Positions 1-51,494 of a stretch of DNA of 51,494 nucleotides are shown here, piece after piece; position 1 is the stretch's first letter; each line of letters opens with the position of its first letter. The translations under genes and the position numbers were made by a program. Origin of the DNA: Collinsella aerofaciens (GTDB lineage: Bacteria; Actinomycetota; Coriobacteriia; Coriobacteriales; Coriobacteriaceae); assembly GCF_015552075.1 (NCBI RefSeq), contig NZ_JADNDZ010000102.1, positions 1-51,494 of the forward strand, written 5' to 3'. The notes under the pieces were generated by a model that was not told the origin of the DNA, searched no databases, and worked only from the letters and a program-made list of their open reading frames with translations.

Positions 1-48
1 TCCCTGACACGGAAGAGGTCAGAAGTTCAAATCTTCTAACGCCCACCA
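1..48 (+). tRNA. tRNA-Val(GAC), 3' part only
   Basis: The window opens inside a tRNA. Visible are an anticodon loop CTGACAC (anticodon GAC), the 3' half of the anticodon stem, a 5-nt variable loop, a T-arm AGAAG/TTCAAAT/CTTCT, the 3' acceptor strand AACGCCC, discriminator A and an encoded CCA. The D-arm and 5' acceptor strand lie outside the window, so the identity rests on the anticodon alone. Confidence 0.85.
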
Positions 49-56
49 AATGTTCA

Positions 57-90
57 CAGCTCAGAGGCTATGTCTCTGAGCTGTTTTGTT
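57..90 (+). terminator. Intrinsic terminator of tRNA-Val
   Basis: A perfect 10-bp stem (CAGCTCAGAG / CTCTGAGCTG, 57-66 and 74-83) with a 7-nt loop is followed by TTTTGTTTT, nine bases after the tRNA CCA end. Confidence 0.8.
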
Positions 91-386
91 TTATGTCGCC
101 AAATCCGCTGGCAACTCCAACCGTCATCGCAACGTAACATCAATTCACCTGACGAATGGCTGCCAAACAAATTCAATACCCCAACATCAACAACAGCCGG
201 GCACAAAACTGCGCCGCAAACTGCTCCAACCACCCTGCCCATGCACAAAACCGCGTCAATAGCCACCGAGGCCGAGACCAACGCGTCTCGAACCCATCCG
301 AGCCGCAACTTCTCGACAAAACGCCGCGATGTCTGCGCCCTGCGGTATCCTTGAGCCACTTGCACCTGCAGCACCAAGGAGCCGCC
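91..386. other. Gene-free stretch upstream of the DUF5710 gene
   Basis: About 300 bp between the tRNA terminator and the next gene. The reading frame of the downstream gene stays open upstream to about 156, but that part has no good ribosome site and reads like translated non-coding DNA. I see no convincing -35/-10 pair, repeat or RNA gene here. Confidence 0.4.
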
Positions 387-1073
387 ATGCGCACCGAGCT
401 CGATGTCCCCTTTTCGCACAAAGAAGAAGCCAAGGCGCTGGGCGCCAAATGGGACCGGACCAAGAAGATCTGGTATGTACCCAGCGGCGTCAACCCCGAG
501 CCCTTTGCCGAGTGGCTGCCCGGTGTTGACCGATCCGACCCCTCAGCGCCGTATATATATCTAGTACTGGGCAAGCGCGAGTGCTGGAAGTGTCACAAAG
601 AGACCTCGGTCGCGGCCTTCGGCATTCCCTATCGAACCGATAACGACGAGAGCATCGCCATCGCGCACGCGCCCAACGAAGCCAGGTACATTGCCATCGA
701 CACGGCCAACGCCAACGCACTCGCCATCGTGCCCGCTCTTGGCTGCGTGCCGGGCGAGATCCGCGACTACCTTCATAAGCGCTGCGGCTACAAGCCCGTA
801 GGCGCGCGAGCCTCCAAAGCCCCGTCGCTCGGCAACACGTGCACCAGTTGCGACGCGTTGCAAGGCAGTCGCTATCTGCTCGAAGAGCCCTCGTCCCCGT
901 TTGCCCTCACCGCCATCAACAAGCTGCCGGCACTGGAGTTTGTGCGCGTCGAAGTTGCCGGCGTCTTTGGCGTCCCGGCCACGCGCACCAATTTTGACCA
1001 GGCGCTCTTTACCTGGGCACGCGACCACCACGCCGAGTTCCACAAGACCCTGTTCGAGGGAATCTACCTGTAG
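387..1073 (+). CDS. DUF5710 domain protein with zinc-ribbon-like CXXC pairs
   Basis: A 228-residue protein. The first ~45 residues (MRTELDVPFSHKEEAKALGA...) match the DUF5710 pattern found in bacterial DNA-handling and mobile-element proteins: a short domain with 'KALGAKWD' and 'WYVP' motifs. Two CXXC pairs follow (CWKC near residue 67, CTSC near residue 151), compatible with one zinc site. I chose ATG 387 because AAGGA lies six bases upstream; the frame is open further 5' but without a ribosome site. It stands alone between a tRNA and a restriction-modification pair, so it may belong to the same accessory segment. The biochemical role is unknown. Confidence 0.75.
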   Translation: MRTELDVPFSHKEEAKALGAKWDRTKKIWYVPSGVNPEPFAEWLPGVDRSDPSAPYIYLVLGKRECWKCHKETSVAAFGIPYRTDNDESIAIAHAPNEARYIAIDTANANALAIVPALGCVPGEIRDYLHKRCGYKPVGARASKAPSLGNTCTSCDALQGSRYLLEEPSSPFALTAINKLPALEFVRVEVAGVFGVPATRTNFDQALFTWARDHHAEFHKTLFEGIYL

Positions 1074-1080
1074 GGCAAGG

Positions 1081-1116
1081 CTCGAAAATCGAGTCCAGAT
1101 ATCCTCGAAAATCGAG
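1081..1116. repeat. Two copies of palindrome CTCGAAAATCGAG
   Basis: The 13-bp sequence CTCGAAAATCGAG (stem CTCGA, loop AAA, stem TCGAG) occurs at 1081-1093 and 1104-1116, between the convergent DUF5710 and restriction-endonuclease genes. It could act as a weak bidirectional terminator or a protein site. There is no T-tract. Confidence 0.6.
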
Positions 1117-1149
1117 TATGCACAGGTAGTTGAATTGCCGACTCGAAGG

Positions 1150-2655
1150 CTACAACCCCAGGATGTGCTCTAGATAGCCTTTGTTAAACCAGAACGATTG
1201 CTTGGTCATCCAACGTCCATCGGGCAACTCGTAGGCGTTCCTCGCAATGTCGCCGATTTCGGTTCCGTCGGCGAATCTGTACGCAGCTTTTGAGGTATGC
1301 GGGCGAACGTGGACAATCGGGTTGTCCGCCATACCGGGCAGATTGTTGGTCACCTTGAGCTTTCCACTCGCGTCCCGATACGGACTGAGCTTAACGCCCT
1401 CACGAATTACCTTGCGAGTCTCATCCCAGCAGGCCTTTGCGGGGCCCTCGATTTCGTTTGCCGGCATTGCCCAGAATAGGCAGCGGTCAAGACGCCACTC
1501 CCCCTCGTGGTCCTCACGGAACACGACAAAGAAGAAACGGTTGGTCTCAAGGCGCGCACGGAAGGATGACGTTTCCCAATCCTCATTGATTAGCTGCTTA
1601 AACTCAAACGGAGGGAAAGACATTGCCTGCTCGATGTGTCCCCTCTTATTAACGCGACAAACGCGGACGTTAATCCCAGCCTTAACGAACTCCTCGGCAG
1701 CATTGCTTTTAATTCCGAGCATTCGATAAACGAGTGTCGTCCATTGCGCCTTGTTTCCCGTGTATTCCAGGCCGTACTGCTCTGCAATCTGGCGATCGGT
1801 TTCACCATAGTGGCGCTCGATAAGCGCAGTAACGTAGCTTTCGAAATCAATGGACTTGTCGCCGGCCTGGACGATACTCTCGCCAATGCGCGGAGCACCG
1901 AGAACATAGGTATGAAGCACATAGTCCATGTACGAGCGCTTGAGTGAGAAGGCACGACGCTTCGCGCGACGGTGCTCGATCTCGCCCGTATCGGTGTTGA
2001 AGTACTCGTAATACTGGTCAACCCACATCGTCGCTTCGGTTGCGCCCTTTGTGCAGGCGCCCAAGTAGGTGGTCATGCCCTCCGACAGCTCGTCCGCGCG
2101 ACCATCCTGAATGTACGAAATGATCTTCTCGTAGTCGGCGCGAATGATCTTCATATCCTCTTCGGGCAGACGAACCATGACTGCACGCTCAATGCGCTGG
2201 TCGTATTTGTCGATGGAGCGGTCACGGCCGTAGTAGATCAGCAGGATATTGCTGAGCTTGGTCTTGAGATGCGAGCTGTCGTAGTCGAGCGAAACGGGAC
2301 GGTCGTAGGGAATCATCGTCAAGACAAGACGCTCGCCGGCAGACTTGCGACCATCCTTGAGCACGTTGAAGCATGTTGCCTTGAGTTCCACACCCGCCTC
2401 GGGAAAGTCCGGCCGATCGTCGCTGTTGGCTTTGTAGCCAAAGTAACGCTCCTCGATCAGGGTTCCCATACCGCCCTTGTACTTCTTAGACCCAAAGTCC
2501 TTGGGCGCACTCTCCCCCTCCGGCGCAATGCCAAGCTCGAGAATATCGCGAAACGTCATCCCGTCGAGATTGGCAGCATACCGCTCAATGCTTGAGGGGT
2601 CAGAAAAATCAGTATCGTCAAGCATGCGCTTGAAATCGAGGTGCTTCTTGGACAT
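1150..2655 (-). CDS. Sau3AI-like type II restriction endonuclease (GATC)
   Basis: A 501-residue protein, close to Sau3AI (489 residues). The MutH/Sau3AI catalytic signature is visible: Asp83 in RPDFPEAGVELKAT followed by Glu90-x-Lys92, with upstream Glu residues in GTLIEER. Sau3AI has an N-terminal catalytic MutH-like domain and a C-terminal MutH-like DNA-binding domain that acts as an allosteric partner; the length fits this two-domain layout. The expected activity is cutting unmethylated GATC. The start at 2655 is set by GAGAGGA seven bases upstream; the longer open frame to 2751 runs through the promoter region. It is divergent from the cognate methyltransferase. Family assignment is strong; GATC specificity is inferred from it. 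Confidence 0.9.
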   Translation of the reverse strand: MSKKHLDFKRMLDDTDFSDPSSIERYAANLDGMTFRDILELGIAPEGESAPKDFGSKKYKGGMGTLIEERYFGYKANSDDRPDFPEAGVELKATCFNVLKDGRKSAGERLVLTMIPYDRPVSLDYDSSHLKTKLSNILLIYYGRDRSIDKYDQRIERAVMVRLPEEDMKIIRADYEKIISYIQDGRADELSEGMTTYLGACTKGATEATMWVDQYYEYFNTDTGEIEHRRAKRRAFSLKRSYMDYVLHTYVLGAPRIGESIVQAGDKSIDFESYVTALIERHYGETDRQIAEQYGLEYTGNKAQWTTLVYRMLGIKSNAAEEFVKAGINVRVCRVNKRGHIEQAMSFPPFEFKQLINEDWETSSFRARLETNRFFFVVFREDHEGEWRLDRCLFWAMPANEIEGPAKACWDETRKVIREGVKLSPYRDASGKLKVTNNLPGMADNPIVHVRPHTSKAAYRFADGTEIGDIARNAYELPDGRWMTKQSFWFNKGYLEHILGL

Positions 2656-2804
2656 GGCAAATCCTCTCGAAATAAGACATGATCTAACACGTATGCTACT
2701 GTAAATTCGGGTTATACCGTGAAGATCCCCTAAGGGATCTTCCATTTGCAACCCGATTTCTGTACCCTTGATCTTTGCATTTGCAGCGATTTGGGGGAGT
2801 GAGT
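2656..2804. promoter_or_regulatory. Divergent promoter region of the RM system with GATC-bearing inverted repeat
   Basis: This 149-bp AT-rich gap separates the endonuclease and methyltransferase starts. It contains an inverted repeat GAAGATCCC / GGGATCTTC (2721-2729 and 2734-2742, 4-nt spacer). GATC occurs at 2681, 2724, 2736 and 2770, that is four times in 149 bp, two of them inside the repeat. Either the repeat is an operator, or methylation of these sites feeds back on transcription. No separate controller protein gene is visible. Confidence 0.6.
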
Positions 2805-4067
2805 ATGTCAGAGGTCAAAATCGCCGAGCTTTTTGCTGGCGTCGGCGGATTTCGTTTGGGCCTCGAAGGCTACGCTGACCCTCGTTATCCAGATTTCTAC
2901 ATGAAGCCCGCCGGACCCTTTCGCACCATTTGGGCCAATCAGTGGGAACCACCCGGAACCAAGGCTCGTCAGTTCGCGGCACGCTGCTATATGGACCGCT
3001 TTGGCGAGGATTCCGTAGTCAACGAAGATATCAATAAAGTCCTGGAACAGGCTGAAGCCGGAGAGGTTGAAATCCCCGACGTCCAGATGGTCGTCGGCGG
3101 CTTCCCTTGCCAAGATTACTCCGTCGCTCGCCCGCTTAACCAGGCACATGGCATCGAGGGCAAGAAGGGTGTCCTTTGGTGGGACATCTACCACTTCCTC
3201 GAGATGAAGAAGCCGCGCTTCGGTCTCTTTGAGAATGTCGATCGTCTGCTCAAGTCGCCCGCGTCTCAGCGCGGTCGCGACTTCGCCATCATCCTAAGCT
3301 GCCTTGCCGACCTCGATTACACGGTCGAATGGCGCGTGGTCAACTCCGCGGAATATGGTTTTCCCCAGCGCCGCAAGCGCGTTTATATCTTCTGCGAGAA
3401 GAACGCCGGCAAGGTCGATCTCGTTGACCGCATGCACAACGGTGTCATGGCGAAGGCCTTCCCCGCCATCTACCCTGACGAAATGGCCGAGCTCGATGTC
3501 CTGCCTGATCCTTACGAGAACTCGACTCGTTTTGGCGTTGGTCAAAAGACATCTCAGTTCAAGAATGCCGGTGTCATGCAGGGCTGCCATGTTTTGACCT
3601 GCGACTTCGTTGAGGATTATCACGGCGAGCGCCGTGTGCTTGGCGATGTACTTGTTAATGAGGAGTATGTTCCGGAGCAGTTCTACATCTCCGACGAGAA
3701 GCTCCCCGACTGGCGCTACCTCAAGGGCAGCAAGCGCGAAGAACGCACCAACAAAAAGACGGGCTTTACGTACACGTATTCCGAGGGTGCCATGAGTTTC
3801 CCGGATGCCACCGACAAACCGAGCCGCACCATCCTCACGGGCGAAGGCGGCACGGGCGCCAGCCGATTTAAGCATGTTATCGAGTGCCCCGACGGCCGTT
3901 TCCGCCGCCTCGTTCCCGACGAGCTCGATCAGCTCCAAGGATTCCCCAAGGGCTGGACGGATACTGGTATGACCGACGGCCATCGAGCTTTCTGCATGGG
4001 CAACGCGCTCGTCACCGGCGTGCCCCATCGCATTGGCGAAGCTATGGTCGAAGTGTACGGCCTCTAA
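2805..4067 (+). CDS. DNA (cytosine-5-)-methyltransferase, partner of the Sau3AI-like enzyme
   Basis: A 420-residue C5-methyltransferase, close in length to M.Sau3AI. Motif I is at residues 7-16 (IAELFAGVGG), the PCQ loop with catalytic Cys102 is motif IV (GGFPCQDYS), ENV at 143-145 is motif VI, and QRRKR at 188-192 is motif VIII. The variable target-recognition region follows, then motif IX/X (RRLVPDELDQLQGFP, GNALVTGVP). It should methylate the cytosine of GATC and protect the host from the divergent endonuclease. ATG 2805 has GGGGGA upstream; the extra N-terminal residues of the longer frame are not needed. A terminator hairpin follows. Confidence 0.93.
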   Translation: MSEVKIAELFAGVGGFRLGLEGYADPRYPDFYMKPAGPFRTIWANQWEPPGTKARQFAARCYMDRFGEDSVVNEDINKVLEQAEAGEVEIPDVQMVVGGFPCQDYSVARPLNQAHGIEGKKGVLWWDIYHFLEMKKPRFGLFENVDRLLKSPASQRGRDFAIILSCLADLDYTVEWRVVNSAEYGFPQRRKRVYIFCEKNAGKVDLVDRMHNGVMAKAFPAIYPDEMAELDVLPDPYENSTRFGVGQKTSQFKNAGVMQGCHVLTCDFVEDYHGERRVLGDVLVNEEYVPEQFYISDEKLPDWRYLKGSKREERTNKKTGFTYTYSEGAMSFPDATDKPSRTILTGEGGTGASRFKHVIECPDGRFRRLVPDELDQLQGFPKGWTDTGMTDGHRAFCMGNALVTGVPHRIGEAMVEVYGL

Positions 4068-4079
4068 GGCAAGCAATCC

Positions 4080-4112
4080 GGAGCCGGCAGTCACGCTGTC
4101 GACTCCATTTTT
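4080..4112 (+). terminator. Terminator of the methyltransferase
   Basis: The stem GGAGCCGGCAG (4080-4090) pairs with CTGTCGACTCC (4096-4106) with one mismatch and one G-U pair, followed by ATTTTT. Confidence 0.65.
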
Positions 4113-4191
4113 CCACCCCACTCCCCTGTATACTGATGTAGCACGTGTTTCGTCCGGGCCTGTTGGGCCGGATTGTTCATGGGAGGGTCTT

Positions 4192-4683
4192 ATGGCTGCT
4201 TCGAATCCGCCTAAGGGGAGCGTTTCTTCTTCGTCCATCAAGCCGGTTACGCGCAAGGCCGTGCGTTGCCAGCGCGAGGTCGCTTGGCTTGTCACGCAGG
4301 CGGCGGGCAGGCTCGTGGCGACCACTCAGGACGTCAACGCGCCTACGCCGAGCTTTGTGCTGGCAGCGGCGCTGGATTTTGTGCGCCAATTGGAGCTTGC
4401 CGCACAGGATGCCAGCGGCCACCTCGACTACCAGAATGTTATGGCGCCCGACCTGCAAACGTTCTGCCACATGGCCAAGTTGCCCGCCGCGCCCAATGCG
4501 CTTTCGGACGCAGGCTACATGTTTACGCTTTCGGGCGCGGACCTTATCCGCGACATCTATACATACTGCAGCGAGCTCGCCGAGCGCCATGTCTTTGACG
4601 CGGCTGAAGTCAAACCGGGATATGTCATCAAGCTGGTTCTTAGGCTGTTCTTGATGGACGGGTTCGCGGCCATGCCGGCGTAA
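4192..4683 (+). CDS. Hypothetical protein, 163 residues
   Basis: The start is ATG 4192, preceded by GGGAGGG; the open frame extends upstream into the methyltransferase end but without a ribosome site. The sequence is soluble-looking, with no membrane segment or signal peptide. A Ser/Pro/Lys-rich N-terminus is followed by probable helices (residues ~25-75 and ~110-160). I do not recognise a domain. TATACT at 4129-4134 could be its -10 box, though no good -35 is visible. It lies between the RM system and the convergent AlbA_2 regulator, so it may be accessory. Confidence 0.7.
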   Translation: MAASNPPKGSVSSSSIKPVTRKAVRCQREVAWLVTQAAGRLVATTQDVNAPTPSFVLAAALDFVRQLELAAQDASGHLDYQNVMAPDLQTFCHMAKLPAAPNALSDAGYMFTLSGADLIRDIYTYCSELAERHVFDAAEVKPGYVIKLVLRLFLMDGFAAMPA

Positions 4684-4783
4684 GCCGAGTCTTTAGCATC
4701 ACCGTCAACTGGGCAACAACCGCTTAACCTTAGTGGGCGCCAATCGAGGGTCGATTATTGGGTCGCCTCGTCCGCTAACGCAT

Positions 4784-6250
4784 TTATTCCACGCGCTCCA
4801 ACAGTCGGTACTTGCGGTTGCGGCTCGTCGCCGACGCCGTAGGTTCAAGCTCGCCCTGTGCGATGAGCGCATTGACGCGCGCCCTAACCTGGGAGACCGT
4901 AAGCCCCGTGCATTCTGCCAGCTCGCGCGTTCCCAGTTCGCCGTTGCGCTTGATTGCCGCTACAATTAAGTCACCGCCATGATCGACCTGCTCAACCTTC
5001 GCTCGGTAAAGGACAACCTTAAACCGGTCGAAACCCGGGCAAAACAACGGCTCGGCCAGACCTTGCGCACGCATGGCATCGAGCATCATTGGAATGCCCG
5101 ACCCGTTGCCTTCGGCAGGAGAGCCCGCGCCGTCGGGCAATGGGACAAGCGACATGAGCTTCACAAGCGTCGCATTGCGACATCGGGAGCTGCCGTCAAA
5201 CAGGTTCTCGCGAGTCTTTCCTCCGTATAGGCCGCCGGGGTTCGTCACCTCGATACGGTCATCAAAGACGTCAACAGCGATCGACTGCCCACAGAACCGA
5301 TCTCCGTATTCTCGGTGGATTACGGCGTTGGCGATTGCCTCGCGCAGGACTTCCTCGGGAATCTCCAGCGAGTCGACACGCGAGACGCCTTGGATCGTCG
5401 AGGTTCGCCGCATTTTCTTGTCGATTGCCGAGACGGCATACGAGATCATTTCGCCCAACGTTCCCTCGCAGATCGTACGGTCCATGAACCTCAACGACCC
5501 CGCCGCGCCCTTCTGCGTTCCGGCATAGACCGCCACATCGATAAAGAGCTTGGGATAGAACTGCTGAGGATAGGCACCCGCAGCCAGGAGCCCGGCCTTA
5601 GTGACATTGCCCTGGGAGTCGAGGAAATTCAGGCGCTCCAGCTTCGTTTTCTTGTCCGGCGCGCCGCGCATCGCACGAGGTGTCAGTGAGAAAGCACGCT
5701 CTATCGTGCGGTCGACCAGGGCCTCGTCAAGATCGCCTGCGACCGCGCCGGGCACTGCATCGCGATCACTGGGGCTCGCCCGTTCATACGATGACAAGGA
5801 CAGGACCTCGGTCGACGAGAGCGGAACATCTTTGTCATCGATGCGTTTGTAGCTGCCGCCTTGAGCGCCCCGCTCTATGACATAGCAAGGCTTGCTCGAC
5901 GGGTCGAGCTCCTCAATCGTGATGACCAGAACCACGGTGCCCTGGAGCTCCACGCGTTCAATGGTGTATTTGGGCGGATTGGCCAGTTTTCCGCGACCGC
6001 CGGCATCACCCATGCCCGCTACGAATTGGTTGAGCACCTTCTCGGTCTCAAAGTTCTCAACCGGGACAAAGCCCGCGCGCTCGCTCACGCCGAGCACGAT
6101 GATGCCGCCGGCGGTGTTTGCGAAAGCGCTGACCGTTTCCCATACGTCGCGGGAAAGCGTCGTGGCGCTCTCTTTCACTTCGACGCTAAGGTCATCCGAG
6201 CCCATGCGCTTTAATGACTCGAGCAGACCGGCCAGCTCGTTTTCGTTCAT
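4784..6250 (-). CDS. AlbA_2 (Schlafen-like) domain regulator with GHKL ATPase-type and winged-helix domains
   Basis: A 488-residue protein of the COG2865 type ('RecG-like' transcriptional regulators). Residues ~20-135 form the AlbA_2 domain (EVKES...FANTAGGIIVLGV). Residues ~280-390 resemble the HATPase_c_4 fold (EALREAIANAVIHREYGD, ITNPGG-like VTNPGG). The last ~60 residues read as a winged helix (GTRELAECTGLTVSQVRARV). ATG 6250 is chosen because AAGGGA lies eight bases upstream; the GTG two codons earlier would abut the Shine-Dalgarno. The upstream region carries two clusters of a TATCTCTC repeat, a likely binding target. The family is often found in accessory DNA. The role as an autoregulator is inference. 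Confidence 0.82.
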   Translation of the reverse strand: MNENELAGLLESLKRMGSDDLSVEVKESATTLSRDVWETVSAFANTAGGIIVLGVSERAGFVPVENFETEKVLNQFVAGMGDAGGRGKLANPPKYTIERVELQGTVVLVITIEELDPSSKPCYVIERGAQGGSYKRIDDKDVPLSSTEVLSLSSYERASPSDRDAVPGAVAGDLDEALVDRTIERAFSLTPRAMRGAPDKKTKLERLNFLDSQGNVTKAGLLAAGAYPQQFYPKLFIDVAVYAGTQKGAAGSLRFMDRTICEGTLGEMISYAVSAIDKKMRRTSTIQGVSRVDSLEIPEEVLREAIANAVIHREYGDRFCGQSIAVDVFDDRIEVTNPGGLYGGKTRENLFDGSSRCRNATLVKLMSLVPLPDGAGSPAEGNGSGIPMMLDAMRAQGLAEPLFCPGFDRFKVVLYRAKVEQVDHGGDLIVAAIKRNGELGTRELAECTGLTVSQVRARVNALIAQGELEPTASATSRNRKYRLLERVE

Positions 6251-6313
6251 CTGCACGTCCCTTCGCTCGGTCCTGCGGAGAATGCCGCAGACGGATTTCC
6301 CTCGTCGCTCAGT

Positions 6314-6547
6314 TATCTCTCGTAATTATCTCTCATCTTACTGCTATCTCTCATATTAGAGATAAGTGAGAGATGAAAGATAAGATGTCTGCCATCTGTT
6401 TCATTTAAACATGTTTTTGCTGGTAGAACAATCAGTATTGAGACAATACCATGATTGCTTGTCTCTTTGCTGATCAGTTATCTCTCATATTTATCTCTCG
6501 TCTTTCTGTTATCTCTCGTATTAGTGACGAATGAGAGATGAGAGATA
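6314..6547. promoter_or_regulatory. Two clusters of TATCTCTC(A/G)T repeats
   Basis: The 10-mer TATCTCTC(A/G)T occurs at 6314-6323, 6327-6336, 6345-6354, 6479-6488, 6492-6501 and 6510-6519. Inverted copies occur at 6367-6374 (TGAGAGAT core), 6531-6540 and 6538-6547. The layout is the same in both clusters: three direct copies, then inverted copies. The clusters are ~105 bp apart and sit in the 430-bp gap upstream of the AlbA_2 regulator. Cooperative operator arrays are the simplest reading. The rest of the gap holds only the PTS terminator at 6596. Confidence 0.75.
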
Positions 6548-6595
6548 CGTGAGTAATGAACGAGCGTGGATTTTTGGACGGTCGGAAAATCCCTC

Positions 6596-6636
6596 AAACA
6601 AAAAAACGGGGCCGGCCTTACGCCGAGCCCCGTTTT
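6596..6636 (-). terminator. Terminator of the first PTS operon
   Basis: Stem AAAACGGGGC / GCCCCGTTTT (6603-6612 and 6627-6636); read on the minus strand it is followed by a run of T (TTTTTTTGTTTG). It lies 46 bp after the IID stop codon. Confidence 0.85.
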
Positions 6637-6681
6637 CAAACGGTCAGTTAGTTATCCAACGCACGAGCATAGCAGTCAACA

Positions 6682-7530
6682 TTACGCCGCCGCGAACACT
6701 CCCAAACCTGTTCCGATGATGCAGATCGCGAAGATACCAATAATAATCCAAATGGTCTTGACACCCTTTTTGTACAGGGCAACGCAAGCGAACGTTGCCA
6801 GCAAGGGCAGCAGGCCGGGGAAGATCGAATCGAACAGATCCTGCAGGACAATCTCCGAACCACCCACATCAAAGGTCAAAGCAGTGGACAGTGAGACCTG
6901 CGCCGCAATCATCGCGCCAATGACGGTCATTCCGAGGACACCGGCAGCATGCGTCATGCGAGACATAAGGTTGTTCTCTTCGGACTGCTGCAGGAACTTG
7001 GTTCCCAGGTCGTATCCCAGATGGGCGGCGACGATACGCGTTGCAAAGTTAATCACGGAGTAGATGAGCGCATACACGATGGGGCCGAGCGGGTTGCCCG
7101 TCGACGCGATGCCAATACCAATGCCGGCGGCGACCACGCGGAACGTACCCCAGTAGAACGAATCGCCGATGCCGGAAAGCGGTCCCATGAGGCCGACCTT
7201 CATGGCGTTAATCGAGGACGTGTCGAAGTTCTTATCGGCAGCCGCCTGCTCTTCCATCGAAACCGTTAGGCCGGCTACAAACGGAAGCACATGAGGCGTG
7301 ATGTTAAAGAACTCGGTATGGCGATCAAGCGCCGCATAGTAATCGTCGTCGTTGGGATAGATCTTTCGCAGGGGCTTCTGAATGGTGTACATGAAGCCCA
7401 TTGCCATCATCTTGTCGTACGACTGCGAGCACTGGCTCGTAAACTGGCGAAGGAACATGCTCCGATACATATCGGGAGTCATAATCGCGTCCTTCTTGGC
7501 CTCTTTGAGATCGGTGTTCTGGGTAGCCAT
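6682..7530 (-). CDS. PTS mannose/fructose/sorbose-family IID component
   Basis: A 282-residue membrane subunit. The N-terminal part contains the IID hallmarks: FMYTIQKPLRKIYP, 'ASMEEQ'-like SMEEQAAADK, and GLMGPLSGIGDSFYWGTFRV near residue 130. Several hydrophobic segments follow, the last at the extreme C-terminus. With IIC it forms the translocation unit that moves and phosphorylates the sugar. Its ATG overlaps the IIC stop codon by one base (TAATG), so translation is coupled. It is the last gene of the operon and is followed by a terminator. Confidence 0.93.
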   Translation of the reverse strand: MATQNTDLKEAKKDAIMTPDMYRSMFLRQFTSQCSQSYDKMMAMGFMYTIQKPLRKIYPNDDDYYAALDRHTEFFNITPHVLPFVAGLTVSMEEQAAADKNFDTSSINAMKVGLMGPLSGIGDSFYWGTFRVVAAGIGIGIASTGNPLGPIVYALIYSVINFATRIVAAHLGYDLGTKFLQQSEENNLMSRMTHAAGVLGMTVIGAMIAAQVSLSTALTFDVGGSEIVLQDLFDSIFPGLLPLLATFACVALYKKGVKTIWIIIGIFAICIIGTGLGVFAAA

Positions 7531-8303
7531 TAGAAGTCCTCCTCTTCATCCTCGGCAACCGCCTGCGGACCGGCCGAGCCCTCGCGGAAGGCCAGGAGCA
7601 GCGCGACGCAGATAGCGGCAGCGGCAACACCGACAACGTCCATCTTGAGGTAGATGACCATAATGAATCCCAGGAACAGCCAGGGAAGAAGCTTGTTGTC
7701 GCCCATGGTCCTAATAAGAAGAGCGAAGCCGATGCAGACCATGACGCCGGACGCAACGTTGAGGCCGTCCATCACAAACTGCGGAATAGCGTTAAGCGCA
7801 TTGTTGATGAGGTCGGCACCAAAGAACAGCGAGCAAAACACCAGCAGTGCAGACGGAATGCCAATCGACAGCGGCACGATGGTCAGATGGTACAGATTCG
7901 CCTTGGCAAGATCACGATTTGCCAGAGCGGTCTCGATCTTCTTGCAGGCAAAGGCACCCGGAACGGCGTAGCAGAAGTTGCGCCACACCTGAAGGAAGAC
8001 GGAGACGGGAAGGGCGAGTGCGACGGCAGTTGCCGTGCCCGTACCCGTAATGACGGCAAACGCGCAGCCAAGCACGCCGGAAGCATAGACCTCGGGAGGA
8101 ACCGCCGCGCCGACCATGATGGCGCCCATGAACATGGACTCCAAAGCAGCGCCGACGATAACGCCCTGCTGGACATCGCCAAGAATCAAGCCGACAAACA
8201 GGCTCGTAAACAGCGGACGACCAAGCATCGTAATGCCAAATAATTGCTCGTCCATGGACGCAATAAATGCGACCAGTGCAACTAGAAGATACTGGACAAC
8301 CAT
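7530..8303 (-). CDS. PTS mannose/fructose/sorbose-family IIC component
   Basis: A 257-residue polytopic membrane protein. Typical IIC features are GRPLFTSLFVGLILGDVQQGVIVGAALE near the N-terminus and 'GAAVPPEVYASG' in the next loop. The C-terminus is acidic (EDEEEDF). ATG 8303 has GGGG about nine bases upstream; an in-frame TTG three codons earlier lacks spacing. The gene lies downstream of the SIS gene and overlaps IID by one base. A 13-bp perfect hairpin separates it from the SIS gene. Confidence 0.92.
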   Translation of the reverse strand: MVVQYLLVALVAFIASMDEQLFGITMLGRPLFTSLFVGLILGDVQQGVIVGAALESMFMGAIMVGAAVPPEVYASGVLGCAFAVITGTGTATAVALALPVSVFLQVWRNFCYAVPGAFACKKIETALANRDLAKANLYHLTIVPLSIGIPSALLVFCSLFFGADLINNALNAIPQFVMDGLNVASGVMVCIGFALLIRTMGDNKLLPWLFLGFIMVIYLKMDVVGVAAAAICVALLLAFREGSAGPQAVAEDEEEDF

Positions 8304-8324
8304 TTCGATCAACCCCAGAAACAG

Positions 8325-8363
8325 GTCTGCAGGCGAGGCATTCTGCGCAGCTCGCCTGCAGAC
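8325..8363 (-). promoter_or_regulatory. Intercistronic hairpin between SIS gene and IIC
   Basis: Perfect 13-bp stem GTCTGCAGGCGAG / CTCGCCTGCAGAC (8325-8337 and 8351-8363) with a 13-nt loop and no T-tract. In this position it is more likely an mRNA processing or stability element that sets different levels of deglycase and permease than a terminator. Confidence 0.6.
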
Positions 8364-8384
8364 AACCGCAGCAATTTGAGAGGA

Positions 8385-9419
8385 TTAGTAGTTCATCTGG
8401 TGATAGTAACGACGCGTGGTGAGCGGGTGGTTACGGACGTGCTCGAGATGGCAGCTCAGACGCTCGGTGATGGTGTAGGTGACCATCGGGGAGACGATCT
8501 TGCGGAACTCGGGGTCGCTGAACGGCAGCTCGACCTCGGCGGTGTCGAACTTGTTCACGCGGACATGGACGCCCTTCTCGTCGGCGAGCATGTGAGTGAA
8601 GTTGTCCACGCGGTCCATGAGCTTACGGGTGTCGTCCTCGCCGTAGAGCATGATGAGGCTCGTGCCCTCCTCGCACAGTTCGATGGTGCCGTGGAAGAAC
8701 TCGGCGGCGTGGATAGACTTGGTCTTGATCCACTGCATCTCCTCGAGAATGCACATAGCGTAGTCGTAGGCCTCACCCCAGAGCATGCCGGAGCCGATCA
8801 CCATGTGGTAGTCGGTGTCCTTGAAGTCCTCGGCCATGGCGGCGCAGCGCTCGTCCTGAGCGTCCTTGGCCTTGATGAGGTACGGGGCGATGTTGCCGAA
8901 CTCCTCCATGAAGGTGTCGTACTTGGGGAAGGCGCCGGCGTTCTTGAGGAAGCGGGCGACCAGCGTGATCTGATAGGTGTAGATGGCCTCGCACAGAACG
9001 TCGTCCTCGGCGAAGCTGAAGAACTTGTAATCGGCGTACTCGGTGGCCGGGGTGTTGTCGTTGGAGACATACATCAGCGTGCGGGCACCCTGCTCCTGGC
9101 AGAACTTGGCGGCCTCGATGATCTCGGGGGTGGTGCCGGTACGGGTGGAGAAGACGCAGACCGAGTCCTTGTTGAAGGTCTTGGGCGGGCATGCGAGGAA
9201 CTCAGCGGCAATCTCGCAGTGGACGTCGACGTCGGCCGTGGTGGTCTCGACCCAATACTTCATCGGGAGCGTGTGGGCCCAAGTGCCGCCGCAGCCGATG
9301 AAGAAGATGTTGGAATAACCCTGCTCGCAGACCTTGTCCACGGCAGCCTCAATCTGAGGACGGAGAGCGAGGGCATCGCTCACAACCTTCTCGTAACGAG
9401 GCTCATCGAAATTGAACAT
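8385..9419 (-). CDS. SIS-domain sugar isomerase, fructosamine-6-phosphate deglycase (FrlB/GfrF) type
   Basis: 344 residues with two SIS domains. Family marks are FFIGCGGTWA near residue 40, STRTGTTPE near residue 90, the AEFFHGTIEL motif near residue 240 (FrlB has GEFRHGPLE), and a C-terminal RRYYHQMNY resembling the RRYYGGLVEY end of FrlB. FrlB, GfrE and GfrF split 6-phosphorylated fructoselysine or glucoselysine into glucose-6-phosphate and lysine. It sits with a mannose-family PTS, as in the Salmonella gfr operon, which supports an Amadori-product role. The exact substrate is not known. GT in HGT replaces the usual GP. Confidence 0.85.
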   Translation of the reverse strand: MFNFDEPRYEKVVSDALALRPQIEAAVDKVCEQGYSNIFFIGCGGTWAHTLPMKYWVETTTADVDVHCEIAAEFLACPPKTFNKDSVCVFSTRTGTTPEIIEAAKFCQEQGARTLMYVSNDNTPATEYADYKFFSFAEDDVLCEAIYTYQITLVARFLKNAGAFPKYDTFMEEFGNIAPYLIKAKDAQDERCAAMAEDFKDTDYHMVIGSGMLWGEAYDYAMCILEEMQWIKTKSIHAAEFFHGTIELCEEGTSLIMLYGEDDTRKLMDRVDNFTHMLADEKGVHVRVNKFDTAEVELPFSDPEFRKIVSPMVTYTITERLSCHLEHVRNHPLTTRRYYHQMNY

Positions 9420-9463
9420 CCCTTACTCCTAACTCACTTGGATGAACCCTTCATTCATCCCAT

Positions 9464-9497
9464 GACGTTATAATACTTTATATAACTAACTATGCAA
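9464..9497 (-). promoter_or_regulatory. Candidate promoter/operator for the SIS-IIC-IID unit
   Basis: On the minus strand, TTGCAT (9492-9497) and TATTAT (9470-9475) are 16 bp apart. The -10 lies in an imperfect inverted repeat GTTATA...TATAAC, and the box carries ACGTTATA, which recurs upstream of the second PTS operon, the GntR gene at 25,820 and the EamA gene. This implies that the unit downstream of the IS200 insertion has its own start. Confidence 0.5.
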
Positions 9498-9529
9498 GAA
9501 CTATTTCAGATTTTTTTGATTTTTCTTTA

Positions 9530-10290
9530 ATCAAAACCACCCCTAAAAGGGGTGGTTTGCTCTTAGGGTATAACCCTTGGATTTCCGGCACGCGTCTAAA
9601 GGCGCCGGCCCTCACGGGGTTCGGGCCGCACTGCAGATTGACCCGTGGCGGGCCGGTCAAACCGGCGTTATTTACGCCCCGGCCCCCTGCCGAAGGGGTC
9701 CTCGTACTCCTTGACGCTCAGCCGGTCGAGCGCGATGTCGGCCTTCTCCTGCTCCCGGATGTACTTCGCGATCGTGGCCTCGTTCAGGCCGACGGTGGAC
9801 ACGTAGTAGCCCTCGGCCCAGAACCTCCTGTTGCCGAACTTGTACTTCATGTTCGCGTGCTTGTCGAATACCATCAGCGAGCTCTTCCCCTTCAGGTAGC
9901 CCATCACGCTCGATACGCTGTACTTCGGCGGTATCGCCAGCAGCATGTGGACGTGGTCGGGCATCAGGTGCCCCTCGATGATCTCTATCCCCTTGTACTG
10001 GCAGAGCTTCCTGAAGATCTCCCCAAGGTCGGACCTTATTTGGTTGTAGATGACTTTGCGCCTATACTTCGGCGTGAACACGACGTGGTACTTGCACATC
10101 CACTTCGTGTGCGACAGGCTGTAGGCCTTCTGGGCCATACGCCACCACCGCCCTCTCGACTCGGATTCCTTGCGGCCTGAACAATCGCAAGTGTCCGGCG
10201 AGGGGGCGGCTTTGTAAAGCCGTTTGGCCCCACCCGCATAGCGGGTGGTTTCTGATGCGGCGCGCTGTGCGCCCCGCACAGGCTAAAGCC
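9530..10290 (-). mobile_element. IS200/IS605-family insertion sequence, TnpA-only
   Basis: A small element with one tnpA gene and subterminal hairpins at both ends, as expected of IS200-type elements. The right-end hairpin is AAACCACCCCT / AGGGGTGGTTT (9534-9544, 9548-9558). The left-end hairpin is CCACCCGC / GCGGGTGG (10230-10237, 10241-10248). Both contain ACCACCC. Exact ends cannot be fixed because this family has no terminal inverted repeats or target duplications. It lies between the IIB gene and the SIS gene of one PTS cluster, directly after the IIB terminator. Confidence 0.8.
9668..10138 (-). CDS. tnpA: IS200/IS605-family transposase TnpA (Y1 HUH)
   Basis: 156 residues, the normal size for IS200-type Y1 transposases (IS608 TnpA is 155). 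The HUH motif is His62-Val-His64 (MPDHVHMLL). The catalytic tyrosine is most likely Tyr126 in KYIREQ, matching Tyr127 of IS608. GYYVSTVG precedes it, as in the family. The chosen start, ATG 10138, gives the family-typical N-terminus; the longer frame runs through the left-end hairpins. The enzyme moves single-stranded DNA by recognising the end hairpins. It appears intact. Confidence 0.93.
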   Translation of the reverse strand: MAQKAYSLSHTKWMCKYHVVFTPKYRRKVIYNQIRSDLGEIFRKLCQYKGIEIIEGHLMPDHVHMLLAIPPKYSVSSVMGYLKGKSSLMVFDKHANMKYKFGNRRFWAEGYYVSTVGLNEATIAKYIREQEKADIALDRLSVKEYEDPFGRGPGRK

Positions 10291-10328
10291 TTTAATAAAA
10301 AGCCCGCCGATCAAATGATCGGCGGGCT
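10291..10328 (-). terminator. Terminator after the IIB gene
   Basis: Perfect 13-bp stem AGCCCGCCGATCA / TGATCGGCGGGCT (10301-10313, 10316-10328), followed on the minus strand by TTTTATTAAA. It ends the IIA-IIB transcript just before the IS200 element. Confidence 0.85.
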
Positions 10329-10378
10329 AAAGAAAGGAGGACCTAGTTAATAAATGCTAGACAATGGCAGGTTTCCAG

Positions 10379-10852
10379 CTAGAAAACGTCCTTGGCAAGT
10401 ACCTTTGAGTCATTGGGAACCTGACGGATTTCGATAACCACGCCATCGTTCACAAGCTCTTGGATATGCTCGGCATCGGTTTCGGTCGCAAAGATCGCGG
10501 GGGTCGGATGAAGCGTGGTCTCGGGAGACTTTCGAGTTCCGCCCAGATTGATCTCCTTGATGTCTTTGCAACCCTTAGCAAGGCGATAGGCATCCTCGAT
10601 CGTCTCGACAATGATAAACAGCGAATACTTGTCGGTGACGCCGCTGTTGAGCGCCTCGATAGCAGCGTTTACGTCTTTTATGACGAGCTTCACGCCGTTG
10701 GGGCGGGCGAGCCTCAATGCGGCTTTTCTCATGTCGTCTTTTGCCACAGCGTCGCTGGCACACAGGATGCAATCGACATCCAGCGCATGTGTCCAAGACA
10801 TGGCGACCTGGCCGTGAATCAATCGGTAATCAACTCTCGTAAGCTTAATCAT
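10379..10852 (-). CDS. PTS mannose/fructose/sorbose-family IIB component
   Basis: A 157-residue soluble domain. The phosphorylation-site signature RVDYRLIHGQV is at residues 6-16, with His13 as the phospho-carrier. It accepts phosphate from IIA and passes it to the sugar as this crosses IIC/IID. ATG 10852 is chosen because GCGGAG lies nine bases upstream; the ATG three codons earlier touches the Shine-Dalgarno. It follows the IIA gene by 71 bp and ends before a strong terminator, so it is now transcriptionally separated from its IIC/IID partners. Confidence 0.92.
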   Translation of the reverse strand: MIKLTRVDYRLIHGQVAMSWTHALDVDCILCASDAVAKDDMRKAALRLARPNGVKLVIKDVNAAIEALNSGVTDKYSLFIIVETIEDAYRLAKGCKDIKEINLGGTRKSPETTLHPTPAIFATETDAEHIQELVNDGVVIEIRQVPNDSKVLAKDVF

Positions 10853-10923
10853 CGTAATCATCTCCGCACGTAATAAAGGTAATGACAGGTGTGGCCCTTA
10901 GCTAGGGCTCGAACCAGAACTAA

Positions 10924-11343
10924 CTAGAACTCTTCTTCTTCGACATCGGCAAGCATGTCCGCCGCCTCACAAAGCATGATAAACGAACGTGATCCCTCGA
11001 CCGCAGCTTTGGCCTTGTCCGCATCCAGGGAGTCCAGCTGTGTAGCCATTTCCACCAGCAGCGGCAAGTTCATTCCGGTAATCAACGTAAACGATCCGGC
11101 GGTCTGCCTCTGAATGAATTCGTTGTTTACAGAGCCGCCAAAGATGTCAGTCACGACAAACCAAGAGTCGGCAGGGTCCTTCGACTCCATCCAAGCATCG
11201 ATAAGCGCTGCGACATCCCTCGTGTCGTCATCGACATAGGCGCACAGACACTCGATTCGGTCGTTGGCGCCCATCAGGATCTCGAGAGAGCTCTTCATAC
11301 CTTGGGCGAGATAACCATGACTCGCTAGCAATATCTTATTCAT
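10924..11343 (-). CDS. PTS mannose/fructose/sorbose-family IIA component
   Basis: A 139-residue IIA protein. The phospho-acceptor His9 lies in ILLASHGYLAQG, and the second conserved stretch FVVTDIFGGSVNNEF is near residue 85. It takes phosphate from HPr and hands it to IIB. GGAG lies seven bases upstream of ATG 11343. It is the first gene after the GntR regulator, 135 bp downstream, and the gap holds a possible operator, so it probably has its own promoter. Confidence 0.92.
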   Translation of the reverse strand: MNKILLASHGYLAQGMKSSLEILMGANDRIECLCAYVDDDTRDVAALIDAWMESKDPADSWFVVTDIFGGSVNNEFIQRQTAGSFTLITGMNLPLLVEMATQLDSLDADKAKAAVEGSRSFIMLCEAADMLADVEEEEF

Positions 11344-11445
11344 AGTTCTCCAATATCAATAAGACGTACTATATTGTCATAACAAAGTATATTAGCAATC
11401 TACCCTACGCGGTGTGTCTATTTTCCAAATCCGCGAACGGTAGCA

Positions 11446-11467
11446 ATTGGTCGGTAAATTGACCAAT
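11446..11467. promoter_or_regulatory. Inverted repeat upstream of the PTS IIA gene
   Basis: ATTGGTC / GACCAAT (11446-11452 and 11461-11467) with an 8-bp spacer lies just after the GntR stop codon. It could be an operator or a weak terminator hairpin of the GntR gene. Confidence 0.35.
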
Positions 11468-11478
11468 CTATCTCTAAT

Positions 11479-12183
11479 TTACAAATAGAACTTCAGTCGC
11501 TCGGTGCAGTACACCTGACGGGAGATGAAAAGCGGCTCGCCGCTTGGAGCATAACGTCTATCGACAAACAGAAGCAGCGGAGAGTCCAGCTCCACGTTAA
11601 GGTATGCCGCCTCGAGCTCGCTCGCATAGCAGACCTCGAGCGTACGCGTGTTGGGGCCCATCTTGATCCCCTGGCGATCGAGTACCGCCATCAGCGAATC
11701 CTCGAGGGATTCATGCTCCAAAAAAGAAAGCACAGCGGAATAGCTATTGGTTTCCAGCATCGTGGGCTTGTCATCCACAAGGCGCAGACGACGGCTACGC
11801 AATACCTTTTGGGTATCGTCTACGCCCAGGAACTTCGCGTCTCGCAGGCTTGGGAAGTCCCAGCCCATTGCGAGAACCCTGGTAGACGCCTGTTTTCCCG
11901 CAAGCTGGCACGAATGGGTAAAGCTCTCACGGTCGTCCGCGGCATACATCTGTGTGTCCGACGAAACGAACGTGCCCTTGCCGCGGGCCCTCTCAACAAG
12001 CCCAGCATCTTCCATTTCTCTAATTGCGGAGCGAACCGTTATTCGGCTCACGCCAAATTGCTCGATGAGCTCCGCCTCGGTCGGGAGCTTATCTCCCGGG
12101 CGGTACGTGCCGTTGGCGATCGAATCAGAAAGCGCACGGACAATCTGTTTGTACAGGGGGACAACGCTATTTGCTTCAACCAT
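11479..12183 (-). CDS. GntR-family (HutC/UTRA) transcriptional regulator
   Basis: A protein of about 235 residues. The winged helix is at residues ~10-75 (PLYKQIVRALSDSI, DKLPTEAELIEQFGVSRITVRSAI, GKGTF). The UTRA ligand-binding domain fills the rest and ends SGEPLFISRQVYCTERLKFYL. Two start codons are possible: ATG 12192 touches AAAGG, whereas ATG 12183 has it ten bases upstream, so I prefer the latter. UTRA domains sense phosphorylated sugars or small acids. Position upstream of IIA-IIB suggests control of this PTS cluster by its phosphosugar product. Confidence 0.9.
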   Translation of the reverse strand: MVEANSVVPLYKQIVRALSDSIANGTYRPGDKLPTEAELIEQFGVSRITVRSAIREMEDAGLVERARGKGTFVSSDTQMYAADDRESFTHSCQLAGKQASTRVLAMGWDFPSLRDAKFLGVDDTQKVLRSRRLRLVDDKPTMLETNSYSAVLSFLEHESLEDSLMAVLDRQGIKMGPNTRTLEVCYASELEAAYLNVELDSPLLLFVDRRYAPSGEPLFISRQVYCTERLKFYL

Positions 12184-12463
12184 ATCAACCATACCTTTGC
12201 AAGGAATCAGCAGTTTATAGATAGATGACTTATATTATATTAGAACTTTTTAGGAGTCCATATATTTCCTAAATGATTCGGTAAACGGGGTGTTATTTCA
12301 CTTTAGCGGGGTGCAGCGGCTACCCGCGGTATTCGTTATCAACCTAGCTAGGCTAGTCCACCCACATCGTCTTCAGTTCGCTGCAGAGCCGCGGCCCCAT
12401 ATGGGTATACTCTCGGAGATTCGACTCGATTCGCCCCCACTGGGGCGTCAAAGGAGACTGCAC

Positions 12464-15400
12464 ATGCCCACCACCTCAACCGACCCGCGCTCCACCGCCG
12501 CCGCACTGCTGGCACCCGGAACCACCTGCCACGGCTTTGCCGTCGAGCGCCGCGAGACCGTGCCCGAGCTCGACGCGGATGCCTATGTGCTGCGCCACAC
12601 CGCCTCGGGCGCGCGCCTGCTGTACCTGGCGTGCGATGACGAGAACAAGGCCTTTGCCATTGGCTTTAAGACGCCGCCGGCCGATTCCACCGGCGTGTTC
12701 CATATCCTTGAGCACTCGGTGCTGTGCGGATCGGCCAAGTTCCCCGTTAAGGAGCCGTTTGTCGATCTGATCAAGAGCTCCATGCAGACGTTCCTCAACG
12801 CCATGACCTACCCCGACAAGACCATCTACCCCGTTGCCACTACCAACGAGCAGGACCTCTACAACCTGATGGACGTGTACCTGGACGCGGTGTTCAACCC
12901 GGCCATCTATACCAAGCCCACCATTTTTGAGCAGGAGGGCTGGCACTACGAGCTGGACCTGCCGGAGGGCGCCGAGGGCGAGGGCGACGGCAGCTCCGCG
13001 AGCCTGCGCGAGGGCACGCTGCGCTATAACGGCGTGGTATTCAACGAGATGAAGGGTGCGCTGTCCGATCCCATGAGCGTGCTGGACGACGCCGTCAACG
13101 CCGCGCTCTACCCCGACACCGCCTATGCGCACGAGAGCGGCGGCGACCCGCGCGCGATTCCGACGCTCACCTACGAGCAGTTCCTGGACACGCACGCCCG
13201 CCACTACAACCCTTCTAACTCTTATATAACGCTCTACGGCGACCTGGACGTGGACCGCGCGCTGGCCTTTTTGGACGAGCGCTATCTGTCGCAGTCGAGC
13301 GCCGCGAGCCGCCGCATGGACGCAGCCGTTGCCGCCGGCGAGGACCCGGCCGCGTTGGCGCCCAATCCGCTGGGCGTGCAGGCGCCTGTGACCTGCGAGT
13401 ACCAGCGTATCGAGATGGCCACCACGCCCGAGAACGCCCTGGTGGGCCTGGGCTTTGTGCTGGGCAGCGCGCTCGACCGCAAACGCACGATTGCGGCGGA
13501 CATCCTGTTCGAGGCGCTGCTGGGCTCCAACGAGGCGCCGGTTAAGAAGGCGATCCTTGCTGCCGGCCTGGGCGGCAACGTGGTGAGCTACACCGCGGCC
13601 GAGAGCCTGCAGCCCTACGAGCTCATCATGCTGCAAAACGCTCAGCCCGGCGTGGCGCGCGAGGTGCGCCGCGTATTCCAGGACGCCTGTCGCAACCTGT
13701 GCGAGCACGGCGTTCCGCGCGAGCGCCTGGAGGCCATCATCAGCAGCAACGAGTACGACCTGCGCCAGCGCGACTACGGTATTGCCGACGGCGTGGCCAT
13801 TGCGTGCGACGCGCTGAGCACGTGGCTCTACGATGACGACGCTGCGACGCTGGCGCTCAAGTATGGCCCGGTGTACGAGGAGCTGCGCGGCGAGCTGGAC
13901 GGCAGCTATTTTGAGGACCTGCTGCGCGAACTGGTGCTGCAGAACGATCACATGGCACTGGTCGAGCTGGTGCCGGTGGACGCCGCCGAGGGTTCGGAGG
14001 GTGCCGAGGCCGCCGAGCTGGCAGCCAAGCGCGATGCCATGACCGATGCCGAGCTGGCCGACGTGGTCGAGCGCACGGCCGCGCTGCGTGCCGCGCAGGA
14101 GGCGGAAGACACACCCGAGGCCAAGGCCACGCTGCCGCGCCTGCGCGTGTCCGACATTGGCGAGGCGCGCCCCGAGCCGCCACTGGTCGTGGACACGACC
14201 GCGCCCATCCCCTGCCTGCGCCACGGCATCCCCACCAACCGTCTGGCCTACGCCATGCAGTATTTCGACCTGAGCTGCGTCGCGTTTGAGGACCTGCCCT
14301 ATGTGACACTGCTCTGCCGCCTGCTTAAGCAGCTGCCCACGCGCGAGCATTCGGCCGAGGAGCTCGACAATTTACTTGCCGGCAAGCTCGGCTTTTTGAG
14401 CTTTACGACCGAGGTCATGACCCAGCCCGACGTGGACGGCGTGCGCCCCTACTTGCTGGTGAGCGCCGGCGCCCTGTCCGAAAAGATCGACGCGCTGGCG
14501 AGCCTGCCGCGCGAGGTGTGGTCGAGCACATTGCTGGCGGACGCCGATGCCGACCGCGTGCGCGACGTGCTCACGCAGATTCGTATTGGGCTTGAGCAGG
14601 GCTTTATCAACAACGGCCACTCGGCGGCGCTCGGTCGCGCGATGAGCTACAGCTCGCCTTCGGCCGTGGTGCGTGAGCAGCTCTCGGGCGTAGACTTCTA
14701 CCTGTTCCTGCGCGATTTGCTCGACCACTTTGACGAGCGCCTGGACGGCCTGCGTGCCAAGCTTGCCGAGCTGGCAGGCCGCATCTTTGTGGCCGACGGC
14801 TGCCTGGCGAGCTTTACCGGCAGCGACGAGGACTTTGACGCGTACTGGGATGCCGCGGGCGACCTGGGGCTGGGTGCGGGCGATGGTGCCGGCCGCGACG
14901 CGCTCGTGGTACCGACGCCGTGCGACCGCCACGAGGCTTTTGTCATCCCCAGCGACATCTGCTTTGCGGCAAGCGCGTGCGACCCGCGTCGCTTGGGCAT
15001 TGACGTGACTGGCACCTGGGCGGTTGCCGCCAACGCACTCTCCTACGACTACCTGTGGAACGAGATCCGCGTGAAGGGCGGCGCGTACGGCTGCGGATTC
15101 CGCGCGGCCGGCGAGCGTCAGGCGGCGTTCTACACCTACCGCGACCCGGCAATCGATCCTTCGATTGAGCGCGTGGAGCGCGCAGGCGAATGGCTCGGCA
15201 GCTTTGAGCCCGACGAGTCCGCCTTCGAGGGCTTTATCGTGAGCTGCGTGAGCGGCATGGACGCGCCGGTGAAGCCGTACGCGCTCACCAAGCGTCGCAA
15301 CACGACCTACCTGGCCGGGCTCGATCCGCACGCACGCGAGGAACGTCGCGCCCAGATGCTCGCGGCCACACCCGCTGAGCTGCGCTCGTTCGGCGCCGAT

Positions 15401-15502
15401 GTGACGCGCATCGCAGCCGTGTCGCCCACCTGCGTCTTTGGCGGCCGCGAAGTCATCGCCAAGAGCAACGCCGGCTTTAACGTCATCGACCTGCTGGGCT
15501 AA
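12464..15502 (+). CDS. Insulinase-family M16C metalloprotease (presequence-protease-like)
   Basis: A 1012-residue protein, the normal size for M16C peptidases such as PreP/falcilysin. The zinc-binding HXXEH motif is His80-Ile-Leu-Glu-His84 (STGVFHILEHSVLCGS), and the distal glutamate region (TIFEQEGWHYEL) is near residue 150. It has no signal peptide, so it probably degrades peptides in the cytoplasm. AAGGAG lies seven bases upstream of ATG 12464; the open frame extends to 12290 but lacks a ribosome site. It is a single gene. TATACT at 12406-12411 is a possible -10 box, with no clear -35. Confidence 0.92.
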   Translation: MPTTSTDPRSTAAALLAPGTTCHGFAVERRETVPELDADAYVLRHTASGARLLYLACDDENKAFAIGFKTPPADSTGVFHILEHSVLCGSAKFPVKEPFVDLIKSSMQTFLNAMTYPDKTIYPVATTNEQDLYNLMDVYLDAVFNPAIYTKPTIFEQEGWHYELDLPEGAEGEGDGSSASLREGTLRYNGVVFNEMKGALSDPMSVLDDAVNAALYPDTAYAHESGGDPRAIPTLTYEQFLDTHARHYNPSNSYITLYGDLDVDRALAFLDERYLSQSSAASRRMDAAVAAGEDPAALAPNPLGVQAPVTCEYQRIEMATTPENALVGLGFVLGSALDRKRTIAADILFEALLGSNEAPVKKAILAAGLGGNVVSYTAAESLQPYELIMLQNAQPGVAREVRRVFQDACRNLCEHGVPRERLEAIISSNEYDLRQRDYGIADGVAIACDALSTWLYDDDAATLALKYGPVYEELRGELDGSYFEDLLRELVLQNDHMALVELVPVDAAEGSEGAEAAELAAKRDAMTDAELADVVERTAALRAAQEAEDTPEAKATLPRLRVSDIGEARPEPPLVVDTTAPIPCLRHGIPTNRLAYAMQYFDLSCVAFEDLPYVTLLCRLLKQLPTREHSAEELDNLLAGKLGFLSFTTEVMTQPDVDGVRPYLLVSAGALSEKIDALASLPREVWSSTLLADADADRVRDVLTQIRIGLEQGFINNGHSAALGRAMSYSSPSAVVREQLSGVDFYLFLRDLLDHFDERLDGLRAKLAELAGRIFVADGCLASFTGSDEDFDAYWDAAGDLGLGAGDGAGRDALVVPTPCDRHEAFVIPSDICFAASACDPRRLGIDVTGTWAVAANALSYDYLWNEIRVKGGAYGCGFRAAGERQAAFYTYRDPAIDPSIERVERAGEWLGSFEPDESAFEGFIVSCVSGMDAPVKPYALTKRRNTTYLAGLDPHAREERRAQMLAATPAELRSFGADVTRIAAVSPTCVFGGREVIAKSNAGFNVIDLLG

Positions 15503-15507
15503 CGCAC

Positions 15508-15546
15508 AAAGGTAGATTTTTAGGACATGCCTGAAAATCTACCTTT
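15508..15546. repeat. Hairpin repeat with core GGACATGCCT, copy 1
   Basis: Arms AAAGGTAGATTTT and AAAATCTACCTTT flank TAGGACATGCCTG. The same core with divergent arms recurs inverted at 18,282-18,312 (27 of 31 bases equal). The T-rich 3' side could also end the M16C transcript. Confidence 0.7.
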
Positions 15547-15580
15547 TTCTGCGGCTTGGGCGAGGCGGCGCAGCCCACCG

Positions 15581-15736
15581 CGGCGGTTTGTCTCGATCTG
15601 TAACATCTAGGCGGTAATATTGGATCCAGATGTTACAAATCGAGACGTTTTCGGATGATGCCGGCCCTTTGTCTCAATCTGTAACATCTAGGTCAGATTT
15701 TGCAGAGTTACTGTTACAGATCGAGACAAACCGCCG
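15581..15736. repeat. 156-bp composite inverted-repeat element
   Basis: A 25-bp sequence starting CGGCGGTTTGTCTCGATCTG at 15581-15605 is repeated perfectly inverted at 15712-15736. Inside are an inverted partial copy at 15626-15646 and a direct partial copy at 15668-15692, so the unit GTCTCGATCTGTAACA appears four times in alternating orientation. This is the layout of a REPIN or MITE. It lies in the 391-bp gap upstream of hicA and has no coding capacity. Confidence 0.8.
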
Positions 15737-15757
15737 CAGACGCCCATCACAGCACAG

Positions 15758-15794
15758 ACCACCACAAAGGTGCCTGTCCCCTTTCTCAGTGGTG
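15758..15794. repeat. Degenerate GGTGCCTGTCCCC hairpin repeat
   Basis: ACCACCAC (15758-15765), then AAAGGTGCCTGTCCCCTTT, then an imperfect GTGGTG arm. It is related to the hairpins at 16,498-16,540 and 35,313-35,353. Confidence 0.55.
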
Positions 15795-15841
15795 ATTCGA
15801 ACGCTTGTTCTATACGTACACATGTTCTATATTATGAGTGT

Positions 15842-15879
15842 TTGCATCGGACTTAAATTGCAACTATAATATAGTTGCA
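15842..15879 (+). promoter_or_regulatory. hicAB promoter with overlapping palindromic operator
   Basis: TTGCAT (15842-15847), a 17-bp spacer and TATAAT (15865-15870) form a near-consensus promoter. A perfect palindrome TGCAACTAT / ATAGTTGCA (15859-15867, 15871-15879) overlaps the -10 box, an arrangement suited to autorepression by HicB or the HicAB complex. Confidence 0.75.
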
Positions 15880-15893
15880 GGATGTGAGGCAGG

Positions 15894-16157
15894 ATGACTC
15901 GGATCGACAAACTCATCGCCCAGCTGCTTAGCCGTCCTTCAACGTATAGATTTGCTGACTTTCTTAAAGTTATGGCTTCATATGGCTTTGAAATGGACAA
16001 CAAAGGCAGGACATCCGGATCGCGCATTCGCTTCTACAGGCCATCGGACGGCAGAATGTTCGTGATGCACGCACCCCATCCATCTGACGAATTGACGGCG
16101 GGAACCATCCGAAACATCGTTCGATTTCTACAAGATGTCGGAGGCAGCCATGAGTAA
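15894..16157 (+). CDS. hicA: HicA-family mRNA interferase toxin
   Basis: An 87-residue small basic protein with the HicA double-stranded-RNA-binding-like fold. In most HicA toxins the catalytic His follows a G-S-H/R-x-x-F/Y pattern; here the stretch is SGSRIRFYRP near residue 42, so the usual histidine position reads Arg and activity is uncertain. The N-terminus (first ~60 residues) is longer than in many HicA proteins. GAGG lies upstream of ATG 15894. It precedes and overlaps hicB by eight bases (ATGAGTAA), the usual toxin-first order. Confidence 0.8.
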   Translation: MTRIDKLIAQLLSRPSTYRFADFLKVMASYGFEMDNKGRTSGSRIRFYRPSDGRMFVMHAPHPSDELTAGTIRNIVRFLQDVGGSHE

Positions 16158-16479
16158 CGTTTTGGCTTACAAGGGTTATTTCGCCCCGGTCGAGTTCGAT
16201 GCCGAACAGCACGTGCTGACAGGTATGGTCGCCGGCATTAGGGACGCAATTGTATTTGAAGGCTCCACGGTTGAAGAAGTGGAGCGATGCTTCCACGACG
16301 CCGTCGACGATTACCTTGAGTTTTGTGCCGAAAAGGGCAAGGAACCAGAGCGGGCTTTTAAGGGCTCATTCAATGTGAGAACAGGCTCCGAGCTTCACAA
16401 GCAGGCAGCACTGGCGGCGGCAAAGAAGGGTGAATCGCTTAACAAATTTGTGGCCGAAGCAATCGCCGCGGCGTTGTAA
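16150..16479 (+). CDS. hicB: HicB-family antitoxin
   Basis: A 109-residue antitoxin. The N-terminal part is the partially degenerate RNase-H-like HicB fold (YKGYFAPVEFDAEQHVLTGMVAGI, VEEVERCFHDAVDDYLEFC). The C-terminal ~35 residues form a ribbon-helix-helix DNA-binding segment (LHKQAALAAAKKGESLNKFV). It should bind and block HicA and repress the palindromic operator at 15,859-15,879. Its start is embedded in the end of hicA, so translation is coupled. A terminator-like hairpin follows. Confidence 0.88.
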   Translation: MSNVLAYKGYFAPVEFDAEQHVLTGMVAGIRDAIVFEGSTVEEVERCFHDAVDDYLEFCAEKGKEPERAFKGSFNVRTGSELHKQAALAAAKKGESLNKFVAEAIAAAL

Positions 16480-16497
16480 TAGAGACGAGTCGCCATC

Positions 16498-16540
16498 AAA
16501 ACCACTACGAGGGTGCCTGTGTTCCCTTCGTGGTGGTTTT
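16498..16540 (+). terminator. Terminator-like hairpin after hicB (GGTGCCTGT repeat family)
   Basis: AAACCACTAC pairs with GTGGTGGTTT (one G-U), with a TTTT end. The loop contains GGTGCCTGTGTTCCC, linking it to the dispersed family at 15,758 and 35,313. Confidence 0.65.
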
Positions 16541-16550
16541 CGCTGTTTGC

Positions 16551-16594
16551 CCAGATAAAACCTGCCAAAATAAACCTGTCTCTTTTTGGCAGGT
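16551..16594 (+). repeat. CCTGCCAAAA hairpin repeat, copy 1 (5' of the formyl-THF ligase gene)
   Basis: Stem CCTGCCAAAA / TTTTTGGCAGG around ATAAACCTGTCTC. It matches 42 of 44 bases of the copy at 27,932-27,975, and both copies lie just before the ribosome site of a gene in the same relative orientation. Confidence 0.75.
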
Positions 16595-16612
16595 TTGCTA
16601 GAGGAGGTTGGG

Positions 16613-17209
16613 ATGGACAAGGCTGAGTTGCGACGGGCGGTGATTGCCCGACGTGACGCTCTTGATTTGGATGTGCGGGCGGCGAAGTCTGCCGTTATCT
16701 GTGCGCGGCTGGTTGAGCGACTGGGTCGCTCGGATCCCGCGGCACCGCACACCGTTGCCGTCTATGCCGCGATGGGTTCCGAAGTCAACCCAGCCGCGTT
16801 TGCCGCAGCTGCCGCCAAACGTGGCTGGCGCGTGGCCTATCCGTGCATGCTCTCGGCAACAGACGCCGCAGCTTGTGGCCAGCGCATGTGTATGCGGGCA
16901 GTTGCCGCCGACGATGCATCCGCGGCACCGTTTATCGCCCACCCCACGCGGGCCTTCGCGGCCACGGACATCGACAGCAGCCGCTTCCCTATCGTGCCTG
17001 CCGACGCTCTCGACATGATCGTCGTGCCGCTCGTAGCCTTCGACCGCGCCGGCGCGCGCCTGGGCTACGGCGGCGGCTGCTATGACCGCTACCTGCCCAT
17101 GCTCTCGCCCGCATGCCAAATCATCGGCATCGCCTTTGACGAACAGCGCGTCGACCACATCCCCACCGATGCCCACGACCTGCCGCTGCCCAACATCATC
17201 AGCGCCTGA
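16613..17209 (+). CDS. 5-formyltetrahydrofolate cyclo-ligase
   Basis: A 198-residue protein of the normal size for the family. It converts 5-formyl-THF to 5,10-methenyl-THF with ATP, returning a storage form of folate to one-carbon metabolism. The family signature is seen near residues 138-165 (PLVAFDRAGARLGYGGGCYDRYL), with an N-terminal KAELRRAVIARRDAL helix and VAVYAAMGSEV in the middle. GAGGAGG lies upstream of ATG 16613. A 44-bp hairpin repeat ends only 18 bases before the start codon and would form in the 5' leader. Convergent with metA. Confidence 0.92.
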   Translation: MDKAELRRAVIARRDALDLDVRAAKSAVICARLVERLGRSDPAAPHTVAVYAAMGSEVNPAAFAAAAAKRGWRVAYPCMLSATDAAACGQRMCMRAVAADDASAAPFIAHPTRAFAATDIDSSRFPIVPADALDMIVVPLVAFDRAGARLGYGGGCYDRYLPMLSPACQIIGIAFDEQRVDHIPTDAHDLPLPNIISA

Positions 17210-17251
17210 TCGCCGCCACATCAGCCACGGCTACAGCAGCACCATCGCAGT

Positions 17252-18178
17252 CTAGTGCTCCTCGCCGGCGCGGGCCAGGTCGTAGGGCGTGGTCTGGTAG
17301 ACGTAGTAGTTGAGCCAGTTGGTGTAGAACAGCTGAGCCTGGCTGCGCCAGACGTTGCGCGGCTCGGCGGCGGGGTCGTCACCCGGGAAGTAGTGCGCCG
17401 GCACCTGAGGGTTGAGCCCGCGCTTCACGTCGCGCTCGTACTCCAGGCGCAGCGTGTCGGTATCGTACTCGGGGTGACCAAAGACAAAGAAGCGGCGGCT
17501 GTCGGTCGACTTGACGATGTACAGGCCCACCTCGTCGGACACAGCCACGACCTCAAGCTGCGGCTCGGCCTCCACGTCCTCGCGGCGCACATCGGTGTTG
17601 CGCGAGTGCACGGCATAGAAACGGTCGTCGAAGCCGCGGACCAGCGGGCTTTGCGGCTTCACCAGATAATGCTCGAACACGCCACTTGCCTTGGCCGGTA
17701 GATCGTACTTCTGAATGCCGTAATGATGGTAGAGCCCCGCCTGCGCGCCCCAACAAATGTGCAGCGTAGAGTGCACGTGTGTGGTGGACCAATCCATGAT
17801 CTGGCAGAGCTCGGGCCAGTAGTCGACCTCCTCGAACGGCATCTGCTCCACGGGCGCGCCCGTGATAATCAGGCCGTCGTAGTGGATGTCGCGGATGTCG
17901 TCGAACGTGCGGTAGAACGTCTCCAGGTGACCGGCGCTCACGTGCGTGGCCTCGTGCGTCTTGGTGCGCAGCAGGTCCACCTCCACCTGCAACGGCGTGT
18001 TGGAGAGTTTGCGCATAATCTGCGTCTCGGTGGCGATCTTGGTGGGCATGAGGTTGAGGATGAGCACACGCAGCGGACGGATGTCCTGGTGCAGCGCGCG
18101 GTACTCGGTCATGACAAAGATGTTCTCGCTCTCGAGCTGCGCGGCGGCAGGGAGGGCGTCGGGGATGCGAATGGGCAT
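17252..18178 (-). CDS. metA: Homoserine O-acetyltransferase, MetA type
   Basis: 308 residues. The catalytic residues sit at the family positions: Cys142 (HICWGAQAG), His235 and Glu237 (GHPEYD). Residue 111 is Glu ([10 protein letters not shown]). In MetA enzymes Gly111 goes with succinyl-CoA and Glu111 with acetyl-CoA, as in Bacillus cereus, so the product is predicted to be O-acetylhomoserine. This is the first committed step of methionine synthesis. The leader is short with no recognisable riboswitch. GGAG precedes ATG 18178. Confidence 0.93.
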
Positions 18179-18281
18179 GGATGCTCCTTACGAGTCAGTT
18201 GCAGCTATGGTACAACGAGCGGCCCCATCCGCGCGAGCACATCGCCCAGCGATGCCGTCAGCGGCCCAAATCACCCCAAAA

Positions 18282-18312
18282 GTAGAGATTAAGGCATGTC
18301 CCAAAAATCTAC
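18282..18312. repeat. Hairpin repeat with core GGACATGCC, copy 2 (inverted)
   Basis: GTAGAGATTAAGGCATGTCC...ATCTAC, the reverse complement of the 15,508-15,546 element at 27 of 31 positions. It lies between metA and the dehydrogenase gene. Confidence 0.65.
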
Positions 18313-18389
18313 GGCGCTTTAGCCTAGCAAAGTGGCAGCAGGACGCTACAATGGTTCGACGCGAAAAACTCGGCCGAAAGGATACATAT

Positions 18390-19367
18390 ATGTACCAGAC
18401 GCGTAAGATCGGTGTGGTTGGCCAGGGCCACGTAGGAGCACATGTCGCCAATAGCCTGCTTATGCAGGGCATTGCCGACGAGCTGTACCTGTGCGATATC
18501 AACGAGGCCAAGGTGACGTCCGAGGTCCAGGACCTGCGCGACTCCCTTTCGTTTGTCCCGTACAACACCAAGATCGTCAACTGCTACGACTACTACGAGG
18601 AGCTGGCCTGCTGCGACGTCATCGTCAACGCTGCCGGTAAGGTCGCGCTGGCCGCCGGCAGCCGCGACGGCGAGCTGTTCTTTACCACCGACGCCGCCCG
18701 CACCTTTGCCAAGCGCATCGTCGACGCCGGCTTTGACGGCATCTTCGTGAGCATCTCCAACCCCTGCGACGTCGTGTGCACCGAGCTGTGGCACCTGACC
18801 GGCTACGATCCCAAGAAGATCATCGGTTCGGGCTGCGGCCTGGATTCCGCCCGCCTGCGCACCGAAATCTCCAAGAAGGTCGGCGTGAGCCCCAAGTCCA
18901 TCGACGCCTACATGATCGGCGAGCACGGCTTTAGCCAGCTGGCCGCCTTTAAGGCCGCAACCGTCGCCGGCAAGAGCCTCAACGAGCTTCAGGCCGAGAA
19001 CCCCGACAAGTACGCCTTTGACCACATGGAGGTCGAGGAGCTTGCACGCAAGGGCGGCTATGTAACCTACCAGGGCAAGCAATGCACCGAGTACGCCGTC
19101 GCCAACTCCGCCGCGCGCGTCTGCGCCGCTGTGCTGCACAACGAGCACGCTGTGCTTTCCGCCTCCACGCTTATGACCGGCCAGTATGGCGAGGAGGGTA
19201 TCTTTACCTCCCTGCCGTGCGTGATCGGTGCCGAGGGCGTCGAGGAGGTCTACACGCTGGACCTGTCCGAGTACGAGCTCGAGGGCTTCCACAAGAGCTG
19301 CCAGCACATCCGCGACAACATCGCCCAGCTCGACTGGTGGGACACCGAGGCCTACGACGCAAAGTAG
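18390..19367 (+). CDS. L-2-hydroxyacid dehydrogenase (L-lactate / L-2-hydroxyisocaproate dehydrogenase family)
   Basis: 325 residues of the LDH/MDH superfamily. The NAD site is GVVGQGHVGAHVA at the N-terminus with Asp in LCDINEAK. The catalytic His lies in GEHGFSQ near residue 180 and the substrate Arg in LDSARLR. The mobile loop reads AAGKVALAAGSRDGEL, unlike the typical lactate dehydrogenase loop, and the overall pattern (ISNPCDV, GSGCGLDSAR, GEHGFSQ) is nearer L-2-hydroxyisocaproate dehydrogenase. It reduces a 2-oxoacid with NADH; the exact substrate is open. GAAAGGA precedes ATG 18390. A strong terminator follows. Confidence 0.87.
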   Translation: MYQTRKIGVVGQGHVGAHVANSLLMQGIADELYLCDINEAKVTSEVQDLRDSLSFVPYNTKIVNCYDYYEELACCDVIVNAAGKVALAAGSRDGELFFTTDAARTFAKRIVDAGFDGIFVSISNPCDVVCTELWHLTGYDPKKIIGSGCGLDSARLRTEISKKVGVSPKSIDAYMIGEHGFSQLAAFKAATVAGKSLNELQAENPDKYAFDHMEVEELARKGGYVTYQGKQCTEYAVANSAARVCAAVLHNEHAVLSASTLMTGQYGEEGIFTSLPCVIGAEGVEEVYTLDLSEYELEGFHKSCQHIRDNIAQLDWWDTEAYDAK

Positions 19368-19410
19368 GCCGCTGCCTGCCGCAACCTTGCGATTCTAAGC
19401 GCGATACTAA

Positions 19411-19450
19411 GCGGGCCGCGCCGGAAATCCCCGGCGCGGCCCGCTTTTTT
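19411..19450 (+). terminator. Strong intrinsic terminator
   Basis: Perfect 14-bp stem GCGGGCCGCGCCGG / CCGGCGCGGCCCGC (19411-19424, 19431-19444) followed by TTTTTT. Confidence 0.93.
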
Positions 19451-19499
19451 GACTCACGCAGTGCCCTTGCGAATCGAAGGTGAATGGTTTTCCCGTTAC

Positions 19500-20468
19500 T
19501 TAGTACTGCTCGATGCCCATGTAGCGACGGATCTCGGGGCTGTGGTCGAACACCTTGCCGCGGGCGGCGCGCAGCTCGCAGCTCATCGCATAGAAGAAGA
19601 TCGGCTCTAGGAACGAGCGCACGCTAGCGGGCACCTCGCCCACGCCGTACTCGAGCGCATCGAGCACCATGAGCGTGTCGGTGTGCGTGTTGAGGAACGC
19701 AAGCGCGCGCTCCTCCATGGGGCGGCACTCGCCTGCGCCGAGCTGCACAAAGTAGAACACGCCGGGCTCGGTGGCCTCGAAGGGGCCGTGGAAGTACTCA
19801 CCAGAGTGGATGTAACAGCAGTGCTGCCATTGCATCTCCATGAGCGAGCAGATAGCCATGGCGTAGGTCTGGCTAAAGTTGGGGCCGGAGCCCAGGATGT
19901 AGAAGAACTTGTGCTGCTGGCAGAGCTCGGCAAAGCGGTCACCCAGCTCGGCGTTGACCTTCTCGCGAGCGGCGGGCAACAGCGCGTCCATCTGCTTAAG
20001 GCCAGCATACATGTCGGCGAGTGCTTCGTAGCCCTCCTGCTGATCGAGCAGCTCAGCGGCGATCAGAGCGCCGATACCCTGCGGGACCTCGGACTGCGGC
20101 ACGCCCTCGCCCCACGGATAGACCCAGGTGGTCCACTTGCCGCTATCGATCTTGGAGCCCTCGCAGTCGGTCATGGCAACGACCTCGGCACCGGCAGCCA
20201 GCGCCATCTCGCAGCCGTCGACGACCTCCTGCGTGTTGCCGCTGTGGCTGCAGGCGATGACGAGCGACTTCTCGCCGAGGCTCTTGGGGGCCATCAGGCA
20301 GAACTCACGCGCGGTGTAGACCGTCGAGGTAAACGTGATGGCCTCGCGCTTGAGCAGCTCGTTAGCCGGCATCAGGTCGATCATCGAACCGCCGCAGGCG
20401 ATCCAAAAGACGTTCTCGATCTTGCCCTTGCGCTCTATGATTTCCTGAACCAGATCATGTGCGTTCAT
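19500..20468 (-). CDS. SIS-domain fructosamine-6-phosphate deglycase (FrlB-like), second copy
   Basis: 322 residues. SIS motifs are FWIACGGSM near residue 23 and ACSHSGNTQE near residue 95. The active-site-region motif IHSGEYFHGPFEA is near residue 225 and the C-terminus is PEIRRYMGIEQY, very like FrlB (DDRRYYGGLVEY). It should cleave a phosphorylated Amadori compound to glucose-6-phosphate and an amine. It has no PTS or kinase gene next to it, only the GntR regulator upstream, so its substrate must enter through another locus. AAGGAGG lies upstream of ATG 20468. Confidence 0.86.
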   Translation of the reverse strand: MNAHDLVQEIIERKGKIENVFWIACGGSMIDLMPANELLKREAITFTSTVYTAREFCLMAPKSLGEKSLVIACSHSGNTQEVVDGCEMALAAGAEVVAMTDCEGSKIDSGKWTTWVYPWGEGVPQSEVPQGIGALIAAELLDQQEGYEALADMYAGLKQMDALLPAAREKVNAELGDRFAELCQQHKFFYILGSGPNFSQTYAMAICSLMEMQWQHCCYIHSGEYFHGPFEATEPGVFYFVQLGAGECRPMEERALAFLNTHTDTLMVLDALEYGVGEVPASVRSFLEPIFFYAMSCELRAARGKVFDHSPEIRRYMGIEQY

Positions 20469-20521
20469 ACTGATGTTCCTCCTTGTATGGCAACTTTAGA
20501 CGACAGCTCGTACCTGCGGTC

Positions 20522-20600
20522 GTTCTATGTTGTCCTATTTATACCACGCAAGCTATCGCTCGGAAAGTCATTTCGGCAAATTTGTTCTATGTTGTTCTAT
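20522..20600. promoter_or_regulatory. Two direct copies of GTTCTATGTTGT(C/T)CTAT
   Basis: The 17-mer occurs at 20522-20538 and 20584-20600, differing at one base and 62 bp apart, between the GntR gene and the SIS gene it precedes. Likely operator sites for that regulator. Confidence 0.6.
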
Positions 20601-20609
20601 CTATGAACG

Positions 20610-21374
20610 TTAGATGTCGAACACGTAGCGCGATCCCACGATCTTTTGGCGGCCGAGCAGCAGAGGCTGCTCATCAAAATCGGTAAAGTACGCCTCCATG
20701 TAGAAGAGCGGCTCGCCGATCGGAACCTCGAGCAGCGGGGCCGCCTGAGCATCGGCAAGCGCAATCTCCACCGTGCAGGGATCGGATTTGAGCGGCGAAC
20801 GACCCGAATGCTCGGCAACAAGCGCAAAGATCGAATTGTCGGTAAGGTCATCGTCGGCCAGTGTTTGCAGATACGGATGGTCGGCAAGCACAAAGGCGTT
20901 GTTCTCGAGCATGACGGGGACGCCGTCGGCCGTACGCACGCGCTCGACCACGATAAGCTCGCAGCCGGGCTCCACGCCAAAGAATGCCGCATCCTCGTGC
21001 GTCGCCGCGACCACCGTGCGCGACACCAGGCGCGCGCCCGGCACCATATCGTTTGCAACGCAGCCATCGGTAAAGCTCTGAACATCGCCTTTCTGGACAA
21101 TCTTGCGCTTGAGCTTGGGAGCGCACACAAAGGTACCCCTCCCCTGCTGGCGGCTAAGATACCCCGCGCGCGACAGCTCCTCGATGGCGCGGCGCACGGT
21201 GATGCGCCCCACGCCGTAGGACTTCGCGAGCTCCATCTCGGATGGAATGCGCGAGCCGGTCGGATACACACCGCGCGAGATCTCGCCCTTTAGGTCGTCC
21301 ATAACCTGCTGATACAGCGGCACGGCGGGCACCTCGGCGCGCTCGGAACGCTCTGTTTTGCTCTCGGTTGCCAT
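20610..21374 (-). CDS. GntR-family (HutC/UTRA) transcriptional regulator, second copy
   Basis: 254 residues. An 18-residue polar N-terminal extension precedes the winged helix (PLYQQVMDDLKGEISRGVYP, RIPSEMELAKSYGVGRITVRRAI, QQGRGTF). The UTRA domain spans ~95-250 and ends in KIVGSRYVFDI. It starts three bases after the recQ stop and is followed by a 141-bp gap with repeated 17-mers, then the SIS gene. It probably controls that SIS gene in response to a phosphosugar. It shares the QQGRGTF/VRTADG pattern with the regulator at 25,101-25,820. Confidence 0.9.
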   Translation of the reverse strand: MATESKTERSERAEVPAVPLYQQVMDDLKGEISRGVYPTGSRIPSEMELAKSYGVGRITVRRAIEELSRAGYLSRQQGRGTFVCAPKLKRKIVQKGDVQSFTDGCVANDMVPGARLVSRTVVAATHEDAAFFGVEPGCELIVVERVRTADGVPVMLENNAFVLADHPYLQTLADDDLTDNSIFALVAEHSGRSPLKSDPCTVEIALADAQAAPLLEVPIGEPLFYMEAYFTDFDEQPLLLGRQKIVGSRYVFDI

Positions 21375-21377
21375 AGT

Positions 21378-23354
21378 TTACGCTCCATCCCGTGCGTGCT
21401 CGGATTCAAACTCTTCAATCGCCGTCATAAACTGCTCACCAAAGCTGTCGGCCTTTTTCTCACCAATACCGTTGACCTGGATAAGCTCGTCGCGCGTCTG
21501 CGGGCGCAGGCGGCACATGCCGCGCAGGGCCTTGTCGGAGAAGACCATATACGGCGCTATCTCGAGCTCGGTCGAGATCTCCTTGCGGAGTGCCCGCAGA
21601 CGCTCGAACAGCTCGGCGTCGTCGCCCACGCGCGGACGCTGGTCCAGCTCGGCTTCCTCGCGCAGCAGGTCCACCGCACGACGGGCGCGCGCTGAGGCCT
21701 TGCGCTTGGACGCGCGGCGCTTAATGGTAAAGGCAAAGGCCTCGTCCTCGACCTCGCCGGCGCGCGGGCCCAGGCCCACCACCGGATACTGACCCTGCGA
21801 GGTGGCCAGGTAGCCACGGCCGCACAGCTGGCCGATGATGTCCTTAATGCGGCCGACCGATTCGCTCGACAGCTCACCATAGCCGCGGTCCTCGTCCAGA
21901 TGCATCTGGCGAATGCGCTCGGTATTGCCGCCGTGGAGCACATCGGCGATCAGCGACTTGCCAAAGCGCATAGGGCGCATGGCAACGTAGCGCACGGCGG
22001 CGCGTGCCATGTCGGTGACGTCCTCGACCTCGAACTGCGTGAGGCAGTTGCTGCAGTTGCCGCAGCCCTCGGCCTCGTCTTCCGCGCCAACCGCGCACGC
22101 AACCGCATGCTCGGCCGCGGCCTCGTCGCCAAAGTAACGCAGCATGTATTCGCGCAGGCAGCCGGTGGTGTTGCAGTAACCCTCCATCTGGCTGAGCAAA
22201 CGGTAGCGGTTCTGGAGCGCCCACGCGCGCTGCTCGTCGTCGAGCGCTTCGTCGGCCGCATCGCCGCGGTCGATCAAAAAGCGGCGCATGCGGAAATCGT
22301 TGCCATTCCACAGCAGGTGGCAGCTCGCCGGATCGCCATCGCGACCGGCGCGGCCCGCCTCCTGATAGTAGGCCTCGATGCTCTCGGGCACGTTGTTGTG
22401 GATCACGTAGCGCACGTTGGGCTTGTCGATACCCATGCCAAAGGCGTTGGTGGCGACCATCACCTGGATGTCGTCGTCGATAAAGGCGCGCTGGCTCTGG
22501 CGACGGGCATCGTTGCCCATGCCGGCGTGGTAGCGGCCCACGCGAATGCCGCTGGGACCCAGAGCCTCGGCAAGCTCGCCTGCCAGGGCATCGACCGTCT
22601 TGCGGGTGGAGCAATACACGATGCCGCTCTCGCTCGAATGCGCAATCACGTAGTCGCGCACCCACGCGGTCTTGGCCTTGTCGCCCATCTCCTCGCAACC
22701 AAAGTAGAGGTTCTTGCGGTCGAAGCCCGTCACCACGGTCGCCGGGTTTTGCAGGCCGAGCATCTGCTGAATATCCGCACGCACACGCTCGGTCGCCGTA
22801 GCGGTAAAGGCCGCCACGATGGGACGCTGCGGCAGCGAATCGATAAACTCGCGAATCTGCAGGTAAGCGGGGCGAAAATCCTGACCCCACTGGCTTACGC
22901 AGTGGGCCTCGTCAATCGCCACGAGCGGCACGCCGATGCCGTCGGCGGCCGCAGCTTCCTGCGCAAAGGCGAGAAAGCGCGGCTCGAGCAAACGCTCGGG
23001 CGCCACGTACATAAGCTGGTAGCGACCCTCGCGTGCACGCTTAAGCACCGTGTTTTGCTGAGCCGGCGTAAGGCTAGAGTTGAGGTAGCTGGGGCGCGCA
23101 CCCGCCGCGAGCAGCGCGCGGGTCTGGTCCTCCATAAGCGACAGCAGCGGGCTCACCACAAAGGTGATGCCGGGCAGCATGAGCGCGGGCACCTGGTAGC
23201 AGATGGACTTGCCGGCACCCGTGGGCATAACGCCCAGCGCATCGCGACCGGCAAGGATCGCATCGACCATGCGGTCCTGGCCCGGGCGAAACGAAGTGTA
23301 GCCAAAATAGGCGCCGAGCGTGTCGAGCGCCATCTGCTGCATGCTATCGGTCAT
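21378..23354 (-). CDS. recQ: ATP-dependent DNA helicase RecQ
   Basis: 658 residues. Walker A is MPTGAGKSICYQ near residue 45 and the DEAH box is IDEAHCVSQWG near residue 145. Helicase motifs V and VI (NAFGMGIDKPNVR, EAGRAGRDG) are present. A four-cysteine zinc region follows (CREYM, CGNCSNC), then an RQC winged helix, and an HRDC domain fills the last ~80 residues. It unwinds DNA in a 3'-5' direction during recombination repair. AGGAAACC precedes ATG 23354. Its stop lies three bases before the GntR start, so the two may be cotranscribed. An IS110 element is inserted ~100 bp upstream. Confidence 0.95.
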   Translation of the reverse strand: MTDSMQQMALDTLGAYFGYTSFRPGQDRMVDAILAGRDALGVMPTGAGKSICYQVPALMLPGITFVVSPLLSLMEDQTRALLAAGARPSYLNSSLTPAQQNTVLKRAREGRYQLMYVAPERLLEPRFLAFAQEAAAADGIGVPLVAIDEAHCVSQWGQDFRPAYLQIREFIDSLPQRPIVAAFTATATERVRADIQQMLGLQNPATVVTGFDRKNLYFGCEEMGDKAKTAWVRDYVIAHSSESGIVYCSTRKTVDALAGELAEALGPSGIRVGRYHAGMGNDARRQSQRAFIDDDIQVMVATNAFGMGIDKPNVRYVIHNNVPESIEAYYQEAGRAGRDGDPASCHLLWNGNDFRMRRFLIDRGDAADEALDDEQRAWALQNRYRLLSQMEGYCNTTGCLREYMLRYFGDEAAAEHAVACAVGAEDEAEGCGNCSNCLTQFEVEDVTDMARAAVRYVAMRPMRFGKSLIADVLHGGNTERIRQMHLDEDRGYGELSSESVGRIKDIIGQLCGRGYLATSQGQYPVVGLGPRAGEVEDEAFAFTIKRRASKRKASARARRAVDLLREEAELDQRPRVGDDAELFERLRALRKEISTELEIAPYMVFSDKALRGMCRLRPQTRDELIQVNGIGEKKADSFGEQFMTAIEEFESEHARDGA

Positions 23355-23484
23355 GGTTTCCTAACGTCAGAATCATCTGCCGCCGATTATACGCCGCCAC
23401 GCGGACCAGCGTCGCCCGGCTGTCAGCCACGCTCATTCTGCGGGTAATCATTGGGTGTTCCTATAGTTTTGTCAACCGTCGGGG

Positions 23485-24618
23485 CTACTCCCGGTAGGGC
23501 ACCCGGTCGCGCATCACGGCGTATATCGCCCTGAGCCGCTTCCTCGCGACGGCCTTGAGCGCCCGTCCGTGCCCCATGCCCCGTGCCCTGCAGGCCCGGT
23601 AGTACTCGCCGTAGCGCCCCGAGGACCTCACCAGGCTGTTGCACGAGAAGATCAGCAGGGACTTGAGCCTCGCGTCGCCGCGCCTGGACGCCCTGACCGA
23701 CCTCACCGACGTGCCGGAGCTCCTCACCCTCGGGGCTATGCCGCAGTACGAGGCCAGGTGGTCGTGGTCCGGGAACCTCCCGATGTCGACCGACACCGCG
23801 AGCTGCGCCGCGGTCCTCGGGCCGATGCCGGGCACGGTGAGCAGGCACGCGTAGGTCTCGTCGCCCTCGAGCAGCGCCGCCGTCTCGGCCTCGAGGGCCC
23901 CGGCCTCGTCGAGGGCTTCCGATATCCGGGCGGCCAGGAACCTGACCTGCCTGTTCTCGGCCTCGACGAGCGCCGGCGGGGGCGCGGTGGAGGCGGCCGC
24001 GGCCTCCCCGGCGGCCTCGGCCCGCGGGCCCTCGGCCCCGGAGCGGGCGATCCCCCACGCCCCGCCGAACCCGGCGAGCAGCTCCAGCCACCGCCGGTCC
24101 GACAGGTCGACCGCGGCCTCGAGGGCCGGGCAGGACTCGAGCAGCACCGCGCGCAGGCGGTTCTTGTCCCTGGTCGCGCAGGCGACGACGTGGTCGCGCT
24201 GCGACGAGAGGGCGCGGGCGGCCTCGAGGGCCTCGCCGCGGCCCGGGACCCCCGACAGGGAGTCCGGCACGCCCAGGGCGGTCCGCGCGATCACCGCGGC
24301 GTCGCGCTCGTCGGTCTTGGCCTCGCCGGCGAACAGGCCCGCGGCGCGGCTGGCGGCGAGCCCGGGCAGGTAGGCGACCCCGAGCCCCGCGGCGCGGGCC
24401 CGCCTCACGGCGAGGGACCCTATGTTGCGGAACTGGTCGACGACGACGAGCGTGCCGGCGGGCGCGGAGGCGAACAGCGCGTCGAGCTCGGCCTCCCTGT
24501 TGCGGACGGGGGCGCTGGCCAGCACCTCCCCGTCGCGGTCGATCAGGCAGGCCCAGTGCGACGACTTGCCGACGTCCAGGCCGAGCACGGCCGCGGGTCT
24601 GGTGGATGGCGCTTTCAC
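23485..24618 (-). CDS. IS110-family transposase (DEDD recombinase)
   Basis: 377 residues. The N-terminal RuvC-like DEDD domain shows GLDVGKSSHWACLID (first Asp), VVVDQF, and AKTDERDAAVIA (Asp-Glu-Arg-Asp). The C-terminal Transposase_20 domain shows VPGIGPRTAAQLAV, LASYCGIAPRVRSSGTSV with the candidate catalytic serine, and GDARLKSLL. The GTG start at 24618 has GGAAGGA eight bases upstream; an upstream GTG at 24672 lacks one. The gene looks intact. IS110 recombinases use a bridge RNA encoded in the non-coding end to choose donor and target DNA. Confidence 0.92.
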   Translation of the reverse strand: MKAPSTRPAAVLGLDVGKSSHWACLIDRDGEVLASAPVRNREAELDALFASAPAGTLVVVDQFRNIGSLAVRRARAAGLGVAYLPGLAASRAAGLFAGEAKTDERDAAVIARTALGVPDSLSGVPGRGEALEAARALSSQRDHVVACATRDKNRLRAVLLESCPALEAAVDLSDRRWLELLAGFGGAWGIARSGAEGPRAEAAGEAAAASTAPPPALVEAENRQVRFLAARISEALDEAGALEAETAALLEGDETYACLLTVPGIGPRTAAQLAVSVDIGRFPDHDHLASYCGIAPRVRSSGTSVRSVRASRRGDARLKSLLIFSCNSLVRSSGRYGEYYRACRARGMGHGRALKAVARKRLRAIYAVMRDRVPYRE

Positions 24619-24639
24619 GGTGGTATCCTTCCGGTAGTC

Positions 24640-24860
24640 GTTCGACCGGATGGCCTCCCCCTCGGCACTCACATTACCAGCCGCGGCACCTGCCCGGCAC
24701 TTTCCTATCAGCCGTCGGGGGCGGCGCGTCCCGCGCCGGCAGCACCCAACTGGCCCTCTCGGGGGCAGGGACGTTCGGCCGTGCGCGGGCGCCCGGTCGG
24801 GGGCCCGTTCTGGGCGCGCCTCAATCGTAGCCCGAGACGGTCCCGGGCTGACAATTTCGA
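24640..24860 (-). ncRNA. Candidate IS110 bridge RNA region
   Basis: About 220 bp of GC-rich non-coding DNA upstream of the IS110 recombinase. It contains several self-complementary stretches, such as AGCCCGAGA / TCCCGGGCT and GTGCCGGGCAGGTGCCGCGG. In the IS110 group the bridge RNA is encoded in this position, between the left end and the recombinase gene. Assignment is by position and GC-rich structure only; the donor and target loops were not resolved. Confidence 0.45.
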
Positions 24861-24867
24861 CTGTAAT

Positions 24868-24903
24868 GGACGTTCTTGAATGACTAGTCGTTTAAGAACG
24901 TCC
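24868..24903. repeat. REP-like hairpin GGACGTTCTT / AAGAACGTCC
   Basis: Perfect 10-bp arms at 24868-24877 and 24894-24903. The loop contains AATGACTAGTC, which recurs directly at 24,906-24,916. It abuts the presumed 5' end of the IS110 element, and IS110 relatives often insert at REP palindromes. Confidence 0.7.
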
Positions 24904-24961
24904 CCAATGACTAGTCTCTTGACAAGCGCGGAAACGTCGCTGGTTGAGCATAAGTCAGCGA

Positions 24962-25059
24962 AAACGCCCCTAAGCGAGCAAGGTGACGTGAAAGAGGAGG
25001 GAAGCGTACTTCGGTACGCGACCGACGATTGAACGTCAGATTGCCGCTTAGGGGCGTTT
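24962..25059 (+). ncRNA. Candidate structured RNA with four nested stems and a UUCG tetraloop
   Basis: Nested perfect stems. P1 is AAACGCCCCTAAGCG / CGCTTAGGGGCGTTT (24962-24976, 25045-25059). P2 is GCAA / TTGC (24978-24981, 25041-25044). P3 is TGACGT / ACGTCA (24984-24989, 25033-25038). P4 is GCGTAC-TTCG-GTACGC (25004-25019). A purine-rich internal loop (GAAAGAGGAGGGAA opposite GACCGACGATTGA) separates P3 and P4. The classic C(UUCG)G loop forms on the plus strand, which I take as the RNA strand. No known family is recognised. Confidence 0.5.
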
Positions 25060-25072
25060 GCAGCGTCGGCCC

Positions 25073-25100
25073 GTTACGCGGTTTGGTAAAACCGCGTAAC
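25073..25100 (-). terminator. Hairpin directly after the GntR stop codon
   Basis: Perfect 12-bp stem GTTACGCGGTTT / AAACCGCGTAAC with a 4-nt loop, adjoining the stop codon at 25101. There is no T-tract, so it may be a transcript-end stabiliser rather than a true intrinsic terminator. Confidence 0.45.
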
Positions 25101-25820
25101 CTACATGACCATGACGTAGCGGCTGCCCACGTAGTACTGCTTGCCGAGCAAAACCGGTTCATCGTTGGGACCGATAAAACCGACACGCAAGTTGAGCAGC
25201 GGATCGTGCGGGGCAATGCCCAGCTCGGCAGCCTGCTCGGTGTTGGCGCGAACGGCCTCGACCGTGCGGTGGCCAACCGAGACGATCGGGATGCCGCCGA
25301 CACGCTCGACCTCGGCAAAAATCGACTTGTCCTCAAGATCGGCCGTCAGCAGCTCGCGATACTGGTCAAACGGCACAAAGACGTTTTCCTCAAAGATGGG
25401 CTCGCCGTCGGCCGTACGCACGCGCTTGATGTGCAGCAGCAGTGCACCCTTCGGCAGACCAAAGAATTCCATCTCGTTTTGACGCGCCGGCACAATCTGG
25501 CGATCGACTACATGCGTGCCCGCCTTCATGCCATTGTCAGCACATAGCGCGGTAAACGTCTGCAGCAGCGAGGCGTGGAACTGGCGATTGATGTGCGGCG
25601 TGGCGACGAAGGTGCCGCGTCCCTGCTGCTTAACCAGGTAGCCATCGGAGCACAGCTCCTCAACGGCACGGCGCACGGTGATGCGGCTCACCTCATACTG
25701 TTCGGCAAGCTCGAGCTCGGACGGAATGCGCTCCTTGGGTGTATAAACACCCTTTTCGATCGCGTCCTTGATCTCGTCGTAAATCTGCTGGTAAAGCGGT
25801 GCGTTTTTAGGTGCGGACAT
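25101..25820 (-). CDS. GntR-family (HutC/UTRA) transcriptional regulator, third copy
   Basis: 239 residues. The winged helix is in residues 8-75 (PLYQQIYDEIKDAIEKGVY, RIPSELELAEQYEVSRITVRRAV, QQGRGTF). The UTRA domain ends in GKQYYVGSRYVMVM. Its promoter region has TTATCAAA / TTTGATAA arms and a GACGTTATA box that recurs upstream of the second PTS operon, EamA and the first SIS gene. This suggests that one regulator of this group controls all of them. It lies downstream of the YitT gene on the same strand but with its own leader. Confidence 0.9.
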   Translation of the reverse strand: MSAPKNAPLYQQIYDEIKDAIEKGVYTPKERIPSELELAEQYEVSRITVRRAVEELCSDGYLVKQQGRGTFVATPHINRQFHASLLQTFTALCADNGMKAGTHVVDRQIVPARQNEMEFFGLPKGALLLHIKRVRTADGEPIFEENVFVPFDQYRELLTADLEDKSIFAEVERVGGIPIVSVGHRTVEAVRANTEQAAELGIAPHDPLLNLRVGFIGPNDEPVLLGKQYYVGSRYVMVM

Positions 25821-25827
25821 ATCTGGT

Positions 25828-25900
25828 CACTCTTATCAAAATAGCGAAATAACTCATACGTATATAACGTCTTTTTATATGTTACCTCACTTTGATAAAA
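25828..25900. promoter_or_regulatory. GntR promoter region with inverted TTATCAAA and GACGTTATA box
   Basis: TTATCAAA (25833-25840) and TTTGATAA (25891-25898) are inverted arms, each preceded by CACT. Between them lies TATATAACGTC (25861-25871), the reverse complement of GACGTTATATA. Confidence 0.5.
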
Positions 25901-25924
25901 CGATATACCGCATACAGCAAATCC

Positions 25925-26932
25925 TTACTTGCCGTCATCCTGCTGCAGGCTGTCCTGCTCGCTCAGGCGCGCCTGCCTGCTGGCCATACGCGCCGGCTTA
26001 TCCGGATCGGGCACAGCCGTGGGCATAGGTTCGTCAACATGACCGCCCCACCAGCCGCCCACAAAGTTGAGCGTGTGGAACACGTTGATTACGGCGCCGG
26101 GGTCCACGTCGCACACCAGCTTGACGATATCCTGGCTCTCGTAGGTCGAGACAACGGTATGCAGCAGGTACATCTTCTCGCGGCTGTACCCGCCAACAAC
26201 CTCGGCACAGCTAATGCCGTGCTGAAAATGGTCGACATAGGCGGTCATGATCTCGTCGGCCTTGCGCGTCGTGATCTGCAGCGTCACGCGGTCGTAGCGA
26301 CGATAGAAGCTGTCGATTGTCTTGGTCGAAATAAACTGGAACACGATGGAGTACGCCGCCTTGTCCCAGCCAAACATAAAGCCAAAGATCGCCAGGATAA
26401 AGCAGTTGAAACCAAAGATGACGCCCCAGATGGTCTTGCCCGTGTGGTTGGAAACCCACAGCGCGATAAAGTCGGTACCGCCGGTGGATGCGCCGGACTT
26501 AAGCGCGATGGCAGCGCCCAGACCCGAGACCACGCCGCCAAAAATGATGAGCATGATCTTGTCGCCCAAAAACGGCGCGAAGTGAAAGACGTTGAGGAAC
26601 AGCGATGAGAGCACGACCTGCATCATCGAGAAGATGACGAAGCGCTTGCTAATGCCGCTCCAACATAGGAGCGCCACGGGGATGTTGAGCGCGAGCATAC
26701 CGAGCGAGATGTCGATGTGAACGCCGCCGAGCGAGGTAACGCGATCGAGCAGGACCGCGACGCCGGTGAGGCCGCTCGGAAGCAGGTCGGCGGGTTGAAT
26801 GAACGCCTGGATCAGGAATGTCTGGAGAACGGCGGAAATTGTGACCGCCACGGCGGTAATAGCGCGGCGAACGATGGTGAGACGGCCGAGCATGAGCACG
26901 CGGTCCGTGAGCTGATCGATGGCGTTCGCCAC
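25925..26932 (-). CDS. YitT-family (DUF161/DUF2179) membrane protein
   Basis: 335 residues. About five to six membrane segments span residues ~20-220 (ITAVAVTISAVLQTFLIQAFIQPADLLPSGLTGVAVLL, SGASTGGTDFIALW). A soluble DUF2179 domain follows (~240-310, LQITTRKADEIMTAYVDHFQHGISCAEVVGGYSRE). The function of the family is unknown. The start is GTG 26932 with AAAGGAG seven bases upstream. It does not form an obvious operon with its neighbours. Confidence 0.9.
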   Translation of the reverse strand: MANAIDQLTDRVLMLGRLTIVRRAITAVAVTISAVLQTFLIQAFIQPADLLPSGLTGVAVLLDRVTSLGGVHIDISLGMLALNIPVALLCWSGISKRFVIFSMMQVVLSSLFLNVFHFAPFLGDKIMLIIFGGVVSGLGAAIALKSGASTGGTDFIALWVSNHTGKTIWGVIFGFNCFILAIFGFMFGWDKAAYSIVFQFISTKTIDSFYRRYDRVTLQITTRKADEIMTAYVDHFQHGISCAEVVGGYSREKMYLLHTVVSTYESQDIVKLVCDVDPGAVINVFHTLNFVGGWWGGHVDEPMPTAVPDPDKPARMASRQARLSEQDSLQQDDGK

Positions 26933-27071
26933 GTAGGCTCCTTTCGAAGACAGATGTGGTTGTGGGGCATGCCCGCGATTGTAGCATGGAGCGTACGGGG
27001 GCGCTTCAATTCACCCTCCCTCGACAACCAAAGCGGGACCAGCAACCCCCACGACCAGAGGCCCAAATTAC

Positions 27072-27190
27072 AAGTGAGTAGACCTTTTACGATCTGCCGA
27101 GCACACCCAAAACCGCCACCCCTGTGACCTGCGGTTTTACAAAGGAAGATATGCATTGTGCTCGGCCTACGCCAAAAAGTCTACTCACTT
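27072..27190. repeat. 119-bp fold-back element with three nested stems
   Basis: Outer arms AAGTGAGTAGAC / GTCTACTCACTT (27072-27083, 27179-27190), middle arms CCGAGCAC / GTGCTCGG (27097-27104, 27158-27165), inner arms AAAACCGC / GCGGTTTT (27109-27116, 27131-27138). It occupies the 355-bp gap between YitT and the HAD gene; I see nothing else convincing there. Confidence 0.7.
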
Positions 27191-27287
27191 AGCCCGAATC
27201 GAAGCCAAACGGATCAAAATCGAAACCAAATTGAGCCAATCCACCGCAAAAAACGTTTGAACCCGTGCTTCTCGCGGCGGATTGACA

Positions 27288-27917
27288 CTACAAAGCGGCC
27301 AAAATGTCGGTCAGATTATCAATAACGGCATCGGCTCGCGATTGATCGAGGTTGACGCCCTCGTGCGGACGCAGCGCCAGGACGTGGGCACCGGAGCGCT
27401 TGCCGGCCTCGATGCCCATGGGCGAGTCCTCGATCACCAGGCACTCAGCGGGCTCCACGCCCAGCGCCTCCATGGCGCGCTGGTAGATCTCGGGGTCGGG
27501 CTTAAACGCGCTGCACTCGTGGCCGCTGATGGTGTAGTCCAGCACGTCGGCAATGTCGGCAATCTCCACCAACTCGTCGATAAGCTCACGGTAGGACGAG
27601 CTCGCGATGGCGCACTTCACACCACGCGCGCGCAGCGCACGCATTACCGGCGCCGTCTGCTCGTTAAGCAGTTCGGCATACGGAACGGGATGGACCGGGC
27701 TGTAGACATGCTTGTACTCTACGCGCAGGCGCTCGCGCAGCTCGACATCGTCGGGAACCAGTGCCTCCCAAATGGCCGGTTCGTTAGACCCCGAAAGATC
27801 GGGGATCTCGTCAAAGTGAAACCCCTTCTCTTCCATAAACGCCACGCGGCGGCGGTTGTAGAACCACTCGGTATCGACCAGCACGCCGTCCATATCAAAC
27901 AGCACTGCCTTGATCAT
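27288..27917 (-). CDS. HAD-family phosphatase (beta-phosphoglucomutase-like)
   Basis: 209 residues. HAD motif I is VLFDMDGVLVDTEW at residues 5-18, with nucleophile Asp and acid Asp two residues later. A helical cap follows. Motif II is CAIASSSYRE, and motifs III/IV are in KPDPEIYQRA and LVIEDSPMGIEAGKRSGA. ATG 27917 has GGAGG eight bases upstream; the ATG two codons earlier touches it. The enzyme may dephosphorylate a hexose phosphate. A terminator separates it from the SIS gene upstream, and a 44-bp hairpin repeat forms its 5' leader. Confidence 0.88.
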   Translation of the reverse strand: MIKAVLFDMDGVLVDTEWFYNRRRVAFMEEKGFHFDEIPDLSGSNEPAIWEALVPDDVELRERLRVEYKHVYSPVHPVPYAELLNEQTAPVMRALRARGVKCAIASSSYRELIDELVEIADIADVLDYTISGHECSAFKPDPEIYQRAMEALGVEPAECLVIEDSPMGIEAGKRSGAHVLALRPHEGVNLDQSRADAVIDNLTDILAAL

Positions 27918-27931
27918 ACGCATCTCCTCCC

Positions 27932-27975
27932 ACCTGCCAAAAAGGGACAGGTTTATTTTGGTAGGTTTTATCTGG
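27932..27975 (-). repeat. CCTGCCAAAA hairpin repeat, copy 2 (5' of the HAD gene)
   Basis: Reverse complement of the 16,551-16,594 element at 42 of 44 positions. Relative to the downstream gene both copies have the same orientation and nearly the same distance (15-18 bases) to the start codon. Confidence 0.75.
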
Positions 27976-28009
27976 GATTTGCGACGCGACAGACACGCCC
28001 TCCCCAGAG

Positions 28010-28043
28010 CAAAAAAGGGGACGGGGCGCAAACCCCATCCCCT
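28010..28043 (-). terminator. Terminator after the third SIS gene
   Basis: Arms AGGGGACGGGG / CCCCATCCCCT (28016-28026, 28033-28043, one G-U or A-C position); read on the minus strand it is followed by TTTTTTGC. Confidence 0.8.
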
Positions 28044-28076
28044 CTCAATCAACCCGTAAGGTCTACTTACTTGTGA

Positions 28077-29060
28077 TTAGTAGGAAAGCTTCCACATGTA
28101 GCGGCGCATGGTCAGCGGGTGCTGACGGGCCTCGGCGATCTGGTTGCCGTACTCGCGCATAACGGCGAGGTGCAGCAGCGGGTTGAAGTAGGTGACGACG
28201 CTCGCGGGCACGGCGTCAGCCAGGCCGTAGTCCTTGGAGTCGATCAGAGCGACCTTGGCGCCCATGCGCTCAAGGAAGGTGAGGGCGCGGGCGTCCATCG
28301 GACGGGTAGCGCCATCGGACATGAAGAAGACGTAGGGCTTACCCTCGGTGGAAACCTCGAACGGGCCGTGGAAGTACTCGCCGGTGTTGTAGGCGGCGGC
28401 GTCGATCCACTGCATCTCGGTGAACAGGAAGGCGGCGTGAGAGTAAGCCATCTTCTCGGAGGCACCAGAGGCCATGAAGTAAATCATCTTGTCGTCCTTG
28501 AAGTCCTCAGCGAACTTCTTGGCGAGCTTCTTGCAGGACTGAGCAGCGTTCTCGCAGAGATCGAAGACGTTGGTGAGGCCGGTGATCATGTCGTCGTACT
28601 TGTCATAGCCCTCGGTCTGCTGAAGGATCTCGAGAGCAAGAGCGATGGCATAGCCGGGCTTCTCGCACTTGGCAGCGAAGTTGGCGTGGAAGCCGTGAAC
28701 GATGACGTAGTCAGCGTCGACGGTCAGAGCGGAGCCAGCCTTGTTGGTGAGGGAGACGACCGGGCAGTTGTGCTTCTTGGCGGTCTTGTTGGCCTCGACG
28801 GTCTCGGGCGTGGAGCCACCGAGGGAGCAGGTGATCACGAAGGTGTGCTCGTTGACCCAGGAAGGCGTGTCGTAGTTGAACTCGTTAGCGGTGAAAATCT
28901 GAACGTTCAGCTTGTCCGTGTTGTTGGCCAGGAAGTACTTGGCGGGGTACAGGTCGGACATGGAAGCACCGCAGCCGACGAAGGCGACACTGTGGATCTC
29001 GTGGTTGGACAGGACGTCAGCGACGATCTGCTTAGGGAGGTTAAGGTCGATCTCGTACAT
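28077..29060 (-). CDS. SIS-domain fructosamine-6-phosphate deglycase (FrlB-like), third copy
   Basis: 327 residues. SIS motifs are AFVGCGASMSDLYPAKYF near residue 30 and TCSLGGSTPETVEA near residue 80. The active-region motif NTGEYFHGPFEVS is near residue 225, and the C-terminus is HPLTMRRYMWKLSY, matching the FrlB-type RRY...Y end. ATG 29060 has AAAGGA nine bases upstream. It is the distal gene of the IIAB-IIC-IID cluster, separated from IID by 200 bp with two hairpins. By analogy with the gfr system it should cleave the phosphosugar made by this PTS. Confidence 0.86.
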   Translation of the reverse strand: MYEIDLNLPKQIVADVLSNHEIHSVAFVGCGASMSDLYPAKYFLANNTDKLNVQIFTANEFNYDTPSWVNEHTFVITCSLGGSTPETVEANKTAKKHNCPVVSLTNKAGSALTVDADYVIVHGFHANFAAKCEKPGYAIALALEILQQTEGYDKYDDMITGLTNVFDLCENAAQSCKKLAKKFAEDFKDDKMIYFMASGASEKMAYSHAAFLFTEMQWIDAAAYNTGEYFHGPFEVSTEGKPYVFFMSDGATRPMDARALTFLERMGAKVALIDSKDYGLADAVPASVVTYFNPLLHLAVMREYGNQIAEARQHPLTMRRYMWKLSY

Positions 29061-29150
29061 CTGACACATTCCTTTCGATTTTTGCGGCGCCACATTGCCG
29101 GGCGCTCGCAGGGTTACCGTGATTTGGACCGAGTCGCCGGCCCGTTGAGG

Positions 29151-29181
29151 ATGCGACAAAGGGACTGTCCCATTGTCGCAT
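29151..29181. repeat. GGGAC-containing hairpin repeat
   Basis: ATGCGACAAAGGGAC / GTCCCATTGTCGCAT (29151-29165, 29167-29181) with one mismatch, between IID and the SIS gene. A REP-like fold-back. Confidence 0.7.
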
Positions 29182-29194
29182 TTTAGGGATGGAA

Positions 29195-29225
29195 GCCTGC
29201 CTGGGGTATGGGATGCCAGGCAGGC
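29195..29225 (-). promoter_or_regulatory. Intercistronic hairpin between IID and the SIS gene
   Basis: Perfect 10-bp stem GCCTGCCTGG / CCAGGCAGGC with an 11-nt loop and no T-tract, placed at the PTS/SIS junction as in the first PTS cluster. Confidence 0.55.
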
Positions 29226-29259
29226 CCCCGGGGGAAAGCGGTTAGGCGCTTGGTCGCGA

Positions 29260-30093
29260 CTAGGCCAGAATGCCGGCCGCGGAGAGGGCGATGCCGCCCA
29301 CGATGGCGATCACGAGAAGCCAACCGGTGTTGACGTTCTTCTTGATGAGCCAGTACATAAGGCCGGTGAGGCCAAGGGAGATCATCTGGGGCATCATGCC
29401 GTCCAGGATGTCCTGGATAACGACGGTGCCCTCAGCGAACTGCAGCGGGGTGGTGGCGCCGATCAGCGTGGCGATCATGCCGCCCACGGACATAAGACCC
29501 ACGATGCCGCAGACATACATGAGCTTCTCCATGAGGTCGCCGCCCTGAAGCTTGCTCAGGTACTCGTGGCCGCCCTGATAGCCCATCTTGGCGGCGAACC
29601 AAGTAATCAGCACAGAGGGGACGATGGAGATGAGCATGGCCAGGATCGGGCCCATGATGGAGCCCTGCTGAGCCAGCTGAACGCCCAGGCCAAAGGCGAT
29701 AACGCGGATGGTGCCCTGGAAGAAGGAGTCACCGATGCCGGAAAGCGGACCCATGAGGGAGGTCTTGACCGCGTTGATCGAATCGGGATCGAAGTTCTCG
29801 GGATCCTTGGCGTACTCCTCCTCCATGGAGGCGGTGAGGCCCAGGATAAAGGCGCTCGTCTGCGGGGTGCAGTTGTAGAACGCCATGTGACGGTGGTAAG
29901 CCTCTTTCTTAGCAGCGAGCTGCTTGGGGTCGGACTCGTCCGGATAGAGGCGATCGAGCGTGGGAACCATGCCGTAGAGGAAGCCCATGTTCATCTGACG
30001 CTCGTAGTTCCAAGAGGCCTGGATGGCCCAGGAGCGCCAGAAGAACTGGCTGACCTTCTTGTTCAGGGACACGTCCTTGGTTGCGGTTGCCAT
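29260..30093 (-). CDS. PTS mannose/fructose/sorbose-family IID component, second system
   Basis: 277 residues. IID hallmarks are NMGFLYGMVPTLDRLYP near residue 35, TASMEEEYA near residue 90, and GPLSGIGDSFFQGTIRV near residue 120, followed by hydrophobic segments to the C-terminus. AAGGAGG lies upstream of ATG 30093, 13 bp after the IIC stop. It pairs with IIC to carry the sugar across the membrane. Confidence 0.93.
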   Translation of the reverse strand: MATATKDVSLNKKVSQFFWRSWAIQASWNYERQMNMGFLYGMVPTLDRLYPDESDPKQLAAKKEAYHRHMAFYNCTPQTSAFILGLTASMEEEYAKDPENFDPDSINAVKTSLMGPLSGIGDSFFQGTIRVIAFGLGVQLAQQGSIMGPILAMLISIVPSVLITWFAAKMGYQGGHEYLSKLQGGDLMEKLMYVCGIVGLMSVGGMIATLIGATTPLQFAEGTVVIQDILDGMMPQMISLGLTGLMYWLIKKNVNTGWLLVIAIVGGIALSAAGILA

Positions 30094-30106
30094 AGTGTGT
30101 TCCTCC

Positions 30107-30901
30107 TTAGTCTTCGTCGTCTTCGAGCGGATCGTAGTCGGAATCGACACCGGCGGCTGCATGGGAACCGTTGAACTTGAAGCCCATGAAGACGACAGCC
30201 AGGCACACACCGATCAGAGCGACCGCGATGACGGACAGGTTGAGGTAAGCGGCGAGCAGGAAACCGATGAACAGGAACGGAGTCATACCCTTCTTGATCA
30301 TCATGGTGAGCAGCAGGGCCAAGCCGTAGGCGGTCATGATCTTGGTCGAAACGTTAAGACCAACGGACAGCCACTCGGGAACCATGTTGACGATGGCCTG
30401 AACCAGGTCGGTGCCAACAAAAACGGCGAGGAAGATCGGCAGGAAGTACATGACGGCGTACAGACCGGAGCCGGCGCAGATGTGCATACGGTAGGCGGTC
30501 TTGAACTTTCCGTTATCGATCGCGCTATCTGCCACATGGGTGAGGGCGGCGATGATGGAACGGAACACGATGCCGAGAAGCTGACCCAGGACGGCGACCG
30601 GGATGGCGATCGTCATGGCGGTCTCGGCGGAAGCATCGGTCAGGCATGCGAAGGCAGCGGCCACGATGCCGCCCAGGACCATATCGGGCGGAACGGCGGC
30701 GCCGACCTGCACCAGGCCCATGGACACGAGCTCGACGGCGGCACCGACGGCAAGGCCGGTGGGCACATCGCCCAGCAGCAGACCGACGAGCGTAGCGCCA
30801 ACGAGGGGCTGCTCGAAGTTAAGACGACCGAGCAGGCGGGAGTCCCACATGCAGAACACGCCGACGAGGCCGACGAGCACCGCACTGATGAACGTATTCA
30901 T
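30107..30901 (-). CDS. PTS mannose/fructose/sorbose-family IIC component, second system
   Basis: 264 residues with about seven membrane segments. IIC marks include LNFEQPLVGATLVGLLLGDVPTGLAVGAAVEL near the N-terminus and 'GAAVPPDMVLGG'. The C-terminus is acidic (DYDPLEDDED), like that of the first IIC. It lies 36 bp after the IIAB gene with GGAGAAGGG before ATG 30901. Confidence 0.93.
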   Translation of the reverse strand: MNTFISAVLVGLVGVFCMWDSRLLGRLNFEQPLVGATLVGLLLGDVPTGLAVGAAVELVSMGLVQVGAAVPPDMVLGGIVAAAFACLTDASAETAMTIAIPVAVLGQLLGIVFRSIIAALTHVADSAIDNGKFKTAYRMHICAGSGLYAVMYFLPIFLAVFVGTDLVQAIVNMVPEWLSVGLNVSTKIMTAYGLALLLTMMIKKGMTPFLFIGFLLAAYLNLSVIAVALIGVCLAVVFMGFKFNGSHAAAGVDSDYDPLEDDED

Positions 30902-30937
30902 ACCCTTCTCCTTTCAGTCAGGCAAAAGCCTGGTTGA

Positions 30938-31861
30938 TTACAGCTTGGCGTCGATGTCGACGCTCTGATACGTAGGGGTCTGCTGAACATAGAGCTTGAT
31001 GCCCATGTCGAGCAGCTGATTGACGTCGGCCTTCTGGGTGGCGTCGAGAAAGACGGAGCTGTCCTTGCCGCCGACCTGATCGGCACCGTCGTGGTTGGCG
31101 GTGGCGCCCAGGTTGATGGCGTCGAGCTTGTAGCCCTGGCAGAACTGCAGCATCTCGGCAGTGTTGCCAAAGACGAACATGACGCGCTCGCCGAGGGTGT
31201 TGAGCTTGTCCATCTTGGCGAGGGCACGCTCGACGGTGAAGACGTTCAGGCGCACGCCCTGGGGCTTGGCCAGCTTGAGAGCGCCCTTCTTGATGTCATC
31301 GTTGGCGGCAGCGTTGTCGACGACGATGATGCGCTCGGCCTGAACCTTGGTGGTCCAGGTAAAGACGACCTGGCCGTGCAGCAGACGGTAATCAAGACGT
31401 GCGAGGACGATCTTGGCGGGACCGGAGCTGTGACGGGACGCCTTGGCCTTCTTGGCGGGAGCCGCGGCAGCCTCGACCGGTGCGTTGGGGTTGGTCAGAC
31501 CGGTGCGGGCCTCGTTGATGAGGGCTGCGAGCTCGGCACCCTTGACGGGGACGGGGCTCATAGCGAGCGTGAGCGCCAGCGGGATGTTGAAACCGCTGAC
31601 AACCGTGAACTTCGTGCCGTTCTTGGAAAGCTCGACCATGCTGTTGTTGACCGAGCTGCCGAGCATATCGGTCAGCACATAGACGGTGTCGTCCGCGTTG
31701 AACGTGGCGATCATGGCGTCCACCTTATCGGTGATGGGCTCCTTGTCGTCACGAGCAAGCGACACGACGTGGACGTTCGACACGTCGCCGAGAACCATCT
31801 CGAGCGTGTCTTTGGCGCCTGCGGCCAGGCCGCCATGAGATGCGAGAATGATCTGATTCAT
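30938..31861 (-). CDS. PTS mannose/fructose/sorbose-family IIAB fusion
   Basis: 307 residues. The IIA domain is ~1-120 with phospho-His9 (IILASHGGLAAG) and TDMLGSSVNNS. An Ala/Pro/Lys-rich linker spans ~121-148. The IIB domain starts near 150 with phospho-His162 (RLDYRLLHGQV). This is the same layout as ManX, whereas the first PTS in this window keeps IIA and IIB separate. It heads the second PTS operon; GGAGG lies upstream of ATG 31861. The leader carries a GACGTTATAA box shared with other loci here. Confidence 0.93.
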   Translation of the reverse strand: MNQIILASHGGLAAGAKDTLEMVLGDVSNVHVVSLARDDKEPITDKVDAMIATFNADDTVYVLTDMLGSSVNNSMVELSKNGTKFTVVSGFNIPLALTLAMSPVPVKGAELAALINEARTGLTNPNAPVEAAAAPAKKAKASRHSSGPAKIVLARLDYRLLHGQVVFTWTTKVQAERIIVVDNAAANDDIKKGALKLAKPQGVRLNVFTVERALAKMDKLNTLGERVMFVFGNTAEMLQFCQGYKLDAINLGATANHDGADQVGGKDSSVFLDATQKADVNQLLDMGIKLYVQQTPTYQSVDIDAKL

Positions 31862-31887
31862 CTTGCCTCCTCCTTTTCGTTATGGTC

Positions 31888-31907
31888 ATTATAACGTCTT
31901 ATACGTT
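31888..31907. promoter_or_regulatory. Candidate operator of the second PTS operon
   Basis: AACGT-CTTAT-ACGTT (31893-31907) is an inverted repeat, and TTATAACGTC (31889-31898) is the reverse complement of GACGTTATAA at 9,463-9,472. Confidence 0.5.
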
Positions 31908-32043
31908 GCTTATATTGCTAATTAGTATAAAGACCGTTCGCGGGTGAAAATCGACCGTTGACGGGTTTAACGTATTTGAAACGTTGGGGCTGGGTAGGCC
32001 GCGCTGGCTGGATAACCCGAGGTCAGACCCTGCGCGCAATCCT

Positions 32044-33126
32044 CTATCGCACAAAGTACCAGGGGCTTTCCTGCACGGTGGGCTCCAGCGCGATGCCGGT
32101 GCGCTCCTTAAACAGATCCATGTCCTGCGATTTCTCCGTCCACCACGCGTTGGGCTTAAAGGTCATGCTCTCAACAACATGACCGACAAACACACTGTTG
32201 CGCAGCTTGGAGAAGTCGGTGTTCATGATCAGGATGGACGCGAGCACCAGCACGATGCCCAGGACCTTGATCGCGCCGGCGGGCTCAGCGTAGATGCCAA
32301 TGCCCACCAGTACGGTGACGACCGTCTCGAAAGACATTACGACGGGAACTTTCGACGTCTCGAGCCCCATGGACAGACCCTGCATATATAAGATGTAAGC
32401 CACGGCTGTGGGGATGAGTCCAAAGCCAAGGAACAGCAGCAGCAGCTGTGGCGACATTGCCGCGGCGACATCCGGCCACGGAGCCGCGATAGCCGCCATA
32501 ACCGCACCGCCAAAAACAAAGCCCCAAAACGTGACAGCCAGCGGGTGGACTGTCTTGGTTGCTATCCGGCTAAACACCGCGAGCGACGCACCGCAAAGGC
32601 CTGCAATCACGCCCGACGTGACGCCCCAAACCGAAAAATGAAAACCGGAAAGGTCGCCATTGGTCACTGCAAGCACGCAGCCAACGATGTTAAAGACAAT
32701 GGCGACGAGCTTGTTGGGGGTCACGTCCTCGCGATAAAGCACGCGGCCGAGCACGACGCCAAACACCGGCGAGGTATAGAGCAGCACCGAGGCCGTGGAC
32801 ATGCCCACCTCGCCCATGCACTCGTAATAGCAGGTGTTGGCGGCGGCCAGGCCGACAATACCGACAAGCGCGCAGGGAACAAGCTCTTTAGGGCTTGCCT
32901 TGAACAGTGCCAGCGGACCCTGAGCCACGGTAGACCCCTCACCCGGACGGCAGCCCATAAACATCAGGACCGGCGCCAAGATAAGCGCTCCGACCAACAA
33001 GCGAAAGGCAGCCATGCTCTGGGACGAAACGCCCATGGCCGAGATGCCGTTTACAAAGATTCCGATGCTGCCCCACATAAGCGCGGCGATCAGCACCAGC
33101 ACATAGCCCAGATTGCTTTTCTTCAA
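32044..33126 (-). CDS. EamA-family (DMT superfamily) transporter
   Basis: 360 residues with ten predicted membrane segments in two EamA halves: LVLIAALMWGSIGIFVNGI at the start, VWGVTSGVIAGLCGASLAVFSRI for the second repeat. A soluble C-terminal tail of ~55 residues (SKLRNSVFVGH...ESPWYFVR) is longer than usual. I prefer TTG 33126 as start because GAGGAGG lies six bases upstream and it yields MKKSNLGYVL; a GTG at 33162 has no ribosome site. These proteins export amino acids or metabolites. Placed between the PTS operon and another SIS gene, it could export the freed amine. That role is inference. Confidence 0.88.
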   Translation of the reverse strand: MKKSNLGYVLVLIAALMWGSIGIFVNGISAMGVSSQSMAAFRLLVGALILAPVLMFMGCRPGEGSTVAQGPLALFKASPKELVPCALVGIVGLAAANTCYYECMGEVGMSTASVLLYTSPVFGVVLGRVLYREDVTPNKLVAIVFNIVGCVLAVTNGDLSGFHFSVWGVTSGVIAGLCGASLAVFSRIATKTVHPLAVTFWGFVFGGAVMAAIAAPWPDVAAAMSPQLLLLFLGFGLIPTAVAYILYMQGLSMGLETSKVPVVMSFETVVTVLVGIGIYAEPAGAIKVLGIVLVLASILIMNTDFSKLRNSVFVGHVVESMTFKPNAWWTEKSQDMDLFKERTGIALEPTVQESPWYFVR

Positions 33127-33165
33127 CGCAGCCTCCTCGGTATTGTTTCCAATATGTTTCACACT

Positions 33166-33185
33166 ACGTTATAGTCGTTATATAC
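33166..33185. promoter_or_regulatory. ACGTTATA box upstream of the EamA gene
   Basis: ACGTTATAGTCGTTATATAC contains two spaced CGTTATA half-sites and matches the boxes at 9,464, 25,861 (inverted) and 31,889 (inverted). Confidence 0.45.
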
Positions 33186-33221
33186 ATTTTTCAAGACACA
33201 AATCGGCGGACGGGAAATGAT

Positions 33222-33272
33222 TCCCAGGAGTGTCCCCAAGTGCCGGCACAAAAGGAACGTCCCCAAGTGCCG
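33222..33272. repeat. Tandem GTCCCCAAGTGCCG repeat
   Basis: GTCCCCAAGTGCCG occurs at 33233-33246 and 33259-33272, separated by GCACAAAAGGAAC. It looks like part of a REP-type family with a GTCCCC core. Confidence 0.6.
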
Positions 33273-33282
33273 CCCTGGATTC

Positions 33283-33349
33283 AGTTGCGGTGAAATAGTT
33301 CCTAAATAGAGGCTTCAAGCCCCCAAGCAGGAACTATTCCACCGCAACT
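33283..33349. repeat. 67-bp fold-back repeat after the fourth SIS gene
   Basis: 21-bp arms from AGTTGCGGTGAAATAGTTCC (33283-33303) and its complement (33329-33349) with one G-U position and a 25-nt loop. It lies between the convergent-side end of the SIS gene and EamA. No T-tract follows. Confidence 0.7.
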
Positions 33350-33384
33350 TATGAGGACATCGAGCTGTTAGGCCGCTCTATCCC

Positions 33385-34377
33385 CTAGTAGTCCAGCTTC
33401 CACATGTAGCGGCGCGTCATGTAGTCCTTGTGGGTGACGGCAGAGAGCGCGCGCATGTACACGTTGTTGAGGATCGGCGCAAAGATTAGGTGGTTGAAGT
33501 ACTCGCTCACGCTGTCCTTGATGTCGTTGAGGCCGAGCTCCTTGGCGTCAAGCTGATAGACGCGCTCGCCACCGTACTGGTTGACGAAGCGGATGCCGCG
33601 CTCGTCGTTGCAGCGGCTGCGGCCGACGCTGATGAGCTGGAACAGCGAGGTGCGCTTGTCCAGGATCTCGAAGGGGCCGTGGAAGAAGTCGCAGGTGTTG
33701 ATGGTGCAGGAGTCGATCTGCAGCATCTCCTGCACGTTGCAGATGCTAAAGACGTAGGCGGCACCAAAGAGCGGGCCCTGGGCCATGACGTTGATGCAGG
33801 GCTTGTCGGCGTTCTGCTCGGCCCACTTAGCAGCGAGCGGACGGGTGTACTCGACGGCCTTGCGATAGATGGGGTCGACCAAGTCGAACGCGGCCATAGC
33901 GGTCTCGTACTCGGCATAGCCCTCGGTCTGCTGCGTAAGCTCCATGGCGATCATGGTCACGACGGCAGAGTTGGTGCGACCCATGCAGGACTCGTCGACG
34001 GCCAGGCTGTCGTACTGAATCTTGTAGTCGCAGACCTCGGTGAGGCCGGACTCGTCAACATAGATGGCGATGGTGCTGGCGCCGTGGTCCTTGGCGACCT
34101 GGGCGGCGACGATGGTCTCCTTGGTGCCGCGCATGGACACGACGACGGCCAGGGTGTTCTCGTTGACGTAGGCCGGGGTGGCGTGCACGAACTCGTTGCT
34201 GGTGTAGCTGGAGCTCACGACCTGCGTGGCCTCGTGCTCCATAAAGTACTGGGCAGGATAGTTGCCGCCGTTGGATCCGCCGGCGCCAATCCACACGACG
34301 CGCTTGATGCCGCCCTTGTCTGCCTTGTCAGCCAAAACCTGGGAGACGACGTCCTTAACCTGTTCCTGAGTAGTCAT
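33385..34377 (-). CDS. SIS-domain fructosamine-6-phosphate deglycase (FrlB-like), fourth copy
   Basis: 330 residues. SIS motifs are VVWIGAGGSNGGNYPAQYF near residue 30 and VVSMRGTKETIVAA near residue 85. The region aligned with the FrlB active site reads TCDFFHGPFEILDKR near residue 230; its GEY/GEF is replaced by CDF. The C-terminus is DYMTRRYMWKLDY, close to the third copy. It is divergent from a GntR regulator with which it shares an intergenic region containing three GCATACAA(G/C)TTA sites. There is no dedicated PTS next to it. The Glu-to-Asp change at the motif could mean a different substrate. Confidence 0.85.
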   Translation of the reverse strand: MTTQEQVKDVVSQVLADKADKGGIKRVVWIGAGGSNGGNYPAQYFMEHEATQVVSSSYTSNEFVHATPAYVNENTLAVVVSMRGTKETIVAAQVAKDHGASTIAIYVDESGLTEVCDYKIQYDSLAVDESCMGRTNSAVVTMIAMELTQQTEGYAEYETAMAAFDLVDPIYRKAVEYTRPLAAKWAEQNADKPCINVMAQGPLFGAAYVFSICNVQEMLQIDSCTINTCDFFHGPFEILDKRTSLFQLISVGRSRCNDERGIRFVNQYGGERVYQLDAKELGLNDIKDSVSEYFNHLIFAPILNNVYMRALSAVTHKDYMTRRYMWKLDY

Positions 34378-34416
34378 CGTGCATCAGCCTTTCTTCTCGT
34401 TTGATGCTCATAACAG

Positions 34417-34567
34417 GCATACAAGTTACATACATGTTTTGGTTATGTCGACTAGTTGTATGCTATATTTATCTTAGAATTTTTGCTGATGCGGTTTTTG
34501 ATAATTGGCTACCAGCTGTTTTGTTGTCGTATTGAATACATGCTTGCTTAGATAAGCATACAAGTTA
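34417..34567. promoter_or_regulatory. Three GCATACAAGTTA operator-like sites
   Basis: GCATACAAGTTA at 34417-34428 and 34556-34567, and the inverted near-copy TAGTTGTATGC at 34453-34463, lie in the divergent gap between SIS gene and GntR gene. One flanks each transcription unit, as expected for a shared regulator. Confidence 0.65.
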
Positions 34568-34583
34568 GATATAGGCTGATCGC

Positions 34584-35306
34584 ATGAACGCTTCATCTAA
34601 AAAGAAACTGAGCCAATACGAGCGCTTGGCGGGTACGCTTCGCGACCGCATCGCCGCCGGCATCTACGCACGCGGAGACAAGCTGCCGTCCGAGATGGAG
34701 CTCATGGACGAATCGGGGCTGTCGCGCAGCACCGTACGCCATGCCCTTAAGGTGCTCGTTGATGAGGGTCTGGTTCGAACCGAGCGCGGGCGCGGCGCCT
34801 TTGTGGCCGACACGCCGGCGCTCCACGAGAACAACCTGGTGTTTTCGAGCTATACGGCGCAGGTCCAGGGTCAGGGCATGAAGCCCACCACGCGCACGGT
34901 GGACTCGGGCTTTACCAAGGCGGGCGGCAGTATAGCTAAGTTCTTTGATGCGGCCGTGGGCAGCAAGCTCGTCAAACTTGTCCGTCTGCGCTATCTGGAC
35001 GATGCGCCGCTGTGCCTGGAGACTACCTATCTACCACCGAGCTTTGAAGCACTCATCGATCGCGATATCAATGGTTCGCTCTACGCGACGCTGCGCCAGG
35101 AATTCCATCGCGCGCCGGCACAGGGGCACAAGACCTTTGAGGTGTGCTATGCCTCGCAAAACGAGGCGTTTTTGCTCAACGTTGAGCGCGGGCAGGCGCT
35201 GATCCTAATCACCGACTACGTCTACGACACCGACGGCCGCCCGCTCCATGTCTCCAAGCGCATCCAGCGCACCGACCGTGCCAAATACACCGAGCCCATC
35301 GGCTAA
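34584..35306 (+). CDS. GntR-family (HutC/UTRA) transcriptional regulator, fourth copy
   Basis: 240 residues. The winged helix is at ~10-80 (YERLAGTLRDRIAAGIYARGDKLPSEMELMDESGLSRSTVRHAL, RGRGAF). The UTRA domain includes TFEVCYASQNEAFLLNVERGQALILITDYVYDTDGRPLHVSKR. It is similar in its C-terminal half to the regulator at 11,479. It is divergent from the fourth SIS gene and probably binds the GCATACAAGTTA sites between them, controlling both. The Shine-Dalgarno is weak. Confidence 0.9.
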   Translation: MNASSKKKLSQYERLAGTLRDRIAAGIYARGDKLPSEMELMDESGLSRSTVRHALKVLVDEGLVRTERGRGAFVADTPALHENNLVFSSYTAQVQGQGMKPTTRTVDSGFTKAGGSIAKFFDAAVGSKLVKLVRLRYLDDAPLCLETTYLPPSFEALIDRDINGSLYATLRQEFHRAPAQGHKTFEVCYASQNEAFLLNVERGQALILITDYVYDTDGRPLHVSKRIQRTDRAKYTEPIG

Positions 35307-35312
35307 CCTGCC

Positions 35313-35353
35313 AAAACCACCACAAAGGGGACAGGCACCTTCGTGGTGGTTTT
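35313..35353 (+). terminator. Shared hairpin terminator between GntR and GNAT genes
   Basis: Perfect 11-bp stem AAAACCACCAC / GTGGTGGTTTT (35313-35323, 35343-35353) with loop AAAGGGGACAGGCACCTTC. It ends both convergent genes and overlaps the GNAT stop codon at 35352. It belongs to the GGTGCCTGTCCCC repeat family. Confidence 0.8.
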
Positions 35354-35933
35354 AGGCGAGGAGGTCGGGGAACCAGGTTGGCTTGGGCTGGTTGGGCGTG
35401 CGCTCGGCTAGGACCAGCTCCATCCAACACATGTCGTACCAGCGGCCGAACTTTTGGGCGCAGCGGTCGAAGGCACCCACCAGGCGATATCCCATATGGG
35501 CATGGAAATCCTGGCTGTTGTGCGTCAGATACTCGTCGTCCTTATCGTGCGGCACGGCGATGAGCGCGCACATGTTGGTGATGCCCATCGCAATCAGGCA
35601 TTGCTTGAGCGTATCGTGCAACTTGCGACCCAGCCCGCCATGGCGCACATCGCGTGCCAGGTAGATCGACGTCTCGACCGACCAGTCGTATGCCTCGCGG
35701 CTGTTGAGCGGACTCACATAGGCATAGCCTATCGGACGCCCGTCCAGCTCCATCACCAGGTACGGATAGCGCTTGAGCGTACGCTCGATGCGCCCGGCGA
35801 ACTCCTCAACGCTCGGCACCTCGTATTCGCAGGTAATCGCCGTCTGGCGCACATATGGCTCATAGATGGCAAGCAACGCCGGCGCGTCTTCGGGCGTCGC
35901 CAGGCGAATCGTCGGCTCGGACATCTCGGTCAT
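35352..35933 (-). CDS. GNAT-family N-acetyltransferase (phosphinothricin-acetyltransferase-like)
   Basis: 193 residues. The GNAT fold covers almost the whole protein: IRLATPEDAPALLAIYEPYV at the start, VMELDGRPIGYAYVSPLNSREAYDWSVETSIYLARDVRHGGLGRKLHD with the acetyl-CoA loop (R-x-x-G-L-G), and GYRLVGAFDRCAQKFGRWYDM near the end. This pattern is that of Pat/YwnH-type enzymes acting on amino-acid analogues. GAGAAGAG lies upstream of ATG 35933; ATG 35924 is an alternative. Its stop codon lies inside the terminator hairpin. Confidence 0.88.
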   Translation of the reverse strand: MTEMSEPTIRLATPEDAPALLAIYEPYVRQTAITCEYEVPSVEEFAGRIERTLKRYPYLVMELDGRPIGYAYVSPLNSREAYDWSVETSIYLARDVRHGGLGRKLHDTLKQCLIAMGITNMCALIAVPHDKDDEYLTHNSQDFHAHMGYRLVGAFDRCAQKFGRWYDMCWMELVLAERTPNQPKPTWFPDLLA

Positions 35934-35950
35934 ACAACTCTTCTCCCCCA

Positions 35951-35992
35951 AAAGCAAAGGCCGCCCTGCGCCAAACCCAGCGCAGGGCGGCC
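35951..35992 (-). terminator. Terminator of the threonine aldolase gene
   Basis: Perfect 12-bp stem GGCCGCCCTGCG / CGCAGGGCGGCC (35959-35970, 35981-35992), followed on the minus strand by TTTGCTTTT. Confidence 0.85.
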
Positions 35993-36010
35993 CCTCGTCA
36001 TTACATCAGG

Positions 36011-37036
36011 CTACAGGACAGCCGCCAGCGCGTCGATGTCCTCCTGCGTCGTGGCCCAGCTGGTGCAAAAGCGCACTACCGTATGAGTATCGTCGTACTT
36101 TTCCCAGTACTCGATCGCCGCATGCTCGCGAATGCGGGCCATATCCTCGTTGGGCAGAATCACGAACTGCTGGTTCGTGGGCGTCTCCAAGAAGAACTGG
36201 TAGCCGCGCTCGTGCAGCACACGACGAAGCGCCTGAGCGGTCTCAATCGCCTGGCGACCAATCTCAAAATACAGGCCATCGGTAAAAAGAGCCTCGAACT
36301 GCACACCCATCAGGCGGCCCTTGGCGAGCAGTGCGCCATGCTGCTTAATACGCGGAATGGGGTGCGCCGGGGCGTGCATGCCACAGAACACCACAGCCTC
36401 GCCGCAGAGCGCACCACACTTGGTGCCGCCGATGTAGAACACGTCACACAGCTGCGCCAGCTCGGGCAGGGTAATGTCGCACTCATCGGCCGCCAGCGCA
36501 TAGGCTAGGCGAGCACCGTCCACAAACAGCGGAATCTCATGCTTCTGGCACACCGCGTGAATCGCCGCGAGCTCGGCCTTGGAGTACAGCGTGCCGTACT
36601 CGGTCGATAGGCTCACGTACACGGCGCCCGGGAACACCGTGTGCTCGTAGCTCTCGTTTTCGTAGAACACCTGAATATAGTTCTCGAGGTCCTCGGCGTG
36701 CATCTTGCCCTCGTAGCCGGGGATGGTGAGCACCTTGTGGCCGCCAAACTCGATGGCGCCCGCCTCGTGGCAGGCAACGTGGCCGGTCTCGGCGGCAACG
36801 ACGCCCTCGTAGGGCGCAAGCAGCATGTCGATCACCGTCGCGTTGGCCTGCGTGCCGCCCACCAGAAAAAACACGTCGGCATCGGGGGCCTGACAGGCCT
36901 CGCGGATGAGCTGCTTGGCACGCTCGGTGTGTGCATCGGTACCGTAGCCGGGCTGCGGCTCCATATTGGTGTCGACGAGTGCCTGCAGCACTGCCGGGTG
37001 TGCGCCGTGGGAATAGTCGTTGTTAAACGCGAGCAT
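36011..37036 (-). CDS. Low-specificity threonine aldolase (beta-eliminating lyase family)
   Basis: 341 residues of PLP-dependent fold type I. The N-terminus FNNDYSHGAHPAVLQAL and YGTDAHTERAKQLI are typical. FLVGGTQANATVIDMLL forms the cofactor pocket. The Schiff-base lysine lies in VFYIGGTKCGALCGEAVV near residue 205. It cleaves threonine to glycine and acetaldehyde, or may act on other beta-hydroxy amino acids. AGAGAGGA lies upstream of ATG 37036. It is a single gene with its own terminator. Confidence 0.91.
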   Translation of the reverse strand: MLAFNNDYSHGAHPAVLQALVDTNMEPQPGYGTDAHTERAKQLIREACQAPDADVFFLVGGTQANATVIDMLLAPYEGVVAAETGHVACHEAGAIEFGGHKVLTIPGYEGKMHAEDLENYIQVFYENESYEHTVFPGAVYVSLSTEYGTLYSKAELAAIHAVCQKHEIPLFVDGARLAYALAADECDITLPELAQLCDVFYIGGTKCGALCGEAVVFCGMHAPAHPIPRIKQHGALLAKGRLMGVQFEALFTDGLYFEIGRQAIETAQALRRVLHERGYQFFLETPTNQQFVILPNEDMARIREHAAIEYWEKYDDTHTVVRFCTSWATTQEDIDALAAVL

Positions 37037-37081
37037 GGCAATCCTCTCTAGCCGGGCACGGGCCCGATGATTTAAACGCCG

Positions 37082-37945
37082 CTATTGTACGCCGCCCGGA
37101 TAGGCAATGCGCGCGGCAAGGCACTCAAGTGCCAGCACCAGGGCAAAGCCGCAGCTCACGTCAGTCAAAAAGTGCGCACCGATCACAATGCGGCCAAAGG
37201 CGACGAGCGCCGCAACCGCAGCCGCCGTCCAAAAGACCACGCGACGGCGCGACGGCTTTTCCTTAAAGGCCGCCGCGGGAAGCCCGGCGAGCATAAGGCC
37301 GATCGCCGCGTGCGCCGTATGTCCGCTCGCAAACGACTTGAAGCCGTCCTTGATCACGCCGGCCGCAATATAGCTCCACTTGTCGGGGTTGCCAATCACC
37401 CACCACGGCTGAAAATTGAGCCCCGGCGTGACCTCGATCACGCGCATGCGCGGGCGCGACCACAGCGGCTTGACAACCACGTTGAGGATGATGGCCTGAG
37501 CGACCCACACGGCAAGCACCATCAGCGCCCAGCGCGCGAGCTCGTCGGAGTCGGTGTCGCGCGTGAGGCGATAGGCGATGAGGTTGGCCGCGATGACCAA
37601 TGCAAACGTCAGAACCAGCTGAAACGCAATAAGCTTGCCGCCGACGCGCAGCGATCCGATAATCTCGTAGCCGACCAGGCCTACGTTGATCAGAACGCCC
37701 AGCGCGGCGAGCCACTTGCTCGCCTTGGAATCGGGACGTGCCGAGCGCACGAGCATAATGCCCGCGACGCTCGCCGTCAGCTCGAACGGCAGCTCGCCGG
37801 CCGCCTCGACAAAGCGGCCAAACAGGCTAGACGAGTTGAACAGCGCACTCGAGATCTGATAATCGAAGAAACTGCCCACGCCCAGACAAAGACACAGGAC
37901 AACCGCGATAATGGCGACATCTTTCTTATAGATGTATCCGAACAT
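37082..37945 (-). CDS. PAP2-family phosphatase, membrane protein
   Basis: 287 residues with about eight hydrophobic segments. The three PAP2/acid phosphatase motifs are KPLWSRPRMR (K-x6-R-P type), FASGHTAHA (PSGH variant with Ala), and RIVIGAHFLTDVSCG (R-x5-H-x3-D). The active site faces outward in such proteins, and likely substrates are undecaprenyl pyrophosphate or phosphatidic acid. GAAAGGAA lies upstream of ATG 37945. It lies between Mfd and threonine aldolase on the same strand. Confidence 0.9.
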   Translation of the reverse strand: MFGYIYKKDVAIIAVVLCLCLGVGSFFDYQISSALFNSSSLFGRFVEAAGELPFELTASVAGIMLVRSARPDSKASKWLAALGVLINVGLVGYEIIGSLRVGGKLIAFQLVLTFALVIAANLIAYRLTRDTDSDELARWALMVLAVWVAQAIILNVVVKPLWSRPRMRVIEVTPGLNFQPWWVIGNPDKWSYIAAGVIKDGFKSFASGHTAHAAIGLMLAGLPAAAFKEKPSRRRVVFWTAAAVAALVAFGRIVIGAHFLTDVSCGFALVLALECLAARIAYPGGVQ

Positions 37946-38001
37946 GCTTTCCTTTCGATGGAGCCAGAGTGCCCGAATGGGGTGTTTGCAGCGTCGACTC
38001 G

Positions 38002-41000
38002 CTAGTCATCATCACTAGCGCCCAGCTGTTGCAGCAGCATGAGCGCCGCGGCCACGGGGCCGGTGCCGTCGTTGGCATCGAGGCCGCGACCCAGGCCGCT
38101 GCCCGCACCGGCGCCCGCCTTGTAGGGCACCGACAGCTTGCGGCTCTTGGGGAAGTTCACCGCGCCATAGCGGGTCTTAAGCTCAAAGGCCACCTTCTTG
38201 GGCACGTCTACGCCCAAAAACGTGATGCGACCGCCACTGAGCGTGACGCTCTCGAGCCCCAGGCGCTCGCCGCGAATGCGGATGCGCGCGCGATTGAACA
38301 GGTTGAGTCCCGCCAACGGCAGCTCGCCATGCGCGGCCTCGGTCTCTTCCTGCACCTCGTCGATGCTCTCCAGGTCCTCGGCCGCTGCGAGCTTACGGTA
38401 CACGAGCACGCGCTGGTCCACCGCCGGCAGGTACTCCTCGGACAAGAAGTAGTCGGCCGGCAGGTTAATACCCACGCTCGCCGCCTCCACGCCGGCGTCG
38501 TCATCGCCGCGCGCCTCGGCCACGGCCTGGCCCAACATCTGCGTAAACAGGTCAAAGCCCACACTCGACAAGTTGCCGTGCTGCTCGGCGCCCATAAGCG
38601 AGCCGGCGCCGCGAATCTCCAGGTCGCGCATGGCGATGCGCATGCCGCTGCCCAGGTCCTGGAACTCGGAAAGTGCGGTCAGGCGCGCCGTGGCCTCCTC
38701 GGTGAGTGGCAACTCGCCCGGGAACATAAAGTACGCGTAGGCCTGCGTGGCAGAGCGGCCTACACGGCCCTTGAGCTGGTAGAGCTGCGCCAAGCCCAGA
38801 CGTTGCGAATCCTCGATGATGAGCGTGTTGGCGGTCGCGTTGTCGATGCCGCTCTCCACGATGGTCGTGGCGATGAGCACGTCGATCTTTTTGGTCGCGA
38901 ACTCGATCATCACGTCCTCGACCTCGCGCGGGCTCATCTTGCCGTGCGCCACGCCCACGCGCGCCTCGGGCGCGGCCTCGTGCACGCGCGCCACGGCGTC
39001 ATCGATGGTCTTGACGCGGTTGGACACGTAGTACACCTGACCGCCGCGGCCCACCTCCAAGCGAATCGCCGCGCTCACCACATCGGGGTCGTACTCCCCC
39101 ACGTGCACGATCACGGGACGACGCCCGGTCGGCGGCGTAGTGATCAGGCTCATGTCGCGAACGCCGCTCGTAGCCATCTGCATGGTTCGCGGAATCGGCG
39201 TTGCCGAAAGCGTGAGCACGTCAATCTGCTCGCGCAGGTTCTTGAGCTGTTCCTTGTGCTGCACGCCAAAGCGCTGCTCCTCGTCGATGATCACCAGGCC
39301 CAAGTTCTTGGGGTTCACATCGGCCGAAAGCAGACGATGCGTGCCGATGAGCACGTCGATCGTGCCCTCGGCAAACGCCTTGAGCGCGCGCTTTTGCTGC
39401 GCCGGTGTGCGGAAGCGGCTGAGCACCTCGACCTCAAGGCCAAACGGGGCAAAGCGCTCAAAGAATGTCTCGTAGTGCTGCTGGGCCAGAATGGTCGTGG
39501 GGCAGAGCACCATGACCTGACGACCGGAATCCACGCACTTAAATGCCGCGCGCAGGGCGACCTCGGTTTTGCCAAAGCCCACGTCGCCGCACAGCAGGCG
39601 GTCCATGGGCTTGGGAGCCTCCATGTCGGCCTTAATGTCGGCGATGGCCTCCAGCTGGTCGCGCGTCTCGTCGTAAGGGAAGCTCTCCTCCATCTCGATC
39701 TGCTCGGGCGTATCGGGCGGGCAGGCGATACCGGCAATCGAAGATCGGCGCGTATACAGGTCGACCAGGTCAAACGCCAGCTTTTTGGCGTTCTTGCGCG
39801 CCTTGTTGGTGGCGCGCGTCCAGTCGGCGGTGTTGAGCCTGGTCAGGCGCGGCTTGTCGCCGTCGGGACCAACATAGCGCGTAATGCGGTCGACCTGCTC
39901 CAGCGGCACGTAGAGCTTGTCGCCGTCGGCGTATTCCAGCAAAAAGTAGTCGCGCTCCTTGCCGCCCACTTCCTGGCGCGCGATCTCGCTAAAGAGCGCG
40001 ATGCCGTGGGTGGCGTGCACCACGTAGTCGCCCGGCTTAAAGGGGAAGGTAATCTGCGTAATGTCCACCCTGCGGCGGCCACGCGCGCGGTTGGCGTCCA
40101 TGCGGGCGTTGAGGTCGGCGATCGAGAACACGGCCAGGTTGGCGTCGGGCACCACCACGCCCTGCGGCAGGGCGGCGTCCACAAAGGTCACGCGTCCGCG
40201 CGAGATGGTGGGCACGGCGGCGCCGGCGGCGGCCTGGGCGGCGCCGGCCTCCAGAGAGCGGGCATTGAGCGCGTCGGCCTTGCGCTCACGGATCGAAGCA
40301 TGGGCCTCCTGGCGTGCGGCGCGATCGGCAGAATCCGCCGCCGCCACGCGCACGCGGTCGCCGATGAGACCCGCGTTTTCGGGCGCGGCGGTCAGCGACT
40401 CCTCAAAGGTAATGCCCTCGTCGCCAAAGGTGAGCTCCATCGACTCGCGCGCGCCACGGTCGGGAATGGCAAACACGCAGGCATAGCGCTTGCCCACGAC
40501 CTCCTGGATGCGCGTCATAAAGCGATTGTCCGAGCCCGCAATGGCCGGCTGCTCAATCTTGAGCTCGGCGGTCACCGCACCGCCGGCGCGGATGAGGCTC
40601 ACGTAGTTCAGGCGTTGCTGAGCACCAAAGTCGAGCTGCTGGGCGCGCACGTACAGGCCGTCCAGGCGGTCAACCCCCGCTTCGCCGGCACGGGTCTCGA
40701 TATCCTCGTAGGCGCGCAGGCAATCGTCGAACAGCGAGCGCGGCTCGGACAGCACCACGAGCGCCTTGCCGCTCACATGCGACAGCGGGCTCACAGTCTG
40801 GCCGTACATCACTGGCAAAAAGCGGTCGAGCTCGGGCGTGACGATGCGCGCATCCACCATCTCGAGCAGCGCCGCCAGCTTGCTGTCGTCCTGACTGGCG
40901 CGATAGAGCGCCACATGCATGTTGTGGACGGCCTCGTCGGTGAGCGCCAACTCGCGACAGGGGAAGATCTCGATGCTGTCCTCGTTGCCGATGGTTTGGC

Positions 41001-41634
41001 CCGTAGAGCTCACCATGCGGCGGATGCGATCGATCTCGTCGCCGAAGAACTCAATGCGCACGGGCGCCTTTTCCTGCGCGGGGAACACCTCGACGGTATC
41101 GCCGTGCACACGGAACAGACCGGGCGCGTCGGCAGCGCCGGCATTGGTGTAGCCCATGCCCACCAGACGCTGCGGCACCTCGTCAAAGGGAATCTCCTCG
41201 CCCACTGTAAAGGTCGTGGACTCCCAGTAGCGGCTCTCGACCGGCGGCACGCAGCGCAGCAGCGCGCGGGCCGAGGCGACCATGATGCAGTTGTCGCCGC
41301 GCACGATGCGCCCGAGCGCCTCGCAGCGCTGGGCCACCACGGCGTCGTCGGGCGCCTGTTCGCGCCAAGGGTAGTCCTTGCGCTCGGGAAAGCGGCACAC
41401 GTGCGCCAGGCCCACATAGGCAGCTAGGCTGCGCGCAGCGCGATCGGCAGCGTCCTCGCCGCTCACGATGTAGACCGTGGGGCGCGGACGGCGCGCAAAC
41501 TGGGCGGCTGCCATAAGTGTGCGGCCCGACTGCGACACGGCAAGCGTCACGTCCTCGCCGGCATCGAGCCCAGCCTCGACGGTCTGCAGCGCCTCGGCAG
41601 TGTAGAGCTGCGCGGCTATACGGTGAATGAGCAT
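38002..41634 (-). CDS. mfd: Transcription-repair coupling factor Mfd
   Basis: 1210 residues, of normal length. The N-terminal UvrB-homology module spans ~1-350, including VTLAVSQSGRT and the GEEIPFDEVPQRLV region. The RNA-polymerase-interacting CarD-like domain is near 500-600 (FKPGDYVVHATHGIALF). The translocase follows with Walker A GDVGFGKTEVALRAAFK, DEEQ box IIDEEQRFGV, and motif VI QLKGRVGRS. The C-terminal D7 domain follows. It displaces stalled RNA polymerase and recruits UvrA. GGAGG lies nine bases upstream of ATG 41634. The C-terminal ~25 residues are Gly/Ala-rich. Confidence 0.95.
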   Translation of the reverse strand: MLIHRIAAQLYTAEALQTVEAGLDAGEDVTLAVSQSGRTLMAAAQFARRPRPTVYIVSGEDAADRAARSLAAYVGLAHVCRFPERKDYPWREQAPDDAVVAQRCEALGRIVRGDNCIMVASARALLRCVPPVESRYWESTTFTVGEEIPFDEVPQRLVGMGYTNAGAADAPGLFRVHGDTVEVFPAQEKAPVRIEFFGDEIDRIRRMVSSTGQTIGNEDSIEIFPCRELALTDEAVHNMHVALYRASQDDSKLAALLEMVDARIVTPELDRFLPVMYGQTVSPLSHVSGKALVVLSEPRSLFDDCLRAYEDIETRAGEAGVDRLDGLYVRAQQLDFGAQQRLNYVSLIRAGGAVTAELKIEQPAIAGSDNRFMTRIQEVVGKRYACVFAIPDRGARESMELTFGDEGITFEESLTAAPENAGLIGDRVRVAAADSADRAARQEAHASIRERKADALNARSLEAGAAQAAAGAAVPTISRGRVTFVDAALPQGVVVPDANLAVFSIADLNARMDANRARGRRRVDITQITFPFKPGDYVVHATHGIALFSEIARQEVGGKERDYFLLEYADGDKLYVPLEQVDRITRYVGPDGDKPRLTRLNTADWTRATNKARKNAKKLAFDLVDLYTRRSSIAGIACPPDTPEQIEMEESFPYDETRDQLEAIADIKADMEAPKPMDRLLCGDVGFGKTEVALRAAFKCVDSGRQVMVLCPTTILAQQHYETFFERFAPFGLEVEVLSRFRTPAQQKRALKAFAEGTIDVLIGTHRLLSADVNPKNLGLVIIDEEQRFGVQHKEQLKNLREQIDVLTLSATPIPRTMQMATSGVRDMSLITTPPTGRRPVIVHVGEYDPDVVSAAIRLEVGRGGQVYYVSNRVKTIDDAVARVHEAAPEARVGVAHGKMSPREVEDVMIEFATKKIDVLIATTIVESGIDNATANTLIIEDSQRLGLAQLYQLKGRVGRSATQAYAYFMFPGELPLTEEATARLTALSEFQDLGSGMRIAMRDLEIRGAGSLMGAEQHGNLSSVGFDLFTQMLGQAVAEARGDDDAGVEAASVGINLPADYFLSEEYLPAVDQRVLVYRKLAAAEDLESIDEVQEETEAAHGELPLAGLNLFNRARIRIRGERLGLESVTLSGGRITFLGVDVPKKVAFELKTRYGAVNFPKSRKLSVPYKAGAGAGSGLGRGLDANDGTGPVAAALMLLQQLGASDDD

Positions 41635-41659
41635 GCTGTTCCTCCGGCATCGCAACGCC

Positions 41660-41687
41660 AAAAGCCCGCCGGGGCAAGCTCGGCGGG
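41660..41687 (-). terminator. Terminator between nth and mfd
   Basis: Stem CCCGCCG / CGGCGGG (41665-41671, 41681-41687), followed on the minus strand by CTTTTGG. It precedes the mfd start by about 30 bp and could also act as an attenuator of readthrough into mfd. Confidence 0.6.
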
Positions 41688-41755
41688 TCGTTCGTCAAAA
41701 TTCATTGATTGCCATGGTAGCGCATAGGGCGCGCACGCCGATGCACGCCGCGGCG

Positions 41756-42421
41756 CTACCCCAAAACGCGCACGCTGGGGCAAAGGTCTGCCAGCGGGCA
41801 TTCGTCGCATTTGGGCTTGCGGGCATCGCAGATCTCGCGGCCGAAGGTAATCCACTGGTGGTTGACCGACTCCCAATACTCGTGCGGCAAGATCTTGAGC
41901 AGGTCCTGCTCGGTCTTGAGCGGTTCCTTGGCGTGCGTCTTGGGGCTCAGCATCAGGCGGTGCGCAATGCGATTGACGTGCGTATCCACCGCAATGCCCT
42001 CCACAATGCCGTACCCCACGTTGAGCACAATGTTCGCGGTCTTGCGTCCCACGCCCGGCAGCTTGACGAGCTCCTTCATGTCGGCCGGCACCTCGCCGCC
42101 GTAGTCGGCAACGATCATCTGCGCGGCCTCCACGGCGTGCTTGGCCTTGCTCTTATAGAAGCCGAGCGACTTGATCGTATCCGCCACGTCGGCAACACTC
42201 GCGCCGGCCATGGCCTCGGGCGTGGGCCACTGGTCAAACAACCGCGGCGTCACCTTGTTGACCTGTGCGTCGGTCGTCTGCGCCGAAAGAAGCACGGCGA
42301 TCAACAGGCGAAAGGGGTTATCGTGGTCCAAAAAGCACTCGACCGGGCCATAGCGACGGTTGAGGCGCTCGCACACCTCGATGGCGCGCTCGCGTTTGGC
42401 GGCATTGGTCTCGCGTGGCAT
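41756..42421 (-). CDS. nth: Endonuclease III
   Basis: 221 residues. Helix-hairpin-helix LPGVGRKTANIVLNV near residue 118 carries the catalytic Lys, and the catalytic Asp lies in IAVDTHVNRIAHRL. The four cysteines of the 4Fe-4S loop are present (C-x6-C-x2-C-x5-C in CDARKPKCDECPLADLC). It removes oxidised pyrimidines and nicks the abasic site. GAGGAG lies upstream of ATG 42421. It is downstream of the ABC exporter on the same strand. Confidence 0.95.
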   Translation of the reverse strand: MPRETNAAKRERAIEVCERLNRRYGPVECFLDHDNPFRLLIAVLLSAQTTDAQVNKVTPRLFDQWPTPEAMAGASVADVADTIKSLGFYKSKAKHAVEAAQMIVADYGGEVPADMKELVKLPGVGRKTANIVLNVGYGIVEGIAVDTHVNRIAHRLMLSPKTHAKEPLKTEQDLLKILPHEYWESVNHQWITFGREICDARKPKCDECPLADLCPSVRVLG

Positions 42422-42484
42422 AACGACTCCTCGGCTCGGCAAAAACATTACTTCACGGGAACGATTGTCCCACGCCCGGGGACC

Positions 42485-44287
42485 TTAAGCCTCCAAGAAT
42501 GCGCCGGTTTGGCGGCTCCACAGGCTCGCGTACTCGCCGCCCGCCTCGACGAGCTGTGCATGTGTACCGTCCTCGACGATCTCGCCGTCCGCCAGCACCA
42601 CGATGCGGTCGAGCGCCGCCACGGTGGACAGGCGATGCGCCACCACAATGGAGGTGCGCCCGCGCATCAGGTTTTCGAGCGCCTCCTGCACCAGCGCCTC
42701 GGACTCGCTGTCGAGCGCAGAGGTCGCTTCGTCGAGCACCAGAATCGGAGCGTCGGTGAGGATCGCGCGCGCAATGGCCACGCGCTGACGCTGACCGCCC
42801 GAGAGCTTAACGCCGCGCTCACCCACCATGGTGTCAAAGCCTTGGGGCAGTCGGTCGATAAACTCCAAGGCATTCGCCAGGCGCGCCGCATCGCGGATCT
42901 GCTCGTCGGTGGCGTCGGGGCGGCCGTAGGCGATGTTCTCGCGGATGGAGCGGTGGAACAGCAGCGCCTCCTGCGGCACGTAGGCAACCTGGCGACGCAG
43001 GCTCTGCTGCGTGCAGCGCGAGACATCCTGGCCGTCCACGAGCACGCGACCGCCCTGCACGTCGTCCAGACGCAGCAGCAACTTGGTGAGCGTCGTCTTG
43101 CCCGATCCCGATTTGCCCACCAGACCCACGCGCTGGCCAGCCGCCACATGGAGCGTCAGGTCGTCGAACACGCTCTCGCCCGCCGCAGCGTCACGGTACG
43201 CAAAGCTCAGGTGCTCAAAATCGATCGCGCCCTCGGTCACTTTGAGCTCGGGGGCGTCCGGGTCGTCTGCTACTAGGCGCGGCTCGTCCAGCACGCGCGT
43301 CATCTCGGCGGCGTCGCCCAGCGCGCGGTTGATGCGCTGCATCATGGAGCTCACGTAGTTCAGGCGCATGGTGAGGTTGTACGTGTAGGTAAAGATCATG
43401 ACGAGCGCGCCGGCCGAGATGCCAAACCACGCGTTGCCGCTCGCCACGAACACGCTCACCACGGCCATGGTGATGACGATAAGGCCCGAGGTCGTAAAGT
43501 TGCGCTGCATCATGGCGTGCATCGAGACGGTCTCGGCGTCGCGCGCGGCGCGGTCGGCGGCATCGAACAGGTCGCGCTCAAAGTCCTCGCGCCCGCAGGT
43601 CTTAACGGCCAAGATGTTCGTGACCGCGTCGGAGAGCACACCCGACAGCTTGTTCTGCGCGGCGGACGTCGCGGCAGAAAGCGGCATGATGCGCTTGTAC
43701 ATGAGCCAGACAAACGCGATGTAGACGACCATGATGCCCACCAAGATCACGGTGAACGTGGGCACGACCGGGGCGAGTGCGGCCACGGTGCAGATGACCG
43801 AGGTGATGGTAGGGATGAGCGAATACACCGTTACGTCCACCAGGCCCGTATAGCCGCTCATAAAACGGCTCGTCTGGCTCACAAGCGATCCGCCAAAGCG
43901 GCTGGTATGGAATGTCATGGATTGGTTGGAGAGCGTGTCGAAGCACAGGCGCGCCAGGTGATAGTTGCCCGCGATCTCGAGCTTGTAGACGGTGTAGTCC
44001 TGCAGCTTGGAAAGAATCTGGCCCACCAGATTAACGAGTACGAGCGCCAGGATGTAGGGGCCGAAGACCTCAAACACCTGATCACCCGCCACGGGACCGG
44101 CTTGAACGCGGTCGACAATGAGGGCCATCACATAGGTATTGGCAAACGTCAGCAAAAAGATGTAGCCCGCCGACGAGAACACCGAGAGAAAGACAATCAG
44201 CGGCTGCGTGCGCGTGACACCCCAAAAACGCCGGAGTGTACGGCGCACGGTCGAGCGCTTAAGCGGACTGGTGCTTCTCTGAGACAT
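42485..44287 (-). CDS. ABC exporter half-transporter (fused membrane and ATPase domains)
   Basis: 600 residues. Six membrane segments lie in ~30-310 (PLIVFLSVFSSAGYIFLLTFANTYVMALIV onwards). The ATPase follows: Walker A GLVGKSGSGKTTLTKLLL near 395, Q-loop YVPQEALLF, signature KLSGGQRQRVAIARAIL, Walker B ILVLDEATSALDSES and H-loop VAHRLSTV. As a homodimer, or with another half, it would export a lipid, peptide or drug; nothing nearby fixes the substrate. GAAAGGAAG lies upstream of ATG 44287. Confidence 0.93.
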   Translation of the reverse strand: MSQRSTSPLKRSTVRRTLRRFWGVTRTQPLIVFLSVFSSAGYIFLLTFANTYVMALIVDRVQAGPVAGDQVFEVFGPYILALVLVNLVGQILSKLQDYTVYKLEIAGNYHLARLCFDTLSNQSMTFHTSRFGGSLVSQTSRFMSGYTGLVDVTVYSLIPTITSVICTVAALAPVVPTFTVILVGIMVVYIAFVWLMYKRIMPLSAATSAAQNKLSGVLSDAVTNILAVKTCGREDFERDLFDAADRAARDAETVSMHAMMQRNFTTSGLIVITMAVVSVFVASGNAWFGISAGALVMIFTYTYNLTMRLNYVSSMMQRINRALGDAAEMTRVLDEPRLVADDPDAPELKVTEGAIDFEHLSFAYRDAAAGESVFDDLTLHVAAGQRVGLVGKSGSGKTTLTKLLLRLDDVQGGRVLVDGQDVSRCTQQSLRRQVAYVPQEALLFHRSIRENIAYGRPDATDEQIRDAARLANALEFIDRLPQGFDTMVGERGVKLSGGQRQRVAIARAILTDAPILVLDEATSALDSESEALVQEALENLMRGRTSIVVAHRLSTVAALDRIVVLADGEIVEDGTHAQLVEAGGEYASLWSRQTGAFLEA

Positions 44288-44363
44288 GGACTTCCTTTCG
44301 CATCCGGCAGTTCGAACAGCCATTGTTGCACATTGGAGCACGCTTCAGACAAGTGCGATACGA

Positions 44364-44403
44364 AAAGCGGTGGGGCGCCCGCGTTTGCGCCGGTGCCCCA
44401 CCG
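44364..44403 (-). terminator. Terminator of rmuC
   Basis: Perfect 9-bp stem CGGTGGGGC / GCCCCACCG (44368-44376, 44395-44403) with an internal GC-rich loop, followed on the minus strand by TTTTCG. Confidence 0.7.
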
Positions 44404-44414
44404 TCTTGTTACAA

Positions 44415-45770
44415 TTAGTCCTCGTCTTCTTGGTCTGTGAGAAGGTCCGCGGGCGTGAGTCCCAAGATCTCATCGGCTTGGTCGGCGTCTTCCAGCGCGT
44501 CGATATCCTTGAGTTTGCGCTCCATGACGTTGGTGCGCGTGGTGATAATGCCCTCGACCGTTTTACCCGCGGTCTCGATCTGCTGCTGGGCGCGGCGCAG
44601 CGCCTTTTGATAGCGCGGCAGCTCGGCCTTGACGGCGGAGAGCACTCGCAGTACATCGTCGGTGCGTTTTTGCAGCCTAAACGTCTGGTAGCTCATCTGC
44701 AGGCTGTTGAGAATGGCCGCCATGGTGCTGGGGCCGGCAACGTTGACGTGATAGTCGCGGCCCAGGGTCTCGATAAGCCCGGAGCGGCTGACGACCTCGG
44801 CGTACAGCCCTTCAAACGGCACGAACATGATGCCAAAGTTGGTCGTTGCCGGCACACTCAGGTACTTTTCGCAAATGTCCTTTGCCTCGCGCTTGACCAT
44901 GGTGTCGAGCGTCTTGCGCGCAGCCGCCACGGTCTCCGCATCGCCCGACTCCTGCGCGTCGAGCAAGTGCTCGTACGCGTCGCCCGGGAATTTGGAGTCG
45001 ATCGGCAGCAGCACGGGATCGCCCTCGTCCACCGGCAGCTTGACGGCAAACTCAACGCGCTCCGAGGCGCCGGGCTTGGTGGCGACGTTTTCCAGATACT
45101 GGTCGGGCGTAAGGATGTCCGCCAGAATTGCACCCAGCTGCACCTCGCCCAAAATGCCACGCGCCTTCACGTTGCCCAGCACGCGCTTAAGGTCGCCCAC
45201 GCCGGTGGCGATGGACTGCATGTCGCCCAGGCCCTTGTACACGGCCTCGAGCTGGTCGCTCACCTGCTTAAACGATGCCGACAGTCGGTCGTTGAGCGTG
45301 CGGGAGAGCTTCTCGTCCACCGTCGCACGCATTTGATCGAGCTGCACGTTGTTGTCTTTGCGGATGGCGCCCAGCTGAGCATCGACCGTTTCGCGCACCT
45401 TGTCCAGGCGATGCTCGATACCCTCGCGGTTGGCACCGAGCTGTTGGGCCGTCTCGCGGCGCAGGTCATCCATCCGGTCACCAGCTTGCGAAAACTCACG
45501 TGCGATGGTCAGGTAACGTTGCTGCTCCACGGCCGCATCTGTCGTCTGCTGCTGCGCGATGGCATTGGCCGTGCGGCGAGTTTCGGCCAGCGCGACGTTC
45601 AGGGCATCGAGCGCGTTGTTGGCCTGCTCGAGTGCTGCCAGCGTTTCCGCGCTACTGTCGCCACGCTCCCGCAACTCGGCACGCAGGCTCTTGAGCTGGA
45701 GGGCGCAAGCCACAGCAACCCCCACCGCCACCAAGGCGATCACAACAAGCACAATATCAATAGCAGACAT
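44415..45770 (-). CDS. rmuC: DNA recombination protein RmuC
   Basis: 451 residues. One N-terminal membrane segment (AIDIVLVVIALVAVGVAVACAL) is followed by a long coiled coil (~25-170, rich in Leu/Glu/Arg), then the RmuC nuclease-like core (GVGDLKRVLGNVKARGILGEVQLGAIL, LPIDSKFPGDAYEHLLDA, FMFVPFEGLYAEVV-type IMFVPFEGLYAEVV). The family limits inversions and rearrangements at short inverted repeats, notable here given the many such repeats. The end is acidic (DQEDED). GGGCGGAG precedes ATG 45770. Confidence 0.94.
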   Translation of the reverse strand: MSAIDIVLVVIALVAVGVAVACALQLKSLRAELRERGDSSAETLAALEQANNALDALNVALAETRRTANAIAQQQTTDAAVEQQRYLTIAREFSQAGDRMDDLRRETAQQLGANREGIEHRLDKVRETVDAQLGAIRKDNNVQLDQMRATVDEKLSRTLNDRLSASFKQVSDQLEAVYKGLGDMQSIATGVGDLKRVLGNVKARGILGEVQLGAILADILTPDQYLENVATKPGASERVEFAVKLPVDEGDPVLLPIDSKFPGDAYEHLLDAQESGDAETVAAARKTLDTMVKREAKDICEKYLSVPATTNFGIMFVPFEGLYAEVVSRSGLIETLGRDYHVNVAGPSTMAAILNSLQMSYQTFRLQKRTDDVLRVLSAVKAELPRYQKALRRAQQQIETAGKTVEGIITTRTNVMERKLKDIDALEDADQADEILGLTPADLLTDQEDED

Positions 45771-45821
45771 AAACTCCGCCCAACAAACCCAATCGAGCAC
45801 CAATCAAAACCGCGATCAATC

Positions 45822-46385
45822 TTACCCCGCCATACGCACCGGGCGCCCGGCCCCTTCTTGGGCGCCCCTCTCCTCCGCATATTCCATAATGCGGCGCGCC
45901 GTCTCCCTGCTCACCTTTGAGTCATCACCTGCTAAATATGCGTACACGTTTCCCTTATTCAGATTCAAATCGCGGCAGAGACCGTAGCGCGTTACACCCG
46001 ATTCCTCTAGCGCTCCCAACGTTCTTTTTCGCATCAGGGCGTTGATTCTTCTGTCCGCCACTGGCTTTTCCTTCACCGCTCTATACGCACGCCAAACGTT
46101 GGCATAACGATTTGGGAGCTCACTTTTGGCGCATAGAGACGCCATGCTACCCGCTTGACCGTACAAGGATAAAACGTCTCGGTAATCCCGTTCCATCCAC
46201 GAGCCCTCGGATAAACCCAGAACGTATTCGGCTTTTCCTTGCGCCAAAGCGAGCAAAAACAGAGGCTCCGCCACGCGCGGCGCATCCGTCGTCGCCTGCT
46301 CAACCAATTTTCTAAAACTCAGCGACCGCTGTCCGGATAGCTCTCGGCAATAGCCTTTTAAGAATCCCTCAAAGGTCAGATTCAA
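45822..46385 (-). CDS. Helix-turn-helix partner of a nucleotidyltransferase (toxin-antitoxin-like)
   Basis: 187 residues if read from TTG 46385, which has AAGGAGGTG five bases upstream and overlaps the preceding stop by four bases (TTGA). The longer open frame lies inside the neighbour. The N-terminal ~110 residues are helical without a recognised domain. The C-terminal ~60 residues form a helix-turn-helix (TRYGLCRDLNLNKGNVYAYLAGDDSKVSRETARRI). It is cotranscribed with and translationally coupled to a minimal nucleotidyltransferase, an arrangement found in AbiE-like and MenA/MenT-like systems. The antitoxin/regulator role is inferred. Confidence 0.75.
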   Translation of the reverse strand: MNLTFEGFLKGYCRELSGQRSLSFRKLVEQATTDAPRVAEPLFLLALAQGKAEYVLGLSEGSWMERDYRDVLSLYGQAGSMASLCAKSELPNRYANVWRAYRAVKEKPVADRRINALMRKRTLGALEESGVTRYGLCRDLNLNKGNVYAYLAGDDSKVSRETARRIMEYAEERGAQEGAGRPVRMAG

Positions 46386-46912
46386 CCGAGCACCTCCTTT
46401 TTGTATTGCCTGTATGCACAGACCATCTCTTGATAACTCCGCTCCGAAGGCGACGACGCCAGCGCCTCTCCCTCGTCGAATATAAGCCGTTCGAGCAACC
46501 CCCAATCAAGTCGGTCGACGAATGCCTGACTATGAAGATCGATGATGTCGTTCGGACGACAGGCATAGAGCTTCATTACCGCCAGGTCCTCCAAGGATGG
46601 CGTAAAGTACCTGATAAAACGCGCCCCAATATCCAAGGGAATCAAACGATCTTCGTAATTGAACGGCATCTGATTACAATATGCCACCGCCATACCATTC
46701 ACCTCGGGGTATCGAGCTATGATCTCGCGGAGGCACCTATCTGCCTCAAACACATCAATGTCATGTGTAACCGAACGATTCGTCACATCGTTTAGCATGA
46801 AGGCGCTTCCTCCCACCAATACAACGTTCGGCCTGTCGTCTCTTGGACCTATTTCCAGCTCCGCCTCTTCGTCAATGCCCAAAAGAGTCTGTTCTAAATC
46901 CTGCTTATACAT
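46382..46912 (-). CDS. DUF6036-type minimal nucleotidyltransferase
   Basis: 176 residues. The nucleotidyltransferase signature is clear: Gly34-Gly35-Ser36 (VVLVGGSAFML), then Asp51-x-Asp53 (THDIDVF), the metal-binding pair. FTPSLEDLAVMKLYACRPNDIIDLHSQ resembles the conserved region of AbiEii-like and DUF6036 proteins, where Lys and Asp residues are conserved. Related proteins act as toxins that modify tRNA or other targets. The upstream leader is AT-rich (AATAATAATAGG before the start), lower in GC than its neighbours, suggesting acquisition. Its stop overlaps the start of the HTH partner. Confidence 0.8.
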   Translation of the reverse strand: MYKQDLEQTLLGIDEEAELEIGPRDDRPNVVLVGGSAFMLNDVTNRSVTHDIDVFEADRCLREIIARYPEVNGMAVAYCNQMPFNYEDRLIPLDIGARFIRYFTPSLEDLAVMKLYACRPNDIIDLHSQAFVDRLDWGLLERLIFDEGEALASSPSERSYQEMVCAYRQYKKEVLG

Positions 46913-47035
46913 AACAAATCCTATTATTATTCATCTTCAATAATACTATTAAGTCGCATGACAGGACCCACAGGATGCGAGGATTCTACTCATGGCGATA
47001 ATCCCTACACCCTAGAAGTCCTAATGTGACAAACG

Positions 47036-47470
47036 CTAACTCTCCCAGCCGGCGCGGATTGTTGTTATGACATCGCCTAGGCGCTGGCCGAGGGCTGACA
47101 GATGTTGGAGCACCTCGTTGGGCGATGCGCCGTTGAGGATGCACGTGAGGGCATACGACGCCAGAAAGATGGCCGCAAGCCCTAACGGGATGAGCACGAT
47201 CATCGCCAATATGCGCAAGCGCTGGCCCACACGGCGACGACGCGCACGACGCTTGTCGAACGCGAGCTCCTGCGCATATGAATCTTGCTGTACGGAATAG
47301 GCCTCTGGCGCCGATTTACACCCGGGCACAGCTGCAGGTACAGCAGCGGGCACGACATTTTGCGCAAAGGGCTGGGCTGCCGCCCCTTGCATTTGCATCT
47401 CTATAAGCCGTTGCTGTTGGCGCAACATGCGCTCGGCTTGTTGCTGCGGAGTCTCAAGAAACAGATCCAT
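47036..47470 (-). CDS. Small single-pass membrane protein, Gln-rich N-terminus
   Basis: 144 residues. The first ~35 residues are rich in Gln and Met (TPQQQAERMLRQQQRLIEMQMQ), then an Ala/Pro/Val-rich stretch. A very basic patch (KRRARRRRVGQRLR) precedes one membrane segment (ILAMIVLIPLGLAAIFLASYALTCIL, ~100-125) and a short C-terminal tail. The basic side should stay in the cytoplasm. No family recognised. GGAGG lies five bases upstream of ATG 47470. The long gap upstream (47,471-47,724) shows only a weak hairpin near 47,587-47,630 and no further gene. Confidence 0.75.
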   Translation of the reverse strand: MDLFLETPQQQAERMLRQQQRLIEMQMQGAAAQPFAQNVVPAAVPAAVPGCKSAPEAYSVQQDSYAQELAFDKRRARRRRVGQRLRILAMIVLIPLGLAAIFLASYALTCILNGASPNEVLQHLSALGQRLGDVITTIRAGWES

Positions 47471-47724
47471 GCTGGCCTCCAAAATCGGAGCATTCGACGC
47501 TTACGACCAGCATCCCGCACCGCCATGACCGCGACAACGCAATCGCCGGCAATAGCCACAAAGTTTCTTCTGCTCAAAAGCTGTCGAAAAGCTCAACAAC
47601 TCCCCTACCAGCACTTTCTCTGAGCTTTTTTCGCCAACAATCTTTTGGCCTTCCACCCTTACGCCAACTGACCAAAATCTAACCAATAGCTTGACGAAAA
47701 TTGTGGAGACCGGGACCCCACACA

Positions 47725-47885
47725 AAAAGTGCCGCCCCAAAGGGGCGGCACACAAACTTATTATCAGCTTTTCTGTAACGAGCATGCGACGACTCAACGC
47801 CGGGGCGCAGGGCGGGGAAACCTTTGCCTCGCGCGACCCTGCGAAGCCGTGAGCGAGAGGGGAAGGTTTCCCCGCCCTGCGCCCC
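47725..47885 (-). ncRNA. Structured 3' element, copy 1 (long stem, conserved loop, terminator)
   Basis: Lies directly after the stop of the 47,904-48,536 gene. In transcript order: a perfect 23-bp stem with arms 47802-47824 and 47863-47885; a conserved linker including ACAGAAAAGCTGATAA; and a terminator stem GTGCCGCCCC / GGGGCGGCAC (47729-47738, 47742-47751) followed by TTTTTGTG. Nearly all of this recurs after the rubrerythrin gene. The loop holds CGCGACCCTGCG and AGCCGTGAGCG. The stem arms differ between the copies while each pairs perfectly. The terminator part is certain; function of the rest unknown. Confidence 0.7.
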
Positions 47886-47903
47886 GTGGTCGGTGAGAAC
47901 AGA

Positions 47904-48536
47904 CTACATGCCCGCGAGACCGCGGGCGGCGGTGGCGCACATAAATGCCAAGACGAGAATCACGAGCGACCCGGCGATGTCTGCCAGCACGCCCATTACG
48001 CGGCGCTCAAACAGCCAACTCTCAAAGTGCGGGGCAACGTTGCGCCAAACACGCCACAGCAAGATGCCCATACCGATGACGCCGGGAATATTGAGCAACA
48101 AAATCTCGGAGCACAAGAGGCCGATCAGGTTGCCGGCGGCAAAGCCCGCATCGCCCTTGCAGTATTTGCGATAAATCATGTACAGCATGTACGCCACAAA
48201 CGGCTGCAGACACGCCGAGATAAACGTAACCACCATCGAGGGGTCTTGAGAAAAGACATCGGTGAGCTTATCCACACTCGTAGCATCCTTAGAGGCCAGG
48301 AACAGACCGATGACCACCACGGGCACCACGCCCAAGATAACCTCGACCATCGTAAACAGCTTGGCGGTCAGGTCCTCACTCGCCGAATTCAAATGGGGCG
48401 CCCACTCAGGATGAGCATGCGCGCCGACCTTCTTGTCCTTCTCGGCACGATCGGCCTTTTTGCCCTCGGCAACCCGACGACCAGGATCCCTGCGAGTTCC
48501 CGCCGCAGCCACCCGAGCCCGAGACTTCTTACCCAT
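47904..48536 (-). CDS. Hypothetical membrane protein, about four segments
   Basis: 210 residues. The basic, polar N-terminus (~1-55, many Lys/Arg) is followed by probable membrane segments near 60-80 (VEVILGVVPVVVIGLFL), 100-125, 135-160 and 180-205. I do not recognise a family. ATG 48536 is preferred over a GTG three codons earlier; GGGGTG lies upstream. It is followed by the long-stem 3' element described separately, which ends its transcript. Confidence 0.75.
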   Translation of the reverse strand: MGKKSRARVAAAGTRRDPGRRVAEGKKADRAEKDKKVGAHAHPEWAPHLNSASEDLTAKLFTMVEVILGVVPVVVIGLFLASKDATSVDKLTDVFSQDPSMVVTFISACLQPFVAYMLYMIYRKYCKGDAGFAAGNLIGLLCSEILLLNIPGVIGMGILLWRVWRNVAPHFESWLFERRVMGVLADIAGSLVILVLAFMCATAARGLAGM

Positions 48537-48627
48537 AAAAAACACCCCATCAGGTAGTAGATAAACTAAAAGTCGCTACCCAGTGTACCCCACCCATGAA
48601 CGGTGCCGTCCCAACCAGTCCCCCTAC

Positions 48628-48806
48628 AAAAACGTGCCGCCCCAAAAGGGGCGGCACACAAACTTCTTATCAGCTTTTCTGTAGTGAGCACGCGACGACC
48701 CGAAGCCGGAGCGCAGGGCGGGAGGCCGGACTACCTTCCCTCAACGCGACCCTGCGGAGCCGTGAGCGGGGAGGGAAGGTAGTCCGGCCTCCCGCCCTGC
48801 GCTCCG
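48628..48806 (-). ncRNA. Structured 3' element, copy 2 (35-bp stem, conserved loop, terminator)
   Basis: Lies after the rubrerythrin stop codon. A perfect 35-bp stem has arms 48707-48741 and 48772-48806 and a 30-nt loop sharing CGCGACCCTGCG and AGCCGTGAGCG with copy 1. The linker (ACAGAAAAGCTGATAA) and the terminator stem GTGCCGCCCC / GGGGCGGCAC with TTTTTG are also shared. The inner 20 bp of the stem is entirely different from copy 1 yet fully paired. Confidence 0.7.
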
Positions 48807-48825
48807 CAGCAGCCAGCGCCACGCG

Positions 48826-49365
48826 CTAGTAGTTCACCACCTGCTCCTCAAAGTACGCCTTCGGGTGGTTACAAACCGGGCACACCTCGGGCGCCTCGGC
48901 ACCAACATGCAGGTGCCCGCAGTTCAGGCACTTCCACACCTTCACGCCCTCGCGCTCAAACACCTCGCCCGACTCAATGCGCTCGACAAGCTTGTTGTAG
49001 CGCTCCTCGTGGGCCTTCTCGACGGCGGCGACGCCACGGAACTTCTCAGCGATCTCGGCAAAACCCTCCTCCTCGGCGGTCTTGGCGAACTCGTCGTACA
49101 TCGTGGTCCACTCGTAGTTCTCGCCCGCAGCGGCATCACGCAGATTGTCCAGGGTATCGGGGACGGCGCCGTCGTGCAGATACTTAAACCACAGCTTGGC
49201 GTGCTCGGACTCGTTGCCCGCCGTCTCGGCAAAAATATTCGAGATCTGAACGTAGCCGTCCTTTTTGGCCTTGGATGCATAGTAGCGATACTTGGTGTGT
49301 GCCTGGGACTCACCGGCAAAAGCGGTCTCGAGGTTCTTCTTGGTTTGGGAATTCTCAAAATCCAT
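48826..49365 (-). CDS. Rubrerythrin
   Basis: 179 residues. The N-terminal four-helix di-iron domain has the E-x-x-H pairs (NESEHAKLW near residue 52, VEKAHEERY near residue 120) and [16 protein letters not shown] near residue 15. A C-terminal rubredoxin-like Fe(Cys)4 site follows ([17 protein letters not shown]). It reduces hydrogen peroxide with electrons from rubredoxin or NADH, protecting an anaerobe. AAGGGAAG lies upstream of ATG 49365. The stop is followed by the long-stem 3' element. Confidence 0.95.
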
Positions 49366-49479
49366 AGGTGTACTTCCCTTCAACGCATGCCGCCCGTAGG
49401 CTTCGAGCGGCCTCGTCTTTAGGATGCCCTCAAGCCGCGAATTTAAACCTTACAATCCCGTTCTTCAGATTTGAGCGGG

Positions 49480-50385
49480 TTACACACTCAACCAACGATC
49501 GTCCTCGGCTCGGCAAAAGCCCTCGCGCTCCAGGTCAGCTAGAATGCCCGCGATCAAGTCGCACTCGACCGGCCCGCGACCGGCTGCCGCTTCCATCTCG
49601 TTAACGCCCACCACGGCATCAACAAGCGTAATCCCCGCCGGCTGGCCATCGCGCGCTGCCAGCAACATACGCACGATATGCGCGCGCTTTTGGCGACGCG
49701 AGCCCTCAAACTTTGATTGACGGCTATAGCCCGCCGAGCGCCTGGACGGATTGGGCAACGTCTTTTTTAGATATGCGCCGTAATCTAGCAACGCGTAATA
49801 CCACGCGCGCGGCGTGTCGGCATCATCGAGCGGCACGGCAAAGGGAGCGATCTCGTCGGTCGCTGCACCGGGAGCCGCCGGACAGGCGGCTTGGATCAGC
49901 GGCACCAGCTCGCGATCGGGAACAGCCGGTACATCGGGAAAGAAGTGATGCAGAAAGACTGTGCGCACATTGGTCTCCAGATACACGCCCGGAAGATCAA
50001 ACGCAAACGACCGGATACCCTGCGCCGTTGCCGGGCCAATACCAGGCAGAGCGACCAAGTCACGCGTCTCACGCGGAAACTCCCCGTCCCAGTCTTCTAC
50101 AACGCGCTGAGCGGCCCCATGAAGCGCCAGAGCGCGTCGGTTGTAGCCCATGCCCTGCCAAGCGTCCAAAACATCGGAAGGCGCGGCCTGGGCAAGCGCC
50201 TGCACAGTCGGAAAACGATCGAGCCACACCGGCATGCGCGCCTCCACACGCGGCACCTGCGTTTGCTGCAGCATGACCTCAGAAAGCCAAATGATGTACG
50301 GATCGCGTGTGCGGCGCCACGGAAGGTCGCGATAACGCAGGACCCCTTCCGAACGAATCATCGAACGAAAGGGGTCCTGAATCAT
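49480..50385 (-). CDS. MutY-like HhH-GPD DNA glycosylase lacking the Fe-S cluster
   Basis: 301 residues. The HhH-GPD fold is clear: LPWRRTRDPYIIWLSEVMLQQTQV with catalytic-type Glu36, GMGYNRRALAL, and LPGIGPATAQGI. At the catalytic Asp position (E. coli MutY Asp138) the residue is Glu137 (YLETNVRTVF). The four Fe-S cysteines are absent, replaced by NPSRRSAGYSRQSKFEGSRRQKR, and there is no C-terminal Nudix domain. This defines a MutY-related group. It likely acts in base-excision repair, with uncertain substrate. AAGGAG lies upstream of ATG 50385; it follows the Rrf2 gene by 21 bp. Confidence 0.88.
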   Translation of the reverse strand: MIQDPFRSMIRSEGVLRYRDLPWRRTRDPYIIWLSEVMLQQTQVPRVEARMPVWLDRFPTVQALAQAAPSDVLDAWQGMGYNRRALALHGAAQRVVEDWDGEFPRETRDLVALPGIGPATAQGIRSFAFDLPGVYLETNVRTVFLHHFFPDVPAVPDRELVPLIQAACPAAPGAATDEIAPFAVPLDDADTPRAWYYALLDYGAYLKKTLPNPSRRSAGYSRQSKFEGSRRQKRAHIVRMLLAARDGQPAGITLVDAVVGVNEMEAAAGRGPVECDLIAGILADLEREGFCRAEDDRWLSV

Positions 50386-50406
50386 GGCTATGCTCCTTAT
50401 GCGGCG

Positions 50407-50892
50407 CTATTCCTCCCGGTAAGCGCACGCGCAGGTGGCGTACTCGGGAAACGCTTCGCGGTCGGCGAACTTGGGATCGACGGCCGGGAACTGGCGGTGA
50501 GCGACGATGTCGCCGAGCGAAACGGAATCGAGGTAGTCGCGCATCAACGCCTGGGCTCCGGCCCACAGGGGATGATAGCAGCACGCGCCCATGCGCGCAC
50601 AGTCACCATCGGGCGCGGTACAATCGTTCATAACCATAGGACCCTGAACGGCCTCGACGACCTGGCGGATAGTGACGTCGTCCGGACTGACCTTGAGACG
50701 CATGCCACCGTGGACGCCACGCAGACTCTCCACAATACCGGCCTGGACCAAACCGTGCTGAATCGAGCGGGCAAACGAATACGGGACATTGACCTCTTCG
50801 GCAGCGGTGCGAACAGAAAGCAAACGTTCCGGATCCTCGGCAAGCATCGCCAGCATGCGAAGGGCGTAATCAGTCTTCCTCGATATGTCCAT
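50407..50892 (-). CDS. Rrf2-family regulator with Fe-S-type cysteines
   Basis: 161 residues. The N-terminal winged helix (DISRKTDYALRMLAMLAEDPERLLSVRTAAEEVNVPYSFARSI, LRGVHGGMRL) is typical of Rrf2. Cys91, Cys98 and Cys104 (C-x6-C-x5-C in NDCTAPDGDCARMGAC) match the cluster-binding loop seen in IscR and NsrR. Two more cysteines (CAC) are near the C-terminus. It probably senses Fe-S status, NO or oxidative stress, and may be cotranscribed with the glycosylase downstream. AAAGGGG lies upstream of ATG 50892. Confidence 0.92.
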   Translation of the reverse strand: MDISRKTDYALRMLAMLAEDPERLLSVRTAAEEVNVPYSFARSIQHGLVQAGIVESLRGVHGGMRLKVSPDDVTIRQVVEAVQGPMVMNDCTAPDGDCARMGACCYHPLWAGAQALMRDYLDSVSLGDIVAHRQFPAVDPKFADREAFPEYATCACAYREE

Positions 50893-51052
50893 TTTTCCCC
50901 TTTCAAGGAATACGAACAGCTCGAACGAGCTCCGGGGCCGAGCTTGTGTCGAGACGCTAAATGACCGCCAGGACATCCAAATGGTAAATCGGATATCCAC
51001 TGAGTGCCGCGCTTGGAGCGAAATGCATCAGATGCGGCGCACAGTGCAATTT

Positions 51053-51081
51053 AGTATAACCTAACCCCCTGTCTCGTAGAA
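51053..51081 (-). promoter_or_regulatory. Candidate promoter of the Rrf2 gene
   Basis: On the minus strand TTCTAC (51076-51081), 17 bp, TATACT (51053-51058). It lies in the 359-bp gap between the Rrf2 gene and tRNA-Asp; beyond this and the tRNA terminator I see nothing there. Confidence 0.45.
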
Positions 51082-51215
51082 CAGGTGTTGCGCAACAAAG
51101 CTGTTGTTCAGACAGATATACTTATTAGATTTTACTTGCGTTCCCGAAGGCGCGGGGATTCTGGGCGAAGATGCACCAGGGCGATCGTTCTATCGAAACA
51201 AAGTGCATCAAACGC

Positions 51216-51240
51216 AAAAAGCCACGTCCGAAGACGTGGC
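51216..51240 (-). terminator. Terminator of tRNA-Asp
   Basis: GCCACGTC-TTCG-GACGTGGC on the minus strand (arms 51221-51228 and 51233-51240) followed by TTTTTGCG. UUCG tetraloop. Confidence 0.9.
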
Positions 51241-51251
51241 TTTAATTGCGT

Positions 51252-51329
<78 letters not shown>

Positions 51330-51375
51330 AGGCAGACGTTCGCGTTTGTTTCCGCTCGCGTGCGCTGCGGGAATT

Positions 51376-51405
51376 AGTATACACAGAAGTCTGTCCGGCG
51401 CGCAA
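51376..51405 (-). promoter_or_regulatory. Promoter of tRNA-Asp
   Basis: On the minus strand TTGCGC (51400-51405), 18 bp, TATACT (51376-51381), about 47 bp upstream of the tRNA. Confidence 0.6.
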
Positions 51406-51478
51406 CAACTTTTTTGAAAAATTTTTTGGGGCCATCCGGCCTTGATTATCGACTTCATCCGAACACCTCCCACATTCA

Positions 51479-51494
51479 TCCGTACATGTACGGA
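51479..51494. repeat. Perfect 16-bp palindrome at the window end
   Basis: TCCGTACATGTACGGA is its own reverse complement and ends exactly at the last base, so it may continue outside the window. Confidence 0.6.

Follow-up and report, generated by a model that had tools for sequence, protein, structure and literature searches.

Intergenic palindromes of 100–150 nt that occur in many copies, e.g., ERIC, NEMIS and RPE-1, are known from other phyla, and the element treated here resembles them in size, intergenic position and copy number, a comparison made by description. The REP/BIME palindromes of the GTAG and CGTC superfamilies are located mostly close behind open reading frames in convergent or unidirectional arrangement (Di Nocera et al., 2013, PMC3733652). 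According to PMC12306157, which cites earlier work, stalling of ribosomes has been reported for REPs of E. coli that lie no more than 15 nt from a stop codon. Among structured RNA candidates, the Collinsella-1 motif (RF01700) has been described from human-gut Actinobacteria (Weinberg et al., 2010, PMC2864571). The element gives no match to the Rfam 15 model of this motif nor to any other Rfam 15 family up to an E value of 10, in agreement with a preliminary description that had assigned it to no known RNA family. A description of the element was not found in the papers searched, all from the open-licence literature, either, and the Coriobacteriia are not named in PMC3733652.

The element was studied in a stretch of 51,494 nt from Collinsella aerofaciens, termed the window. 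We consider it rather probable that the element belongs, as a single copy, to an undescribed, REP/BIME-like family of dispersed palindromes of the Coriobacteriia that spreads as DNA and probably acts on mRNA ends; a stand-alone RNA gene is probably the less likely interpretation when set against a DNA-borne repeat like the REP elements. Members of the family exist in many copies with covarying arms, are strictly placed at stop codons, are gained, lost and exchanged between sites and cluster with a second palindrome family. As in REP/BIME systems, many dispersed intergenic palindromes lie close behind genes, stems change on both sides and mosaic clusters occur, and like the CGTC REPs the element has no known transposase (PMC3733652). 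On the other hand, its units are larger: a hairpin of about 100 nt with a fixed core, joined in a long form by another one that abuts the stop codon. Whereas REPs measure 20–40 bp with stems of 8–9 bp (6–13 bp as test range) and are thus short palindromes with a simple stem, the element has some 30 pairs (98 nt with nested stems in the window copy), and two traits are its own, the conserved triple tandem-G.A core and the strictly antisense position relative to the gene it abuts. It was therefore placed outside the GTAG and CGTC superfamilies on account of its length and structure; in addition, the flanking RAYT gene typical of GTAG REPs was not observed.

Hairpin B, the part described before (24962–25059, plus strand), folds into nested stems of 15, 4, 6 and 6 bp (24962–24976/25045–25059, 24978–24981/25041–25044, 24984–24989/25033–25038 and, at the apex, 25004–25009/25014–25019) closed by a C(UUCG)G loop (25010–25013), exactly as the preliminary description had proposed. 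The energy of −60.4 kcal/mol compares with −27.3 ± 3.25 for shuffled sequences (z −10.2) and was equalled by none of 200 shuffles. With −52.0 (z −10.9) the minus strand folds nearly as well, and under DNA parameters, too, the two strands are much more stable than shuffled versions of them (z −8.4 and −8.2). The plus strand, on which alone the preliminary description had seen the tetraloop in its stable orientation, is the better folded one as a single sequence and also in the consensus computed by RNAalifold from an imperfect alignment (plus strand −60.8, SCI 0.51, vs. minus strand −40.9, SCI 0.37). No convincing open reading frame covers 24962–25059, to which the preliminary description had ascribed no coding capacity.

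The purine-rich asymmetric loop noted before is present and turned out to be an ordered structure. It forms a regular series, 5'-GA AA GA G GA GG-3' vs. 5'-CC GA C GA UU GA-3', in which three tandem G.A/A.G mismatches stand between A-U, G-C and G-C pairs and are followed by a 3x2 loop; the mismatches conserved in the core are purine-purine on the plus strand. This core (24990–25032) consists of GAAAGAGGAGG (24990–25000) and CCGACGATTGA (25022–25032), which flank the apical stem. The UUCG tetraloop is a property of the window copy and not of the family, as nearly all copies carry UUNN at this position.

Hairpin B is part of a larger unit. On the plus strand it is followed by a linker (25060–25072, GCAGCGTC.., in gene sense GACGCTGC) that is conserved in the long form, and by hairpin A (25073–25100, GTTACGCGGTTTGGTAAAACCGCGTAAC), whose arms covary among copies as well and which lies 0 nt from the stop codon of a gntR/UTRA regulator gene (25101–25820, minus strand); the element thus follows this stop codon and is antisense to the gene. 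A distal module (24935–24961, plus strand, CGTCGCTGGTTGAGCATAAGTCAGCGA) adjoins hairpin B on its other side, while a separate palindrome of the type that clusters with the element (GGACGTTCTT...AAGAACGTCC, without assigned strand) is found at 24868–24903. Read in gene sense, the long form, to which the window copy belongs, comprises the stop codon, hairpin A (GTTNCG...CGNAAC), GACGCTGC, hairpin B, TCGCTGAC or similar, and the distal module; in short forms the stop codon is followed immediately by hairpin B and nothing else. REPs bear an unpaired GTAG or CGTC tag at one end of the palindrome; in the long form, CGTC occurs a few nucleotides behind hairpin B (within GCAGCGTC), and short forms share no common tag. 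A pairing of GACGCTGC with the distal GCGGCGTT that was seen by eye in the long form is absent from the consensus fold. The long-form layout recurs with a better paired core in another family of the order (genomes G051, G091, G106 and G110), and tandem arrays with a spacing of about 100 bp are present in some Collinsella (e.g., L118, L105 and L163).

The other neighbor of the element is an IS110 transposase gene (23485–24672, PF01548 and PF02371), and the placement between an IS110 end and a GntR gene given in the preliminary description is correct. It was also considered there that the element might prove to be the terminus of a mobile element. For the IS110, this interpretation draws on the adjacency in the window only and is now virtually ruled out: in two related genomes (G007 and G023) the same site reads recQ – element – gntR without any IS110, the element being retained with both arms replaced and still paired, and annotated copies elsewhere are mostly without an adjacent IS110, one near tyrS having it.

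A DNA search of the source genome yielded 42 matches, of which some 20 are clearly related. Excised copies share one hairpin fold even though their arms differ completely, e.g., AAACGCCCCTAAGCG, CGGGTTTTCCAAGTG and GACGGCGTCAGCTG, and the core GAAAGAGGAGNG...CNGACGAYTGA is nearly invariant in 20 copies. In these 20 copies, 12 of the 18 pairs of the core model have changed on both sides, 98.3% of cells are paired and the covariation score is 0.474, compared with 0.106 for shuffled alignments and at most 0.096 in slid controls. Since a bulge distinguishes the outer arms of the subfamilies, which were misaligned in a first alignment of 103 columns, the covariance model, R1, was built on the core only. 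It matches the window at 24977–25045 (E 2.1e-24), finds 37 copies in the source genome and detects 1–49 copies per genome in 39 of 43 Collinsella genomes; the search in Collinsella and relatives that the preliminary description had recommended returned many copies, with stems that covary. Within the sample of Coriobacteriia, R1 copies were found in 67 of 197 genomes and 24 of 93 genera, and in a sample of the phylum only two genomes outside this class gave matches, both weak. Phage records contained no match to the element; one pattern match on a viral contig (L213) was rejected as it does not fold like the family.

In a pattern scan of named genomes, the organisms among the matches listed were Collinsella, Enorma, other Coriobacteriaceae or Atopobiaceae and at least three sphingomonads, a range that is to be taken as a minimum. 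The three sphingomonads listed (Novosphingobium, Erythrobacter) each have a single copy that agrees in core and fold (L117:5801–5867, L157:2321–2387 and L149:4146–4216). In two of them, extended flanks that match each other and contain a further long hairpin lie behind unrelated genes, so that the composite seems to be mobile in sphingomonads too. A further actinobacterial genome, G402 (L309, L310, L311 and L312), harbors seven near-identical palindromes of about 190 nt whose core, GAGGAGCG/GCGACGA, is similar; several of them are located at contig ends and one behind an SMC-like gene.

The position of the copies relative to genes is highly regular. In two well-assembled genomes, whose genes were predicted with a simple ORF script, the gene that follows the core on its 3' side lies on the opposite strand for 65 of 77 copies (p 3e-10), and the same is true for 33 of 39 copies within one genome (p 7e-6). 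RefSeq annotation of C. aerofaciens NZ_OY725717.1 agrees with this arrangement: cysS, tyrS, lysS, rpoC, queA, proB, lacB, hisF, map, an ammonium transporter gene and others end against the element, a P-type ATPase gene with the element in sense being an exception. Where the stop codon could be placed, the first helix begins no more than 15 nt behind it in 59 of 61 cases, and directly at it (0 nt) in 25. All 61 of these stops are TAA or TAG, compared with 32 TGA among 477 other genes. Local GC skew runs along the element in 31 of 77 copies and indicates no clear preference for a replication strand; orientation follows the gene end. Upstream neighbors and their distances are variable and therefore imply no common promoter. 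The hairpin directly behind the stop codon is what the element shares with the E. coli REPs of PMC12306157, while sequence and size differ. Placement behind stop codons and a folded strand antisense to the gene are also reminiscent of attC sites, from which the element seems to differ in its housekeeping hosts and in the reverse order of GTT/AAC.

In Collinsella, a genus common in the gut, about 40 elements lie directly behind stop codons in a typical genome, often those of housekeeping genes. The host genes in G023 are largely housekeeping or biosynthetic, and aminoacyl-tRNA synthetases account for 4 of the 32 (30 scanned; p 4e-4 on the assumption of 22 synthetases in 2000 genes). Synthetases and release factor 1 are over-represented among the genes that end against an element (in G023, L242, L255, L258, L259 and L266); the synthetase genes are ileS, tyrS, cysS and lysS and, elsewhere, pheS, asnS-like and metG-like genes. 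The 900-kb record NZ_OY725717.1 of C. aerofaciens (L040 and L302), labelled 'plasmid 6', looks like a chromosome, since genes for tRNA synthetases and ribosomal proteins as well as rpoC and rpoA are found on it.

The fixed position behind stops would also be expected of a cis-acting mRNA element, read in gene sense from the minus strand, that acts at the 3' end or between cistrons as a regulator, a terminator or a hairpin for processing and is selected at particular genes. Several observations fit this interpretation. Many short forms are conserved at orthologous sites within Collinsella, the share of synthetases among host genes is that given above, and the pheS-pheT junction is occupied in Collinsella as well as in three genomes from another family, where it holds the only copy in two. 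Moreover, a hairpin with a T-run behind it, in gene direction, is present within many weak-class copies but is missing from the strong class, to which the window copy belongs, and at one site relatives carry an intrinsic terminator instead, perhaps with an 8-nt remnant of hairpin A. However, the gene-sense strand has the worse fold and the poorer consensus, and strong-class copies often have a distinct terminator-like site downstream, so that replacement of a terminator as the sole function was rejected. The first count at pheS-pheT suffered from a bias, its loci having been chosen through their hits; in an unbiased sample, the junction was filled in 3 of 3 Collinsella but in 0 of 23 other genomes, which excludes it as a universal site and reveals a patchy occupancy, and copies have been swapped between subfamilies. 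Selection as a cis-acting mRNA element is accordingly regarded as unlikely. Equally speculative is the broader notion that the triple tandem-G.A hairpin is common to Coriobacteriia and sphingomonads, is read by a protein and generally regulates the 3' ends of housekeeping genes (synthetases, rpoC, prfA) in a major gut genus; the conserved tandem-G.A core provides a sharp handle for finding a protein that reads the element.

The preferred interpretation as a DNA-borne repeat family agrees with the turnover seen when sites are compared. Near-identical long forms reside at unrelated loci, those behind gntR and behind an M20 peptidase gene being 95.7% identical over 139 nt; some sites are empty in relatives, and at others a different subfamily occupies the same place (L069/L285, L057/L267 and the window's own site). 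Against this interpretation, the filled/empty pairs examined yielded no clean target site duplication and represent replacements rather than clean insertions. Conserved terminal inverted repeats as in MITEs are also lacking, since it is the arms and ends that vary most and the center that is conserved. At a carA/carB-like junction, identified by eye (L269/G007 C1:1139352), a weak copy is accompanied by an altered 3' end of the upstream gene, whose frame seems to enter the repeat, while the junction in the compared genome is short and plain.

Structured RNAs are expected to show a much larger number of G.U than of A.C changes on the RNA strand. Counted on the plus strand, i.e., the strand antisense to the abutting gene, G.U and A.C changes amount to 106:76 at orthologous sites, with some genomes counted repeatedly, and to 394:306 in 115 distinct copies. 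A ratio of only about 1.4 reflects a slight preference for the plus strand and no marked excess; this near balance points to a palindrome that is kept as DNA and does not support a single-stranded ncRNA gene well. More generally, even strong covariation between the arms of a hairpin is not necessarily a sign of RNA. An ncRNA transcribed from the plus strand, stand-alone or acting in trans, a possibility raised in the preliminary description, could account for the very stable fold of this strand with its purine-purine mismatches and UUNN loop, for the better plus-strand consensus and the slight G.U excess, and for the covarying stems, a trait that the element does possess. The conserved, covarying structure outside any Rfam family thus stands. 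The stand-alone gene is not supported, as we are dealing with a dispersed repeat of about 40 near-equivalent copies per genome that lie antisense at the 3' ends of the genes they abut, and that move and are swapped. We regard the ncRNA interpretation as doubtful, even more so than a cis-acting mRNA element, although plus-strand folding and the slight G.U excess, which count against the dispersed-repeat interpretation, leave room for a role of plus-strand RNA.

Under the preferred interpretation of a repeat family, copies would spread and become corrected as DNA. The strand with the purine mismatches, i.e., the plus strand, may be exposed as a single-stranded DNA hairpin that is recognized by a mobilizing or binding enzyme, and the pairing of the arms could be maintained by exchange among copies together with template correction of palindromes. 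The minus strand would be transcribed as part of a 3' UTR or of an intercistronic mRNA region, where a stable hairpin 0–15 nt behind the stop codon might protect the mRNA end and/or hold up terminating ribosomes, by analogy with the E. coli REPs as portrayed in PMC12306157. If the elements act on mRNA ends, they constitute a genome-wide layer of post-transcriptional control that has so far not been described; if they are DNA repeats only, they represent a large family of mobile palindromes and a possible typing marker.

As to the mobilizing enzyme, none that moves the element was found, which likewise counts against the preferred interpretation. The source genome encodes two IS200-like TnpA and two RAYT-like proteins, and it is conceivable, though we hold this extension of the preferred interpretation only tentatively, that RAYT-like HUH transposases of the host mobilize the long form and the GGGGACG palindromes. 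Among Collinsella genomes, RAYT-like genes are present in 9 of 9 with many copies and in 2 of 6 with few or none (Fisher p 0.011, in a test that is not independent because the genomes are related). The GGGGACGTTC palindromes form with the element a mosaic arrangement like that of BIMEs: of the 42 in two genomes, 28 are no more than 350 bp away from an element, a zone that holds about 8% of bases. These palindromes resemble the GGGGWSAS motif of RAYT-type terminal repeats (PMC3733652), but the element itself is without this motif, and the RAYT-like genes of its own genome are not flanked by it. Further misfits are a genome with four such genes and one copy (G201) and another with two genes and two copies (G120), and the case for RAYT-like enzymes as mobilizer is suggestive only.

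The two RAYT-like genes of the source genome are located at L043:1009–2031 and L044:1087–1854, the latter being flanked by GGGGACAGAC-type palindromes that fit the published GGGGWSAS motif. One of the two IS200-like TnpA genes (Y1_Tnp) lies in the window at 9749–10105 and the second on another contig. The window furthermore contains a tRNA gene cut by its left edge (1–45) and a complete tRNA gene near its right edge (51255–51329).
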